Origin: Acheta domesticus
Lineage: Eukaryota > Arthropoda > Insecta > Orthoptera > Gryllidae
Direction: 5' to 3'
Assembly (NCBI GenBank): GCA_031308135.1
Contig: JAHLJT010000631.1
Span: forward strand, 261,658,925-261,722,924
Length of the DNA: 64,000 nt
In this document: piece by piece, positions 1 through 64,000 of the stretch
Position numbering within the stretch: position 1 is the stretch's first letter
Layout of the letters: every line of letters starts with the position of its first letter
Translations under genes and position numbers: made by a program
The notes under the pieces: generated by a model
Seen by the model: the letters and a program-made list of their open reading frames with translations, nothing else
What the model was told of the DNA's origin: nothing
Database searches by the model: none

Positions 1-806
1 CAGATATTACACAGAAATTATTTTAACGTAAAGTACATTTTAAAAATGTCTTTATTTCTGGCAAGGCAATATCATTTTCAACTTCTTTTCAACTTAATTT
101 TCTTATATCGTCGAATTCTTAACTTACATTTATCCTTATTTGACATTTTGAATAATGTGTATAGTTTTGTACACATGAACATTTTACAGCAAAGTATGGA
201 TCTTGACTGAAGACTCATTGTATTACCGATGTAGTTGTGCTCTATTGGAATATATTTCCAACGCATTTTGAGGGCAATTAGGTTATCATATTCTGTAGCA
301 TTACGCATGCTTGCTTACGTATTACGCAAGATGAAAATCTTTTAATCCAGAAGAAAAGAGAGAAATTGTGTTAGTTATACTCTAATAAGTATTGCCAATA
401 CAGTTTGTTATCTTTCGTGCTCAGAGCAATTCATACGTTTCAGTATTTTGCCTACTGTCCTGATATTCTATGCCACCTAAATTCTGACACGAAGTTATAT
501 GTATAGATTATGAGTCACATCCCATTCTCACATTGGAAGGATGTGGTGATGATGCAACGATAAAAGGAATTGCGTTTTCATCTTAAAGGCAGGGACTTGC
601 CAGGTGTATGAAATTCATGTACTCGAGCGTAACAAGTTAGAAAAGCTTCACAGGTAGAGGATTCAAATAACCGTAAGACCGCTTCAAGGCATGATGAATG
701 ACGCTTAGCGAATATCACGAGAAATGCAAAGAGAAAGGTTGCCATAACAGACACTCGCAGCCTGTGGACCAGACATTTTTAGGTGACGCTCAACAATTAA
801 TTTTGA
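1..806. other. Unassigned AT-rich DNA left of the 138-bp array
   Basis: No P450 exon, RNA gene or transposon ends recognised. Because the P450 exon at 4121 begins with an incomplete codon and no earlier exon is visible here, this is probably part of the same long intron. That is inference. Confidence 0.5.
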
Positions 807-819
807 ATGTGGTGTGTTC

Positions 820-3800
820 ATGGTGGCTGGCGATCTACACGTGGCCGCCCCCACCACCACCTCCAGCACCCTATGCTACCTCAGCCTATTTCAGATAGAG
901 AGCACGTGAACGGTGCTTATCGGTGGGAATATTTTGTTTGCAGAGAAGCAGCTGCAACTGGTGGCTGGCGACCTGCTCGTGGCCGCCCCCACCACCACCT
1001 CCAGCACCCTATGCCACCACAGCCTATTTCACATAGAGAGCACGTTAAAGCTGCTTATCGGTGGGAATATTTTGTTTGCAGACAAGCAGCTGCAACTGGT
1101 GGCTGGCGACCTGCTCGTGGCCGCCCCCACCACCACCTCCAGCACCCTATGCCACCCCAGCCTATTTCAGATAGAGAGCACGTGAAAGGTGCTTGTAAAT
1201 GGGAATATTTTGTTCGCAGACAAGCAGCTGCAACTGGTGGCTGGCGACCTGCTCGTGGCCGCCCCCACCACCACCTCCAGCACCCTATGCCACCACAGCC
1301 TATTTCACATAGAGAGCACGTGAAAGGTGCTTGTAAATGGGAATATTTTGTTCGCAGACAAGCAGCTGCAACTGGTGGCTGGCGACCTGCTCGTGGCCGC
1401 CCCCACCACCACCTCCAGCACCCTATGCCACCACAGCCTATTTCACATAGAGAGCACGTTAAAGCTGCTTATCGGTGGGAATATTTTGTTTGCAGACAAG
1501 CAGCTGCAACTGGTGGCTGGCGACCTGCTCGTGGCCGCCCCCACCACCACCTCCAGCACCCTATGCCACCACAGCCTATTACACATAGAGAGCACGTGAA
1601 AGCTGCTTATCGGTGGGAATATTTTGTTTGCAGACAAGCAGCTGCAACTGGTGGCTGGCGACCTGCTCGTGGCCGCCCCCACCACCACCTCCAGCACCCT
1701 ATTCTACCCCAGCCTATTTCACATAGAGAGCACGTTAAAGCTGCTTATCGGTGGGAATATTTTGTTTGCAGACAAGCAGCTGCAACTGGTGGCTGGCGAC
1801 CTGCTCGTGTCCGCCCCCACCACCACCTCCAGCACCCTATGCCACCACAGCCTATTTCACATAGAGAGCACGTGAAAGCTGCTTATCGGTGGGAATATTT
1901 TGTTTGCAGAGAAGCAGCTGCAACTGGTGGCTGGCGACCTGCTCGTGGCCGCCCCCACCACCACCTCCAGCACCCTATGCCACCACAGCCTATTTCACAT
2001 AGAGAGCACGTTAAAGCTGCTTATCGGTGGGAATATTTTGTTTGCAGACAAGCAGCTGCAACTGGTGGCTGGCGACCTGCTCGTGGCCGCCCCCACCACC
2101 ACCTCCAGCACCCTATGCCACCACAGCCTATTACACATAGAGAGCACGTGAAAGCTGCTTATCGGTGGGAATATTTTGTTTGCAGACAAGCAGCTGCAAC
2201 TGGTGGCTGGCGACCTGCTCGTGGCCGCCCCCACCACCACCTCCAGCACCCTATTCTACCCCAGCCTATTTCACATAGAGAGCACGTTAAAGCTGCTTAT
2301 CGGTGGGAATATTTTGTTTGCAGGCAAGCAGCTGCAACTGGTGGCTGGCGACCTGCTCGTGTCCGCCCCCACCACCACCTCCAGCACCCTATGCCACCAC
2401 AGCCTATTTCACATAGAGAGCACGTGAAAGCTGCTTATCGGTGGGAATATTTTGTTTGCAGAGAAGCAGCTGCAACTGGTGGCTGGCGACCTGCTCGTGG
2501 CCGCCCCCACCACCACCTCCAGCACCCTATGCCACCACAGCCTATTTCACATAGAGAGCACGTGAAAGCTGCTTATCGGTGGGAATATTTTGTTTGCAGA
2601 CAAGCAGCTGCAACTGGTGGCTGGCGACCTGCTCGTGGCCGCCCCCACCACCACCTCCAGCACCCTATTCTACCCCAGCCTATTTCACATAGAGAGCACG
2701 TTAAAGCTGCTTATCGGTGGGAATATTTTGTTTGCAGACAAGCAGCTGCAACTGGTGGCTGGCGACCTGCTCGTGTCCGCCCCCACCACCACCTCCAGCA
2801 CCCTATGCCACCACAGCCTATTTCACATAGAGAGCACGTGAAAGGTGCTTATCGGTGGGAATATTTTGTTTGCAGACAAGCAGCTGCAACTGGTGGCTGG
2901 CGACCTGCTCGTGGCCGCCCCCACCACCACCTCCAGCACCCTATGCCACCACAGCCTATTTCACATAGAGAGCACGTGAAAGCTGCTTATTGGTGGGAAT
3001 ATTTTGTTTGCAGAGAAGCAGCTGCAACTGGTGGCTGGCGACCTGCTCGTGGCCGCCCCCACCACCACCTCCAGCACCCTATGCCACCCCAGCATATTTC
3101 AGATAAAGAGCACGTGAAAGGTGCTTGTAAATGGGAATATTTTGTTCGCAGACAAGCAGCTGCAACTGGTGGCTGGCGACCTGCTCGTGGCCGCCCCCAC
3201 CACCACCTCCAGCGCCCTATGCCACCACAGCCTATTTCACATAGAGAGCACGTGAACGGTGCTTATCGGTGGGAATATTTTGTTCGCAGACAAGCAGCTG
3301 CAACTGGTGGCTGGCGACCTGCTCGTGGCCGCCCCCACCACCACCTCCAGCACCCTATGCCACCACAGCCTATTTCACATAGAGAGCACGTGAAAGGTGC
3401 TTATCGGTGGGAATATTTTGTTCGCAGACAAGCAGCTGCAACTGGTGGCTGGCGACCTGCTCGTGGCCGCCCCCACCACCACCTCCAGCACCCTATGTCA
3501 CCCCAGCCTATTTCAGATAGAGAGCAAGTTAAAGATGCTTATCGGTGGGAATCTTTTGTTTGCAGACAAGCAGCTGCAACTGGTGGCTGGCGACCTGCTC
3601 GTGGCCGCCCCCACCACCACCTCCAGCACCCTATTCTACCCCAGCCTATTTCACATAGAGAGCACGTGAAAGCTGCTTATCGGTGGGAATATTTTGTTCG
3701 CAGACAAGCAGCTGCAACTGGTGGCTGGCGACCTGCTCGTGGCCGCCCCCACCACCACCTCCAGCACCCTATGCTACCTCAGCATATTTCACATAGAGAG

Positions 3801-4175
3801 CACGTGAAAGCTGCTTATCGGTGGGAATAATTTTGTTCGCAGACAAGCAGCTGCAACTGGTGGCTGGCGACCTGCTCGTGGCCGCCCCCACCACCACCTC
3901 CAGCACCCTATGCTACCTCAGCATATTTCACATAGAGAGCACGTGAAAGCTGCTTATCGGTGGGAATAATTTTGTTCGCAGACAAGCAGCTGCAACTGGT
4001 GGCTGGCGACCTGCTCGTGGCCGCCCCCACCACCACCTCCAGCACCCTATGCTACCTCAGCATATTTCACATAGAGAGCACGTGAAAGCTGCTTATCGGT
4101 GGGAATAATTTTGTTCGCAGACAAGCAGCTGCAACTGGTGGCTGGCGACCTGCTCGTGGCCGCCCCCACCACCAC
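820..4175 (+). repeat. 138-bp minisatellite derived from a P450 intron/exon boundary
   Basis: About 25 head-to-tail units. The landmark GCTGCAACTGG recurs at 951 and every 138 bp to 3711, then at 3850, 3989 and 4128 (139-bp units with one extra A before the acceptor). The first unit, near 820, is degenerate and lacks the acceptor. Each full unit holds a 3' splice-site-like stretch (T-rich tract ending TTTGCAG or TTCGCAG), then sequence encoding [20 protein letters not shown], then about 70 bp of non-exon sequence that usually includes CACGTG. The final unit is continuous with the real P450 exon at 4121. Since 138 is 46 codons, frames stay open across units; one frame runs 1007 codons (807-3830). 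I read that as a by-product of the period, because differences between units change amino acids freely. Confidence 0.95.
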
Positions 4176-4301
4176 GTCGAGCACGCTGACGTTCGCGGTG
4201 CGGGCGCTGCTGCACCACCCGGAGGTGCAGCGCCGCAGCCAGGAGGAGCTGGACCGCGTGGTGGGCAGGGACCGCCTGCCAACGCTCGACGACCGCTTCA
4301 A
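4121..4301 (+). CDS. P450 exon: I-helix
   Basis: The acceptor TTCGCAG ends at 4120. The exon starts with two bases of a split codon and ends after two bases (AA) before donor GTGAGG at 4302. It encodes [20 protein letters not shown] onward to LPTLDDRF. 56 of its 59 whole codons end in G or C. If the preceding exon supplies G, the first residue is Asp. Confidence 0.88.
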
Positions 4302-7300
4302 GTGAGGGCGCGCGCAGCTTGGATTTTGGGAGGAGACAAATGTTTCCATCCAATGCATTTTAATAACTATAAAATATATCCTAATTAATGGATGAATATA
4401 ATAAATTTTCTGAACAATACGAAATTAGTCTTAGATTAGTAATTAGATTTTGATTATTGGATTTGGAAATTATTCCATTCCTCCCTATCACTAGCAGGGA
4501 AATTTATGAAATCAATTAGAGAATAAAATTTAAAGTATTAATTAATGGCTACCACTAAATACAAAAGGTTTTTAATTTTTAAAATTTTTGCAGTTTTTAA
4601 TGAAGTATGTTTTTAACTGTGTATTTCTATTTAAAGATTTGAAAATGAAATATAGTCTCAAAAAGTAATTTTTTTTATTAATAAAAATAATTTAATAATT
4701 TGGATATTTTTTTGAAGTGAAGGAGGATTATTTTTTACATGACGCTAAATATTTTTATTTCATAATTTTATCATTAGTTTAGTTAGTTAGTTTAGTTTTG
4801 TTAATGCCTTATTTTACGTGGCGAGACTCTTCATTCATTGTAAACAAGAAAATAGAACAATTACAATGTATTTCTCCTTTTTCTGATGGATAGAAGAAAA
4901 TCGTGTCTATCAGTACAGTACGTATTTAAATTTCTTTCTTTTTGCGATGCACTGTTAACAGCGTTTGGATCGAAAAATATTGATAAATATACATTTCTGT
5001 CCTCACAGCTTACCTTACACAGAAGCAATAATCAGGGAGACGTTACGATACAACACATTGCTTCCCTTGGCACTGCCACATTTAGCCGCAGAAGACACCA
5101 CTCTGGGAGGATACGACATTCCTAAGGTAGTCGCTCTTTCTTTCTCGTGCACTTAAAAGTTATTGCGATCATTATAAAAGACTGGAAAAACCCGGCAGGC
5201 GTTGTTCTGCTCTTGATCTCCCTCTTTCCCCTCGTATGTCCTTTTCTCACTGTTTCTCTCTTTCTCCCTCCCGCACCTTGTCCCTGTCTGTCTCTGCCGC
5301 TCTCTGTCCCTCTCATTCACATTTAAGTGCAGATTCTGCACATCACTGAGGAGGTGAGGTATTATCGGGAAGCGCCGGACCAGCAAATATGTAATAGAAT
5401 GTTCAAGAAAGCTTAATCCTGTAGATTACGGTGCGGGAAACGTTTATTTGAGGCCGAAGGCGCAGGAAACGTATCTCGCACCGTAATCTACAGGATTAAT
5501 TCTACAGGATTAATCCTTTAGGAGTTATTTAACAATATAGATTAAAAATCCTGCCGAATGTGTTGCGGGTTGCATTTGACATAAATATTTATTTTTGTTC
5601 TACAGCGCCATATAGTGGTGTTACGACAGATTTAACAGCACTTAGAGATAGAATATTTCAAACTTTTTAACGAATTATAATACTGTATACATAATTTATT
5701 AAAATTAAACGCAGTTTAACGAAGTATGCTGTGACGAATATGAAGGTTTGATTTGATATGAATTGTCTTATTTTACGTGGCGAGACTCAGGCCATAAGGC
5801 CTGCTCTTCCGTCTGACCACGCAAATTTCGCAACGCTCCTTTCACCAACTAGCAGAGAAAGGTCAGTCTCTGGCACCAAAATGAAGGTTCTCGAAGAATA
5901 CCTTTTGAATTTAGTTTGTGTGAAACCCCTACTACCTAAGTTCTTGTTTGAATACCTTCCCAAATTTCGGTCTGTCTTCTTCAATTACAATGTAGGCGTT
6001 CGGCATTTTCGACACTAGAGAGCTAGGTCGACTTCAGCCGCTGTGTCTAGGAGGAAGGGTTCCTTTGGTCGGAAAAATATAATTTCCCCAAGTGACTTAA
6101 TAATGTGTTATGGGAATTCCGATGTGGTATTGTTGACGTAATTAAATGAAGAAATAATGGGAGTCATTTCCGTCAATTTAAAATATTTATTTAGAGAGCC
6201 GGTTTTCGACGGCTTTGCCGGCCCCATCAGTCTTTTTGTATCATTAGTTCGGACACTGGCTGGTATATGAGACAGTCTCCCGACATTTGCCACATCCAAT
6301 AACTACCAATGCGCTAGTCAAATAGGATAGAAGTGAAATTATGATTCAATTTATTTTAAATAATATTTCTCTAAATATTAGAATTACTTCTAATAAAATA
6401 AATAAAAACTGAGAAGCAGAATATAATATTAAATACAATTTTAATGTACACAATCGAACGAAACATTTACTATAAAGATTCTCAATGATTAATGAAGTGT
6501 CAATACTTATTTTATACTCTTCTCTGTGATTGGTCAAGAACCTGTATCATAATGAAAACTGTTTGGTGATGAGTATCATTATGCAACGGATTGCAGCCAT
6601 CAAATGACAGAATTATACAATGGTAGTAGAACAAAATGCAACTTTGTGCACCTATACGAAATGGCCTTGAATTGGAATTTCACCAGCATATTTAATTGTT
6701 TGGAAACCTTCCTAGCGGCTAGTTCCCGCGCTACTAAAGGTGCTGGTGAATTTCAAATTCAAGGCCATTTCGTGTAGATGCACAAAGTTACATTTTATTT
6801 AATTGGAATAATTCATTTATCTTGTAATATATTTTGCATTAGTCTCAATTTTCCACTTAAAATTAACGATTTTCGAGCAAATTGTGGACTGTACAAACAA
6901 TACAGTTACCAACTGTATGTGAGGTAGTGCTGCATCACGAACGAGTGTGGAATGAACTATCGAATAATACTGATAACTATTTGTCTCCTAGAATACAATC
7001 GTCATCTGCAACTTGCATGCTATTCATCATGACAAAGAGCTATGGGGTGACCCACAGAATTTCCGGCCAGAACGGTTTCTGGACGATCATGGCAAACTGA
7101 AAAGGGACATCACTTTGCCATTTGGAACAGGTAAGTAGCCATCAATCTCATTGGACATTTTAAGATACATAACATGTAGGTATTGAAAATTGATAAAATA
7201 ATTACAAAACTATATTTTGTTTATACGAATTTTAATGAGAATGCTTAACTGAAGAGTTCTAAATGCCAATGCCCTTGAACTTTTACTATATCAAGAAGTT

Positions 7301-7514
7301 GGCATTGTTTTTCAAATATTCGTAGTGTGCAAATTAGTTGGGTCCTCACAAATTTTGCCAATTTAGGATTGATGCCTTCTTCGTCAGATAACATAATTAT
7401 TTTAAATATTAATCTTATCATGTACTAATAACATTAAGCCATCTGTGTATTTTGAAATGAATTCAACTTTCAGATGATGAAGCACAAGATGCACTATTCA
7501 TTTATCCTTATTGC

Positions 7515-7551
<37 letters not shown>

Positions 7552-7811
7552 GTTATTATTAATTATTATTGCTATTGTTGAAAGAAAGAAAGCCCCGCCC
7601 ACGTAATTTTCGCACGTTTTGCGTAGGAAAGCGCCTGTGTCCCGGGGAGACCTTCTCGCGGCAAGGCATGTTCGTTGTACTCGCTGCGCTGTTGCAAAAC
7701 TTCAACATGGAACCAAAAGATCGCAGCACTTTGCCACCAATCGACCACGCAATTAACGGACTGTCCCTCACTCCAAACTTCATGTGGGTGCGTATGATCC
7801 CCCGTGACTGA
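4121..7811 (+). CDS. Cytochrome P450 (CYP2-clan-like), C-terminal four exons
   Basis: Haem-thiolate monooxygenase, expected on the endoplasmic reticulum membrane and reduced by NADPH-P450 reductase; substrate unknown. Four exons join in frame: 4121-4301, 5009-5126, 6992-7130 and 7627-7811, with GT/AG borders and matching phases (1, 2, 0, 1). Together they give about 207 residues, the C-terminal 40% of a P450. Visible motifs in order: I-helix ([11 protein letters not shown]), HHPEVQRR and the conserved [12 protein letters not shown] stretch, NLPYTEA with K-helix [18 protein letters not shown] (PERF), and haem loop [11 protein letters not shown] with the cysteine ligand. These patterns are those of insect CYP2-clan P450s (the group with CYP15, 18, 303-306); I cannot choose a family. 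The N-terminal anchor and upstream exons are outside the window. Odd points: the I-helix lacks the usual acidic residue, exon one is extremely GC-rich, and its start is amplified into the upstream array. It could be a pseudogene, but these exons are unbroken. Confidence 0.92.
4302..5008 (+). other. P450 intron (707 bp)
   Basis: AT-rich. Near 4803-4830 it holds a roughly 27-bp piece matching the 3' end of SINE family A (CTTATTTTACGTGGCGAGAC), in minus orientation. No other structure seen. Confidence 0.8.
5009..5126 (+). CDS. P450 exon: K-helix
   Basis: The acceptor CTCACAG ends at 5008 and donor GTAGTC begins at 5127. The first base completes a codon (AAC, Asn) with the previous exon, giving [20 protein letters not shown] and ending GGYDIPK. 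The ETLR tetrad is the invariant ExxR of P450s. Confidence 0.92.
5413..5514. repeat. Short inverted repeat starting and ending in TTAA
   Basis: Perfect 23-bp arms (5413-5435 and 5477-5499), each beginning at its outer end with TTAATCCTGTAGATTACGG, around a 41-bp loop. The last 14 bp of the right arm side (TCTACAGGATTAAT) is repeated directly at 5501-5514. Probably a tiny foldback element; family unknown. Confidence 0.75.
5757..5880 (-). mobile_element. SINE-A fragment (3' part)
   Basis: The plus strand begins with the tail complement (GAATTG, then CTTATTTTACGTGGCGAGAC) and matches the reverse complement of the 3' end of the full copy at 42742-43099, up to the segment ending CCAACTAGC. 5'-truncated. 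Confidence 0.75.
6632..6796. mobile_element. 165-bp foldback MITE
   Basis: Arms of about 57 bp (6632-6690 and 6739-6796) are inverted complements with only a few mismatches; both contain CGAAATGGCCTTGAATT or its near match. The central 48 bp is unique and there is no coding capacity. No obvious target-site duplication, so superfamily unknown. Confidence 0.8.
6992..7130 (+). CDS. P450 exon: PERF region
   Basis: The acceptor TCTCCTAG ends at 6991 and the strong donor GTAAGT begins at 7131. It starts in phase 0 with [19 protein letters not shown], continues [20 protein letters not shown] and ends LPFGT plus one base of the next Gly codon. Confidence 0.93.
7131..7626 (+). other. P450 intron (496 bp) with TTA microsatellite
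   Basis: AT-rich intron. 7510-7570 is a near-perfect (TTA)n tract lying about 60 bp before the acceptor of the terminal exon. Confidence 0.8.
7627..7811 (+). CDS. P450 terminal exon: haem-binding loop and stop
   Basis: The acceptor TTTTGCGTAG ends at 7626. It completes [11 protein letters not shown], then encodes [18 protein letters not shown] and the usual hydrophobic C-terminal strand, ending IPRD and TGA at 7809-7811. Confidence 0.93.
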
Positions 7812-9310
7812 TTGGGTGAACAGAGTGTGGATGCTTTGTTCAGTGGCCGTTTAGACATGACGCAATATGACAATCACTCGTCGCTTGAGAAATTGGTGCT
7901 ATTCGCTTCGAAGTAGATGCATTGAATGAACATTTTATAGTAAATTCCGCGAACAAAAATTTTCCTGAGATGTAAATTATCAAATTATGTAAGGTAAGGT
8001 ATTTTCCCAATACATTAGGTTCGAGAGTCATGGCTACGGCCTGATCATAACTAACATACAACAGTGCTTATGACAGACAGAGAAAAATAGCAAGGCAAAA
8101 CGAACCCTCGAAGTTCAAGAAGAACGCTATGGTTTCGTCTATCAATCAGTACAATTGTAACGGCAAGGTCAAGGGACGTAGCTTGAATTCGCGGTCAGTA
8201 AATTAAAATTGAGGAGGACTATCAAGTCACGCAAAATCATCGTTAAAATTTAAATTGTTGAATAAAAAATCATCATTTTTAGTAATTTAGAGATGTAAAT
8301 AGGACAAAAACGGTGATGTGTCCAGAAGAAATAGCTGAGGTGTTAGCGTAATGGGTCTGATCGTTTTGCGAGACAGCTAAGAACTCTGGGGAAGAGGTTT
8401 GCTTCTTTGCAGGTCGAATAGAGAATAGAACGGAATATATGGAAGACGTTTCACAATGTTTTATGGCTAACATTATTAGTAGATATTATCAGGATTTTAA
8501 TAAGAAAATGTACAAATGAGGGCATGTTATTAGATAATGTAATGAAAATCACACCCTAATTGTTTTACTTCGCATTTTAATTAATTTCCTTTTTCTCACA
8601 ACGAAATGGCCTTAAAGACAGCATGTTAGATCAATACATAGGTAAAGAGGCTTTCGATATTTAGCGTGCGACTGAAGGATGTTGTTATGTGAAAGTAAGA
8701 AAGTAAAATGGATGACGTTAAATACTTGCATGATTTGCGAGAGGTTATTGGTGACGATAAATAGGAACATTATACTTTATGTGATAATCTGTAGACAATT
8801 AATTTTGAAAATGACCATCTTTTTTTCTGATGCGATGACCGAAACGATGGCCATGGACACCAAAGGGTCTTCAGAATAAAATGTACCTGCAATATATTGT
8901 TATTTAGTTATCAAGGTTAGATATCCGATTTGGATTCAATGGCAATATTACAAAGGAATATTTCATGTATCTCTTTAGTATTAATTGATATTTACTCCTG
9001 TAATATCTAAGGAATGTTTTAGAGAAATATCACTAATAATATTGTTGTAAAATTAACAAATATTGAACTGATTTATACGTATTGAATGAAGAGTAAAATG
9101 TATTGTAATACGAAAATAATAAAATGTACTGCAATGCCATTTGCATTTGATTGCTACTTCTTAAACCACTGACTGTAATATTTTTTTGTTCCAAGAATCA
9201 TAATATGGTTATTTCTGAAATATATTTTGTTTGTGTTATGTTCTGGTTTTACGTAATCTTAAATATACACAAAACACAGTTTTTAGGTAACGTCTAAAAT
9301 GTACTGAAAT
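7812..9310 (+). other. P450 3' flank with possible polyadenylation signals
   Basis: AATAAA occurs at 8261-8266 and 8875-8880, either of which could end the P450 transcript. Nothing else is recognised here. Confidence 0.35.
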
Positions 9311-9314
9311 AAGA

Positions 9315-9510
9315 CTTTTAGCCTCGCTGATGACCAAGGTCTCCAAGGGCATTTGGAGTTTGTGCGACGGGTCGTTGGTTCAAGCCCCCAGATGAACATT
9401 TAAGTGTGTCTGTGGTATGGTGAGCCGCCCCCGCCCCCTACATGCACCATCCTTCCCATTCTTACTACTCCTAATTGTTGTCATTTTTTATTTTATTTTA
9501 TTTTACATTT
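9315..9510 (+). mobile_element. SINE-like element with tRNA-type promoter boxes
   Basis: A TAGCCTCGCTG stretch resembles an A box and GGTTCAAGCCCC (about 9377-9388) is a good B box. A TTTTA-rich tail lies at 9485-9507. No cloverleaf suggests a working tRNA. Single copy in the window, so the call is tentative. Confidence 0.4.
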
Positions 9511-10400
9511 TCTCATACAGCGAGGCAAGGGCTTTAAAAGAGTAAATAGAACTCCAACTTAGGTCGCGTTGTGCTAAAGGTTACAAACAGTAGAGCGACG
9601 ATATTCCCATTGCATACCTCAATAATAAATAATTATTAAATGCGATGAAAATGGGAAAATTGGGGGTATAGGTTACAATTACAGGAAGAAAAAAGTTACA
9701 GAAAGTAAGTTTGGGAAATCATGTGCTTCTCTTTAGGGCAGTTTAAATTTATATTTTGGGAACCTAGATTTCATTCCTCGGCATTGGTTGTAGGTTTCTC
9801 GTAGGTTGAATGTGGAAGTTGCTGAGTAGGATAATAAGGAAAGGAACACTTATTTGATTGGAGTGTGAAGAACAAACTCACTATGAAGTTGTTTGTTTCA
9901 TACGTGTCAATGCTCGTTTACGGCATTGCGAAGGATTTTAATTTGGGTGTTAAAGCATTTTTATATTCAAATTACTTATGCTTTAACACCCCCTATTTCT
10001 TTTTCTTTTGTTTCATTTCACAAAATGTTAATTCTGTTTTTTAAATTAATTGTAATCTGCCATTCCTAATGTTAATCTCTTGTTTTAACTGTTTAATTAA
10101 TTGTTTGCTATTTTCTTGTACTAGAAAACTGATTATGGCTAAGCCATCGAAAGCTGCTCTTGTTGAAATACATAACATCGTTGGCAAAGACAACACCTGT
10201 GATCATTTAATTTTAATTTGGAGCGTTTTACGTAGCGAAGAGAATTCAAATGTGCTACTTGGGCGAAAAGGCTGATTTCCTTTCGTATCACGAACGTTTT
10301 TAAATGTTTGGTTTCAATTACAGTAATGTAGTACACCTGAAGACACTATCAACATTGACACACGGTCGATATTTTTATATCGTACACATCAGTACAGTAT
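9511..10400. other. Unassigned AT-rich DNA
   Basis: No coding, repeat or RNA signal that I can support. Confidence 0.5.
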
Positions 10401-10681
10401 AACCCAGCGTAGCAAACTCTAATTCACATAGACACGTTGAGGAAAACTGTGGCTATAGTCTACCAGATTTTATAGCAAGTTGTAGATACAGAGGGAAACG
10501 ACTTAACCGAAATCCTTCAACAAGGTTTTTGCAACTCTGCTAACCCAGCGTTGCAAACTCTAATTCACATAGACACGTTGAGGAAAAATGTGGCTATAGT
10601 CTACCAGATTTTATAGCAAGTTGTAGATACAGAGGGAAACGACTTAACCGAAATCCTTCTACAAGTTTATTGCAACTCTGC
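10401..10681. repeat. Tandem duplication, two 141-bp units
   Basis: Units start at 10401 and 10542 (AACCCAGCG...) and are nearly identical, with only a few substitutions. Low divergence implies a recent duplication. Confidence 0.9.
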
Positions 10682-10724
10682 TTTTTTTTGATAACTATAT
10701 TTCAAGTCAAAACCGCAATAAAGT

Positions 10725-11360
10725 CCGCGGTAGAGAAAAAGTTACGTAATGCTGCGCGAACAAACGGTGAATTTTCGGCAGAAAACCTATAACAGGGTCT
10801 TGGTAATGAAAAAGTGCGTAAATCCAGATGCTAAATTTAGAAAATAAATCCCCTAGCAAGTGGTGTAGCCAGAATCCATGTTTCGTGGGTCCTTGATACC
10901 GAAAAATCAAATGACAACAAATTGTTTGTCTGTCCGTCCGTCTAGCTAGCGGCTAAACAGTTGATCTTATTTTCTCCAAAATTGATATTCCTTAATCGAT
11001 CTCGCTGATGTCGCGACCCCTTGGATTTGATACCGATGTTTTAATTGTAGAGAGTTCTTTACATGAAGCCCTTGGGACATTTTCAATATTTTCAATCAAA
11101 TGAATCCATTTTTTATTAAATTTTGTTGTTGGATGAAGTAAAGGAGGTTTAAGAGATTGGTGCAGATGTCATGTTCGTTGAATACTCTGATTTTTCGAAA
11201 ATTAAAAAATTCAAAATTTTTTCGGCGTCTTCCTACCACAACAATTATGAAGAAACAATTTTTTCTTGAATAAAATCTGTTCCTTAAAAATAGATTTTGA
11301 AATAATGTCATGCTCAATTTTTCGAAATCTTTGGTACTTCTCGCGTAATTTCGCGCCCCT
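10725..11360 (+). mobile_element. INE/Helentron-like repeat copy 1
   Basis: Shares an ordered set of blocks with other copies: GTTACGTAATGCTGCGCG, a TTTTCGGCAG block, GATACCGAAAAATCAA, the short core GTCTGTCCGTCCGTCT, CTAGCGGCTAAAC, ATTGATATTCC and a 3' block near TCGCGTAATTT. Non-coding. The layout (proto-microsatellite of GTCY next to a conserved block) resembles Drosophila DINE-1/mini-me elements; assignment to Helentrons is inference. Confidence 0.65.
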
Positions 11361-13439
11361 GGCCAATCAGGAGACGGCGTTGCGCTTCCCTCGCAGCGCC
11401 GCCTCTGCGGCGGGGTCTGTGTGATCAGACGAACTAGTAGTTTAGCATGTACTCGTCTTCTGACGGTAGGTTTTGTCCCCCTTCAGGGGTATTTTCCTCA
11501 GCCGTACCTTATGGTCTCCTTTTCGCGGCTTTGATGCGATGAAGAGATCATTAGGGGTGAATGCCAGAATTCGAAAGGTTAAAATGCGGTAGGATGTAGG
11601 TACTGTAATGGCTTAAAGGCCTTTAGCTTAGCCAAAGAAAGAAGAATTGAAATGATGTATCAATGTGTTATAATTACCTATTAAATAAAAAAAATGATCA
11701 GACGAAGCTGAACCTGCGAGCAGACGGGGGCGTGATCCCACCCGCAATCCAGGCGCAGTGCTAGCCTAACTGCGCTCTTCAACGCTACCTTCCATCATTC
11801 CTCTTGCCGATGTACTAATATTATTAATTTTCTCTATTTTTGTATTTACGAGTAACAATATCGTTGCTCTTGGAACCATGTGATGATGGTTGTAATTGAA
11901 CATTAGACGTGATCCTCCTGTATCAAGTCACTCAATGAGAATTATTTGCCGTCTTTGCTTTGCTAAACAAGTCACATTCATTATTATTTCTATGACTTTA
12001 AAGAAAGTAAAGCAGTAAGCAATTTATGGTCTGCCTGCAATTTATTGTAATGTCAAACAAAATTGCGAAGTAGGCACAGTTCCTTGCTCGTGATTTACTA
12101 TCATGCGTCGTGTTTGTGTGTTGTCCTTTCCATCATCCACTTCTTTCATGGAAGCCGCCGACCCAATGACCCGTTACGACCCCACTGGGAAGTTGACTAT
12201 CTGGAATGACCCTCGGCTGCCGAAAAGGCACGGTTATCAATCGAAAAAAAGACTGAATAGTAGAAAAAATGTTAATGACAAAACCGGGGAACCAATAATT
12301 TTTTAAATATATTTATTTCTTCCGGTACAGCTGATCATGCTTTTCAGATAATTGAACTCGCACTACAATGCTATAAACATTTTGGAATTTCATCCCAATT
12401 TTTTTCTATTAGCTAACTGTGATCTTCGCCTGATAGCTATTATACGTATTTGTTTTATTATTTTATATGCTATTTTGACTGGTTTTTATCTTAAGAGCCT
12501 CTGAAAAATTTGTTGTTCGTTGATCTAAGTTTAAAGTGGAAACAATAATGATATTTGTAGACTGATAGATTTTCGATTTTGTTTTCAACGGGAGCGAACA
12601 TTTGTAATTCTGTAGTTAGTTACGAAATTTTTAAATAAAATTTTGAATAAAATTACATAAAGTTGGAGAACTCATTCTGTATTTTCGTTCGGATTGCTAT
12701 TATATGAAAAAAATTGTTACTACGGAGCGGGTTTATATGATTTTGTATATTTGTGCTTGTTGGTTCAGGGCGTAGATAAGAGAAGTTTCTTAACGTTTGT
12801 TTAGAATTGGATGCTACTTATATAAATCAATATTGTGGATATTTCGTCGTTTCTTCCTGTTAGTGCATATTCGTGTAATTAATGGCGCATATTTTGCATA
12901 TCTTTTTAAAATAGAGACATTGCTAAAACATTTCATCTTTTAATAGAGTATATTTATTTGTGCGCGTCCATTGATTAGGAAGAGTTTGTCACAGTTTGCG
13001 TTTTTTATATAGTTTTTATTTTCTATATATAGAAGAAATGCAACAAGATATTCAATGTACTTTACTACGATACATATTTACTTCAATTACTCCTCCAGAA
13101 AAGTAAGGTAGATTATATTATTTTTGCACAAAATTATATCGTTTCCATTCAAGCATGCTTCTACTGAAATTTTATCAAGATGGAATTTATGCAGGAAATG
13201 GAATTTCATTAATTTGAATTGCTTATTAAAGTGCATTTTTCGGAATTTTTAGGTCGGAAATACATATTTTTAAAAGCGTGTTTTAAGGTTTTGTAGGGTA
13301 TAACAGTTTTTCCCTATTAATTTTATAAATAACTTTTTAACATAAATTACATAGCGCCTATTAAATAAAACAATTAAATTTATTTCAATCAACAATATTT
13401 TTTCTATCTCGTATACATAGGTATATCCGAAGTAATATG
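11361..13439. other. Unassigned DNA
   Basis: 11370-11420 and 11720-11790 are GC-richer patches. The latter, on the minus strand, vaguely resembles a tRNA-derived sequence. No gene recognised. Confidence 0.45.
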
Positions 13440-13970
13440 TATTCTTGTATTATAGAAAAAGTTATGAAATGCTGTTGAAAATGGATTTAGAGATTTTAAT
13501 GGAAATATACGTTTTGGGGTCCCCTGATACTGAAAATGCATTTTTTCAAAACGTCTGCCTGCCCGTCTGTACGTCTCTCTTTTCGTCTGCAAACATCACT
13601 AGCGCGTAACCCATTCATAGAATTTTATCAAAAATTAATATTCCCCGATGGATCTATATTTCCCCATGGATCTGTAAAAATTAATATTCCCCGATGGCTC
13701 GTAGCCTTGCCATTTGGAAACAAAACTTTTAGTTTGGAGAGGTTCAGAAACTCCTGAGGAGATTTCAAATTTTTCTCTAAATGGCCACATTTTTTCTTTC
13801 AATTTTTCTTAGAACAGAGGGAAATACATACATAAAGTTGGCACATGTTCTATCTTCACTCTCACCTCTGATTTGGAAAGTTTCGAATTTGTTTGACCCT
13901 CTCATTTCTCTATTTAATATAATAGAGATTGGCTGAATACCATGAAATTTGTTGCTTGAAAAAGGCATGT
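13440..13970 (+). mobile_element. INE/Helentron-like repeat copy 2 (variant subfamily)
   Basis: The 5' block GAAATATACGTTTTGGGGTC matches the copy at 34755. The core GTCTGCCTGCCCGTCTGTACG is followed by CATCACTAGCGCGTAACCC and AATATTCCCCGATGG, the last duplicated nearby (13635 and 13683). Confidence 0.6.
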
Positions 13971-15779
13971 TGATTATTTATAAGTTTTATTTGTTGTAAA
14001 AAGAGACTCGACATTTGGAACTAAATTAAATATCGAGACTGCTCTGTAATAAATAACAGTTTTACCCTCGCGGCTAACAACCCTGGGGTGTAAAAATGGA
14101 CTCCGCAGAAATGCTGATCTCCCTCAAAACAATGCTCTACGTGCATAAATGAACGTTCGCGAGGTCCCTAAAGGCCGATTCGCGAAAAAATAACTGTTTC
14201 TTCGTCTGCATGAATATCTGAGTAATAAAGCTTTCCTTCCATATTTAAGGAACGCAGTCGTATTTTAATAATTTAGAAAACGTTTTACAGATGGTTTTAT
14301 GCAAAGTTAGCATTTTTCGCGAAAATGAAAGAGATGGCGCTAGGATCGGTACAATTTCACACAGTTTAGCTCCAACAGCGGTGGCGAGAGGTTGCTTCCG
14401 AGGCGCTACCTTGTTGGTTAAGTGGGCGCCAGGTTGAGCCCTCAGTGAGTTGCGAGTTCTTGTGAAGTGATTACAGTGTATATATTAGTAATTCTAACTG
14501 TTTAACTAGTGGTGAATGTGGGCAAAAGTGATTTAACGCGCTCTGATCTCGGACAGAGGATAAAATCAGCGATGCAAGCCGTGGGCAATGGTACGCCCGA
14601 CTCCATGCAACATTCATTAGGGCATCAACAATTCGTCATCAATCAGCAACACCAGCATATACAGTTTCAGCAGTATCAACTCCAAGAACAGCACCAACAA
14701 CTATAACAGCAACGGCAAGACCTTCAATCGTAAGTACAAAACAGCCAACGCTCTAATTGGCCGCCTTTGGAACACAGTAGACCTCCAAGTGAATAAAGAG
14801 ATTCAAAAAGGCAAAACACTGAATTTGTATTATGTGATGCTGTCCCTTCCTCAAACATGCTCGAAACATTAAGCAACGAAATGGAGAAACATGAACATAC
14901 CAGTTTCGCGGAGACGTGAATAAAAGTCCCTCCTAAATAATAAACAAAGTGGAACATTTTTAGCGGTTAATAAAACTCTATTAAAAACAATGTTAATAAA
15001 AGACATTAAAAGTGCAGTTAAACAAGATTTCACAACAAGAATGGTAGCAAAGTGGAAGTTAAACTTAATTCAGTGGATAATTTCAGAGATCTACGTAAAT
15101 ACTATGAGATCCGTATAGAATAGCATACATTTTGTGCCAAGCATAAAAAGATTTTCAACTGTAATAAAAGATAATTCATTCGTTATAATAGTGAAACAAA
15201 AATGTTCCTAGAACTTGTAAAATTGTGCTCAATAAACAAAGTAACTTGCCTTTACGGTAAAAAACAATACTATTAACGACCTATGCTATAGATTTACAAG
15301 AACAATACCAATGTATACAGTAATATGTAATACAGTGTGATTCAGTCCCTGTTGCTCGTTCAGGACCCTGAGATATAGTACACTAAGGCATTCACGTGTG
15401 CAAAAGAAAATAGCGAGAACCCTATTCAAAAGTTTGAAAACAATTTTTTTTGCCATTGGTAGTTTTTTACATGAAGGTAGTCTAAATATTACTAAATTGA
15501 AATATAAAATTAAAAATTGTTCTCTGTTGCTGTTATTACTTATCTAACGAGTAAGAAAGGAGAGAAAAAAACCTATTTTTTAAGTCTTATTTGGGATATT
15601 TTTTATTACTATTATTTTTGTTATTATTATTGTTTGCGTATAAAGCCAAAATTTCGCCTTTTGACCTCGAGTAACAGAGTGTTCAAACCTTGCGTGAACG
15701 CAAGATAGGCATCTGTGTCACACGACCTGCATGACGCTCACAACTCTGCTGAGTTTCCCTTTATTTCTGTCGCGAAGCT
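13971..15779. other. Unassigned DNA with a glutamine-rich open frame
   Basis: 14509-14706 (+) is a 65-codon frame rich in Gln/His (from CAA/CAG runs), preceded by GC-richer sequence at 14350-14450. It resembles no family I can name and may be a fossil transposon ORF. The rest is AT-rich. Confidence 0.3.
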
Positions 15780-16270
15780 TTCAATCCGCCGAAGGCCATC
15801 ACGGTTCACGACTTTGGTAACATAGGCGCGGTCTTTCGGACGCGGATTCAAATACGCGGACCGAGGTGGCCATGCTATTGGATCTCCTCGTTCGATCCGC
15901 TTACCTCAACATTGCAAATCTAGGTATTCCCGACGTTCGCGATAATTATGTGGGACTGCGTCATCATGTTGGTACCACATCTGCGCCCGCAGATTCAACT
16001 ACATCCTCCAAAAGCGTAGGGAGTACGTGAGTTATAAAATGAAGATACTGAGTGCCTCTTACAGGCTCAAGTAAGAAGACATGATAAATTTATCCACAAT
16101 GCCAACCCACACATTTACACTCTGCGCTACGTTACGTGTAACATGAATTTTCCTCGGTCCACACATGCAAATTTTGCAGGTTAATTGTTCCAGTTCTTTT
16201 AAACCACGCTTCATCTGTCCAAAAAACATGTCTCAGAAATTCCTGGTTGGTTGATCTGCAGATTACGGTA
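15780..16270 (-). pseudogene. Decayed DDE transposase (Tc1/mariner-like)
   Basis: Minus-strand translation reads FWTDEAWFKRTGTINLQNLH, then HVWTEEN, a YLHF...LPTLLEDV segment, and after a frame change WYQHDDAVPHNY and GDPIAWPPRS. These match the transposase signatures FTDEA.F...G..N..N.H.W, QHDGAPAH and WPPRSPDL..LD, with one catalytic Asp in TDEA and one in QHD. At least four in-frame stops and one frameshift are present. The element ends were not found and the N-terminal DNA-binding part is not recognisable. Confidence 0.85.
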
Positions 16271-18300
16271 CTCCGAGCACTACGCTTCTTCGATTACTAT
16301 GCCATGACGTGATTCGATTATCTTCCAATCGGTGCGGAGGAACGTTATCGTTCACGAGAGAGCAACCGTTTACATTCTTTTCAACGCGGCTTTCTACCAC
16401 AAGGCAAATTTCTTTTAAAGGCAAGTTTTCTCGCTTCGCTCGCCCGGATCCAAGTCACGGCGAGGCTCGGGCCTTCGGCCCTCGCGTTCACAATAAACAA
16501 CCTTCAGTCTATCCATCGCATAATTACCAATTCACTTTTATAAGAAATCACCTCAGTAAGCACTTTCTAGGCTCTAGTATTCAAATTGCGCAGTCACAAA
16601 CACGTGAAGATGCGCGAAAAAATTTAGTAAATTTACTGGTACCGGAATAATAAATTTATGATCTTTTACGTTTCATCATTTTTAAGAAAACTTCTTTTAA
16701 ACGTGACTCTCGCCTTCAATAAAATTTCTTCTAACGGGAATACTACCTATTTTTAAGATAATTTATCTAACAGGGAACCGTGTTCGTTATTAAATTACAT
16801 TTCTAGTGTGAAAAATGAATTTTAAGGAAAATTGTTGTTTAAAAGTACCGCATAAATGACTAATCTATCGTTCACAACTCGAGAATCAGAAGTGAACGAG
16901 ACCTACGAACGTATCATGCAGGCCGTGACAGCGACGGCCGGCGGCAGCTCGGGGTACCGTGAACTGCAGATCAGCCTTTTTCCGTGCATTTGCCCAGGAA
17001 ATGCTTAGGGAATCCAAAACGACATTGTAAGTCTCTATCGCGGAAATGCTGCACCCGCTGCAAATGAAAAAGTCGCAATCTCTCCGCACGAATTGTTCGG
17101 CAGATGAGGGTCTATGATCCACTGACCTCGCGCGTTATTTGCCTCGTGCTCGCTTCCGGGGCGAGGCGGATAGTATGAAGAACAGTTTTCCAGAGAAGTG
17201 GTGAGCCTTAACGCAAGGTGAAGCCGCTCGCTCACTTGTCGTAGCCCGTGTTACACGAGCACTACGCACAGTCCAAAGTTTAACGTTAATTATTTACAAA
17301 ACTACACGACGAAGGTTTTCCAATTTTGGCCAATTATGTCTATACATTATATATGGTATAAGGCCCCGGCGGCGGCAATTATAATATATAATATACATTA
17401 TATATTAGCAACAAGAACTGAAAGCTTGTGGAATTTATCAGAAGGTGGGATAACAATAATCGTAGTGGTATAACCAAAGACAACAGACATTTTAAACTAG
17501 AAAAGTTCCCGAGATATAAACTTCTATTATGGTAAAAAATGGTTCCCTCAAAACTATCTCCAAAAAAATCAATGCAATAATCCTTGGTTCCTAAATTCTC
17601 GAAGACCTCGTTTCCAAGGTCCCCGCAAATGAACTCCAACCTCTCTCCTCACCAAGACCAGCTAAAAACAATGTAAATCATCAACCATGTAAGAAACTCA
17701 CTCATTCCACAAATTAAAATATTAAAACAGTCTTCGATAATAGGTAATAAATGGATAATAATAAATAAAATCCCAGAAACAAACTCTCAACTTCTCAACT
17801 TGAACGCGTGCGGTATGAAAATGAAAAAAATCAATTACGATACTTCATAACGAGACACAATATGAAAATAACTTGTACTTTAGAAAATTACCTGTTACCA
17901 CAATACATGTTTTCAGTACTTGATATCTATCGCAACGATTGTCTCAACGGGCAACGGCCTCAACGAGTAGGTGGAGTAGCAATACTAGTAGTGCACAAAG
18001 GTGTAAGTCAAATGGTTCCCAAAAAGACTCGATTCAGGAAAAAATTCCGAAAGTTTTTTCTCAACGGTTTTATATGTTTTTGAGGGTGCTAAATTCGAAT
18101 ATGATGTGTGCCATCTCAAAGAAGGTCGGCTTCACAGAGAAAATTGCAAAAACCCTAAAAGTTCCGCCCTTTTTTAGTTTTTCACTTATACCTTCAAAAC
18201 TATTTGTTCTATCGAAATAATTGTTATTTACAAAATTAAAGTAGATAAAATTTCCTATCAAATGCATATATAAACTTTAAATGTATAAAAAACTGTCTAG
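16271..18300. other. Unassigned DNA
   Basis: GC-richer patch at 16900-17240. A TATA-rich symmetric stretch lies around 17340-17405. No gene or element identified. Confidence 0.4.
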
Positions 18301-18375
18301 GTGCCAGAGCGCGCTGAAAAATGGTTACTTTTTAAGTCTCTGGCCAAAGCGGGAGAATACAAGTACTTGCAGCTC

Positions 18376-18831
18376 TTTCCAGCCATCCTACCTCGCCGCG
18401 CCGCTCTAGTTTCACTTTATCTTGCTTGAAAAATGCTATTTCGAACAAATGATTGACATTGTTAAATGATTAACACTTCGATATTCACGGAATCAATAAG
18501 GTCGTGTTTGCTCGCGCGGAGTGTCTTTAAATCCAAGCTTTAGATATCCAAAATAAGAGGGATATAAGAAAATTATTACGACAGTCCATTCTGTACAATA
18601 ATATATTCATCAAAAATTTGTACCAACGATATGTTTTGTAAATAAGTGTCCAATGTTGAGTAAAAATAACCCTAATGAGTACATTTTAGGTTTTAAACAA
18701 CACTATTGAACCAGATAACTTTACAGATGTTTGAAAATGCATTTCCAGCCAATCTAAATCGCGGCGACACTCTAGTTCCACTTTATCATGCTTAAAAACA
18801 ACTATCGTAATCAAATGGTTGGCATTGTTGA
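18376..18831. repeat. Pair of about 95-bp direct repeats
   Basis: 18376-18472 and 18741-18831 share TTTCCAGCCA..CT, CTCTAGTT.CACTTTATC, TGCTT.AAAA and CAAATG.TTG.CATTGTT. They are diverged, so this is an old duplication or two copies of a dispersed repeat. Confidence 0.6.
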
Positions 18832-18842
18832 ACCGAACTGTC

Positions 18843-19045
18843 TGGGGGGGAGTGAGATCGGGTGGGATGTTCTCGGGAGACTTTAATTTTGCCGGGTATC
18901 CGCCAGGGTTCTTCAATATGCCACAAGTGTGACATGGCTACTGTGGATTTTCCGCCCTTGAAAAAACCGGGCACCTCGGCCGGGATCAAACCCGCGCACT
19001 TCAGAGGCCAGCAAGCTAACCCCTTGCACATCCCCGATGTGATAA
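18843..19045 (-). mobile_element. SINE-C, tRNA-derived
   Basis: On the minus strand an A-box-like GGGGTTAGCTTGCTGGCC and B box GGGTTTGATCCC are about 25 bp apart, as in a tRNA-derived Pol III promoter, followed by a roughly 160-bp tRNA-unrelated body. Only one copy seen in the window. Confidence 0.6.
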
Positions 19046-19070
19046 TACGAACAGAAGTTTCAATATTATA

Positions 19071-20040
19071 ATTTTACGTAACCGTTACTAATGCGAGAGA
19101 CAACTGTGCTGTTGTACCGTCACTTATTTCCTCTTTTAATACAGAAATAAGTATAGATACGGACAACTTCGCAACGAAGATTTCTTACTACTGCTCGTGG
19201 ATCTTCGGTGAAGAGTTTGGAGAAGCATCTCAGAGAGAAAAACGCGACTTCCGGCTGAGGTGCAAAGAGCGCGTGCGATCGCTCAGTGCGCGCGTTTGGA
19301 GTGCGGAGTGGCTGCGTGGGTGGGAGCGACTCGTTTGACGGCTGCGCGCGTTTGGGAGGTCAGTGTTCGCTGGAGAGCACGCTCTCGCGCTTCATGCAGC
19401 GACAGTCAAAGGCTTTCGCGGGCGGCCATCATTGCGCCAGGCAGGCCTTCTTCTGAAAGGGAATGGGCATTTCCAATCAAATTCAAGATCCACACAAAAC
19501 TACCATCATACTCTTGCTTATGATTTGAAGAACTGAATTTTCAAAAAATGTTGATGCAGTCAGATGTATTTCCAAGTTTTCTTGATAATCTTTTGAAAAT
19601 GATTACTTTGTTTAAATATTTGTTCTGTTCGTTATAAAAATTTAAAAATTGTTATAAATCGGCTATTGTATTATTATTTACTAGCGTCACTGTGCGAGAA
19701 CTCTCGCATGTTAAATTCCACCCTCTTCCTTACCTTTCCTTTTCCATATTAAAAGAGGAAGTGGTTACCAAAACGTGCTTATTTGTTTAAAAAATTTAAA
19801 AAGGTAACTTACAATGTACGTACTTATAGAATTTAAAATTAAAATAAAGAACAATGATATTGATGTTTCAAACAAATTTTGAATAAAGGTTTATTGAGTA
19901 TTACAGACATGTTTTTGGAACAATTCACAACAGTTCTTTAAAAACAATATTTGAAGTAATTATACAATTTTCCGTGACAGTTCAATTTTCGGGGTAGCTC
20001 CGTGTAATGCAGTCTTCTTGTACCATGGTTTCGGGTGTTG
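19071..20040. other. Unassigned DNA with a GC-rich patch
   Basis: 19240-19460 is CpG-rich (repeated GCGCGCGTTTGG-like pieces) inside AT-rich DNA. I see no convincing exon or promoter. Confidence 0.4.
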
Positions 20041-20044
20041 GGTT

Positions 20045-20545
20045 GCTTGAATAATTGACTAGTGATTTCGGGCGCGTCAACTGCTAAGGTGATTAGTCCC
20101 GTGCTGCATATTTCATCGCGGGAGGTGGCGGCCATCTTCCCTCACTGGAAGGCATCGACCTACCCGTCGGCTTGCGTTTTTCCCAACCAGGTATCTCCCA
20201 CTAACTGAGCATTGCCCCAGCTGGGACAAGCCGTAAGCTCCCGGTTGGTCTTTCGGCATGTGTGGTAGTGCAGTGCATGTGTGTTAAGTTAGGGATGAGG
20301 ATAAGACATGGCAGAAGAAGGAAAGATTGCGTGTGATCCGGGGCCTGTTTGCTACGGTACTGCTCCGGCATTCTCTTGGTATTGATCGGAAAAAACCACA
20401 GGAAACTACCGATCAGAGAAGCCGACCGCTAGAATTCTCCTCCAGACAGCGACTGAACTCGATCTAGCTATCTGGCCAATGTCAAAAGTCCTGCCACCGT
20501 CGAGATTCGATTCCTAGAACTTTCCGGTCAGAGGCACTGCAGTGA
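20045..20545 (-). mobile_element. SINE-B copy 1
   Basis: Minus-strand copy of the family best seen at 40735-41275. The head (B-box-like region, complement of CGAGATTCGATTCCTAG) lies near 20500; the body includes the complement of TCTCCGATCAAtACCaGgcGAATGCCGGAGcAGTA; the 3' end is near 20045 (complement of GATTAGTCCCG). Confidence 0.75.
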
Positions 20546-21657
20546 CGTCAGTTGTTGCTCTGAAACATCTTTGAGAGTCTGTGTGTTGAGAATCAGTTCC
20601 TCTATTACATACAATAGATCTTACACACACTTACCGGTCAGGAAAACGAACTGTAGAAGGATTGGGGATCTCAAGTGATACGTGGGAATTAGGAATGCCC
20701 CTAAACCACAAACACATCCGAAAACAGGCATTATTTTTAGGAAGGGGGAAATGGAAACCCACAGCCTGAGTGACGCATCTGTCCGAAGCCCTTGTGCCAT
20801 CAGGCACTGACTTTACCGTCCGATTGCCGCAACGGTTATGTATAATAATAATAATAATAACAACAACAATAACTAATACTATTATTATTATTTCTCGAGT
20901 TATGAGAATAATCGTTCTCTCGTAAAAATAGTTCAACAATTTTGTAGAAATTTATCTTCATCAAACGTCTTCAAACAGCACACCATGTGCATTATCTTCT
21001 AAAATCCACTGTGTAAATTTATCTTCTTGATGTATATCTGATCAATATTACACCTTTAGGATATTTAATATATTTATCTAATGACACATTTAACACGATT
21101 CATGTCGTTGCAGCAAAGGAAACTGTGTTTATTTAGCTTGAAAACATTTCTGTCTTGCACTCATTAATCAACCATCATCTCAAAATATTTTAACCATACA
21201 GAAAATGTTCCAAAACTTATTAACGTACCAATTAACGCAGATTTACACTTTTTTGTGTGATATGTATATTAAAGTAATTGTTTTTCAATAACCACTTTGA
21301 TGTAATTAAGTTTTTAACATTTTCTCAATTTTTCGGACCTTTGAGAATTTGACATACGTATGTGTCAATGTGAAAATTGTAATTAAGAGTTGATTTTCAT
21401 GCCGAAAAATTTTGAAATTTCGAGAAACTTCATATGTAATTTAAATACCTAATGCTGTATGTGATATAAGCATTAACTACGTGACAGACATTTCAAGAAA
21501 ATTACTAGAGTATTTTTTAAACCCAATGTTTTAATAAAAATAGCTCAGATATGTGATTTATTGCATTGAGCTCTATCGCTTCAAATGTTTAACGGTAAAT
21601 TTAGAGACATTTTTGAGAAAATCTTATTTACGGATTTTTTTATAATTTCCTCCCATT
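20546..21657. other. Unassigned AT-rich DNA
   Basis: Contains an (ATA)n tract at 20842-20890. No other features recognised. Confidence 0.5.
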
Positions 21658-22354
21658 GAAAGTTTTGCCAGAATTATACACATATATTTAATAATCTGTA
21701 CATATCATCATTTAATGTTAGGATGAAACACAAATAATTCAGAAAATTTCAATCTCCAATGACGTAGAAGGAGACCAAAGAATTTTAACTTTTGTAACTT
21801 CCGAATATTAAAATAATTTAATTAAAAGTTGACCAAAACGATATTTATAAGCGTGCCTCTCTCTACTCTCTTTACAACTCTTTAAGTACAACTCTTTTAA
21901 TGCAAAAATTACAAAGAAAAATTTCTAGTAGTTTTTGAGAAAATTTTGAAAACGCAATTGAGGTTTTAAGTAAAAACCCTAAAAGAGTAAAAGATTTATT
22001 GCAAATCTCATGTTTCAGCTTCGATCGTTAAATCGATCAGGGATGTTGGTGAGTATTCTGTATTTGGTTTAGGTACTAATGGGGACGGATGGACGGAGAA
22101 GGCGAAGGTGTAATTTATTACTGTAGGTAGAGTTGCTCAAATGCGCCAAATGTTTGCATCGATTGAATACGCGCCACAAAGGCACAAACGTATTCACAAG
22201 TCACTGTAGTATTTACTGGATATTCCTTCCATACAAATTAAAAAATACATAAAAATATTAATAGCTAGGCCTCTTTGTAATTGCTATCAGATTGGAACGA
22301 TCACTGACAAAAAGTAATGCTGCAACGAAAGTTTTGCCAGAATTATACACATAT
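21658..22354. repeat. 28-bp perfect direct repeat, copies 669 bp apart
   Basis: GAAAGTTTTGCCAGAATTAT and the following ACACATAT occur identically at 21658-21685 and 22327-22354. The interval contains a minus-strand INE-like fragment. Confidence 0.8.
22020..22115 (-). mobile_element. INE/Helentron-like repeat fragment (minus)
   Basis: The plus strand has TTAAATCGATCAGGGATGTT, then GGTTTAGGTACTAATG and GGACGGATGGACGGAG: the reverse complement of the family's GTCCGTCC core, ACTAGCGCCTAAACC block and ATTCCCcGATCGAT block. The 5' part is missing. Confidence 0.55.
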
Positions 22355-22534
22355 CTACACACTTCGTGTAGATGTTGTACAAATTACAATGAACCAATCT
22401 AAAATACATTTATACTCCGATATCCGATTTGAGATCTGAGATAAATCTCGTATATGGAATGGTAGCCTTGTGCTTCCTTCCATTGGGAATACTATATCAG
22501 TCGTACATCCTTCATTATTTTTAGATGAAGATTC

Positions 22535-22886
22535 GTTGGTATACCGGTTAGCATATCTGACTGTCGTGCCCAAATTTGGGGGTTAAAAACCGATTGAAGC
22601 CGTGGATTTTTAAGCTCAAAAAAATCCTTCGTAGGTCTTCCTTCGAAGGGGAAGTAAAGCCAGTTGTGCCATGTTGTAGATGTACTGCATGTAAAAGATC
22701 CTCAAGCCTGAAAGAAGCCTCTGAGCAAAATTTCAGTCCCCTGTTTGGTCGCCCAAGTGATACGTTCTTTCTCCGCTAGATGGAGAAAGGAGCGTAGCGA
22801 AATGTGCGTGGTCATGCGGAAGAGCAGACCTGATGGCCCGAGTTTCGTCACGGCATTAGTGAATTGAATTGAATTGAATAGAATAG
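22535..22886 (+). mobile_element. SINE-A copy
   Basis: A-box-like TTGGTATACCGGTTAGC, degenerate B box near 22580, body with GAAGCCGTGGATTTTTA, CATGTAAAAGATCCTCAAGCC and GGAAGAGCAGaCCTgATGGCC, and a (GAATT)n tail at 22858-22885. About 80% similar by eye to 42742-43099. Confidence 0.8.
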
Positions 22887-23484
22887 CTTTCCATGGAGGG
22901 AAAGTTTTGATGTTTATTTGCCGTACGCTCTTCACAATGTGGCAAGCTCAAACCCTATTGTATTTATATTGAAATATTTGCTTTTATTCAGTTTCTAATT
23001 TGTCGTTTGGATGCGTAAGTAAACTTCATAAATTGGGTTTATAAACTTTAATTTTATTCTTGAGTTTCTTCTTTATTTTCCGATTAATCCTTTATTTGAA
23101 AATATGTTTAAAGAAAGCTAGCAACGCCAAATGAAATCTACTGGGGTCACAATAGGGCATTATTTTTCTTATTATTGGTAACTGATCTAACATTGTAATA
23201 GCCTGTATTGTATTGGATATCGTTATGAGAACATATATTTTCGATGATCTTCTACATTGATTGAATGAAGGAATTGTTTGAATAAAATAATGAAATGGAA
23301 TTTAACGTGATATACTTAATTAATATAAAGAGCTCTATATTTTTCTTACTTTGTACGTATAGTAAACTTTACCCCTTTTGTTCCTAGTAATAAAGCGGGC
23401 CATAAAAATATTATGCGACGGTTACATCGTAAGCAGAGAGAAATAGATAAATAGAGAGGAAGAGACGGGAAATGCAATCAACTT
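22887..23484. other. Unassigned AT-rich DNA
   Basis: No signal found. Confidence 0.5.
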
Positions 23485-23665
23485 ATTCGCTTGATTATTT
23501 GGTGTTTCCGGGCGCGGCCACTCCTATAGTCATTAGTTCCGTAAGTGTAGTGCATGTTTTTATGGGTGGCGGTGTTTATTTCTTGCATCTTGGCGAAGGT
23601 TTGCGACGTGAAATGTTTCCTGTGGGCTGGCCATTGTCCTTCCGAGGGCGCTGATGCCACGACCT
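23485..23665 (-). mobile_element. SINE-B fragment (3' part)
   Basis: Plus-strand GGGCGCGgCCACTcCTAtaGTCATTAGTtCCGTAAGTGTAGTGCAT and following lines up in pieces with the 3' ends at 46560 and 59260. It is 5'-truncated and ends about 90 bp before the GC block. Confidence 0.65.
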
Positions 23666-23754
23666 TCCGCCTACGGTGAACTTTGTTGTCATCTACTTCA
23701 ACAGGATTACAGGATCTCGTGCTTTGATCGCACTACTCATTCATCCCCGTTAGC

Positions 23755-24640
23755 TTCATAAGCGGCGCGTTGACAGGTGGCGGCGCCGAGAGGGGCCCTG
23801 ACGGGCCGGGCCGGCGACGGGGCGAAGCAGAGGCAGGGCCGTGGAGCGTGTAACGGGGCGGGGCGGGACCAAGCGGGGAGGGACAGGGAGGGGGCGGGGC
23901 GGGAGGGAACGTAGCGTGCCTCAAGGGGAGAGGGGACGGAGAGAGGCGGGGAGCTGGGACGGAGAGAGGCGGGGCGGGACCGGGCCGGGCCGCGCCGGGC
24001 AGGGCCTGGCCGGGCCGGGAAGAGACGGGGCGGGGCAGGGCCGGGCCAGGACGGGCCTCGCCGGGACGGTGACGAAGTGGGTCGGGAGGGAAGGGGGAGG
24101 GGAGGAGCGGGACCTGACCGGGTGACGAGGAGGAGGAGAAGCAGGGTGGGGCGGGGCGCGGTGGGGAAGATCGGGCCGGAGCCGGACTAAGGCGGGGCGG
24201 TGGCGGGGCGGGGTGAGACCCGGCCGGGACGGAGACTAGGCGAGACGGTGGCGGGATGAGGCTGGGCGGGGCGGTGGCGGGGAAGGAGGGACCGGAGAGG
24301 GGATGAGCGGGGCGGGGCGGAGAGGGGCGGACGTGGGCGAGTGCAGCGTGGCGGTGGCGGGGAAGGAGGGACCGGAGAGGGGATGAGTGGGGCGCGGGGC
24401 GGGGTGGGGTGGAGAGGGGCGGGGCGGAACGGGACGGGCGTGGGCGGGTGCAGCGTGGCGGTGGCGGGGAAGGAGGGACCGGAGAGGGGATGAGCGGGGC
24501 GGGGCGGAGAGGGGCGGGCGTGGGCGAGTGCAGCGTGGCGGTGGCGGGGCTGATGCGGGGCGGGGCCGGGGGCGGGGCGCGCGTGGGGGAGGGCGGAGGT
24601 GTCGCGGGGGTGGCGTTGCGTCCTAATATCGCGTCTGCAT
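23755..24640 (+). repeat. GC-rich low-complexity/minisatellite block
   Basis: G-rich on the plus strand, made of GGGGCGGG and GAGGCGGGGC-like words. A longer unit starting GGAAGGAGGGACCGGAGAGG recurs at 24281, 24361 and 24469. Open frames of up to 359 codons on the minus strand (23733-24812) are Pro/Ser/Ala-rich compositional artefacts. High CpG density could also reflect a CpG island, but no gene is seen on either side. Confidence 0.8.
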
Positions 24641-25082
24641 GATGTAACGTCGCGGGGCGCCCCGCAGGGAAGCGTAATTTAATTTCTGCCGCCGCCCCCT
24701 CCGACGCCGCCGTACGCGCACGCTTCTCACCTTTCTGCGAGCGTAATACCTGGGCGGTATTAAAACTGCCGGTCGCTGACAACGCAGTCGCCGCCCCGTG
24801 GTCGTAGTTCATAACTAACTTAAACGAACCCCTCGCCTCGCCTTCTTTTCATATCCGGCATCTCCCGATGGCCTTGCAAGTTATCGTTTTGAGATAAAAT
24901 ATACAGACGTTACACATTCTACAGTAAATGCGCACGCTCGTCTTCAATGAGTATTGAAACTGTTATGGGTCACTATTATAATTAGTAGATTTCAGTGATG
25001 AAAGAGAGCTGAATTAACTTTAAAAACATTGTTGCAAAAAGAGGTAGAAAGTGAGAAAATTATCGCATTTATTTGTCTAAAC

Positions 25083-26345
25083 ACAGCTGAGATCCTTCAA
25101 AACCTATTCAGAAAATCAGTGGCACTTATTTCATCAATATTTTATGCAATACTGAGAATGTTCTACTTCCCTCCACATGGTACAAATTATACTTTTTTCA
25201 AAACCTGAGAAAGATCATTATTTCACTTCCTACCGACCCATCAGCAGGTTACCAATTCTGTCGAAAGTGCTTGAGAAATTCATCCTTAAACGTACACTAC
25301 CAATCTTAAAAGAAAACGACCTAATTATAGACCATCAACTTGGATTCCGACAACAACATTCTACAGTTGGATCAAATTCACAGAATAGTAAGTGCTCAAC
25401 AAAAACTTTGAAAATAGATGGTATAGCTCAGCGGTATTTCTAGATGTGACACAAGCCTTTGACAAAATATGGCATGAAGGGCTGTTGTATAAAATCAAGA
25501 AAATATTTTCAACCCGTCTTCACCCTTTCAAATCTTACTTAATAAATAGATTCTTCCAAGTAAAGTATAAAACAGCCCTGTCCTCATTTCGACCAATAGA
25601 CATCGAAGTCCCTCAAGGAAGTGTGTTGGGACCTATATTTTATCTCATATTCATTAATGATATACCAATAGCACACAATGTTGTAACAGGCATCTTCGCC
25701 GATGATACGGCAGTACTAACATCCAGCGAAGAACTCAAAGTAGTATCAGAAGCACTAGAAAATCACTTAAAACAATAAACCAATGGCTCTCTCGTTGGCA
25801 CATTAAAATCAACGAACTAAATTCTAAACATGTGACCTTCACTCTGAGAAAAGGCGACTGTACAGCAATAACAATAAACAGATCTTGAAAGTAATGATGT
25901 TAAATAGTTATGGGTTCATTTGGATATAAGATTAACGTCCATATAAAAAAGAAAAGAAAATAACTAGAATTAAAAACTAAAATCTACCAATTGCTAATTG
26001 GTAAACACTCTCAACTATCGTTGTCAAACAAAATACCTACATATATAAGTATCAAAAATATCCTATAACTCGTATAGACCTACGGCATTTAACTTTGGAG
26101 CTCAGCCTGCGTCTCCAACGTATAAATTCTTCAGCGATTCCAGTCAAACTATCTTCGATAAGTAATAAACGCACCATGGTATTCAGCTATGAATATTTAA
26201 TCCACAATGACCTTCACAACAAGACCATCAAAGAAGAAATAACATCTGTGAGTCAAAAATACCACACAAGACTTACAAATCATCTCACTATTAATCTATT
26301 ATATAATAGTGAAGACAGAAACACCATAAATTGCAAGATATAACG
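25083..26345 (+). pseudogene. Jockey-clade LINE reverse transcriptase remnant
   Basis: Reverse transcriptase of a non-LTR retrotransposon. Pieces in order: AEILQNLFRKSVALISSIFY with the ILRMFYFPP segment (frame 1); SYRPISRLPILSKVLEKFIL (25228) and DHQLGFRQQHST; then after a frame change near 25390 AVFLDVTQAFDKIWHEGLLY, KSYLINRFFQVKYKTALSSF, VPQGSVLGP and catalytic FADDTA (Asp pair at 25701-25706). A diverged C-terminal part at 26095-26343 carries IHNDL, IKEEI and LLYNSE blocks typical of Jockey C-termini. At least three frameshifts or stops and an internal deletion (25860-26060) show it is dead. The 5' ORF1 and endonuclease are absent. Confidence 0.92.
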
Positions 26346-26435
26346 TAATGATTTGTTTAAATATGAATGGTACTGCTGAGTAACATTTGCACTCATGTAA
26401 ATATTACTATCAAACCATTTACCTAATATTTTCGT

Positions 26436-26492
26436 AGAAATAAATTGCAAATAAACGGAATTATGAATTCCGTTTATTTGCAATTTATTTCT
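26436..26492. repeat. Perfect 57-bp palindrome (27-bp arms, 3-bp spacer)
   Basis: Arms 26436-26462 and 26466-26492 are exact reverse complements around ATG. A weaker inverted repeat of AAATATTTCTAAGAAATATTT follows at 26497-26520. Confidence 0.95.
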
Positions 26493-26520
26493 AAAAAATA
26501 TTTCTAAGAAATATTTCTAT

Positions 26521-27179
26521 TTCTAAAAAATATTTGTCTAAACAAGAGAAGGAGGGGGAAGCGTTAGCACATCTTCGTTACTGAAAGGTCAAAAATGCTA
26601 CAATTTTAACTTCAGCGAAAAACGTTAGGCATTGGAACTAACACTGAAACGATATAGTCTATATTATTTTATTATTTGAATTTGAGGTAATTTTAGGAAA
26701 ATATTTTTGTGGTTATTGCTATAGATGACGATTCTTTTTGTAACTCTACGTAATTTTCACACTGAGAATCTGCAGCAGAATTATCTGTATAGTAAATATT
26801 ATTCAAACGAATTCTCCAAAGAATGAATGCAAGGGTATTCATTTTCCAAATCAAAAGTAATAATTAAAGATATTACGGTGATGATAATTTAAGTCCATTG
26901 CTTCAAATAATTACTTTAATCCATTATTTAAAAAAATAAAACACTAATTAAAATTTAAAAAATCCTACTATGTATAAAAAAGTACCTTTGTTATATCCCG
27001 GAGAGCCATGATAATGTCAACAAGACTATATATTTTTATTGAATACTAACCGTAATGCTCTACATTGATCTGGTATTTTTAATTACACTCATAAATGAGA
27101 CAGGAAAAGTAATGAATTCTTCGTACACAGTATGCCCGCCCTATCTTGCCCTGCCCCCTACCTAACTTCCTGTCTTGCC
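26521..27179. other. Unassigned AT-rich DNA
   Basis: No coding or repeat signal recognised. Confidence 0.5.
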
Positions 27180-27640
27180 TTGTGGTGATTTTTTGCCAGA
27201 AAAAGTTGCACTGAAGGTCACTTATACCGAAACAGTGTTTAATTATTCTCCCATAAGTAACAAATATCTTCCTCTAACGCGTTGTGCAGTCCGAGTTCAC
27301 TTTTTGTAAGTGCTTAATCTCGAAAAAATTGTTAGGCAAAACGTCCGTCTGCCTGTCTATGAACAACACTAGCGCTAAACCATAAGCAGGACTTTCATCA
27401 AAATTGACATTTCCCGATCAACCTAAGTGATATCAGGTCCTCTTGAAGTATAAACGAATATGTTGATTTTGGAGATACTTTACATGAAATTTCAATTACA
27501 TTTTCAAAATTTTCTGAAAAATGGCTCCAATTTCTTTCATTAAATTTCTTGAAAGAATGGAGTGTAATATACTTATAAAGGTATCAATTTTCACTGTAAC
27601 TTGAACTTTCGAAAAGTGCAAAAGTTTTAAATTCTTTGAA
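27180..27640 (+). mobile_element. INE/Helentron-like repeat copy
   Basis: Family blocks in order: GGCAAAACGTCCGTCTGCCT, GAACAACACTAGCGCTAAACC, ATTGACATTTCCCGATC, ACTTTACATGAAA and AAAATGGCTCCAATTT. The GTCY core is short. Confidence 0.65.
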
Positions 27641-27874
27641 CGCCTTGAAACAGCTACATTATCAACGATAGAGATTGTTTGTTACTTACGTCGTTAAACA
27701 CGCGCTTAGCTCCTTAGTAACCAACCTTCTAAACAACGCTTTAAGAACGCGTCCATAACAACGGCCGCTAACATGCTCGAGAGTCCATTAAAATATTTTA
27801 GAGGACCCTCGGGTTTGGATTTTAGCAGTGTTCATAAATATTGGATAAATATATCCTAGATTTGACCCACTTGG

Positions 27875-28030
27875 CCCTTGTCCTTTTTGTTCCTTTTAGT
27901 CCATTTTGTCCTCGTGTCCCATTGGCCCCACTTACCCAATTTGTCCCCTTTTTCGTGTGCCCCTTGTCCTGTTTTGTCCCGACGTCCATCTTGTCCCATT
28001 TTGCACCGTCGTCCCATTTTTCTCCTATTA
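27875..28030 (+). repeat. Degenerate TTTTGTCCC-rich repeat, period about 10 bp
   Basis: Words such as CCTTGTCC, TTTTGTCC, ATTTTGTCC, CTTGTCCC and TCGTCCC recur roughly every 9-11 bp. Copies are diverged, so this is an old simple repeat. Confidence 0.65.
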
Positions 28031-28149
28031 ATACTGATCTCAGAATAGACCAGTATGATAGGCATACATAAAGTGGCGAATATGATGCGAATTTCTGTCT
28101 GCAGCTTCTTATTTCTGACAATTTCTGGAAGTATCACTAGTGTATTATC

Positions 28150-28640
28150 ATCCTGAAAGTTGATCGTCAGGAAATGGAAGTAATCGCAAAGGCTCCTTGG
28201 GCGCTGCGCCGCACAAAGACCTCAGGGAGGAAGGCGCTCGGCAGCTTGCGACCCCAGAGGCACCGGCCAGGTAAAATACATTTCTGAGAATTGGCAGCGT
28301 GCAATCATATGACAAGTAATGGAGGTGGCAGAGAGAAAATGGGGATTTGTTTTTCTTCCGGGGGATTTTTCCAGCTTCAGGAGGATGCCGATTTCGACTA
28401 TCCGCATCAGGTGTTCTTGATGACGGCACATTTTAACCTTTACACTAGACGCACTTGCGGGGTCCTCAGTCTTTGGTCAGCAAAATCACAAGAACTTCTG
28501 CCACAATACACACACATGAAAGACAAGGGACAAACAACCATGCCCAAGGGGGCACTCAAACGCCCGACCCTTCCCACCGTTCTAGCCCCCTCCGCCATCC
28601 AGGTCGGCTGATAAAATATTAGAGGTAATGTACTGAAAAT
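28150..28640 (-). other. Possible old SINE-like or unassigned repeat
   Basis: On the minus strand near 28550-28575 a GGTCGGGCGTTTGAGTGCCC stretch resembles a decayed B box. The neighbouring GC-richer sequence is not assigned. Weak evidence. Confidence 0.3.
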
Positions 28641-28870
28641 CACAAGAGTTACAATGTACTAAAACAAAACTGTACTCGGAATAATGCCTGGAGTCCAAAT
28701 TCTCCCACGCTATGCCTCCAGGGTTAAATTTTGTTTACGGGATAAGGGTGTATTTTGACTAAATCTCTCGTGAACAGTAATTTTATCGTGATTTTAAGGT
28801 CACGTGTACACAATTTCAATAAGATAAGATGAAGAGTATATATTTGTGTGAAATAATATTCTTTGTTGTA

Positions 28871-29558
28871 TACGAGGGTTGGGGCAGAAGTCATGGCAAC
28901 TATGTTTTTGTGATAATATGAGTAGATGCGATAAATTTCAAATATATACATAAAAGGACAAGGTATAAACTAAGTTCTTGGACATTTATCAACACAAAAA
29001 AAATGAATTTATCGTGTTTATTAAGGTATTTAAAATGACTGTACTCGTTTCATATTCTAAAGCTTTTTAAAGAATACGACTTCGCAAATTCGAAAAGCAT
29101 TACATACCAGTTCTAAGGACCTGATTAGGTAGATGCTCGATTACCGCACATCACATTGATCCGCATAGTCACAGGTCCGTCACGTGCGTTGCTAACCACT
29201 GGTTGCTGCGCATCTTTGCAGAAACTCTCCTGCGCATCTCGCGGCTGTCCGGTATGGAAGGACATTATTCCATGAGCTCCACCAGTTCCCTGTAACATTC
29301 CCGAGCATTCCTTTCAAGGTGAACGGCTCTCTTGAAGTAAGAGCGCTGTTGGAAACATGTTACATTCACCTTCCACGGCGGTAGACAGACAACTGATTTC
29401 AAGTTACTCTCTGTGCTAATAGAGACACTTGCAGAGCTATCTGTTGATATAAACACACCCTTGCAGCATTTCTTTCAAGATATAAGTGAAATTTTGCGAT
29501 CCAGTATCATTTATTTTAGAAAAAAATAGTTGCCATGACTTCTGCTCCAACCCTCGTA
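28871..29558. mobile_element. Non-autonomous mariner element, 688 bp
   Basis: The 32-bp terminal inverted repeats (28871-28902 and 29527-29558) start TACGAGGGTTGG and end ATGGCAACTA, with one mismatch; TA precedes the left end. An internal minus-strand stretch (29265-29456) reads HLERNARECYRELVELME, like the N-terminus of a mariner transposase, and stops before any catalytic domain. It is therefore a deletion derivative of a larger mariner. Confidence 0.88.
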
Positions 29559-30195
29559 GTAGAAAAAATAATTTATTAAAGGAGAACACAAGTTATGGCC
29601 GACAAATACTCTACCTTTTCGAGAAAATCCATCGAAATCCTCCATTCCAGATATTATTCATCGTTTTGTCGTTTCAGAGACTAACTCATCAAACAGATCG
29701 AGTCATCTGTATTTTAGTGCGGCCTTGAACATATATACGCACTAGCAGAGAGAAAAAAATTATAAAAACTTTTTAAGAGCTTTCAAAATCACAGATACTT
29801 TAATTTTATTTATATTCATTTTCAAAATTTTCTATCCAAAAAGTGGACATAACATTATTTAAATTAGCATTTAATAAAAGAGTAAATTAACTGATATTTT
29901 TAAAATTCGAAATTTTTATTAAATCAAAATTTTTTCCATCTTATATATGAAATGTTGCGTTTTATAAAAATGTTATTACAATTTTTAAAGGAAAAAAAAT
30001 TCTCGTTTAAAGTGCTCTGAGGCATTTCTTAAAGCACATATTTTATTCATAGTGTTTTACATTTAAGGTGTTTCGTATATAGTTTTATATTTTATTTTCT
30101 ATTTACATTATTTGATCTAATGATAATGAGGTAAATTAATTCTAGTAAAGTGGTCATTTGAAGTGCTACGTGTAGCAATTATGTCAAAAAATCGT
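29559..30195. other. Unassigned AT-rich DNA
   Basis: Very AT-rich. The right end (30117-30195) continues the open frame that flanks the piggyBac on its other side; see findings. Confidence 0.4.
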
Positions 30196-30260
30196 TTAAC
30201 CCTCCTAATACCATGGGGTCTCTGGTGACCCCACAACATGTTCCTCTAATAATTTAATTT

Positions 30261-30318
30261 TTTTTCAGATTTTTTGAAGTATTGGAAACTAATCCAATAC
30301 TTCAAAAAATCTGAAAAA
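30261..30318. repeat. Perfect palindrome in the piggyBac left end
   Basis: Arms 30261-30286 and 30293-30318 are exact reverse complements, separated by AACTAA. It sits about 60 bp inside the terminal repeat. Confidence 0.93.
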
Positions 30319-30599
30319 CTTGACTTTTCCTGATTCATAGTCTACCCACCTATTGGGTATGCAAATGTTTTACATTGTTGTTACTTTCATTAATATTCGT
30401 ACTTGCCACACTGAGTACCAGTGGGGTCTTATATGAACCCAACATCTATTTCTTGTAAAAGTGGGAGCAATTTTTTTTCTGTTGCTATAGTAAATGTTGG
30501 CAACCTTTTGTAACCTCCTTAGGTTCATATCAATTGAAATTACTGCCCATTTTTTGTTATGCTAGTCGAGAAACATTGGTTTGTATTACCATTTCTGAT

Positions 30600-32340
30600 A
30601 TGGAGCAACTTTCTGATGACGAGACGCCTCGTATTTCACTTGAAGAAAGTTCTTCAGGAAATACCATTGGTGAGGTTCACGACGACCTATCAAATATGTT
30701 TGACAGTGCTGGAGAAATAGGTACAATAGAAAAGGCTGAGATTGAATTAGATAATTGTATCCAAATTAGTAAAACATATTTAGGATGAATATTAGATGCT
30801 GGCGTGTAGAAGTATGGATTGTATCTTTTTACAAAATTGTATGCATTTTTTCCTTTGTATTGTGAAAAATTATTGGGGTTTTGTTCGTCATATATAGATA
30901 AAAAACAAGGAATAAGTATGGTATTAGGACATGGAAAGAGAATCGTGTAGAAGAGTACAAAGACGTAACCTTATACGAAAAAGAGAGATCCCACAAAGTA
31001 TGCAAAGAAAAATGTGGGTACAGTCAGCCTTCCACATATTTATGGAACAAAATATAATTGATAAAAGTTTGAAGTGGACCAACAAAGACGGAACTTTTGG
31101 TACGTATTTGGAACGTACATTTGGAACGTATGGTTCAAAATGGATATAGTTGACTACTACGTAGTTGAATTGCTTTGTAGGCGTTGGGATTCTAGCATAC
31201 AAAGGCGACAATCAAGCAATAATGCACGTATGGAACTAGGAAGAAGGTAAACCCACATTCGTTGAAGTGAAGGCTAGAAATCGTTTCACACAAATTACTT
31301 GGTGCATTCGATGTGATGCAGAACATAAGCACCGTAACGGAGTTCCAGATAAGTTGGCTCCAATTAGAAATATTTGAAATGTGGGCAAATACACTTCAAG
31401 ATGCATACATTCCACACAACAACATTACAGTTGATGAACAACTTGTAAACTTTCGTGTAAATGCCCTTTTCAGCAATATAATATGCCTTCAAAACTGGAA
31501 AAATATAAATGCAAGTTATCGGTTGCATATAACAATATCACTAGTTATCCCTTGAACGTTCAATACACAGGTCGCCAGGCAAACCAACCTCATGAAATCG
31601 AGGAAGGAGCGTTGTTTTAGATGTGATGAAAGGTTTTGAAAAAAAGTGGAAGGAGCATAACAACTGACAACTTCATAACCAGCCTAAATCTAGTAAGAGA
31701 TCTTCAAAATATAGACATTACACTAGGAACTATAAGAAAAACGGAGTGTGAATGCAAGAGGATTTTACTAATGTCCAGGACCATAAAAAGTTTTTTTGTT
31801 CGGTTTTCTAAAACAAACTTCGATTATGTCTTATTGTCTAAGTAAAAAAAGTGTATAGCTTCTTAGAACCAAGCATTCTATGAAAGAAATAATTAAAAAT
31901 AAAGAATCAAAACTATTAATAATAATGAATTACTATAAAATTAGCTCAGGAATAGACACAATAGACAAATTACTGAGAACAAACTAAAAAATGAGTAGAA
32001 GTTGGCGAATGATTCTCTTCTGTAATATTGTTGATATTCGTGTATTGAATGCGTTCATTCTTTGATTGCATCCTACTTGAAACTGAAGATAAAAGAACTA
32101 GAAGAGAAGAGAACTCTTAATAAAATTTAGAGAACAGCTAATTGGTCGTGACTAAAAAATTGTGCACAACAGTCGGTCCAACAACAACACAGAACAAAAA
32201 ACTATATCACTGCCCCTTTGTGAAAGATCATTTGATCGGAAATATACAGACAAGTGTAACAGTTGTAAAGTAACAATTTTGCAAAACTCTTTCTTCAAAA
32301 AGTATTTGCAAAAGGTGTAATAAATATTTAGCACGACAAA
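30600..32340 (+). pseudogene. piggyBac transposase pseudogene
   Basis: Cut-and-paste DDD transposase. Readable pieces: acidic N-terminus MEQLSDDETPRISLEESSSG (30600), a decayed middle, FEMWANTLQDAYIPHNNITV then DEQLVNFR, QYTGRQANQPHEIEEGA, SGRSITTDNFITSLNLVRDL, and GIDTIDKLLR with WRMILFCNIVDI. The three catalytic aspartates are all recognisable: DEQL (31433-31435), TTDN (31666-31668) and GIDT (31955-31957). The C-terminal cysteine-rich domain is visible as CNSCK and, in another frame, SICKRCN (32240-32320). Several frameshifts and stops (for example near 31360, 31540 and 31620) rule out an active protein. Confidence 0.92.
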
Positions 32341-32618
32341 TTTTGATTATTACAGAAAAATTTTACATAACACTCTGCCTTTTCAACGAAATTCCTATTG
32401 CATTCATTTTTTAAATAAATTGTTTATGCAAATTTCGCGTTCTAAATTATTGTTTGCATATTCATAATAGTTACAGGAATAGTCAAAAATGTAATATGGT
32501 ATAAAAAGTGTAAAAACGTACCATTATCATGTATTTCTTTTCCGAAAAGAACTGGGGGTCTCTAGTGGTCCCAGTGGTACTCAGTGTAACAAAAAATCTG
32601 CGGTATTAGGAGGGTTAA

Positions 32619-33135
32619 ATATCCGACGTTTACTCTCAGATTTTTCAAGAAATCTGAATAGCCCATCCACCATAGCCGTAATATTTAACAAGTTGATGTC
32701 CTTCTTCAGGCAAAACTCTAATTGTATCTGCTCTCCCACTGATGTTATGAAATAAGACCATTCGGAGCTGAATAGTTCTATTTCTGTGAGAACTGAGATA
32801 TTGGTAGATCCAGTGCTATCGTGTTGTTGACATTGTATTCGTAACCTCTTCGCATAATTATTGCAGCAGGATTTGATTGACGTTAATGACCATAGATAAA
32901 TAAAAGAAAGTCACTATTTATCGTAGTTTACTGATGTAAATATGCGTTGTGCCGCCGCATTCGTATCAAAGGTCAATTGCGCGTACGCTGAGAATGAGGG
33001 GCGAGGTCTACCAGCGCCGGTTCATTTCAAACGACAAACGTTAATAAAGAGTAAAATGTATCATCTACCGCCAAACATCATCTCTGTCAATTTTTTATCA
33101 ACACATTTTTACTTTTTCGCGCTGAAAAGGAACTA
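32619..33135. other. Flank of the piggyBac with an unassigned minus-strand open frame
   Basis: On the minus strand 32910-32619 has no stop (97 codons) and continues in frame on the far side of the insertion (30195-30117). The product is not recognised. See findings. Confidence 0.35.
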
Positions 33136-33139
33136 CTTA

Positions 33140-34330
33140 AGAAGAGAAAGTTATGTAATGCAGCGCGAAAATACTGCGAATTTCCGGCAGAAAAACACTT
33201 ATTGCAGGGCCCTGGTAACTAAAAAAGTGGATAAATCCAGTTGCTAAATTAAGAAAAAAAAATCCTTTAACAGGTGGTGTTGCCAAAATCCATGTTAAAT
33301 GGATCCTTGAAACCGAAAAATCGATTGATGGCAAGAAGGTGCGTCCGTCGGTCCGTCCGTCCGTCGGTCCGTCCGTCGGTCCGTCCGTCGGTCCGTCCGT
33401 CGGTCCGTCCGTCGGTCCGTCCGTCGGTCCGTCCGTCGGTCCGTCCGTCGGTCCGTCCGTCGGTCCGTCCGTCGGTCCGTCCGTCGGTCCGTCCGTCGGT
33501 CCGTCCGTCGGTCCGTCCGTCGGTCCGTCCGTCGGTCCGTCCAGCGGTCCGTCCGTCGGTCCGTCCAGCGGTCCGTCCAGCGGTCCGTCCAGCGGTCCGT
33601 CCAGCGGTCCGTCCAGCGGTCCGTCCAGCGGTCCGTCCAGCGGTCCGTCCAGCGGTCCGTCCAGCGGTCCGTCCAGCGGTCCGTCCAGCGGTCCGTCCAG
33701 CGGTCCGTCCAGCGGTCCGTCCAGCGGTCCGTCCAGCGGTCCGTCCAGCGGTCCGTCCAGCGGTCCGGCCAGCGGTCCGGCCAGCGGTCCGTCCAGCGGT
33801 CCGTCCAGCGGTCCGGCCAGCGGTCCGTCCAGCAGTCCGTCCGTCCAGCGGTCCGTCCAGCGGTCCGTCCAGTGGTCCGTCCGTCGGTCCGTCCGTCGGT
33901 CCGTCCGTCGGTCCGTCCGTCGGTCCGTCCGTCGGTCCGTCCGTCGGTCCGTCCGTCGGTCCGTCCGTCGGTCCGTCCGTCGGTCCGTCCGTCGGTCCGT
34001 CCGTCGGTCCGTCCGTCGGTCCGTCCGTCGGTCCGTCCGTCGGTCCGTCCGTCGGTCCGTCCGTCGGTCCGTCCGTCGGTTTGTGAAGAACGCTAGCGAT
34101 TAAACCGTTCAGCTGATTTTCTCCTAAGTTGAAATTCCCTAATCCATCTGGCTGATGTCACGGTTCCTCTAATATGAAACCGATATTTTAATTTTGAGGG
34201 GTACTTTATATGAAGCCCCTGGGACATTCAATTTTTCAAAATATAGCGCAAACAATTTTGATTACATTTTGTTGGATAGTCTGGAGGTCGTTTAAGAAAA
34301 TTGAAAAAAAATCAAAATTTGTGCCCTGAG
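33140..34330 (+). mobile_element. INE/Helentron-like repeat with expanded core
   Basis: The 5' part (GTTATGTAATGCAGCGCG, TTTCCGGCAG, CCTTGAAACCGAAAAATCGA) and 3' part (ACGCTAGCGATTAAACCGTT, TTGAAATTCCCTAATC, ACTTTATATGAAGCCCCTGG) match the copies at 10725 and 57170, but the GTCC core between them has grown to 739 bp. Confidence 0.75.
33342..34080 (+). repeat. 12-bp minisatellite (GTCCGTCCGTCG / GTCCGTCCAGCG), about 61 units
   Basis: Three blocks: about 33342-33540 is almost pure GTCCGTCCGTCG; about 33541-33873 is mainly GTCCGTCCAGCG with a few CCGGCC variants and one 4-bp phase shift near 33840; about 33874-34080 returns to GTCCGTCCGTCG. Open frames across it (R-P-S-V or G-P-S-V repeats) come from the 12-bp period. 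Confidence 0.96.
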
Positions 34331-34754
34331 CGATCTCGGCTATCGGGACCATGTCCAACGCATTTTATTCATATCGCAATAATCTTTAACAAATTTTATT
34401 CCAAATTAAATACAAACTGGTCTCATTAAATGTCTTTCCAACAAGAATTAATAAAAGATTTCCTTTTGAAGCCTTCTCCAACATATTCTCCGGTAATTGT
34501 TAAAACTATGGGCCCTTGTAGTTTCCTCAATATTGTGTAGTGTAGTTAAGATTAATATAATATGGTATAATGTAAGCTATCACAACATATGACAAAGTAT
34601 TATGATAATGTACTATGTAATCGATCAATAAATATTAAATTTAAATAAAGGGAGGCGCTGTTGCGCAGAAATGTGACAGAATGCAGAAGACGAAGCATTA
34701 GGTATGTCACGTTTCTACTTTCCCGTATACGTACGTATATACGGAGTAATATAC
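34331..34754. other. Unassigned AT-rich DNA
   Basis: No signal recognised between two INE-like copies. Confidence 0.5.
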
Positions 34755-36260
34755 ATAGTATAGGGAAAATTCTGTAATGCTAAGGAAAATCGATTAGAGA
34801 TTTCAACGGAAATACACGTTTTGCGGTCTCCTGATGACAAAAAAGTGTGTTTTTCCCCCAGAACGTCTATCCGCCCGTCTGTCCGTCAATAAGTTCGTGA
34901 GTCTGTGAACACCAGCGCCCAAACCATACGTACGATTTCGTCCAAAATGAATATTCCCTGGTCGATTTGGTTCTACTCGAGGCGCCGCTATTTTGAAAAA
35001 CATTCTTCAAAATTCATAGACCCGTGGGTCTTTGATACCGAAAAACCTATTGAAAGCAAAACGTCTATCCGTCCGCCTGTCCGTCTGTCCGTGAATACCA
35101 CTAGCGCCTAAACCATAGGCACGATTTCAAATTGAAGAAATTTTCAAAATTTTCTCAAAACGGACCCAATTTTTTTCTTTAAATTTCTTGTAAGAATAGA
35201 GTAAAAACACTTATTGAGGTGGCGTAGGTTCTAATTTCACGGTTAATTCTGAATTTTCGAAAATTGCAAAAGTTTGAATTTTATTTGACCTCTTCATCTA
35301 CAGAACTAAAGACAGGGATTTTTCTTTCAAATAAAATTTGTTCTCCATAGTGAGTTCCTTCATTAAGGTCATGCATAATTTTTTGAAATGTTTAGTAGCC
35401 GCGCAATATTGAGTGCAATGTGTGAAATTAAAAAAAAATACATAAACAAAATTTTCTCAAAAACAGCTCCAAATTTTTCTTTGAACTTTAGGTAGGGATA
35501 GTGCTGAATGTGCTCTCTCAGATGACATCAACGCCAAATAGTTCTATTCTTTTGTTTTTTTAAAAGTGACAAAAATGTATTTCTTTACTTGTGTCTGACA
35601 TTAATATTTGCATTAGCGGCGATTTGTTCACATTATTTTATTAACGAGTGCATGTGATTTAAATAATGTCAAGGAAAGTTTCTCGAGAAATCAACCGTTT
35701 TCTGTAAAAACTGATTCAAAATTCCGCATTTTCATGAACTCTCAAACGCCATATTCTCATAAATGGCTCGAAATTTTTTCTTCAAACTTTTGGAACAGAT
35801 AATACTAATGGCACTCTTTAATATGACGTAGAGTTAAGTTTTGGATATTTTTTGTTTTTTTTAAATATACATTTTCTGAAAATTACTGGAAATTCCACAT
35901 TATCAGATATGATCAAACGCCATTTTCTAAAAATCGCTCCAAATTTTTCTTCAATCTTTTCGAACGGATAACGCAAATTGCACTGTTTTATGTAATGTAA
36001 AATTCATTTAGTTTTTTTTCCAAGAATTACACAAATGTAATTTTTTGAAAGAGCTCTCACCCCGTTTATATGCACGTTTTCATCAATTCGTAAACACCGT
36101 TGTATTTGTGAGTTATTGTGCTTCAAATGACTTTTAATGACGTTTTTCGAAATCACAAAAGATTCCTGTGAAAAAGAGCCTCAAATGTCGCATTTAAAGT
36201 AGCGCTTAAACGCCATTTTCTTAAAAACAGCTCCAAAGTTTTAAGTCAAAATTGTCATTG
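34755..36260 (+). mobile_element. INE/Helentron-like copy with two cores and reiterated 3' region
   Basis: The 5' block GGAAATACACGTTTTGCGGTC matches 13500. The first core is at 34862-34890 (CGCCCGTCTGTCCGTC) and a second at 35066-35092, each followed by a CACtAGCGCCtAAACCATA block. Downstream, five diverged copies of a CTCAAAAACAGCTCCAAATTTTT block lie near 35160, 35462, 35762, 35932 and 36226. Confidence 0.65.
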
Positions 36261-37790
36261 AGGGCGAGGTTTTACTGTTCTTTAACATTCTTAAAATACT
36301 ATTTCTTTTCTACTACTAAGAAACCGAAAAAATTAAGAAAATGTCATAAAAGTGTAGTTTGAGTGGTGATAGATGTCTGCTGAGAAGAGTATATGTCCAG
36401 TCTGAATAGCTAGCCGAGGGCAAAGAAATAGAAAAACTAATACCGGAAAGTCTGTGACCTTCTGTGGCACCACTAACTATTCATGCATTGGTTTTCTATG
36501 TTTATAAGCTTTCCCAATAGATAGGCAAATTTCTGCATTTGGAAAGGAAAGGAGTTTAAATATTGTCTGCACAATTCCCTTAATGGAATTTGATGCTGTT
36601 GAACCCGTTTTGCGATTGTTCACAAATAAAATCATGGTGTGTAGAAACAATGAATTTCTCTTTTATTGTTTGTTAAGTTCCTTTTTCTGAAACTTTTTTA
36701 ATTTTAATGTAGGCGTTCCAATTTAGAAATGTATGATACCATCTGATCGATAGGTTTATTTTTGTAGTGAATGTGAATTCTTTCATAAATTAGCACACAC
36801 ATCAATGCCCTATATCTCAATAAATAACAACATTAGAAGTTACTTTTCTGAGGGGAGAAACGATTTCTACAAATGTTTTGAATTTTGCACTAACTTTGAC
36901 ACGAGATCTTTCATAACCGAAGAATTCAAGTAAGCAAAAATGATTAATAAAAATTGAGTTATTTAAAAAACAAGTCATAAAATACGTATTAATACCATTC
37001 TTCACAATATTTTTTAATTTGCCATCAATACGGAAGTAATGAAATTAAAAAAAGAATTAACCATTCATCTCCCATCAAAATTTGTTCTCAACATTAACAA
37101 CGGTTCTCGACGCGTGAAACCGACACCGAAGTGTCCGCCATTATTTTAAAAATGACGCTGTCTTGAAGTATTCTTTTTAGAAACGTACACCCACGGAATT
37201 CTCGAAAACGCCATTTACAGGTCTTGTTTAAAAGTTGGGAAGAACACAGGAGAACTTTGTTAACAAGCGCCAGTTTCCTATCGGTTCTTTTCATACGGGA
37301 AGCTAATTTAGTTCCGTTACTGGTTTTATACCCATCTCTCATTTCACAACTTTCATCGACACTTCTTTTATATACAAATAGTGTGTACCAATCTGCTGAC
37401 ATTCTTGCTCTCAAACTCAGGAAACTGATAATCTCGAAAAGGAATCAGATGGAAGAGGCTATCAAGGAAGTTTTTAAATTTGTTTTTATTCACTGGCCAG
37501 CCATAAGGCTTTACAAGTGGTTTCAAAAAACTGAATATTCATATTTTTGCTACACTATTTACATTTGAAGTTAATTCTAACGGGCTCCTTTTCTTTTTTT
37601 ATTTGTTAATTGTGTGTTTTTGGTTAGCAATAATGGAGTGGGTTACTGGGGAAGGGAAATATTGTTTTATTTCATCAGGGTGTATGATTCCTTGATTCTT
37701 GGAAAGTGGTGAATATATTTTTCCTTGCGGAATGGCGGTTACACTTGCGACCGAAGGGAGGCTTAGGAAAGAGTTGCGGTTTAATGTTTT
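36261..37790. other. Unassigned DNA
   Basis: No recognisable genes. Scattered open frames of about 100 codons (for example 37094-37414 minus and 37224-37568 plus, which overlap each other) show no known motif. Confidence 0.45.
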
Positions 37791-37799
37791 ATGAATGAT

Positions 37800-38070
37800 A
37801 TCAGGGATTGGATACACATATCGAGCTGGAGTTCATTATTTTGGACAAACCTGGAGGTTTAGTGATTTTACAAAGAAATTTATTTTGAACTGTTTGATGG
37901 TGGATGAGATTAGTTGTATATGACGCAGGAAACCGTATTGGGAAGGCGTAAATTAAAGTGGGGCGAATGAGTTTGGATAATATAAAGGTATTTATGAGTT
38001 CAAGCAGTGGTGACATATTGAGTTATGGACAAAGTCTGATTGATTTTCCGTTCACCTTATTTATAACAAA
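37800..38070 (-). pseudogene. Jockey-like LINE fragment (C-terminal region)
   Basis: The minus strand reads LSKLIRPTLIYAFPIRFPAS then HHQTVQNKFLCKITKPPG and ICVSNP, lining up with the LYKTLIRP...YA.P.W....QNK.LR.I..APW.V.N block after the reverse transcriptase of Jockey-clade LINEs. Upstream KVNGKSIRLCP fits the same region with a stop. No catalytic motif is included. Confidence 0.65.
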
Positions 38071-38209
38071 TTTGATATGATATCGAGGAATTAAATAGAA
38101 TAAATCGATTGATTTAAGTTTTTCTTGGGATTCTAAACACGATTTTATCAATGTTAATTCTGCAGCACAGTATTAGAAGTGCTCTTCTTGCACTGTAGTC
38201 CTCCTTCGC

Positions 38210-39010
38210 CGAGAGCTGAGAGAATTCCGTGTCTGCAGGTTCACTCTTGCTCGCCGCTCCGGGCCGGGCCGGCGTCTGCGTCGGAGGCGCCGCTGAGACG
38301 ATAAGCAAGCCAGGCGCGCCTGCCAGCGCCGCCCCGCCCCCGCCCGCGCTCCAAAGCTTCTGAGTGCCGCTAACCGCGTCAGTTCCGCCAGCGGCGACCG
38401 TCCTGCACGCCCACTCGCCCTGCTCGCCCCGCCCCGCCCCGGCCCACTCCTGCTCGCCCCTCTTACCTCGCCATCCCCGCTCCCCACCCACGCCGCCCCT
38501 CCCCGCCCAGCCCATCCCCGCTCCGCCCAGCCCTACACCTCTCCTCCCCTCCCCGCCCTACCCCGGCCTTTCCCGCTAACTTGGCCCGCCCCCGCTCGCC
38601 CTGCCCATCCCCGCTCGGCCCCGCCCCGCCCCTCCCCGCCCACCGCCGCCCCTCCCCGCCCACCGCCGCCCTTCCCATCTCCACCCCGTCCCTCCCTGCC
38701 CCTTCCCCGCCCCTTCCATCCCCACCCCTCCCCGCCTCGCACTACCCCCGACTCACCCGCTTCGCTCCCCCGCCCACCCAACCATCCACTCACCCGCCCA
38801 CCTGCCTAGCCCCGCTCGGCCCTGCCACGCCCCTCCCCTTCCCTCCCCTCCCCTCCCGCCCGCCCACTGAGTGTGCGCGCCGTGCCCACCTGCAGGGACC
38901 GCAAACGCAATTTGACGCGAGGACCGGCGCCGCCTGTGTATCCTTCACGGAGCGGTCAGTCGAAGGAGCGGCCGCGAGGCTGTGCTTGCGAGCGCCCGTC
39001 TCTGCGGACG
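38210..39010. repeat. GC-rich, C-rich-strand low-complexity block
   Basis: CCCCGCCC and CTCCCC words dominate 38380-38880. Composition mirrors 23755-24640 on the opposite strand. Long open frames on both strands are artefacts of composition. No promoter or exon supported. Confidence 0.75.
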
Positions 39011-39324
39011 AAGCGTGAAAGGAAGAGCTGCGGTAAACATGAAAATGGGGACATGAGAAGAAGAACATAAAAAGCGAAGGATCGTGGTTAGGACACACCA
39101 TTGATAGAAACAGTAATCAAAAGTCAATAATAATTTATTTGGCATAGAGTTTAGTTATTTGGTTGGCTGGTTTTGTGCATTCAATAGTGAAGACTTCAAA
39201 GTAAATAACTCCGATATTTTGGCCCTCTATTCCAGTATACTTCATAGAATAAATGTTACATGCTTTTAGAGAATGTATACGGTTCGAAGATGGTCACATT
39301 GTACTTTTTTGATTACTACTTACG
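39011..39324. other. Unassigned AT-rich DNA
   Basis: Nothing recognised. Confidence 0.5.
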
Positions 39325-39920
39325 TAGTATAGAAATAGTTATGTAATGCTACGGCAAAAAACGACAATCAGGGGCAGACAAATTCGTTCTGTAGGTCCCC
39401 AACACCAAAAAAGTGGATAATTATTGTTTCTAAATGTAGTAAATTTTCTGTTACACGTTATGTAGTCAGAATCAATATTTGGTTGATCTTAGATACCGAA
39501 AAATAGGTATATGACAAAACGTTTGTCCATCTGCCCGTCCGCCAGTCAATCCGTTCTTCCGTCCGTTCGACTGTCCAACTCTGGGTGCACAACTCTAGCG
39601 ACTAAACAGATATTTGGATTTTAGTGGGTAGTTTGCAGCTCATGAAGCCTCCAAGTCATTTCAATATTTTCTCAAAAATGGTCAAAATTTTTAGGTTTAA
39701 CTTTTTTTAACGCATAACGCAAAGCGCACCTATGAACTCCGATTTTCACTGAGTTGTCTGAATTTCCGAAAATTATGGAAGTTAAAAACGTTTTTTCGGC
39801 ATTTTACTACAGCTACAATATTGAAGATAAACTTTTCAAGTTAATTGAAGTCTGGTCATCAAAATTAGATATTTAAACAAGGTCTTGTTCAGTTTTTCAT
39901 AAATACGAGTAGTTTCCACG
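39325..39920 (+). mobile_element. INE/Helentron-like repeat copy
   Basis: GTTATGTAATGCTACGGC, GATACCGAAAAATAGG, a degenerate core (CTGCCCGTCCGCCAGTCAAT), AACTCTAGCGACTAAAC, TTTGCAGCTCATGAAGCC and a 3' CCACGTAATTTTGTGTGAAA block keep the family order. Confidence 0.65.
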
Positions 39921-40009
39921 TAATTTTGTGTGAAATAAAGAAAATTTTAAAAACAATATTTTCAACAACAAAGATGGCTTCAAATTCTTTACTTAAACCT
40001 ATTTTATCG

Positions 40010-40385
40010 AAATGCTGTACCTTATCGATGTTGCTGTACCTTGCGATCAAAACGTCGTTACCAAGGAGGCAGAGAAACGTCTTAAATACTAGTTTGGAAA
40101 TCGAGATCAGCCGAATGTGGGGCGTAAAGGCACAGGTTGTCCCGATAGTTATCGGAGCTCTGGGATTTGTTCCGCAAAATTTGAGTAAGAACTTGTCTAA
40201 ACTCCCTGGTAATTCAAAAGACTGGGAAGTGTAAGAAATTGCTTTATTTGGAACAGCCCACATTTTGCGTAAAGTATTGTAGAGGCACTGATAGTCACCG
40301 GATGTGCTCCTTAGGTAGCTGGTTGCAACCTGGAGTAGATCTTTTATTCAGCCGACTCATAACATCTTAGTCGTGATGTAATGGG

Positions 40386-40431
<46 letters not shown>
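40010..40431 (+). mobile_element. R4/Dong-like LINE 3' end (copy 3) plus TAA tract
   Basis: Encodes the end of the restriction-like endonuclease domain (VPIVIGALGFVPQNLSKNLS) and a 3' UTR (TTGCAACCTGGAGTAGAT, CAGCCGACTCATAA) nearly identical to the copies at 60850 and 61790, followed by (AAT)n at 40387-40431. 5'-truncated and out of frame in places. Confidence 0.88.
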
Positions 40432-40734
40432 ATAAATATCGAAGAAACATATTAGAAACAATTCAAAGTGAAAATACTGATCGAAAAAAAAAAATCAGAA
40501 ATAAATGGAGTTCAAAATGTACCTCTTCAGTACTCTAAAAATATACATTTGCTCAGGTATCCGAGGGTTAAAGCCATATTTCAATTCTACAAGTAGGAAC
40601 CGAAAAATTGATAAAACGTGAAAAAATGTCACTCGGGGGGGTCTCTTTGAGGTCGAGGTGACTCACTGAACGTGCTTATGAAGATACCATAGTTTCTGAT
40701 AATACGCCGGCAATAATAGAGCAGTATACTTTGA

Positions 40735-41275
40735 CCGACTTAGGAGGCTCAGAGCATCAATTACTATCACTGCAGTGCCTCTGACCGCGAGGTCCTTGTT
40801 TCGAGTCCCGACGGCGGCAGGATTTTCGACACTAGCATGTCAGCTAGGTCGAGTTCAGCCATTGCCTGGAAGAGAATTCTAGCGGCCGGCTGCTCTGATC
40901 GGTAGTTCTCCTTGGTTTCTCCGATCAACACTAGGGTAATGCCGGAGCAGTACCCGAACACAAACGGGCCACGTACAGTGCGCGATCTTTCCTTCCCCTT
41001 CCTTGCCATATCCTCACCCCTTACACACATTTAGTCTTAAATGCGCCACATTACCACGCACACATGTTGGGAGACCAGTCGGAGCTTAGACCGTGTCCTA
41101 GCTGGGGTGGATCCCCGCTGGCGGGAGATACCTTGATGGGGAAACCCCGCAAAACACCATGTGGGCTGGCCCCGGATGTTCCCATCCAGAGGGGGAAGAT
41201 GAAAGTCACATCCCGCGATAAAGGCATACATACTCTTACGTGACTTTAGCAGTTGCCTCGGCCGGAGACACGTGA
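40735..41275 (+). mobile_element. SINE-B copy 2 (best-preserved plus-strand copy)
   Basis: tRNA-like head with B box GTTTCGAGTCCC (about 40798-40809), then GGCAGGATTTTCGACACTAG, GGTCGAGTTCAGCC, GAATTCTAGCGGCCGGCTGC, TCTCCGATCAACACTAGG, ATGCCGGAGCAGTACCC and a 3' region with TGGCGGGAGATACCTTG. About 500 bp, long for a SINE, so the 3' half may be a separate module. No coding capacity. Confidence 0.78.
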
Positions 41276-42741
41276 GTCCATCAATTTGTAAATTTTGAAG
41301 AACTAGGCAGAGGGTGGTTGAAAGGAGGGAAACCTTTTTTTGAAAATATCTATGGTTTATTCATAACAAGGAACACATATAACAATCAAAGTTTAATAAA
41401 GAGCAAATCTTGAATTTTGAACACTTCTAAGTTAATTTTGAAATTATTGAATTTTGAAATTTAGAAAGAAAACAAATGTTCAGAATCATTGGTTGAATGA
41501 TACACAGTACAAGTAACATATGACGACATGGAAGACTCTTCACACGAAATATACGCCCGCAATCATGGAGACAAAAACTTAACACCTTCCGGTTGGAACC
41601 AGGGAACACTCCAGGGTCGCTACGAAGTCATAACAACCACATATTAATACGACTTGCAAGAAGCATCGTGTTAAGAAATTGCCTTGGAAGCAGAAGTAAT
41701 GCCACTAAACTTACGTTAATCTCAGCACTGAACAGCTTGGGTCCTCACTTGTATCAGCGCACTTACTGCAAAATGACGCACAGGGATCCCGTCCTTCGCT
41801 AACTTCCAGTGAGAACTGTTCACGAGCTGCGCCTGAACTCGATTTCCCACCTCCCTTCCTGAGAATAAAAACAGATATCCCCTTCATTCATCCTTAAACT
41901 GATTTTCCACCTTTGAATAGTAATAAATAACTTCAGCAATTAAAATCATCTCTAGTGATTTTGGCGGTGCTAAATTAGTTTCCTCACTCGTAGTTTTTAA
42001 GATTGGTATAAGTCATCAATCATCTGTGGAGCCGAAAGGCTGAACGATGTAAATTCAGACAAAAGTAAATTAATTGAATTGAAATTAGAAAAACTCGATT
42101 TCCTGAATAAGAGACTCCCTCTCGGCGAGAAACAAAGAGTGTAGAATATATGGACTTTGATAAGGTGGAACCATTAACTGGAATACCAAAATACTTTGTG
42201 CAGTTAGAGACTTGATATCTCTTGTGTGTATGTTTTTTATTGAAAAATTAAAGAGGGCCGATAAGTATCAGTTAGAAAGAAAGTGTTATAATACTGAAAA
42301 GCTAGCTTAGGCTAATGAATGTAGGAAACTAGATAGACCGAGAGAGTCTGCGCCACACGTTTCAACCGTTTCCAATGAAAATATGGTAGTAAATTTCATA
42401 TAACGAATCTTTCTTCTGATTACAAGAAAGTTTCTTCTGATTGTGAGGCAACTCTTCATGCCCTAGTGATCGGCTGGTCACGGTCTGAACGCAGTCACTG
42501 GCTTAGGTGGCTCAAGGCATCAACTGATACGTCTGCAGCGCCTATGACCGGATGGCGCTTGGCGCGCCCTCTCGTAGCGGCCCTGGGTTCCACGAACAGA
42601 CGAAGGCGCGGAGATGTCGCCTCCCGCTACGCGCTGCCAGCTCTCCTCACTGGGAACCCACGCCCTCACTGTCAGCTTAAAAATCGGTTTAGTGTGCGTT
42701 GGACGGAGCACCGGCCTAGGTGGTTAGGTCCACAGATGTCA
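41276..42741. other. Unassigned DNA
   Basis: 42480-42740 is GC-richer and directly precedes SINE-A. It has short repeats of GGCTTAGGTGG and GGCCTAGGTGG. Nothing else recognised. Confidence 0.4.
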
Positions 42742-43099
42742 TGGCGGCGATGGCGTAGCGGTTAGCGCAACGGACTGCAATACCCAAGTTCAAACCCGAT
42801 CGAAGCCGTGGATTTTTAGGGGCGAAAAAAATCCTTCGTTCGCCTTCCTTCGGAGGGGAAGTAAAGCCGGCTGTCCCATGTTAGTGGATTTGCTTGCATG
42901 TAAAAGATCCTCAAGCCTAAATGACGCCTCTGAGCTAAATTCAAATCGCCGATTTCGTCGCCTCAGTAATACCTTCTTTCCGCTAGTTGGTGAAAGGAGT
43001 GTAACAAAATTTGCGTAGTCAGACGGAAGAGCAGGCCTCATGGCCTGAGTCTCGCCACGTAAAATAAGGCAATTCAATTCAATTCAATGCAATTCAAAA
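42742..43099 (+). mobile_element. SINE-A, full-length copy
   Basis: A box TGGCGTAGCGG (42751-42761) and B box AGTTCAAACCC (about 42787-42797), a body with GAAGCCGTGGATTTTTAGG and ATGTAAAAGATCCTCAAGCC, a 3' end CTCGCCACGTAAAATAAGG, and an AATTC-repeat tail (43070-43098). A tRNA-derived retroposon dependent on a partner LINE not identified here. Confidence 0.88.
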
Positions 43100-43590
43100 A
43101 GTCATCGCAGTGCCTCCGAGCGAGGAAGCCCTAGCGTTGCACTCTCTCGACGGTGACAGGATTTTCGATTCTGTCTAGATAACTGGTTCGAGTTCAGTCG
43201 CTGTCTGAAGGAGAATTCTAGCGGCCGTCGGCTCTGATCGGTAGTGTTCGGTGGTTTATCCGATCAACACCAGGCGAATGCCGGAGTAGTACCCTCACAA
43301 ACGGGCCGGGGATCGCGCGCGATCTTTCCAACCTCTTCCTTGTCCCATTCTCTTCCATTACATACACATGTACACTAACGTGCACTACACTACCACTTAT
43401 GCCGGTAGACCAGACGGAGATTAGAGCTTCTCCTGGCTGGGGCGGTGAACTGCTGGTGGGAGAAACCTTGTTGAGGAAAAAAGTAAGCTGACGAGTAGTT
43501 AGGCGCCGGATCTCACCCTTCAGCGGAGGAAGATCATCTCACAAAGCGATAAAATATGCGTAACCGTTACACCGCTTTGTAACTTTCATA
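43100..43590 (+). mobile_element. SINE-B copy 3
   Basis: Begins directly after the SINE-A tail with GCAGTGCCTCCGAGCG; carries GACAGGATTTTCGATT, GAATTCTAGCGGCCG, TCCGATCAACACCAGGCGAA and the 3' module. The B box is decayed. The two SINEs abut head to tail. Confidence 0.75.
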
Positions 43591-44599
43591 GTAGAGTTAA
43601 CCCTCCTTAGCAAGAAGGCTTAAGTCTGATTTCACCAAAATATAACGAGATATTAAGAGCTGTTAACAGTACGTTGGAGAAAAATTGTGTTTAACCAACA
43701 TTAACGTTCGTCAAACTTCCGTTAAAGTCAAAGGGCGATCTCCCACGCCACGTGAGGAAAAGGCTGGCAAAACAGTCTTCTTTGAAGTCCGTACATACAA
43801 GGAAATCTAGAAAACAATATCACTTTCATACATAACGTTTATGACACTATTACGATGCTTACGATGCTGTACAATATTTGAACTAGTAATGTAAACAGAA
43901 TTTATTTCCTAGTTTTAAAAATCGATCACACTTTCACAATAAAATAAAAACAAACATAATCTATTCTAAATATAAAATACTCTTCCCTAAGGATTCAAAA
44001 GTGTATCCTGATTTTCGTAAATAATAAAATAAAACCCCATAGTTTCTTCTACGGACATAAATTGTCCCTAATCTTTTCTGAAATGGTTATGAGACTATTG
44101 GTTAACACATGTTTAATAGAATTAAAATTTAACCTCTTGCATATTTTAGATATGTTGACATTTTTGTATTATTCCCGTACAATGAATTGGAATATATTTT
44201 AGACGTCTGGCCCAAACAAAACTATCAATCGAACACTAAATTCCTTCATGAAATTGAAAATAACAATTCCAATAAACGCTTAAATACAACAGCCATTAAA
44301 TCCAACAATAAACGCATTTCCCACTAAAATTCACTTTATTTAGGAGAGTTTTCAATTTTTTTCAAATCATCGCGTTCAACATAAGACATCTACTGTGGTA
44401 AGTTAAGAAAAGTATACCCTAAATTTTTGTAATTAATTACAACAATATCTACTTCTTTTTTGCCCGTGAATAGGTCAACTTGGACGACGCATAATGCATC
44501 CTGCACTTACCGGGATTCATTAGTATTAGCTCGGTATCAGGTGCATGTAATTTTTCAAGGGATCAGCATTTAGCTAGATCCGATTTTTATCCCCCAGTT
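43591..44599. other. Unassigned AT-rich DNA
   Basis: No gene or element recognised. Confidence 0.5.
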
Positions 44600-44780
44600 T
44601 GTTAACCTTGGGGGGGGGTATGGAAGGTGAAATGATGTTGATAATGAGGGGTGAAAGGACGACACATACATACACATATGCAGACATACATTCACAAACA
44701 CACCCACGTCCGAAGCGGGATTCGAACCCATGATCCTTCCGTCCGTCCGAGATCGCCTATCCGGATCGGCGATGTCCACT
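44600..44780 (-). mobile_element. SINE-like element with B box (minus)
   Basis: The complement of GGGATTCGAACCCA (44717-44730) is a canonical B box, with A-box-like sequence 30-45 bp 5' of it on the minus strand. The body contains a (CATA/CACA)-rich stretch. Single copy, so tentative. Confidence 0.5.
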
Positions 44781-45160
44781 TTTATATTATGTACATTTTT
44801 GTTGTCAAGGCCCGACCATACCAACATTCGCTGTGCTCTATCTTGCGGGTCAACATCTCATTATCGCAGTCGAATAATTTCGCAGAATTATCTTCCCCTT
44901 CCCCGCAGAGCATCGCCTCTTTCGCGTGTAAGATGCCAACTCTACCAAGCGCGAACCCCGTGGGGCGAACTGGCAGCCTGTGCGCTGTTCGCGGATAACT
45001 GCTGCAGCATTGGCGCAATCTCGTGACGAGCGTAGAAGGGCGTTACGGTCGTGAGGCTTGTGCTGGGGCAACCTGAGGGCGCTGCAGTCCTCGCCGCCGC
45101 GCCGCCTCCCTCGCCCCAACTGCCTGCGTCCTCGCTTCTTATATCGCCGCGCCAAACAGC
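44781..45160. other. Unassigned DNA leading into a GC array
   Basis: GC content rises towards 45150. No exon recognised. Confidence 0.4.
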
Positions 45161-46003
45161 GCGGGGAGGCGGGGCGAGGCGGGGCGGGACGGGGCGAGGC
45201 GGGGCGAGGCGGGGCGGGACGGGGCGGGGCGAGGCGTGGCGAGGCGTGGCGAGGCGGGGCGAGGCGGGGCGAGGCGGGGCGAGGCGGGGCGAGGCGGGGC
45301 GAGGCGGGGCGAGGCGGGGCGAGGCGGGGCGAGGCGGGGCGAGGCGGGGCGAGGCGGGGCGAGGCGGGGCGAGGCGGGGCGTGGCGAGGCGGGGCGAGGC
45401 GGGGCGAGGCGGGGCGAGGCGGGGCGAGGCGGGGCGAGGCGGGGCGAGGCGGGGCGAGGCGGGGCGAGGCGGGGCGAGGCGGGGCGAGGCGGGGCGAGGC
45501 GGGGCGAGGCGGGGCGAGGCGGGGCGAGGCGGGGCGAGGCGGGGCGAGGCGGGGCGAGGCGGGGCGAGGCGGGGCGGGGCGAGGCGGGGCGAGGCGGGGC
45601 GAGGCGGGGCGAGGCGGGGCGGGGCGAGGCGGGGCGAGGCGGGGCGGGGCGAGGCGGGGCGAGGCGGGGCGGGGCGAGGCGGGGCGAGGCGGGGCGGGGC
45701 GAGGCGGGGCGAGGCGGGGCGAGGCGGGGCGAGGCGGGGCGAGGCGGGGCGAGGCGGGGCGAGGCGGGGCGAGGCGGGGCGAGGCGGGGCGAGGCGGGGC
45801 GTGGCGAGGCGTGGCGAGGCGGGGCGAGGCGGGGCGAGGCGGGGCGAGGCGGGGCGAGGCGGGGCGAGGCGGGGCGGGGCGGGGCGAGGCGGGGCGAGGC
45901 GGGGCGAGGCGGGGCGGGGCGAGGCGGGGCGAGGCGGGGCGAGGCGGGGCGAGGCGGGGCGAGGCGGGGCGAGGCGGGGCGAGACGGGGCGAGGCGGGGC
46001 GAC
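45161..46003 (+). repeat. 843-bp GC array, 10-bp period made of GAGGC + GGGGC
   Basis: Almost every base belongs to 5-mers GAGGC or GGGGC in alternation. Doubled GGGGC (for example 45571-45580, 45621, 45646) shifts the phase by 5; occasional GTGGC, GAGAC and GGGAC variants occur. Open frames of up to 392 codons on both strands (Pro/Arg or Gly/Arg-rich) follow from the period and lack any coding signature. Confidence 0.97.
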
Positions 46004-46549
46004 GCAACCCATACATTTTCCACTTCATTTTCTAAGATTTGACTAAAATTGCTATGAAAAATATAAACTGCAAACTTCGAGATAATAGTGAATTGGCTTA
46101 GATAATGATTGGTGCTAGTTATATTGATGAATGCTCTATTGTTTAAATTCAGAAACCGCAATTTCCTTCTTTTCTATTAATTATGTCACATTTCTACCCT
46201 TTTCTACTTGGAAATAAGCAAACGTGCCTGGACGTATTCAATTTAATGAGTGCATTCATTTGTATAATGCATGTAGTACAAAACCTATAAAGATAATTGA
46301 AGCACTAAATTATTACAAAATTAGATATCATTTGCTAATTTGCTACTTATTTATAGTTCTGGAGTGTGGCGACCGTAATTTGAAACAAACCGCAAGTGAA
46401 AATTCAGCAAAACAATTTTGTACGCTCCAAAGGGGCCACTGGCTCCTGGAAATGAGTACTCCGCAGGAAGGCAGGACAACGATCGCGTCCGCCGCCGCCG
46501 CCGCAGGAGCTGAGAGCGGCAGCGCCGCGTCGCGCGGGGAAGGCACGGT
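46004..46549. other. Unassigned DNA, GC-rich at its right end
   Basis: AT-rich until about 46470, then a CCGCCGCCGCCGC-type patch that runs directly into the SINE-B 3' tail. Confidence 0.45.
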
Positions 46550-47000
46550 TCGGTTGATTGATTGATTGTGATTCTGAGCGCGTCAATTGATGAGATCATT
46601 GTACTGTAAGTGAAGTGCATATTTTTTATTGCGGGAGATGGCGGTGATCTTCACCTGCTGAATGGCGAGATCCTCCGCCGACATACCCGTCGGCTTCTTC
46701 CACCAGAGGCCACTGTCCCAGGCAGGAAAACGTCTTAGTCCCTCACTAATCTCTCGACATGTGTGGTAGTGCAGTGCTTGTGTATAGAAATTGTATGTAA
46801 GACATGATGATAGGACATGAAACTGAAGGAGAAATCGCGCAGAGTGCGTGGCCCTTTGGTGAGAGTACTACTCTGGCATTCGCCGGTAGAATTCTCCTCC
46901 AGAGAGCAAGAGAAACCGACCTAGCTAGTGTCGAAAATCCTGCTTGTTGGTACTATAACTCTAGAACCTTCCGGTCAAAGGCACTGCAGTGACATCGATT
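46550..47000 (-). mobile_element. SINE-B copy 4
   Basis: The plus strand starts with a GATTGATTGATTG tail complement, then the 3' module, CCGGTAGAATTCTCCTCCAG and ACCTAGCTAG, ending at the head near 46995 (GGCACTGCAGTGACATC). It fixes the 3' tail of the family as (AATC)n. Confidence 0.8.
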
Positions 47001-47510
47001 GCCCCGACCCATCTAAGCCGAACCCGAATTGTTCGAATACAATGTGAGCAAACAACTCAGAGCTTGTCGACTGGCATTTAAATTAAACAAACCACCATCA
47101 TTTTTTCCTAGGGAACTGTATAAAAATCGGAATTTTCATACGATATATGTGAATGAATGAATGAGCCTGGTGTGTCCCCAAAAGGGCAAAGGCCTTCTGC
47201 AAGAGGGGAAACTCTTGTAAAACTCACTTGCTGAGCTATTCCACGTAAGTTTGAATTAGCATTGAACATCTACACTTCCTAACAGGTGTCTTTCATAATC
47301 CTTCCAAATTATTCTACTCCTCGCTGCACTTGCACTCGACCATTGTGGCCCCATACAGGTAAATTGCAAGAATGATCATTAGAATTAGAACTAGGATATC
47401 ATCCTCTAATTCTAATGGTAATTAAATGTTTGTAATTATTCTAATTCTATTTGTTGTCATGTTTGCCACCGAGCATTATCTCAAAGTGATAAATCTATTT
47501 AGTCCGTTTC
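47001..47510. other. Unassigned DNA
   Basis: Nothing recognised apart from a short GAATGAATGAATGA run near 47152. Confidence 0.45.
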
Positions 47511-47790
47511 GAATGAAAAATGTTGGGTAAGTGCTGCCTCACGTGCCCGCGCGCGCCCACTTCCCTCGATGCGGCGCCTTTGGCTGCCCCTGCGGCGGTG
47601 CGTGCGCCGCGCCGTGCCGCCGGGAAGGAAGCCGAGCCGCCACGCTTCATTAAGGCGAAAGGCTGGCGCAACCGCGCGCTCGCGCTCGCGGGCGACGGCC
47701 GCCGCTTCCGGGGAGGATTCCGCCCAATCAGACGACGACGACGTGGCCGGAGTCGCAAGCAGGCGCGCCCGCACAAGCCATTTTAGACGA
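47511..47790. other. GC/CpG-rich patch
   Basis: An isolated CpG-dense patch with overlapping Arg/Ala/Pro-rich open frames on both strands and no domain match. It could be a CpG island or first exon, but no splice or promoter evidence supports either. Confidence 0.35.
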
Positions 47791-50220
47791 AGCAATTGAT
47801 GCTTCTCTGCCTCTGTCACGGCACAGGGAACAATTTTAACACTATAATCTGTTTATTATGAATTCATCGTGTACATTAAAGCTCTAGAGAACGATTTTGA
47901 TGCCCCTCCCAATCGGCTCCCAGTGAACAGTTTTAAAGAAGTGTGATACCGAAAAAAAGAGAAAAAATTAGGAATAGAGGTCGTTATATATTGCAACGGA
48001 CACCAGTCTGGTAGAGCATGATCGCGGTTCCTCGCGTGGTGGGGGGAAGTGAGGTGCAGGGGCAACAAACTACATAGAGAATAATTAGCCGTAATTGGGC
48101 AATAAAACAAAAAAATAGACATTTATTCCCGACCTACGATCGGGGAAGTTACATTAAAAATCCCATGAGGTGGGATTACACCCTACCTAGTGAGCTCGGT
48201 AAATAAGATATAAAATAATATTATTAATAAAAAATTAACCAAAGACAGCTACGTTACAATAAAAAATGCCATTGCGCGGCACCGCTTTACTCAAACAAAA
48301 AAGAAAAAAAAGAAAAAAAACACTCGAGGATTGTTGATATTGTTCCCCGCCTCGTTTAGAGGCGGGACGCCCCAAAACGCGGGCGAACGGTAGGAGTCTT
48401 AACTATTTGTGTAGGCGCGTGCCGGGGGGGGGAACGACGCGGTCGATGGCCTCGACGTCTTCGGCGATTGCAGGCCCGCGGCGAGCCGCAGTGTTGTAAA
48501 GGCAGGCGCCTCCAGGAACCGCTGGGTAAACAGCAAGGATGCGAAGGTCCCCTCTCCACTTTCACCAAGGCGCTGTTACATGTCAGGAGTCGCCCCTCAT
48601 CACTACTCGGACGCGCGACGCGGGAGTACTTAATTGCGAGCGCGGATCGGAAGCCGGATCACGGTATTCGTGACTCGTACGCTCGCATTTGGCAACGAGT
48701 TACTAGTTCATCGAACACACGAACACAAACTAGTTCACGGCTTCCACGACCAGGCATGAAGTTTCCTCTCTCGCGACTAGCTCTCAAGTGTTCACTCTCC
48801 CCACTCTCAAGTGTCTTTTTTTTAAAAGTTTTTGGGAATCCGTTCCTATTCGGATCTCCCCCCTCCTAAGCTCATCTTGGGCTCGCTGACCTACTTTCGG
48901 AAAATTATCATTGGCCGGAGCTTACTGCGTCGTAGAAATAATCTAACGAATCGTGGTTCGTGATTTCGTGGGGATTTTCCTCAGATTTCTCTCTCCTCCT
49001 CCATCTCTGTCTGATGAAACGCAGCTGCACCCATCGGCGGGTTACATCTCCTGGGAGAAATTATCGTATGGCAAGGGTTAGAACTTATTCGAATTAGTGC
49101 GACAGGCGTGGCGACGAGGAACGCGCCAGCGGGGAAGCTCGCTTAGGGGAGGGTGGGGCGGAATACAGAGGGGGTATTCACTGCGAGGGGGCCCGGCGCG
49201 GTCGAACCGGCGAAAGGTTGTAAATTTCTCCCAAAGTAGGCGAGGGGGGCGTCAGAAGAATGTGACCACGGTGGCGGAGAGGCGGGTGGGGCGAGGCGCG
49301 GTTTTGGGCGCACGTGCGCGTGCCAGCGAGTACAAAAAACAAGCATTTGTTACGAATTTCTTAGGGCGTCGTTACATGCTGCCACAATATTGTATAGACC
49401 GCAGCTACCCTTTATCAATAAAAAGCTATGAAATTTGTGTTGTTTGAAATGCGCGGCTAGAATGGAAATGGTAAGATGGCGTCATGCGCAACTTGACAAG
49501 TTCGCGGAAAGTAAACGAGCAGTTGTCTTGTTTAGAGGACATCGTAGTTTGTGGTGTTAAAAGGATTGTTCGTGACTATAAATTATAAGTATTCAATTTC
49601 TAATATATCATTCTCGTGATATCTTCGGAAAACATCAAAGAGGTGAAAGAGTTCTGATTATTATTTGGAAATTGTATTTTAACAATTTTGTTTCATAGAT
49701 TGAGGTAAGGTTGATAGCAGGATTTGCTGTTATAGGCCAAAACAATATCCATGTTGGTATATACCAAAAGACCCCACGATATATTTATCATGAACATTAC
49801 GTGGGGAAACACGTATTTGGACATTCAGGACCAACGAGTAGAGTAGACGTTGTCAAGGCGACGCGTCAACAAACGTAGGGATTCTTTGCTCTAAATCAAT
49901 TATATTAAACATGTCTCTCCAAGGCCTAATCGTAATGAGACGGAATAAACGTGAAGGAGGCTTTGGGAATTCGTGCTTGGGAGAGACGGAGGAAGCTTGC
50001 AATTACAAGAATTCTTTTCAAAATTGCAGAACTACGAGTCGAGCCAGATTGACCGGGGAATATTCATTTTGAAAAAAAAAAACAACATTCGAATAGTTTA
50101 GGTGTTGTTGTTTACTGCTAGTTTTGTTTACTGACGGATGGACATTTTGAATAAATCATCTTTAACCAAGATTAAGAAACAACAAAATGTAAATTTTGTC
50201 TACCCTACATAATAGAGACA
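47791..50220. other. Unassigned DNA with GC-rich patches
   Basis: 48340-48720 and 49090-49340 are GC-rich. TGTTACATG near 48575 and CGTTACATG near 49370 prompted an LTR search by eye, without supporting site duplications. No gene recognised. Confidence 0.35.
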
Positions 50221-50715
50221 GTGATTTACTACATAAGTAAAATCCTTTTCCCAGCGTCAGGGAGCTACAAAATGAGTTTTGCTGACAAAAAATTATTTCT
50301 TTTCGTCGCTGCGTTACATAACGCTATCTATACTGTATATAGTACATACGTAACGAGGAAATTAAATCAGCGATTTTGTGACGAAAATTCATTTTATGTG
50401 TCAATGATGCCCCAAAAAACATCCAATATAACTTCACCTAAGACGAAGTGTAGTCAGAATCAGCTTATTTGTCAAAGTCAGTTTGTGGAGCCTTGATACG
50501 AAAAAATCGGCTTAATGCCGAAATATCGACTGACGGCAAAACGTCTATCTGTCCATCCGTCATCAACACTAGTGCCTAAACCGTCCAGACGATTTTTTAC
50601 TAAATTTATATTCGTCGGTTTTAAAAATATGCTAGAAATGATAGTTCTGAGAGTCGTGTCAGTTATGAGAGTCACAAAAGTTTATTATATCACAGTGATA
50701 GGTGGACAACATGAG
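50221..50715 (+). mobile_element. INE/Helentron-like repeat copy
   Basis: Contains CTTGATACGAAAAAATCGG, GACGGCAAAACGTCTATCTG, a short core (TCCATCCGTCATC) and AACACTAGTGCCTAAACCGT. The 3' end is truncated after ACGATTTTTTACTAAATT. Confidence 0.6.
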
Positions 50716-52080
50716 TAGTGTTCTCTGCGACTTTTTTCGACTCTTGAAACAACTTAGAAGATAAGAATTAAAGACTTCCCTCTAATTTAAAACGTGGACA
50801 CAGGATTTTATGCATTCTAGCATTGAGGATTAGATAAAAGATTATTTATTTTTTATTTTTCATTATTTTATGTTTAAAGAACGAACTGAGAATATGTTAG
50901 ATATCGGTTTTTGCATTGCAATAATATAAAATGTATCGCATATTTTTGGAATTTTTTTGATCTCAGTCTCTTCAGGAGATAAATTATTGTTAGGTATTGT
51001 GGAGGCGAGTATCTGAAAACTACCAAAAGTTTGCAATTTTGAGTGACTACTATTGAAATGGCTTGGAAATAAATTAATAAAAAATAGTACAAATTAGTAA
51101 TTGGCCATTTTTAGGCAAAGGGAATATTCAGACAAAGGTATGTTAATTTGCACATGGAGTTTCACGTAGCGAATTTCATACTGCAGCCCAAGTATTAATT
51201 TTGAGAAAGCTGCAAAAATGTTATTAACTCTAGCCACTTAATGCTTTTATCCTTTGAAGTTAATAAAAATATCAGAAAGATGTTTCATTCTGTGAAGATG
51301 GTTGGTAGACAGAGTATACCAACCATCGCAGGGCTCGTTGTCACTGTTGTCAATCAACGTCAATTGAAAAGTGTCAACCAGCCCCGAATAGGACTTTTGA
51401 TTGTAGGGGTGACAAGGGAAATCAAACTAAAAAAAACTCATAAGAAAACCAACTGATAGGTTGAAGGTTTCCGCTGAAAAAGAGACCGAAGCAAAATCTT
51501 TCCTTCCAAACATTACAGAATACAATGAATGACGTACGAAAATTTTACTCTTTAAGCACTAAAACACGTTTACGTTTGCAGCATTGTTGCTTTTTTCATA
51601 CTGTGACTTTTGTGAGGAGTTTGTTAGTGCTTGTGACACAAAAGCGGGGATTATCGAAGCAACGTGGTCGGGATAGGAATGTGAGTGCCAATGAGGCCCT
51701 TGTGCTAACCTGTGCAGGTCTCCCCTACGTATTGAACTTATTGTCAAAGAATAGAAAAAACTTTAACAATTTCTCAAAACTCTTGCAATGCTGCGATAAC
51801 ACAAAATGAAAATCACACTAGGTAGGTGAGGCTGCATGACTGATACAATAAGAAAATGTAATTAGTATAAACATTGCCGAATGTATGGAAGCCTACGAGG
51901 CACACATGTCTAGATTTTTCAAACCAGACTACGCTCATATTACAACTGCTCCTCCTTTTTACACATCTGTCTAGTAGGGGGTCCCAATGCGCACACAAAA
52001 ATGCCCTTCGCTGACGGCAAACGTTCACAGGCTTTGTTGAGCGTTCCCCTGCTCAGCGATAGGCTGCCTGTCACACTCTT
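50716..52080. other. Unassigned AT-rich DNA
   Basis: No supported feature. Confidence 0.5.
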
Positions 52081-52345
52081 CGTCACCTTCTCTCTCCGCC
52101 GGCCCCACCTCCCTCCGCACTGCGCCCCGAGGTCTCACCGGGCGAGTGGAAGGGGGGGCCAGCCGGGCGGGCGGGCGGGCGGTGGGGAGAGAGGGGCGGC
52201 GACGGTGGTGGTGGCGGCGGCGGCAGTGGCGCCGGCACTGGCGGCGTCGACGTCGGCGGCAGCGGCGCCGGTGGTGGCGGCGTGGCTGAAGCCGCGTGAC
52301 GGAGGAGGGTGCTCCATGCGTAGAGGCGCAGGGGAACAATAATCA
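52081..52345 (+). repeat. GGC-rich simple-repeat patch
   Basis: Interrupted GGCGGC/GGTGGC runs at 52195-52290, giving polyalanine or polyglycine-like frames. Open frames on both strands; no gene supported. Confidence 0.6.
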
Positions 52346-55300
52346 ATTAATTAATTCTTTAATTAAGTAATTTTTTTTAAGTGGGACGCACGAATTTTGT
52401 GTTCGCGCCCCTATAACACACTGGTGCAGCATGGAACTCCCATAATTTGGCGGGAAGACCACAAAGAGTGCCCAGCTAGGCGAAAGTCACTGCAACTTTA
52501 TCCGCGACGAGAAAAATGTGCTAACACTTATTTAATGATTCAACTCGCGGAAGTCTTTCACGGTTCCTCGAGGATATTCTAACATCACCATTGTGCGTGG
52601 ATAGCAATAAGGATTGTTGCGGAAAACTCAATGTGAAACTGCACGAGCGCCAGAGCATTTAGAGCGTTGCGGAAATCAGCAGACACGTGATGCTCCGTCT
52701 GAGGATGCCACTGGCGTGGGCGTGGGCGTGGGCGTGGGCGGGGGCGGGCCGCGTGCGAGCGCGCCGCATAGCGTCTCGTTTAGCGCAGCACAAGAATTTC
52801 ATTAGCGCTCCCCTGGCGCTCTGCACCCTCCGCCCGCAAACCGCACTCGCAACGGTTCGCGAGAAGAGATTTCTGGGACCGGCAGGTCATAGCAGGCGTC
52901 GAGGCGATTAATGAACAGGATTGTTTCTATACTAGATAGTATTTTAACTAGTGGCTCGTAACAGAAAAAATAAGCGACGTGGGCGAGGAGGAAAGAAAAT
53001 TCAGAATTCTTTCTTTCTCCATCGTTCACGTCGTCAACACTTTTGCAATAAGTATGATAATTTAGTCGTAACATCAGGTTTGAAAAATTGAGGATTATTA
53101 TAATCAAATATTTGCATTTCTTAATCAAAATAGAAAATGTTATCGTTTTCGTATTTTTCAGTCTTGAGCGTATCTAACAAAATTCCATGGCTTGAGTCTC
53201 CTTAGCTTTCTGATCATTTACTCTTTTATTCGAAATTAAATATACCTGGGTGTCACAGAATAAATGTTAGGGCGTGTAGAGGGTTCAAAATTAATAAGAT
53301 TTCGCCAACGAGCAGATAGTGGAAAATTGATACATGTGACTTTTGTCCTTGATTAGTAGGCAACCCCAATGTATAAATGTTCGGCAGGTACGTGAGGACG
53401 TGACCTGCCGACGCACTACCGGTCCCTAGGAATTTCGAAGCAGACAACGAGAAAACGCTTTACAAAATATATTACTGAAAAAACGAGACACGCCGTGTTG
53501 GCAAATTGATCATTTTCGACTTCTATGTATGACCTAGAAATATCTTAACATCTAATCTGAGACAGCCTGTGGATTAAAGTTGACGTTGACAGATAGGGGC
53601 GTAATACGCACAACAGATGGCCGTGGCCAAACCGAACAAACGCCTTGTTCTAGAATTCGTAAATATTACTCACACAGACAGAGAAATAAATGTTTTTTAA
53701 GGGTGGCGTGTACCATGTATACCGCCCATGTTAAATTTGCTGCAATTGATCTACCTGTTCTAGAAAATTGTTAACTAGAAAATTTTGACATTTCACACAT
53801 TTAGACATAAAAATTTTGCTTTTATTTTAACATTTTTTGAGTTGATTAAAATATTTAATATTCTTTCTTCAATTATAACTTTTGCCCTAAATTTTTCAGC
53901 ATTTTTAGACAAACATTATATTTTATATATTTTTATTATTAAAGAATGTTTCTTACAAAAATGTCAATTTATTGCCAATACTATAAATAATGTATCCTGT
54001 AAGATTCAATAAATTGTAAACATCAGTTTCTGAGAAAAGGTACATTAATTACAAAATAAGTGCATTTTCGGGAAACTCCATTTGAAAAGTCTGTACTTGC
54101 CGCTGCTCTACTAGAACATTGCTGCACCGTATTCTGGATCATTTTCTTCAGCGGAAAAGACTAATGCTACCAACGTATGAACAAGAGCATGTTTCAGTAA
54201 CACATGATCAACCCAACATGAATTCCAGAGTACGAAAAAAAATAGCCATACTTTTATGCAGTGTCAAAAAAGGGGTATGGCGCATATTCATAACACATTT
54301 AAATACGCATTAAAGGGACTAGGCGTCTTAGAAGAAAATGTTGATATATTTGGAAAGAGCAAGTTTTCAAATATTTATTTAGCAAAAAACAAACAAATGA
54401 AAATCGATAACTTGACCGATTTGATGGAACCCTCTCCCCTTAAACATACATTTTAATTCGCATCAATATCTAGAGATTACATACTCGTACAAAGACATCA
54501 AATAAAATTTTATTTTATTTATTTATTTAGTCAAAGGACAGTAAAAACTGTATGTGACATATGAAGGAGATTCAATCTATGTACATTTTCTTGAGCTCCA
54601 AAATCTCTTTCTAACATTTTAACTATAAATAATTGAACGATGAATAAAAGTTTTAAAAAAACGAGGTTAGCACACATTTGAAAGGTGGACATTTTTGCTC
54701 CTAAATTATAGCAAACATTTGCATCGGTAAACGAACTGCACATTTGAATATTTTGCATTGCTAACAAAATAGTAATACACCCCCAGCTTCCACAACTAAA
54801 AAAGCCTTCCTTCCACAACTAAAAAAATAGAACTCAACAAAATGTTTACATCAGTTACAAAAAAGCGCTTAAACAAAATACAGAAAAAATAAACTCAGGA
54901 ATATACAAACATATCACATTGTTAAAAATAAAATTTCAATATTGTATAGTGTTGAAATATAATTTGTAGGGTTTCATTCAAGATATTGTTTAATTTACAG
55001 AATTGTAGTACTTTTCTTTGATAGTCCTCAGATGTTAGGATATGTTCTTGCTCTTGCTCATCTATTTTGTACTTGCGACTGATGTGTTGAAATAGAGAAC
55101 GTTGGCGTAATAAATGATTGTTTCTGTGCAACTCTATTGTTTCCGGCAAAGTTTAATTAAGGTAAATTAAAAAATTGAGGGCAGTGTGGTAATTTATCGA
55201 AATGTATGACGTTTGGTATTCTATTGGTGTAATTGTTCTCCAAGGAACCTGCAGACTTCATGAAAACAATGAAAATATCCTTTGGTTAGCAATTCCCGTG

Positions 55301-55439
55301 CATCTTGTTCTTTACTCTGATAGAAAATGTGAGGCGTGGGAGGCCTGGCTGGGTCTGGGGGCGGGACGATACACAACAGGTGTTTACAGGGACTGAGGTC
55401 ATTATTGCGTGCGCCCACAAATTTCATTAGGCTCACCTA
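52346..55439. other. Unassigned DNA
   Basis: Holds a short GGGCGT minisatellite at 52712-52742 and otherwise AT-rich sequence. 53785-54460 has several open frames without recognisable motifs. A (TTTA)n tract lies near 54510-54530. Confidence 0.45.
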
Positions 55440-55650
55440 ATAAACATGACCGCCCGGCAGGCGCAAACACGCGACGGGCAGAAGGCGTCGGCGGAGCGGG
55501 TGGGGGGGGCGTGGCGGGATGTGGGGAAGGGGGAGGCTGCGGGGGGGAGGCGCTACGCGGGGATCACGGGGGTTCGGGAGCGGGGAGCTACGGGAGTCGG
55601 GGGAGAGATGTCACGTTCTGTCAGGGAGAGTACCGCAGGTTCCGGTAAGC
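55440..55650. other. GC-rich patch
   Basis: G-rich plus strand with Gly/Arg-rich frames in three phases. No domain or promoter seen. Confidence 0.4.
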
Positions 55651-56494
55651 AGAAGGAGAGTTTTAATATCATTCCAGGACACAGGATCGGGTCGTCTTGT
55701 TGACGGGAACCATAATGACGTAAGAGTGTTGCCAGTCATCACACTTAAGGGGCTGTGAGTGTTGCAATACGTGTGTTGTCCTCTCCCGGGAGGCTTAATA
55801 ATGCTCTTAGAGGTTGTATATGAGTACGTCGTGTTTATGCGTAAAGGAACGGAGTTTATTCATTAGTTAATGCATTTACACTTTGAAATGTTGACATGAA
55901 GAGTGTTTTGTGATTCAGATATAAACGCCTCATGCAGATAATTTAATATTACAGTATATATTCATATATTTTATATTATAATTTAATTTTACAAGTTGAT
56001 ATATAGCTCGATAAACGGGGAATTGCTAACACAGCATGCATGGGTGCCAATCCCAAATCATCTATACTACAGTCGTTTGTATACATAAACGTTGTTTTAT
56101 AAAACAGAAGAATCCAAAAAGTACTCTAAAATATCAAGTGTTCGGCTACATAATGTAATATTGTTTAAAACTTTTGAAAATTTCTCGTTTCTTTAAAATT
56201 TGAAATGTAATAATTTCTGAAATAAAAAAAAAATTTTTGATTCAATAATAATTGGAATAATTGTACATATTTCTCAAAATGAATACACTTGGAAAATGAA
56301 TAATTTTCAGCAATAAAATTGAATTCGCGTATACAAGAAACTTCTGTAGTTAGCAGCTTCGATAAAACCAACGATTCGTTGAAAAGGAATATTCTTAATA
56401 TGATTTCCCTTTTTGCAGAACCAAAATGTTTACATACTTTTGATGTTGAAGATGAATTTCAATGCATACCGATTGATTTGCATTGCCAGAAGAT
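55651..56494. other. Unassigned AT-rich DNA
   Basis: Nothing recognised. Confidence 0.5.
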
Positions 56495-57015
56495 GTTAGC
56501 TACTCATAGCCGTACAGAGACAGTTATGCCCAGTGCCATGACCCAATGAAACAAACGACATCTTAGTTCTGACGAGTCAGTTAGCCAAAATTCAGTCTGG
56601 AGAAGAATTTTAGAAGCCAGCCGATTTGGTCGTTTATTTTCTCCGATCAATACCCGGCGAATGGCGGAGAAGAACCATTTTTCATTCTTGATCCTTCCTC
56701 TCCCCGTACACACTCACACACATACACATAACTACATGCACTACACTACCACAAACAGGGAACGGGAGAGGTTGCCTAGGGCACTGACAGGCACTCTGCA
56801 GTGCCTTGACCGGGAGGTCCTGGGTTCGAGACCCGTCGGTGGCAGGATTTTCGTCGCTAGCTAGAGAGCTAGGTCGAGTTCAGTCGCTGTCTGGAAGAGA
56901 ATTTTAAGGGCAGGCTGCTCTGATCGATAGTTTTCCGTAGTTTCTCCGATCAACACCAGGCGAATACCGGAGCTGTACCCTGGCAAACGGGCCATGGACC
57001 GCGCGCTATCTTACA
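56495..57015 (+). mobile_element. Two SINE-B copies in tandem
   Basis: The first copy (about 56540-56750) lacks its head and carries GAGAAGAATTTTAGAAGCCAG and TCTCCGATCAATACCCGGCG, then a CA-rich stretch (56706-56725). The second (about 56755-57015) has a good B box GGGTTCGAGACCC (56822-56834) and the same body, and is 3'-truncated. Confidence 0.75.
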
Positions 57016-57054
57016 ATTACAATTGTGAAGATATATCTTAATAAAATATATTAC

Positions 57055-57795
57055 TTAAAGACAGAGTTTGAAATAAGGTCATTTACAATTTGTCGATTCC
57101 ACGCGTGATTTTGCGTGAAAGTGCGCGCTGTTCCATCTCCGCTGGTTACATTCTCGCCACGGAGTAGAGATGCTGCGCAAAAAATCGGCAAATTTTCGGC
57201 AGAAAAACTCTCATTACGGGGCCTTGGTAAAGAAAAAGTTAATAAATCCACTTGCTAAATTTAGAAAAAACACGTGATGTAGCCAGAATCCATGTTTTGT
57301 GGGTCATTGATACCGAAAAATCAATTGATTGGAAAACGTCTTTCGGTCCGACTGTCCGTGAACAACGCTAGCGGCTAAACCGTTCAGGCGAGTTTCTCCA
57401 AAATTAATATTCCCCAATAGATCTGTCTAATGTCGCGGCTCCCTGAATTTGTAATAAATATTTTAATTTTGGTGGATACTTTGCATGAAACTCCTGGGAC
57501 ATTTCGCAAATTTTTAAAAAAATGGCTCCATCGTTTTTTATTAAATTGTGATGTTGGATTGTGTGAAGGACGGTTAAAAAATTGGTTTTTTGAAAATTGC
57601 AAATGTTCTAAGTGTTTCTGGCGTCTTCTTTGCAAAGCTATAGATTTTTTACCTTAATGAAATCTGTTCCTTAAAGGTTGATTTTGAAATAAGGTCATGC
57701 ATATTTTTTCGAAAATTTGAGTACTTTTCGCGTAATTTTGCGTGAAAATACAGGCGAGAAAGTAAGTGCTGTTTTAGCATCACTGGTTTAAATCT
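57055..57795 (+). mobile_element. INE/Helentron-like copies, 3' end of one then a nearly complete second
   Basis: 57055-57150 matches the family's 3' end (GTTTGAAATAAGGTCAT, CGTGATTTTGCGTGAAAGTG). 57170-57795 is a near-complete copy: TTTTCGGCAGAAAAACTCTC, GATACCGAAAAATCAATTGA, core GTCCGACTGTCCGTG, AACGCTAGCGGCTAAACCGT, AATATTCCCCAATAGATCTG, ACTTTGCATGAAACTCCTGG and the same 3' end. The GTCC core is minimal here. Confidence 0.72.
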
Positions 57796-58800
57796 AGTAG
57801 GAATGCGCTGCGTACAAAAACTTTTTCACCTCTGAGTGACACTACTGAAGAATTACGCAGATGTTAAAAACGATCATCACATCATTTAAAAATAAACAAT
57901 TGAATGAATTTGTACAGAAAAGATCAAAACTAATGAACAAATGTGATTGAAAATGACTTGAAAATTTGGGAGATATATTAAATGTTTGAGCAGCAATGAT
58001 GTACGATGACATACAGTCACTACCTGTGAACTCTTAAATTGATCATTTTTCTGAAAATGTAATGAAAATTAGTGCAGCAACTGCGAAGCATTTCTAATTA
58101 GTCCTGTGCATGTAAGTAATAAGAAAATTAAAAGTTGAAAAGAAACAGAATCAATAAAGTTAAAAAGTGAACAAACTGTTACTTAAAAAAACTCAAGGTG
58201 CTCTAAAGTATCTTTTAATCTAAAAATTCTTAATAAATACTTCTCAATAGCCACAAAATATCGTGAAATATACCAAAATAAACGAGAGAAAAAATATAAA
58301 AATCATCAAAATCCTAGCCGTAATCATTATAATATCAATTAATTAATATCAATTTTATTTAAAATTTCAGCTAAGAAAAATGCGAATAATAGTTTCAATG
58401 TGATTTTACTTTAAGGCAAATGTTCCCATAGTAGTGTATTCCTAGAATGTTTTGAATGGTCGTTCCTATAGCACTGCAAAGAATAAATATAAATGTACGC
58501 CCATCTTAGTAAAGACAAAATCGTCCTTTCTTTATGATTAATAGAGTAAAAGGAAGTTTTCGAGAATTCAGGAATAATTGAATAAAACACTTAAATTTGA
58601 CGTAGACTTGAGGTTTAAAAATTGTGCCTTTCTATGGATACCACTAATCTGAAATGGAAGCATTGAAAAAGATGATAAAAAAAGAAGGAAACACGCTACC
58701 CCTGTGCGTCTCCCGCTGCGGTTTCCCTCGTTTCCATTGCAACGTCTCGTCTGCACCCTCCGCGGCCACCTGTTACGCCGCGCCGAGCGTCACCTTTGAT
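57796..58800. other. Unassigned AT-rich DNA
   Basis: Very AT-rich to about 58680, then GC rises into the array. No gene recognised. Confidence 0.5.
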
Positions 58801-58802
58801 CG

Positions 58803-59140
58803 GCGGGAGCGCGGGCGGGAGCGCGGGCGGGAGCGCGGGCGGGAGCGCGGGCGGGAGCGCGGGCGGGAGCGCGGGCGGGAGCGCGGGCGGGAGCGCGGGC
58901 GGGGGCGCGGGCGGGAGCGCGGGCGGGAGCGCGGGCGGGAGCGCGGGCGGGAGCGCGGGCGGGAGCGCGGGCGGGAGCGCGGGCGGGAGCGCGGGCGGGA
59001 GCGCGGGCGGGAGCGCGGGCGGGAGCGCGGGCGGGAGCGCGGGCGGGAGCGCGGGCGGGAGCGCGGGCGGGAGCGCGGGCGGGAGCGCGGGCGGGAGCGC
59101 GGGCGGGAGCGCGGGCGGGAGCACGGGCGGGAGAATGAGA
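58803..59140 (+). repeat. 12-bp GC minisatellite (GGGAGCGCGGGC), about 28 units
   Basis: Nearly perfect units with very few variants (GGGGGC once near 58902, GCAC near 59120). Open frames in five or six phases (for example RERG or PPAL repeats) are artefacts of the 12-bp period. Units contain GCGCG, capable of Z-DNA. Confidence 0.96.
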
Positions 59141-59244
59141 GCACGGGCGTGATGGCGATGAGCGGGCGGGCAGCAGGGCGAGCGCGCGGGCGGATGAGCG
59201 AGCGAGCAAGTGCTTGGACGAGTGCGGGCGGGCCGACGGACTGA

Positions 59245-59575
59245 CGGATTGATTGATTGTGATTCCGGGCGCATCAACAACTGAGGTCATTGATCCCGTA
59301 AGTCGTAAGTGTAGTTCATGCATTTCATTCTTCCCTGAATGGCGAGATCCGGCGCCGACCTACTATCAGAGGTTTCCACAAGCAGGGTATCTATCGGGGG
59401 TTTCCCCAACCAGGTATCTCCGACCAGTGCAGCAGAAGGAAGGAAGGAAAGATGGCGCACGTGTTAGGGTACTGTTAGGATACTGCTCTGGCTTTCGCCT
59501 GGTGTTGATGCAAGAAAGCACGGAAAACTACCCGTGAGAGCAGTAACCGCCGGAGTTCTCCTCCACGCAGCAAGT
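59245..59575 (-). mobile_element. SINE-B copy (3' half)
   Basis: The plus strand begins GATTGATTGATTGTGATTCC (tail complement), then GCATCAACAACTGAGGTCAT and the 3' module, and reaches GAGTTCTCCTCCAcgcAGC. The tRNA-like head is missing. A GC-rich patch follows at once (59576-59800). Confidence 0.78.
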
Positions 59576-59828
59576 GGATTCCGGCGCGCGGGCGGTGGCG
59601 GTGGCGGTGGGGGCGTCACGTCGCGTCGCGGGAGGCCGCGTAATCCCAGGCGCAATCTCATTCGCGCGCGCCTCTTGCTCGCAGCCCCGCCGCGGCCGCG
59701 CGCCTCGCCTCCCCGCGCGGGGCGGCGCCATCCGTCAAACGAAGCCGCGACGCCTCAGCCACTCACCCTTCTGTGCCCGCCTGCCGCCCCTCCGCACCGC
59801 GCTAGCCCTCTCATTCTGCAACAACGAC

Positions 59829-59905
59829 AAATAATAATAATAATAATGATAATAATAATAACAATAATGATAATAATAATAATAATGATAATGATAATAA
59901 TAATG
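59829..59905 (+). repeat. TAA/AAT microsatellite
   Basis: Interrupted (AAT)n with GAT and AAC variants, lying directly upstream of the 5' end of the R4/Dong-like LINE copy 1. Confidence 0.93.
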
Positions 59906-59907
59906 AT

Positions 59908-61225
59908 TTCTGAATTCCAGGAATAAAATATCTGCAATAGGTAGTTTGGCGGTACCTGTAGCCGAATACAGTTTTGGACTAGTGGACTGGACTGAGCAAG
60001 AAATTCGCACCATGGATCGAAAAACCAGAAAACTGCTAACAATGCATCATGTTTCCCACCCTCGAGCTGATGTACATAGACTTTATGTGGCACGTAAGGA
60101 GGGAGGAAGAGGCCTCAGACAAATTGAGGCCTCCTGGCACAACGCAATAGTCGGGATGGGGAAGTATGTAGTCAGCCATCAAGACGACCCTCTAATGAGG
60201 CAGGTCATGAGATCTGACCGAAGAATGGGAAACAGAGGCATTGTTAGTGGAGCAAGAAACATTGCGAAGAAAACTAGGCAAGACACGTCGAATAACACAG
60301 ACACTGAACTTCTGATGCTGCTAAACATGAAGTGTGAGACACAAAAAATGTTAAAGAAATCGTGGAGAGACAAACCACTCCACGGACAATACATAAAAAG
60401 AATGGACAAAGTGCAGATCAATAAAGATCAATCATTTATGTGGCTTAAAAGGGGAAGGATGAAGCCAGAATCGGAAGCACTTGTAATAGCTGCCCAAGAT
60501 CAGGCCTTGAGAACACGACTTTATGATAAAGCGGTTCTCAAAATTTCCCAAGATGACAAATGCCGCATTTGCCTGGAGCAAGTAGAAACCATTGATCATA
60601 TTGTCTCAGCTTGTCCAATCCTAGCAAAGACCGAATATCTTAAAAGACATGATAGGGTGTGTAGCTACCTCCACTGGCAGATCTGTACCGCCCTCGAAGT
60701 TCCAAACACATGCCCCAAGTGGTACGAACACTCACCGAAACCGGTGACGTCTGTTCGATTGTGTACGATATTGTACGACCAACAAATTCAAACTGAGCGC
60801 ACGATAGCGGCAAACAAACCGGATATAGTTATCCGGGATTTGGCGAAAAAATCGTGTTTATTTATCGATGTTGCTGTACCTTGCGATCAAACGTCGTTAC
60901 CAAGGAGGCAGAGAAACGTCTTAAATGCAAGAGTTTGGAAATCGAGATCAGCCGAATGTGGGGCGTAAAAGCACAGGTCGTCCCGATAGTTATCGGAGCT
61001 CTGGGATTTGTTCCGCAAAATTTGAGTAAGAACTTGTCTAAACTCCCAGGTAATTCAAAAGACTGGGAAGTGCAAGAAATTGCTTTATTTGGAACAGCCC
61101 ACATTTTGCGTAATGTATTGTAGAGGCACTGATAGTCACCGAATCTGCTCCTTAGGTAGCTGGTTGCAACCTGGAGTAGATTTTATATTCAGCCGACTCA
61201 TAAGATCTTTAGTCGTGATGTAGTG
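59908..61225 (+). pseudogene. R4/Dong-like LINE copy 1: C-terminal RT tail, CCHC and endonuclease
   Basis: 3' part of a non-LTR retrotransposon that cuts its target with a restriction-like endonuclease. The frame opens straight out of the TAA tract (FLNSRNKISAIGSLAVPVAE), continues through DWTEQEIRTMDRKTRKLLTM and RKEGGRGLRQIE (region after the RT), a CX2CX8HX4C knuckle (CRICLEQVETIDHIVSAC, near 60560), then KPDIVIRDL...CLFIDVAVPCD, the PD...D core of a PD-(D/E)XK-like nuclease, and VPIVIGALGFVPQ with FGTAHILRNVL before the stop at 61121-61123. A single-base deletion near 60888 shifts the frame; otherwise it is intact. A 3' UTR of about 100 bp leads into a TAA tract. Clade assignment (R4/Dong) is by recall. 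Confidence 0.9.
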
Positions 61226-61265
61226 GAATAATAATAGTAATAATAAAAATAATAATAATAATAAT
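61226..61265 (+). repeat. TAA/AAT microsatellite between LINE copies
   Basis: About 40 bp of AAT repeats with two interruptions, joining the 3' end of LINE copy 1 to the 5' end of copy 2. Confidence 0.93.
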
Positions 61266-62165
61266 ATGAAACGCGAGACACAAAATATGTTATAGAAATC
61301 GTGGAGAGACAAACCACTCCACGGACAATATCCAAAAAGAATAGACAAGGTGCGGATCAATAAAAATCAATAATTTATATGGGTTAAATGGGGAAGAATG
61401 AAGCCAGAATCAGAAACAGGTCTAATTGCTGCTCAAGATCAGGCGTTGAGAACACGACGTTATGATAAAGCGGTTCTCAAAATTTCCCAATATGATAAAT
61501 GCCGCATTTACCAGGAACAAGTTGAAACCATTGATCATATCGTCTCAGCTAAACCAATTCTAGCCAAGACCGAATACTTGAAAAGACACGACAGGGTGCG
61601 TAGCTACCTCCACTGGCAGATCTGTACCGCACTCGCAGTTCCAAACACACGCCCCAAGTGGTACGAACACTCACCGAAACCGGTGACGTCTGTTCGATTG
61701 TGTACGATATTTTACGGCCAACAAATTCAAACTGAGCGCACGATAGCGGCAAACAAACCGGATATAGTCATCCGGGATTTGGAGAACAAATCGTGTTTAC
61801 TTGTCGATGTTGCTGTACCTTGCGATCAAAACGTCGTTACCAAGGAGGCAGAGAAACGTCTTAAATACAAGAGTTTGGAAATCGACATGAGCCGAATGTG
61901 GGGCGTAAAAGCAAAGATCGTCCCGATAATTACCGGAGCTCTGGGATTTGTTCCGCAAAATTTGTGTAAGAACTTGTCTAAACTCCCAGGTAATTCGAAA
62001 GACTGGGAAGTGCAAGAAATTGTTTTATTTGGAACAGCTCACATTTTGCGCAAAATATTGTAGATGCACCGACAGTCCCTAGATCTGCTCCTTAGGTAGC
62101 TGGTTGCCACCTGGAGTAGATTTTATATTCAGCCGACTCGTATCATCTTTAGTCATGATATAGAG
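61266..62165 (+). pseudogene. R4/Dong-like LINE copy 2 (shorter)
   Basis: Starts at the position homologous to 60328 of copy 1, immediately after the TAA tract, and runs to the same 3' end. Two early stops precede a 221-codon open frame (61398-62063) holding the nuclease (KPDIVIRDL, LLVDVAVPCD) and C-terminus. Here the frame near the DQNVV stretch is correct, unlike copy 1. The zinc knuckle is damaged: second Cys is Tyr and last Cys is Lys. Confidence 0.9.
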
Positions 62166-62209
<44 letters not shown>

Positions 62210-62226
62210 TTAATAATAATAATACT
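62166..62226 (+). repeat. TAA/AAT microsatellite after LINE copy 2
   Basis: About 60 bp of nearly pure AAT repeats, forming the 3' junction of copy 2. Confidence 0.93.
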
Positions 62227-63395
62227 TTATTCAATGGCGAACCTCAGCGGAGCTAAACGCATGCTTTGTCGCCTAATCTACATCTACCTTTACGAGTTGA
62301 AGCAAATATAATTGTGTTTTTAGGAGTGTCTGAATCCATTCATCTAATATTCTTAATACCCCCCTCCGAGTTAGTCCTCATTCCCACAATAACCAGCATT
62401 TCTACTGCCGGAATTGACTTCTTCCGACCGATCGCCGTCACCGCTATCATATCTATCACCGCTACCGCCATCACGGCTGACGTACCCTGCAACTCCATCT
62501 GGTGAGCCGTCCTCTAACCTCTCCTCCGGCCGTGGTCTTCGCCAGCGTCATCTAACGATTTTCCGATTCGCGACCGCCTGCTAATCTGTACGATACTCTG
62601 CCGCTACTCACTCGGGAGTGAAATTGTGTCAATTTTGTCTCGTTACGCCCACGGAAATGGTGCTCGGACGGGCGGTGCAGCGCGGGTTCCACAGTGGCCC
62701 CGGGCTCCCGCTTCCATCCACACACCCTGCCTTCTCCCCGCGATGCCTGCCTCGGAAGGAACTGTCGCACTTAAGCGTCTGCACGAGTTTCTTAAAACGC
62801 AAACTTCGCAACAAGTTTTCAACTGCGAACCATAATACTATGTAATGCTTTCAAATGCGAGGAATTAAGGTTCACTTACTCATTCACCGGAACTTTCAGG
62901 TTATTTTAGTTATCGTTATGATGTACGTACATGGTAATACCACCGCTCATGAACAAAGGCCACTTTAATAATGAATGCATCTGCATAAAGAATTTCAAAA
63001 AATGATATGTTCACAATGTGGAGTATTAAATAAAATACAAATAGTAGAACATTTCTCTTATTTTTACATAAAAAGCAATGGAAACAGAACAATTCGGAAA
63101 TAATTTCCACGTAGCTAAATAATTTGCCTAATAACATGCTCCAATAAAATCATTACGTAGTTTGCAAACTAAAATAATCTAAATAAAACAATATGTTAGC
63201 TAAACGGGCCACAGAAAGTAAAAATTCATATATCGAACGAGGAGTAGGTGCAGTAAGCATTTTAATCTGGTCCATGGACAGTTTCTAATAAATCTACATA
63301 AAAGTTTCATCATGCAAAATATATCTGTACTTTTATAATTCCTATGTAGGTCTAGTAATTTTTAGGCAGACACAATATTAATATATTTTTATTAA
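62227..63395. other. Unassigned DNA
   Basis: 62390-62780 is GC-richer with overlapping small open frames and no motif. The rest is AT-rich. Confidence 0.45.
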
Positions 63396-63470
63396 ACAAT
63401 CTTTCCCAACGTTTCGAAGGTCATTGGCCTTCTTCTTCAGAGTCTAGTAAATACATATAATAATAATACA
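63396..63470 (-). other. Short repeat-end motif resembling a hammerhead core
   Basis: On the minus strand CTGAAGA (63434-63440) is followed by a 5-bp stem (GAAGG/CCTTC, 7-nt loop) and GAAAC (63411-63415). This is the order of the CUGANGA and GAAA boxes of hammerhead ribozymes, reported in Penelope-like elements. One extra base sits beside the stem and I do not see the rest of a ribozyme, so it may be only a common transposon-end motif. Confidence 0.3.
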
Positions 63471-64000
63471 GAACATTATTTCATTTGATTATATGTAGAG
63501 ATTATTTACAAAACATATATTTACAAAATACAAATGACAAAATACAACTTACAAGAGAAACTGCATCAATTAATTTTTGTGTAAATATTAACTCAATAAT
63601 TTTTTTCGTAATGTTTCTTTCACTTATTTATTATGAAAACAATTGATTATATATTTTTCAGAGCCACCTCAGAAAAAATATCTGTATTTTTCATTGACAA
63701 CCACATGAAAAGTACCGTTGTTCTTCACTACTCACTTACGATGTATATCATACTATATCCATATATATGGACAAAATTGATAAACAAATAGGGTTAAAAT
63801 CACATGAAAAAGCCAAAATTCTAAACACGTGTCAAATGTTTGATCGTAACTAATGAACAAATGCGTGATTATATACAAATACTAGCTCTGTTTATCAGTC
63901 AAGGAGTGAAGTATATTTCTTATTTTTTCTTTCATTGGCTGGGTTCTTTTCATTCTTTCATTGGCACGATTCTTTTGGGCTACTTTGATGTTTTCATATC
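63471..64000. other. Unassigned AT-rich DNA
   Basis: Nothing recognised. Confidence 0.5.

What the first reader, a model, noticed from the sequence alone, without database searches (positions are those of the whole stretch)
820..4301. Minisatellite seeded by a P450 exon start, carrying 23 decoy splice acceptors
Each 138-bp unit repeats the intron end, the AG acceptor and the first 55+ bases of the I-helix exon, and the final unit is the real exon start. The spliceosome would meet about 23 near-identical acceptors before the true one. Copy number could modulate exon choice or transcript integrity of a P450. Visible directly: array, acceptors, continuity with exon. Inferred: effect on splicing.
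Basis: partly seen in the sequence, partly recalled or inferred. Interest (0 to 1): 0.85.

Follow-up and report, generated by a model that had tools for sequence, protein, structure and literature searches.

The report
Cricket P450 gene's repeated splice sites
In a cricket P450 gene, the spot where an exon begins has been copied in tandem two dozen times inside the neighbouring intron, and a second array copies the end of another exon; this kind of structure is already described in amphioxus, but here it offers a natural test of how cells choose among near-identical splice sites.

Summary
Window 821-4184 holds a 138-bp tandem array in intron 5 of an intact nine-exon CYP304-like P450 gene of a cricket: one partial and 23 full units, each ending in a splice acceptor, then the real acceptor and exon 6 (4121-4301). 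The real acceptor scores no better than any decoy, and 23 of 23 decoys, spliced with exon 6's own donor, would truncate the protein. Outside the window I found a mirror-image array after exon 3: a 92-bp unit (last 82 bp of the exon plus GTAAGTGGCA) with 6 decoy donors. A paralog starting 75 kb upstream has both arrays, with 3 decoy acceptors and 21 decoy donors. Array units and coding exons share variants. Such arrays are known from amphioxus as 'mirages', where regular splicing was not disturbed. Best reading: junction-spanning duplications, expanded by unequal exchange and tolerated because exon definition favours the site nearest the exon's other splice site. Which acceptor is used, and any effect of copy number, is untested. 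Against a simple story, most units also hold a weak donor that could make a frame-keeping pseudo-exon. New member of a known kind.

The parts
821..943 (+). Left-most, partial array unit; begins inside the exon-derived half
944..4120 (+). 23 full units (20 of 138 bp, 3 of 139 bp): 67 bp of exon 6 start, then 71-72 bp of intron end with AG acceptor; all in intron 5
4049..4120 (+). Real intron-5 end and acceptor (72 bp), identical to the 72 bp before the acceptors at 3843 and 3982
4121..4301 (+). Exon 6 (181 bp) of the P450; donor GTGAGG at 4302
5009..5126 (+). Exon 7 (RETLR, the ExxR motif)
6992..7130 (+). Exon 8 (FRPERF)
7627..7811 (+). Exon 9 (GKRLCPGE, cysteine motif; TGA stop)

Best explanation
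This is a 'mirage' minisatellite: a tandem duplication across an exon/intron boundary that grew inside the intron by unequal exchange or slippage. Gene A (window) and its paralog B each carry an acceptor-side array before exon 6 and a donor-side array after exon 3, on the intron side of the exon in each case. The cell most likely uses the copy nearest the exon's other splice site (exon definition), so the working site is set by position rather than sequence, and the arrays are mostly neutral passengers. They recombine with the exon beside them, so that the working splice site and perhaps a codon are replaced now and then by array copies. Shown: anatomy, comparable local strength, truncation by decoys with the exon's own partner site, variants shared by array and exon, intact genes. 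Inferred: site choice by exon definition, near-neutrality, the growth mechanism, the direction of exchange.
For: Gene A reads as a complete 510-aa and gene B as a complete 509-aa P450, 16 of 16 introns GT-AG. A-B dN/dS is 0.048/0.260 over the coding sequence. The donor-side array (A: true + 6 decoys + a cut-off unit; B: true + 21) has GAG|GTAAGT in each full unit. Acceptor matrix from 19 local sites: A's real site 7.5, 21 of 23 decoys higher, 2 equal. In the donor arrays the best acceptor-like AG scores 6.0, below the weakest of the 19 (7.0). Introns beside exon 6 (4461, 707 nt) and exon 3 (8802, 997 nt) are long; between long introns, sites closest across the exon are preferred (PMC9225289, abstract). 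The Gryllus longicercus protein P0001 (95% identical) runs through both junctions with no inserted or missing residue; that annotation used RNA-seq and proteins (PMC11213874, passages). The real intron ends of A and B differ at 9 of about 72 places while exon 6 differs at 1 of 181; A's real end equals those of its last two decoys, B's is 2 off B's first.
Against: No RNA from this locus was seen. Whether G. longicercus has the arrays is unknown, so its protein says little about how decoys are ignored. Purifying selection may date largely from before the arrays. Acceptor units are not pure half-exons: 20 of 23 in A and 3 of 3 in B hold GTGGGA 117 nt after the acceptor; the common form TCG|GTGGGA scores 7.9, below 18 of 19 local donors but above one; a 117-nt pseudo-exon keeps the frame and is open in 7 of 23 units of A and 1 of 3 of B. 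Local scores are a poor guide either way: in B the real acceptor (10.3) is slightly above its decoys (9.2-10.2), and in A two AG sites upstream of the array (425, 427) also outscore the real one. The exon half of A's units is less variable than the intron half (4 of 67 against 18 of 71 sites, Fisher p 0.002, cut chosen after the fact; 6 of 71 against 16 of 67, p 0.019, with the cut first used), which plain neutrality does not predict.
Confidence: 0.68

Rival explanations
1. Copy number tunes output: decoys hold splicing factors or divert a share of transcripts into truncated, decayed RNA, so the arrays act as a length-dependent brake on P450 dosage.
For: With the exon's own partner site, 23 of 23 decoy acceptors and 6 of 6 decoy donors in A, and 2 of 3 and 20 of 21 in B, give early stops. 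Decoys score like the real site. Precedents: a VNTR in ABCA7 intron 18 with a donor in each unit, where exon-19 skipping rises with length (PMC5954066, passages), and decoy exons that promote intron retention (PMC12017769, passages). A and B have opposite array lengths (23/6 against 3/21).
Against: Amphioxus arrays of this kind did not disturb regular splicing (PMC3087553, section 16). No decoy-spliced protein was found (13 candidates scored, one hit, P0001, which has normal exons), though decayed RNA would leave none.
Confidence: 0.15
2. Some units are used as cassette exons: acceptor plus GTGGGA donor give a 117-nt, frame-keeping exon that adds 39 residues repeating the start of exon 6.
For: 7 of 23 units in A and 1 of 3 in B give an open frame; the donor-like site scores 7.9.
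Against: 18 of 19 local donors score higher; 13 of the 20 A units with the site carry a stop; no array-coded peptide in the protein database (146 candidates, none at E <= 1), though that query was a 78-residue array frame, not such an isoform; the inserted residues would fall in a conserved P450 segment.
Confidence: 0.07
3. The arrays are stages of intron birth or exon turnover; intron 3, which the compact paralogs lack, arose from such duplications.
For: Introns 2, 3 and 4 of A/B are absent from the compact paralogs; the amphioxus authors proposed this route.
Against: Loss of three adjacent introns in the compact genes explains the same pattern; the acceptor array sits in intron 5, which the compact gene also has; in the compact gene the bases after GACGAG are CTGTCG, not GT.
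Confidence: 0.06
4. The arrays, or their lengths, are assembly artefacts.
For: Tandem arrays are hard to assemble; the amphioxus authors found one of theirs aberrantly assembled in a draft genome (PMC3087553, passages).
Against: A's units differ at 22 sites in mixed order; two loci carry the same units with different numbers and flanks; 264 kb holds no N.
Confidence: 0.04

Closest known systems
'Mirage' minisatellites of amphioxus (Adh3; globins BflGb6, BflGb9)
   Same: Minisatellite-like tandem duplications of exon-intron boundaries; acceptor-side (BflGb6, 150-160 bp) and donor-side (BflGb9, 157 bp) forms; AG/GT signals in many units; concerted evolution (PMC3087553, section 16).
   Different: Insect P450; up to 23 decoys against 6 and 3 units in two BflGb6 haplotypes; both forms in one gene and its paralog; here the edge (real) site shares its sequence with neighbouring units, whereas in BflGb6 cluster boundaries were excluded from homogenisation. 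No haplotype, RNA or somatic data here.
ABCA7 intron-18 VNTR (human)
   Same: Array next to a splice site with a donor in each unit, like the donor-side array (PMC5954066, passages).
   Different: 25-bp unit described as intronic; no acceptor-side array in the passages seen; effect of length on exon skipping shown there, not here.
Internal tandem repeats of human genes in segmental duplications
   Same: Minisatellites, some at exon-intron boundaries, in recent paralogs (PMC2812944, passages).
   Different: Units about 30 bp repeated about 4 times on average; taken to lengthen exons or form new introns.
Decoy exons in retained introns (OGT)
   Same: Splice signals inside an intron that are seldom spliced in (PMC12017769, passages).
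   Different: Single pseudo-exons with both splice sites and a shown effect on intron retention.

Membership tests
Mirage minisatellite | Tandem repeat whose unit spans an exon-intron boundary | tested here: met
   138-bp unit spans the intron 5/exon 6 junction; 92-bp unit spans exon 3/intron 3
Mirage minisatellite | Authentic exon lies at the cluster edge | tested here: met
   Exon 6 follows the last unit; exon 3's tail is the first donor unit
Mirage minisatellite | Units carry AG or GT splice signals | tested here: met
   24 acceptors in A; 7 donors in A and 22 in B, real ones included
Mirage minisatellite | Concerted evolution of units | tested here: met
   Identical or near-identical units, variants shared among units and between loci; no tree built
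Mirage minisatellite | Regular splicing not disturbed (RT-PCR) | not testable with these tools
   No RNA for this locus; intact reading frames only
Mirage minisatellite | Length polymorphism between haplotypes, somatic instability | not testable with these tools
   One assembly; only the paralogs differ (23 against 3 decoy acceptors; 6 against 21 decoy donors)
Array of alternative exons (Dscam type, recalled) | Each copy is a complete exon with both splice sites | tested here: inconclusive
   Units lack the exon's own 3' part; 20 of 23 hold a weak donor giving a 117-nt pseudo-exon, open in 7; no RNA
CYP304-like cytochrome P450 | P450 domain with ExxR, PERF and cysteine motifs (motifs recalled) | tested here: met
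   Pfam PF00067 for exons 6 and 7; motifs read in the translation
CYP304-like cytochrome P450 | Closest named relatives are CYP304 | tested here: met
   Many of the 120 listed of 383 hits are named P450 304a1 (not counted); the nearest are unnamed or 'hypothetical' cricket proteins, and one listed hit is named CYP15C1; no tree built

The most novel reading that the evidence does not exclude
The intronic arrays act as a donor pool for the coding exons beside them: array copies move into the real exon and change the P450. In gene B the third codon before the exon-3 donor reads Lys (AAG), as in 20 of 20 full-length B decoys compared column by column, the one 91-bp B decoy and 5 of 6 A decoys, whereas A's real exon, the compact paralog and the G. 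longicercus protein have Thr; and the working acceptors of A and B come from different unit lineages. Against it: P0002, a 76% relative from an unnamed source, also has Lys, so the direction is open. A role beyond passive exchange is not shown.
Probability: 0.25. Interest if true: 0.65.

Novelty: new member of a known kind. Interest (0 to 1): 0.5.

Why it matters
Gene A presents the spliceosome with 24 near-identical acceptors and 7 donors alike, and gene B with 4 and 22: a ready natural experiment on whether position alone, through exon definition, decides between equal splice sites. It extends junction-spanning minisatellites, which my reading met under that name only in amphioxus (and in looser form in human genes), to an insect, and suggests that such arrays exchange sequence with the exon beside them. 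None of my ten paper searches used the word 'mirage', so I cannot say that this is the first insect case.

Tried and rejected
Transposon origin of the arrays: a 10-mer (TAACCGTTGA) lies left of B's acceptor array and right of A's donor array and nowhere else in 264 kb, but no element was identified; the genome search for the intron half of the 138-bp unit did not complete. RNA structure hiding decoys: three units folded unremarkably (z -0.93 to -1.38). Higher-order repeat: not significant (lag 4, p 0.13; lag 1, p 0.06). Array-coded peptides or a decoy-spliced isoform in the protein database: none. Arrays at other P450 genes: none at the 4 compact paralogs, in the 3.2-kb locus L003, or in two 10-kb stretches with distant P450 exons; a list of all P450 genes could not be obtained. 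Microhomology seed: the right flank of B's donor array reads GTAAGTGGTTGTGAGCGCTTTCC, with GCGCTT as at the unit start; suggestive only. Arrays as the cause of low A-B divergence in exons 3 and 6: exons 1 and 2 are as similar and have no array. My first claim that units carry a single kind of usable splice site did not survive a scan of all GT and AG in the arrays; I lowered the best explanation from 0.74 to 0.68 for it. An early donor matrix had one of 19 training donors off by one base; corrected and reused.

Full report
What is there. The window lies on a 267-Mb contig of a 2.33-Gb genome. Its left end holds a 138-bp tandem array, 821-4184. Cutting at the acceptor gives 24 sites: 23 upstream copies and the real one at 4121. 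A unit has 67 bp of the start of exon 6 (differences from the real exon fixed in all units only at bases 56, 59 and 65, all third codon positions) and 71-72 bp of intron end. Exon 6 (4121-4301) and exon 7 (5009-5126) both hit the P450 family.

The gene. I fetched 200 kb upstream. tblastn with a compact paralog located the exons. Gene A has nine exons, C392:261631164-261666735, 510 aa, no internal stop, introns GT-AG; exons 6-9 lie in the window. Gene B, same strand, nine exons, 509 aa, spans 261555985-261595369; its start codon is 75 kb before that of A and its end 36 kb before A begins. The best relative is a Gryllus longicercus protein, 95% identical to A; many lower hits from other insects are named P450 304a1. 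So this is a CYP304-like gene of a cricket, Gryllus or near it.

A second array. Just after exon 3 both genes carry a 92-bp repeat made of the last 82 bp of the exon plus GTAAGTGGCA. A has the true donor, 6 decoys and a cut-off unit; B has the true donor and 21 decoys. The acceptor array in B has 3 decoy acceptors plus a left-most exon copy whose flank is not acceptor-like (score -6.9). Searched genome-wide (best candidates only), the 92-bp unit forms arrays in A and B alone, with 5 single matches in compact paralogs; a search with exon 6 itself found repeated copies of its start only in A and B. No such array was seen at the other P450 stretches looked at.

Would decoys work? A matrix from 19 local acceptors (the two exon-6 acceptors left out) scores A's real site 7.5 and the decoys 7.5-10.4; in B the real site scores 10.3 and its decoys 9.2-10.2. 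The matrix is small, and two AG sites upstream of the array (425, 427) also outscore A's real site. But the last two decoys of A are identical to the real site over the preceding 72 bp, so a local model cannot tell them apart. Used with exon 6's donor, 23 of 23 decoys in A stop the frame at codon 337 or 383, and 6 of 6 decoy donors in A stop it at 205-207. In B, 2 of 3 decoy acceptors and 20 of 21 decoy donors stop early; one of each leaves a longer open frame. What separates the real site is position: it makes an exon of 181 nt, the nearest decoy one of 320. Between long introns, sites closest across the exon are preferred (PMC9225289, abstract).

A result against a simple story. Scoring all GT in the acceptor array shows TCG|GTGGGA at 7.9, weaker than 18 of 19 local donors but not absurd. 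It lies 117 nt after the acceptor. In A, 20 of 23 units hold GGTGGGAA there (19 as TCG|GTGGGA, one as TTG|GTGGGA), and in B 3 of 3. A pseudo-exon between the two sites keeps the frame and is open in 7 of 23 units of A and 1 of 3 of B. A second cryptic donor, CAC|GTGAAA, scores 1.9. So units are not strictly half-exons, and use as cassette exons is not excluded. In the donor arrays the best AG scores 6.0, below all 19 real acceptors.

Exchange with the coding exon. A and B differ by dS 0.40-0.85 in exons 4, 5, 7, 8 and 9 but 0-0.09 in exons 1, 2, 3 and 6; the second group has GC3 0.91-0.97, the first 0.37-0.71. This looks like gene conversion between the paralogs; exons 1 and 2 have no array, so arrays are not needed for it. 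Within the donor unit, base 75 is C (Thr) in A's real exon and the compact gene, and the G. longicercus protein has Thr; it is A (Lys) in B's real exon, in all B decoys and in 5 of 6 A decoys; A's fourth decoy carries both private bases of A's real exon. P0002, a more distant relative, also has Lys, so the direction is open, but array and exon share variants that neighbouring copies lack. The real acceptors of A and B come from different unit lineages: 9 differences in about 72 bp against 1 in the 181-bp exon. The exon half of A's units has 4 variable sites in 67 and the intron half 18 in 71 (p 0.002, cut chosen after the fact; p 0.019 with the first cut at base 71). Copying from the conserved exon could explain this, but was not tested. 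Three units were shortened by one base (the extra A) for that count.

What it is. The structure matches the 'mirages' of amphioxus: minisatellite-like duplications of intron-exon boundaries, on either side of exons, with splice signals in many units, concerted evolution and no disturbance of regular splicing by RT-PCR (PMC3087553, section 16 read in full). The first mirage report (PMC117041) is not held and I saw nothing of it. The human ABCA7 repeat shows that exon skipping can rise with the length of an array that has a donor in each unit (PMC5954066, passages). So the kind is known. The amphioxus precedent favours harmless passengers; ABCA7 keeps a length effect open.

Limits. No RNA, no population data and no other cricket genome could be examined. 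The list of all P450 genes in this genome did not complete. I have not shown which acceptor is used.

Noticed in passing
C392:261649893-261650589 (L009) and C392:261563728-261565748 (L018), outside the window: Donor-side minisatellite after exon 3 of both P450 genes, 92-bp unit, 6 and 21 decoy donors.
   Followed up: yes
C392:261463034-261518451, outside the window: Four near-identical compact CYP304-like genes (three on the minus strand) lacking introns 2-4 of genes A and B.
   Followed up: partly
exons 1, 2, 3, 6 of genes A and B: These four exons are 96-99% identical between the paralogs and very GC-rich at third positions, while the other five are 80-89% identical: a mosaic that suggests gene conversion.
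   Followed up: partly
C392:261571323 and C392:261650604: The same 10-mer TAACCGTTGA flanks B's acceptor array on the left and A's donor array on the right; no other copy in 264 kb.
   Followed up: partly
window 33343-34080, 45166-46002, 58802-59133: Long GC-rich short-unit arrays (12, 10 and 12 bp; 61, 85 and 28 copies).
   Followed up: no
window 25156-25778, 59907-60968: Reverse-transcriptase-like fragments (RVT_1, one of two above its cut-off; zf-RVT below its cut-off), probably remains of retroelements.
   Followed up: partly
window 10400-10682: A two-copy 141-bp tandem repeat, 96% matching; no link to an exon was looked for.
   Followed up: no
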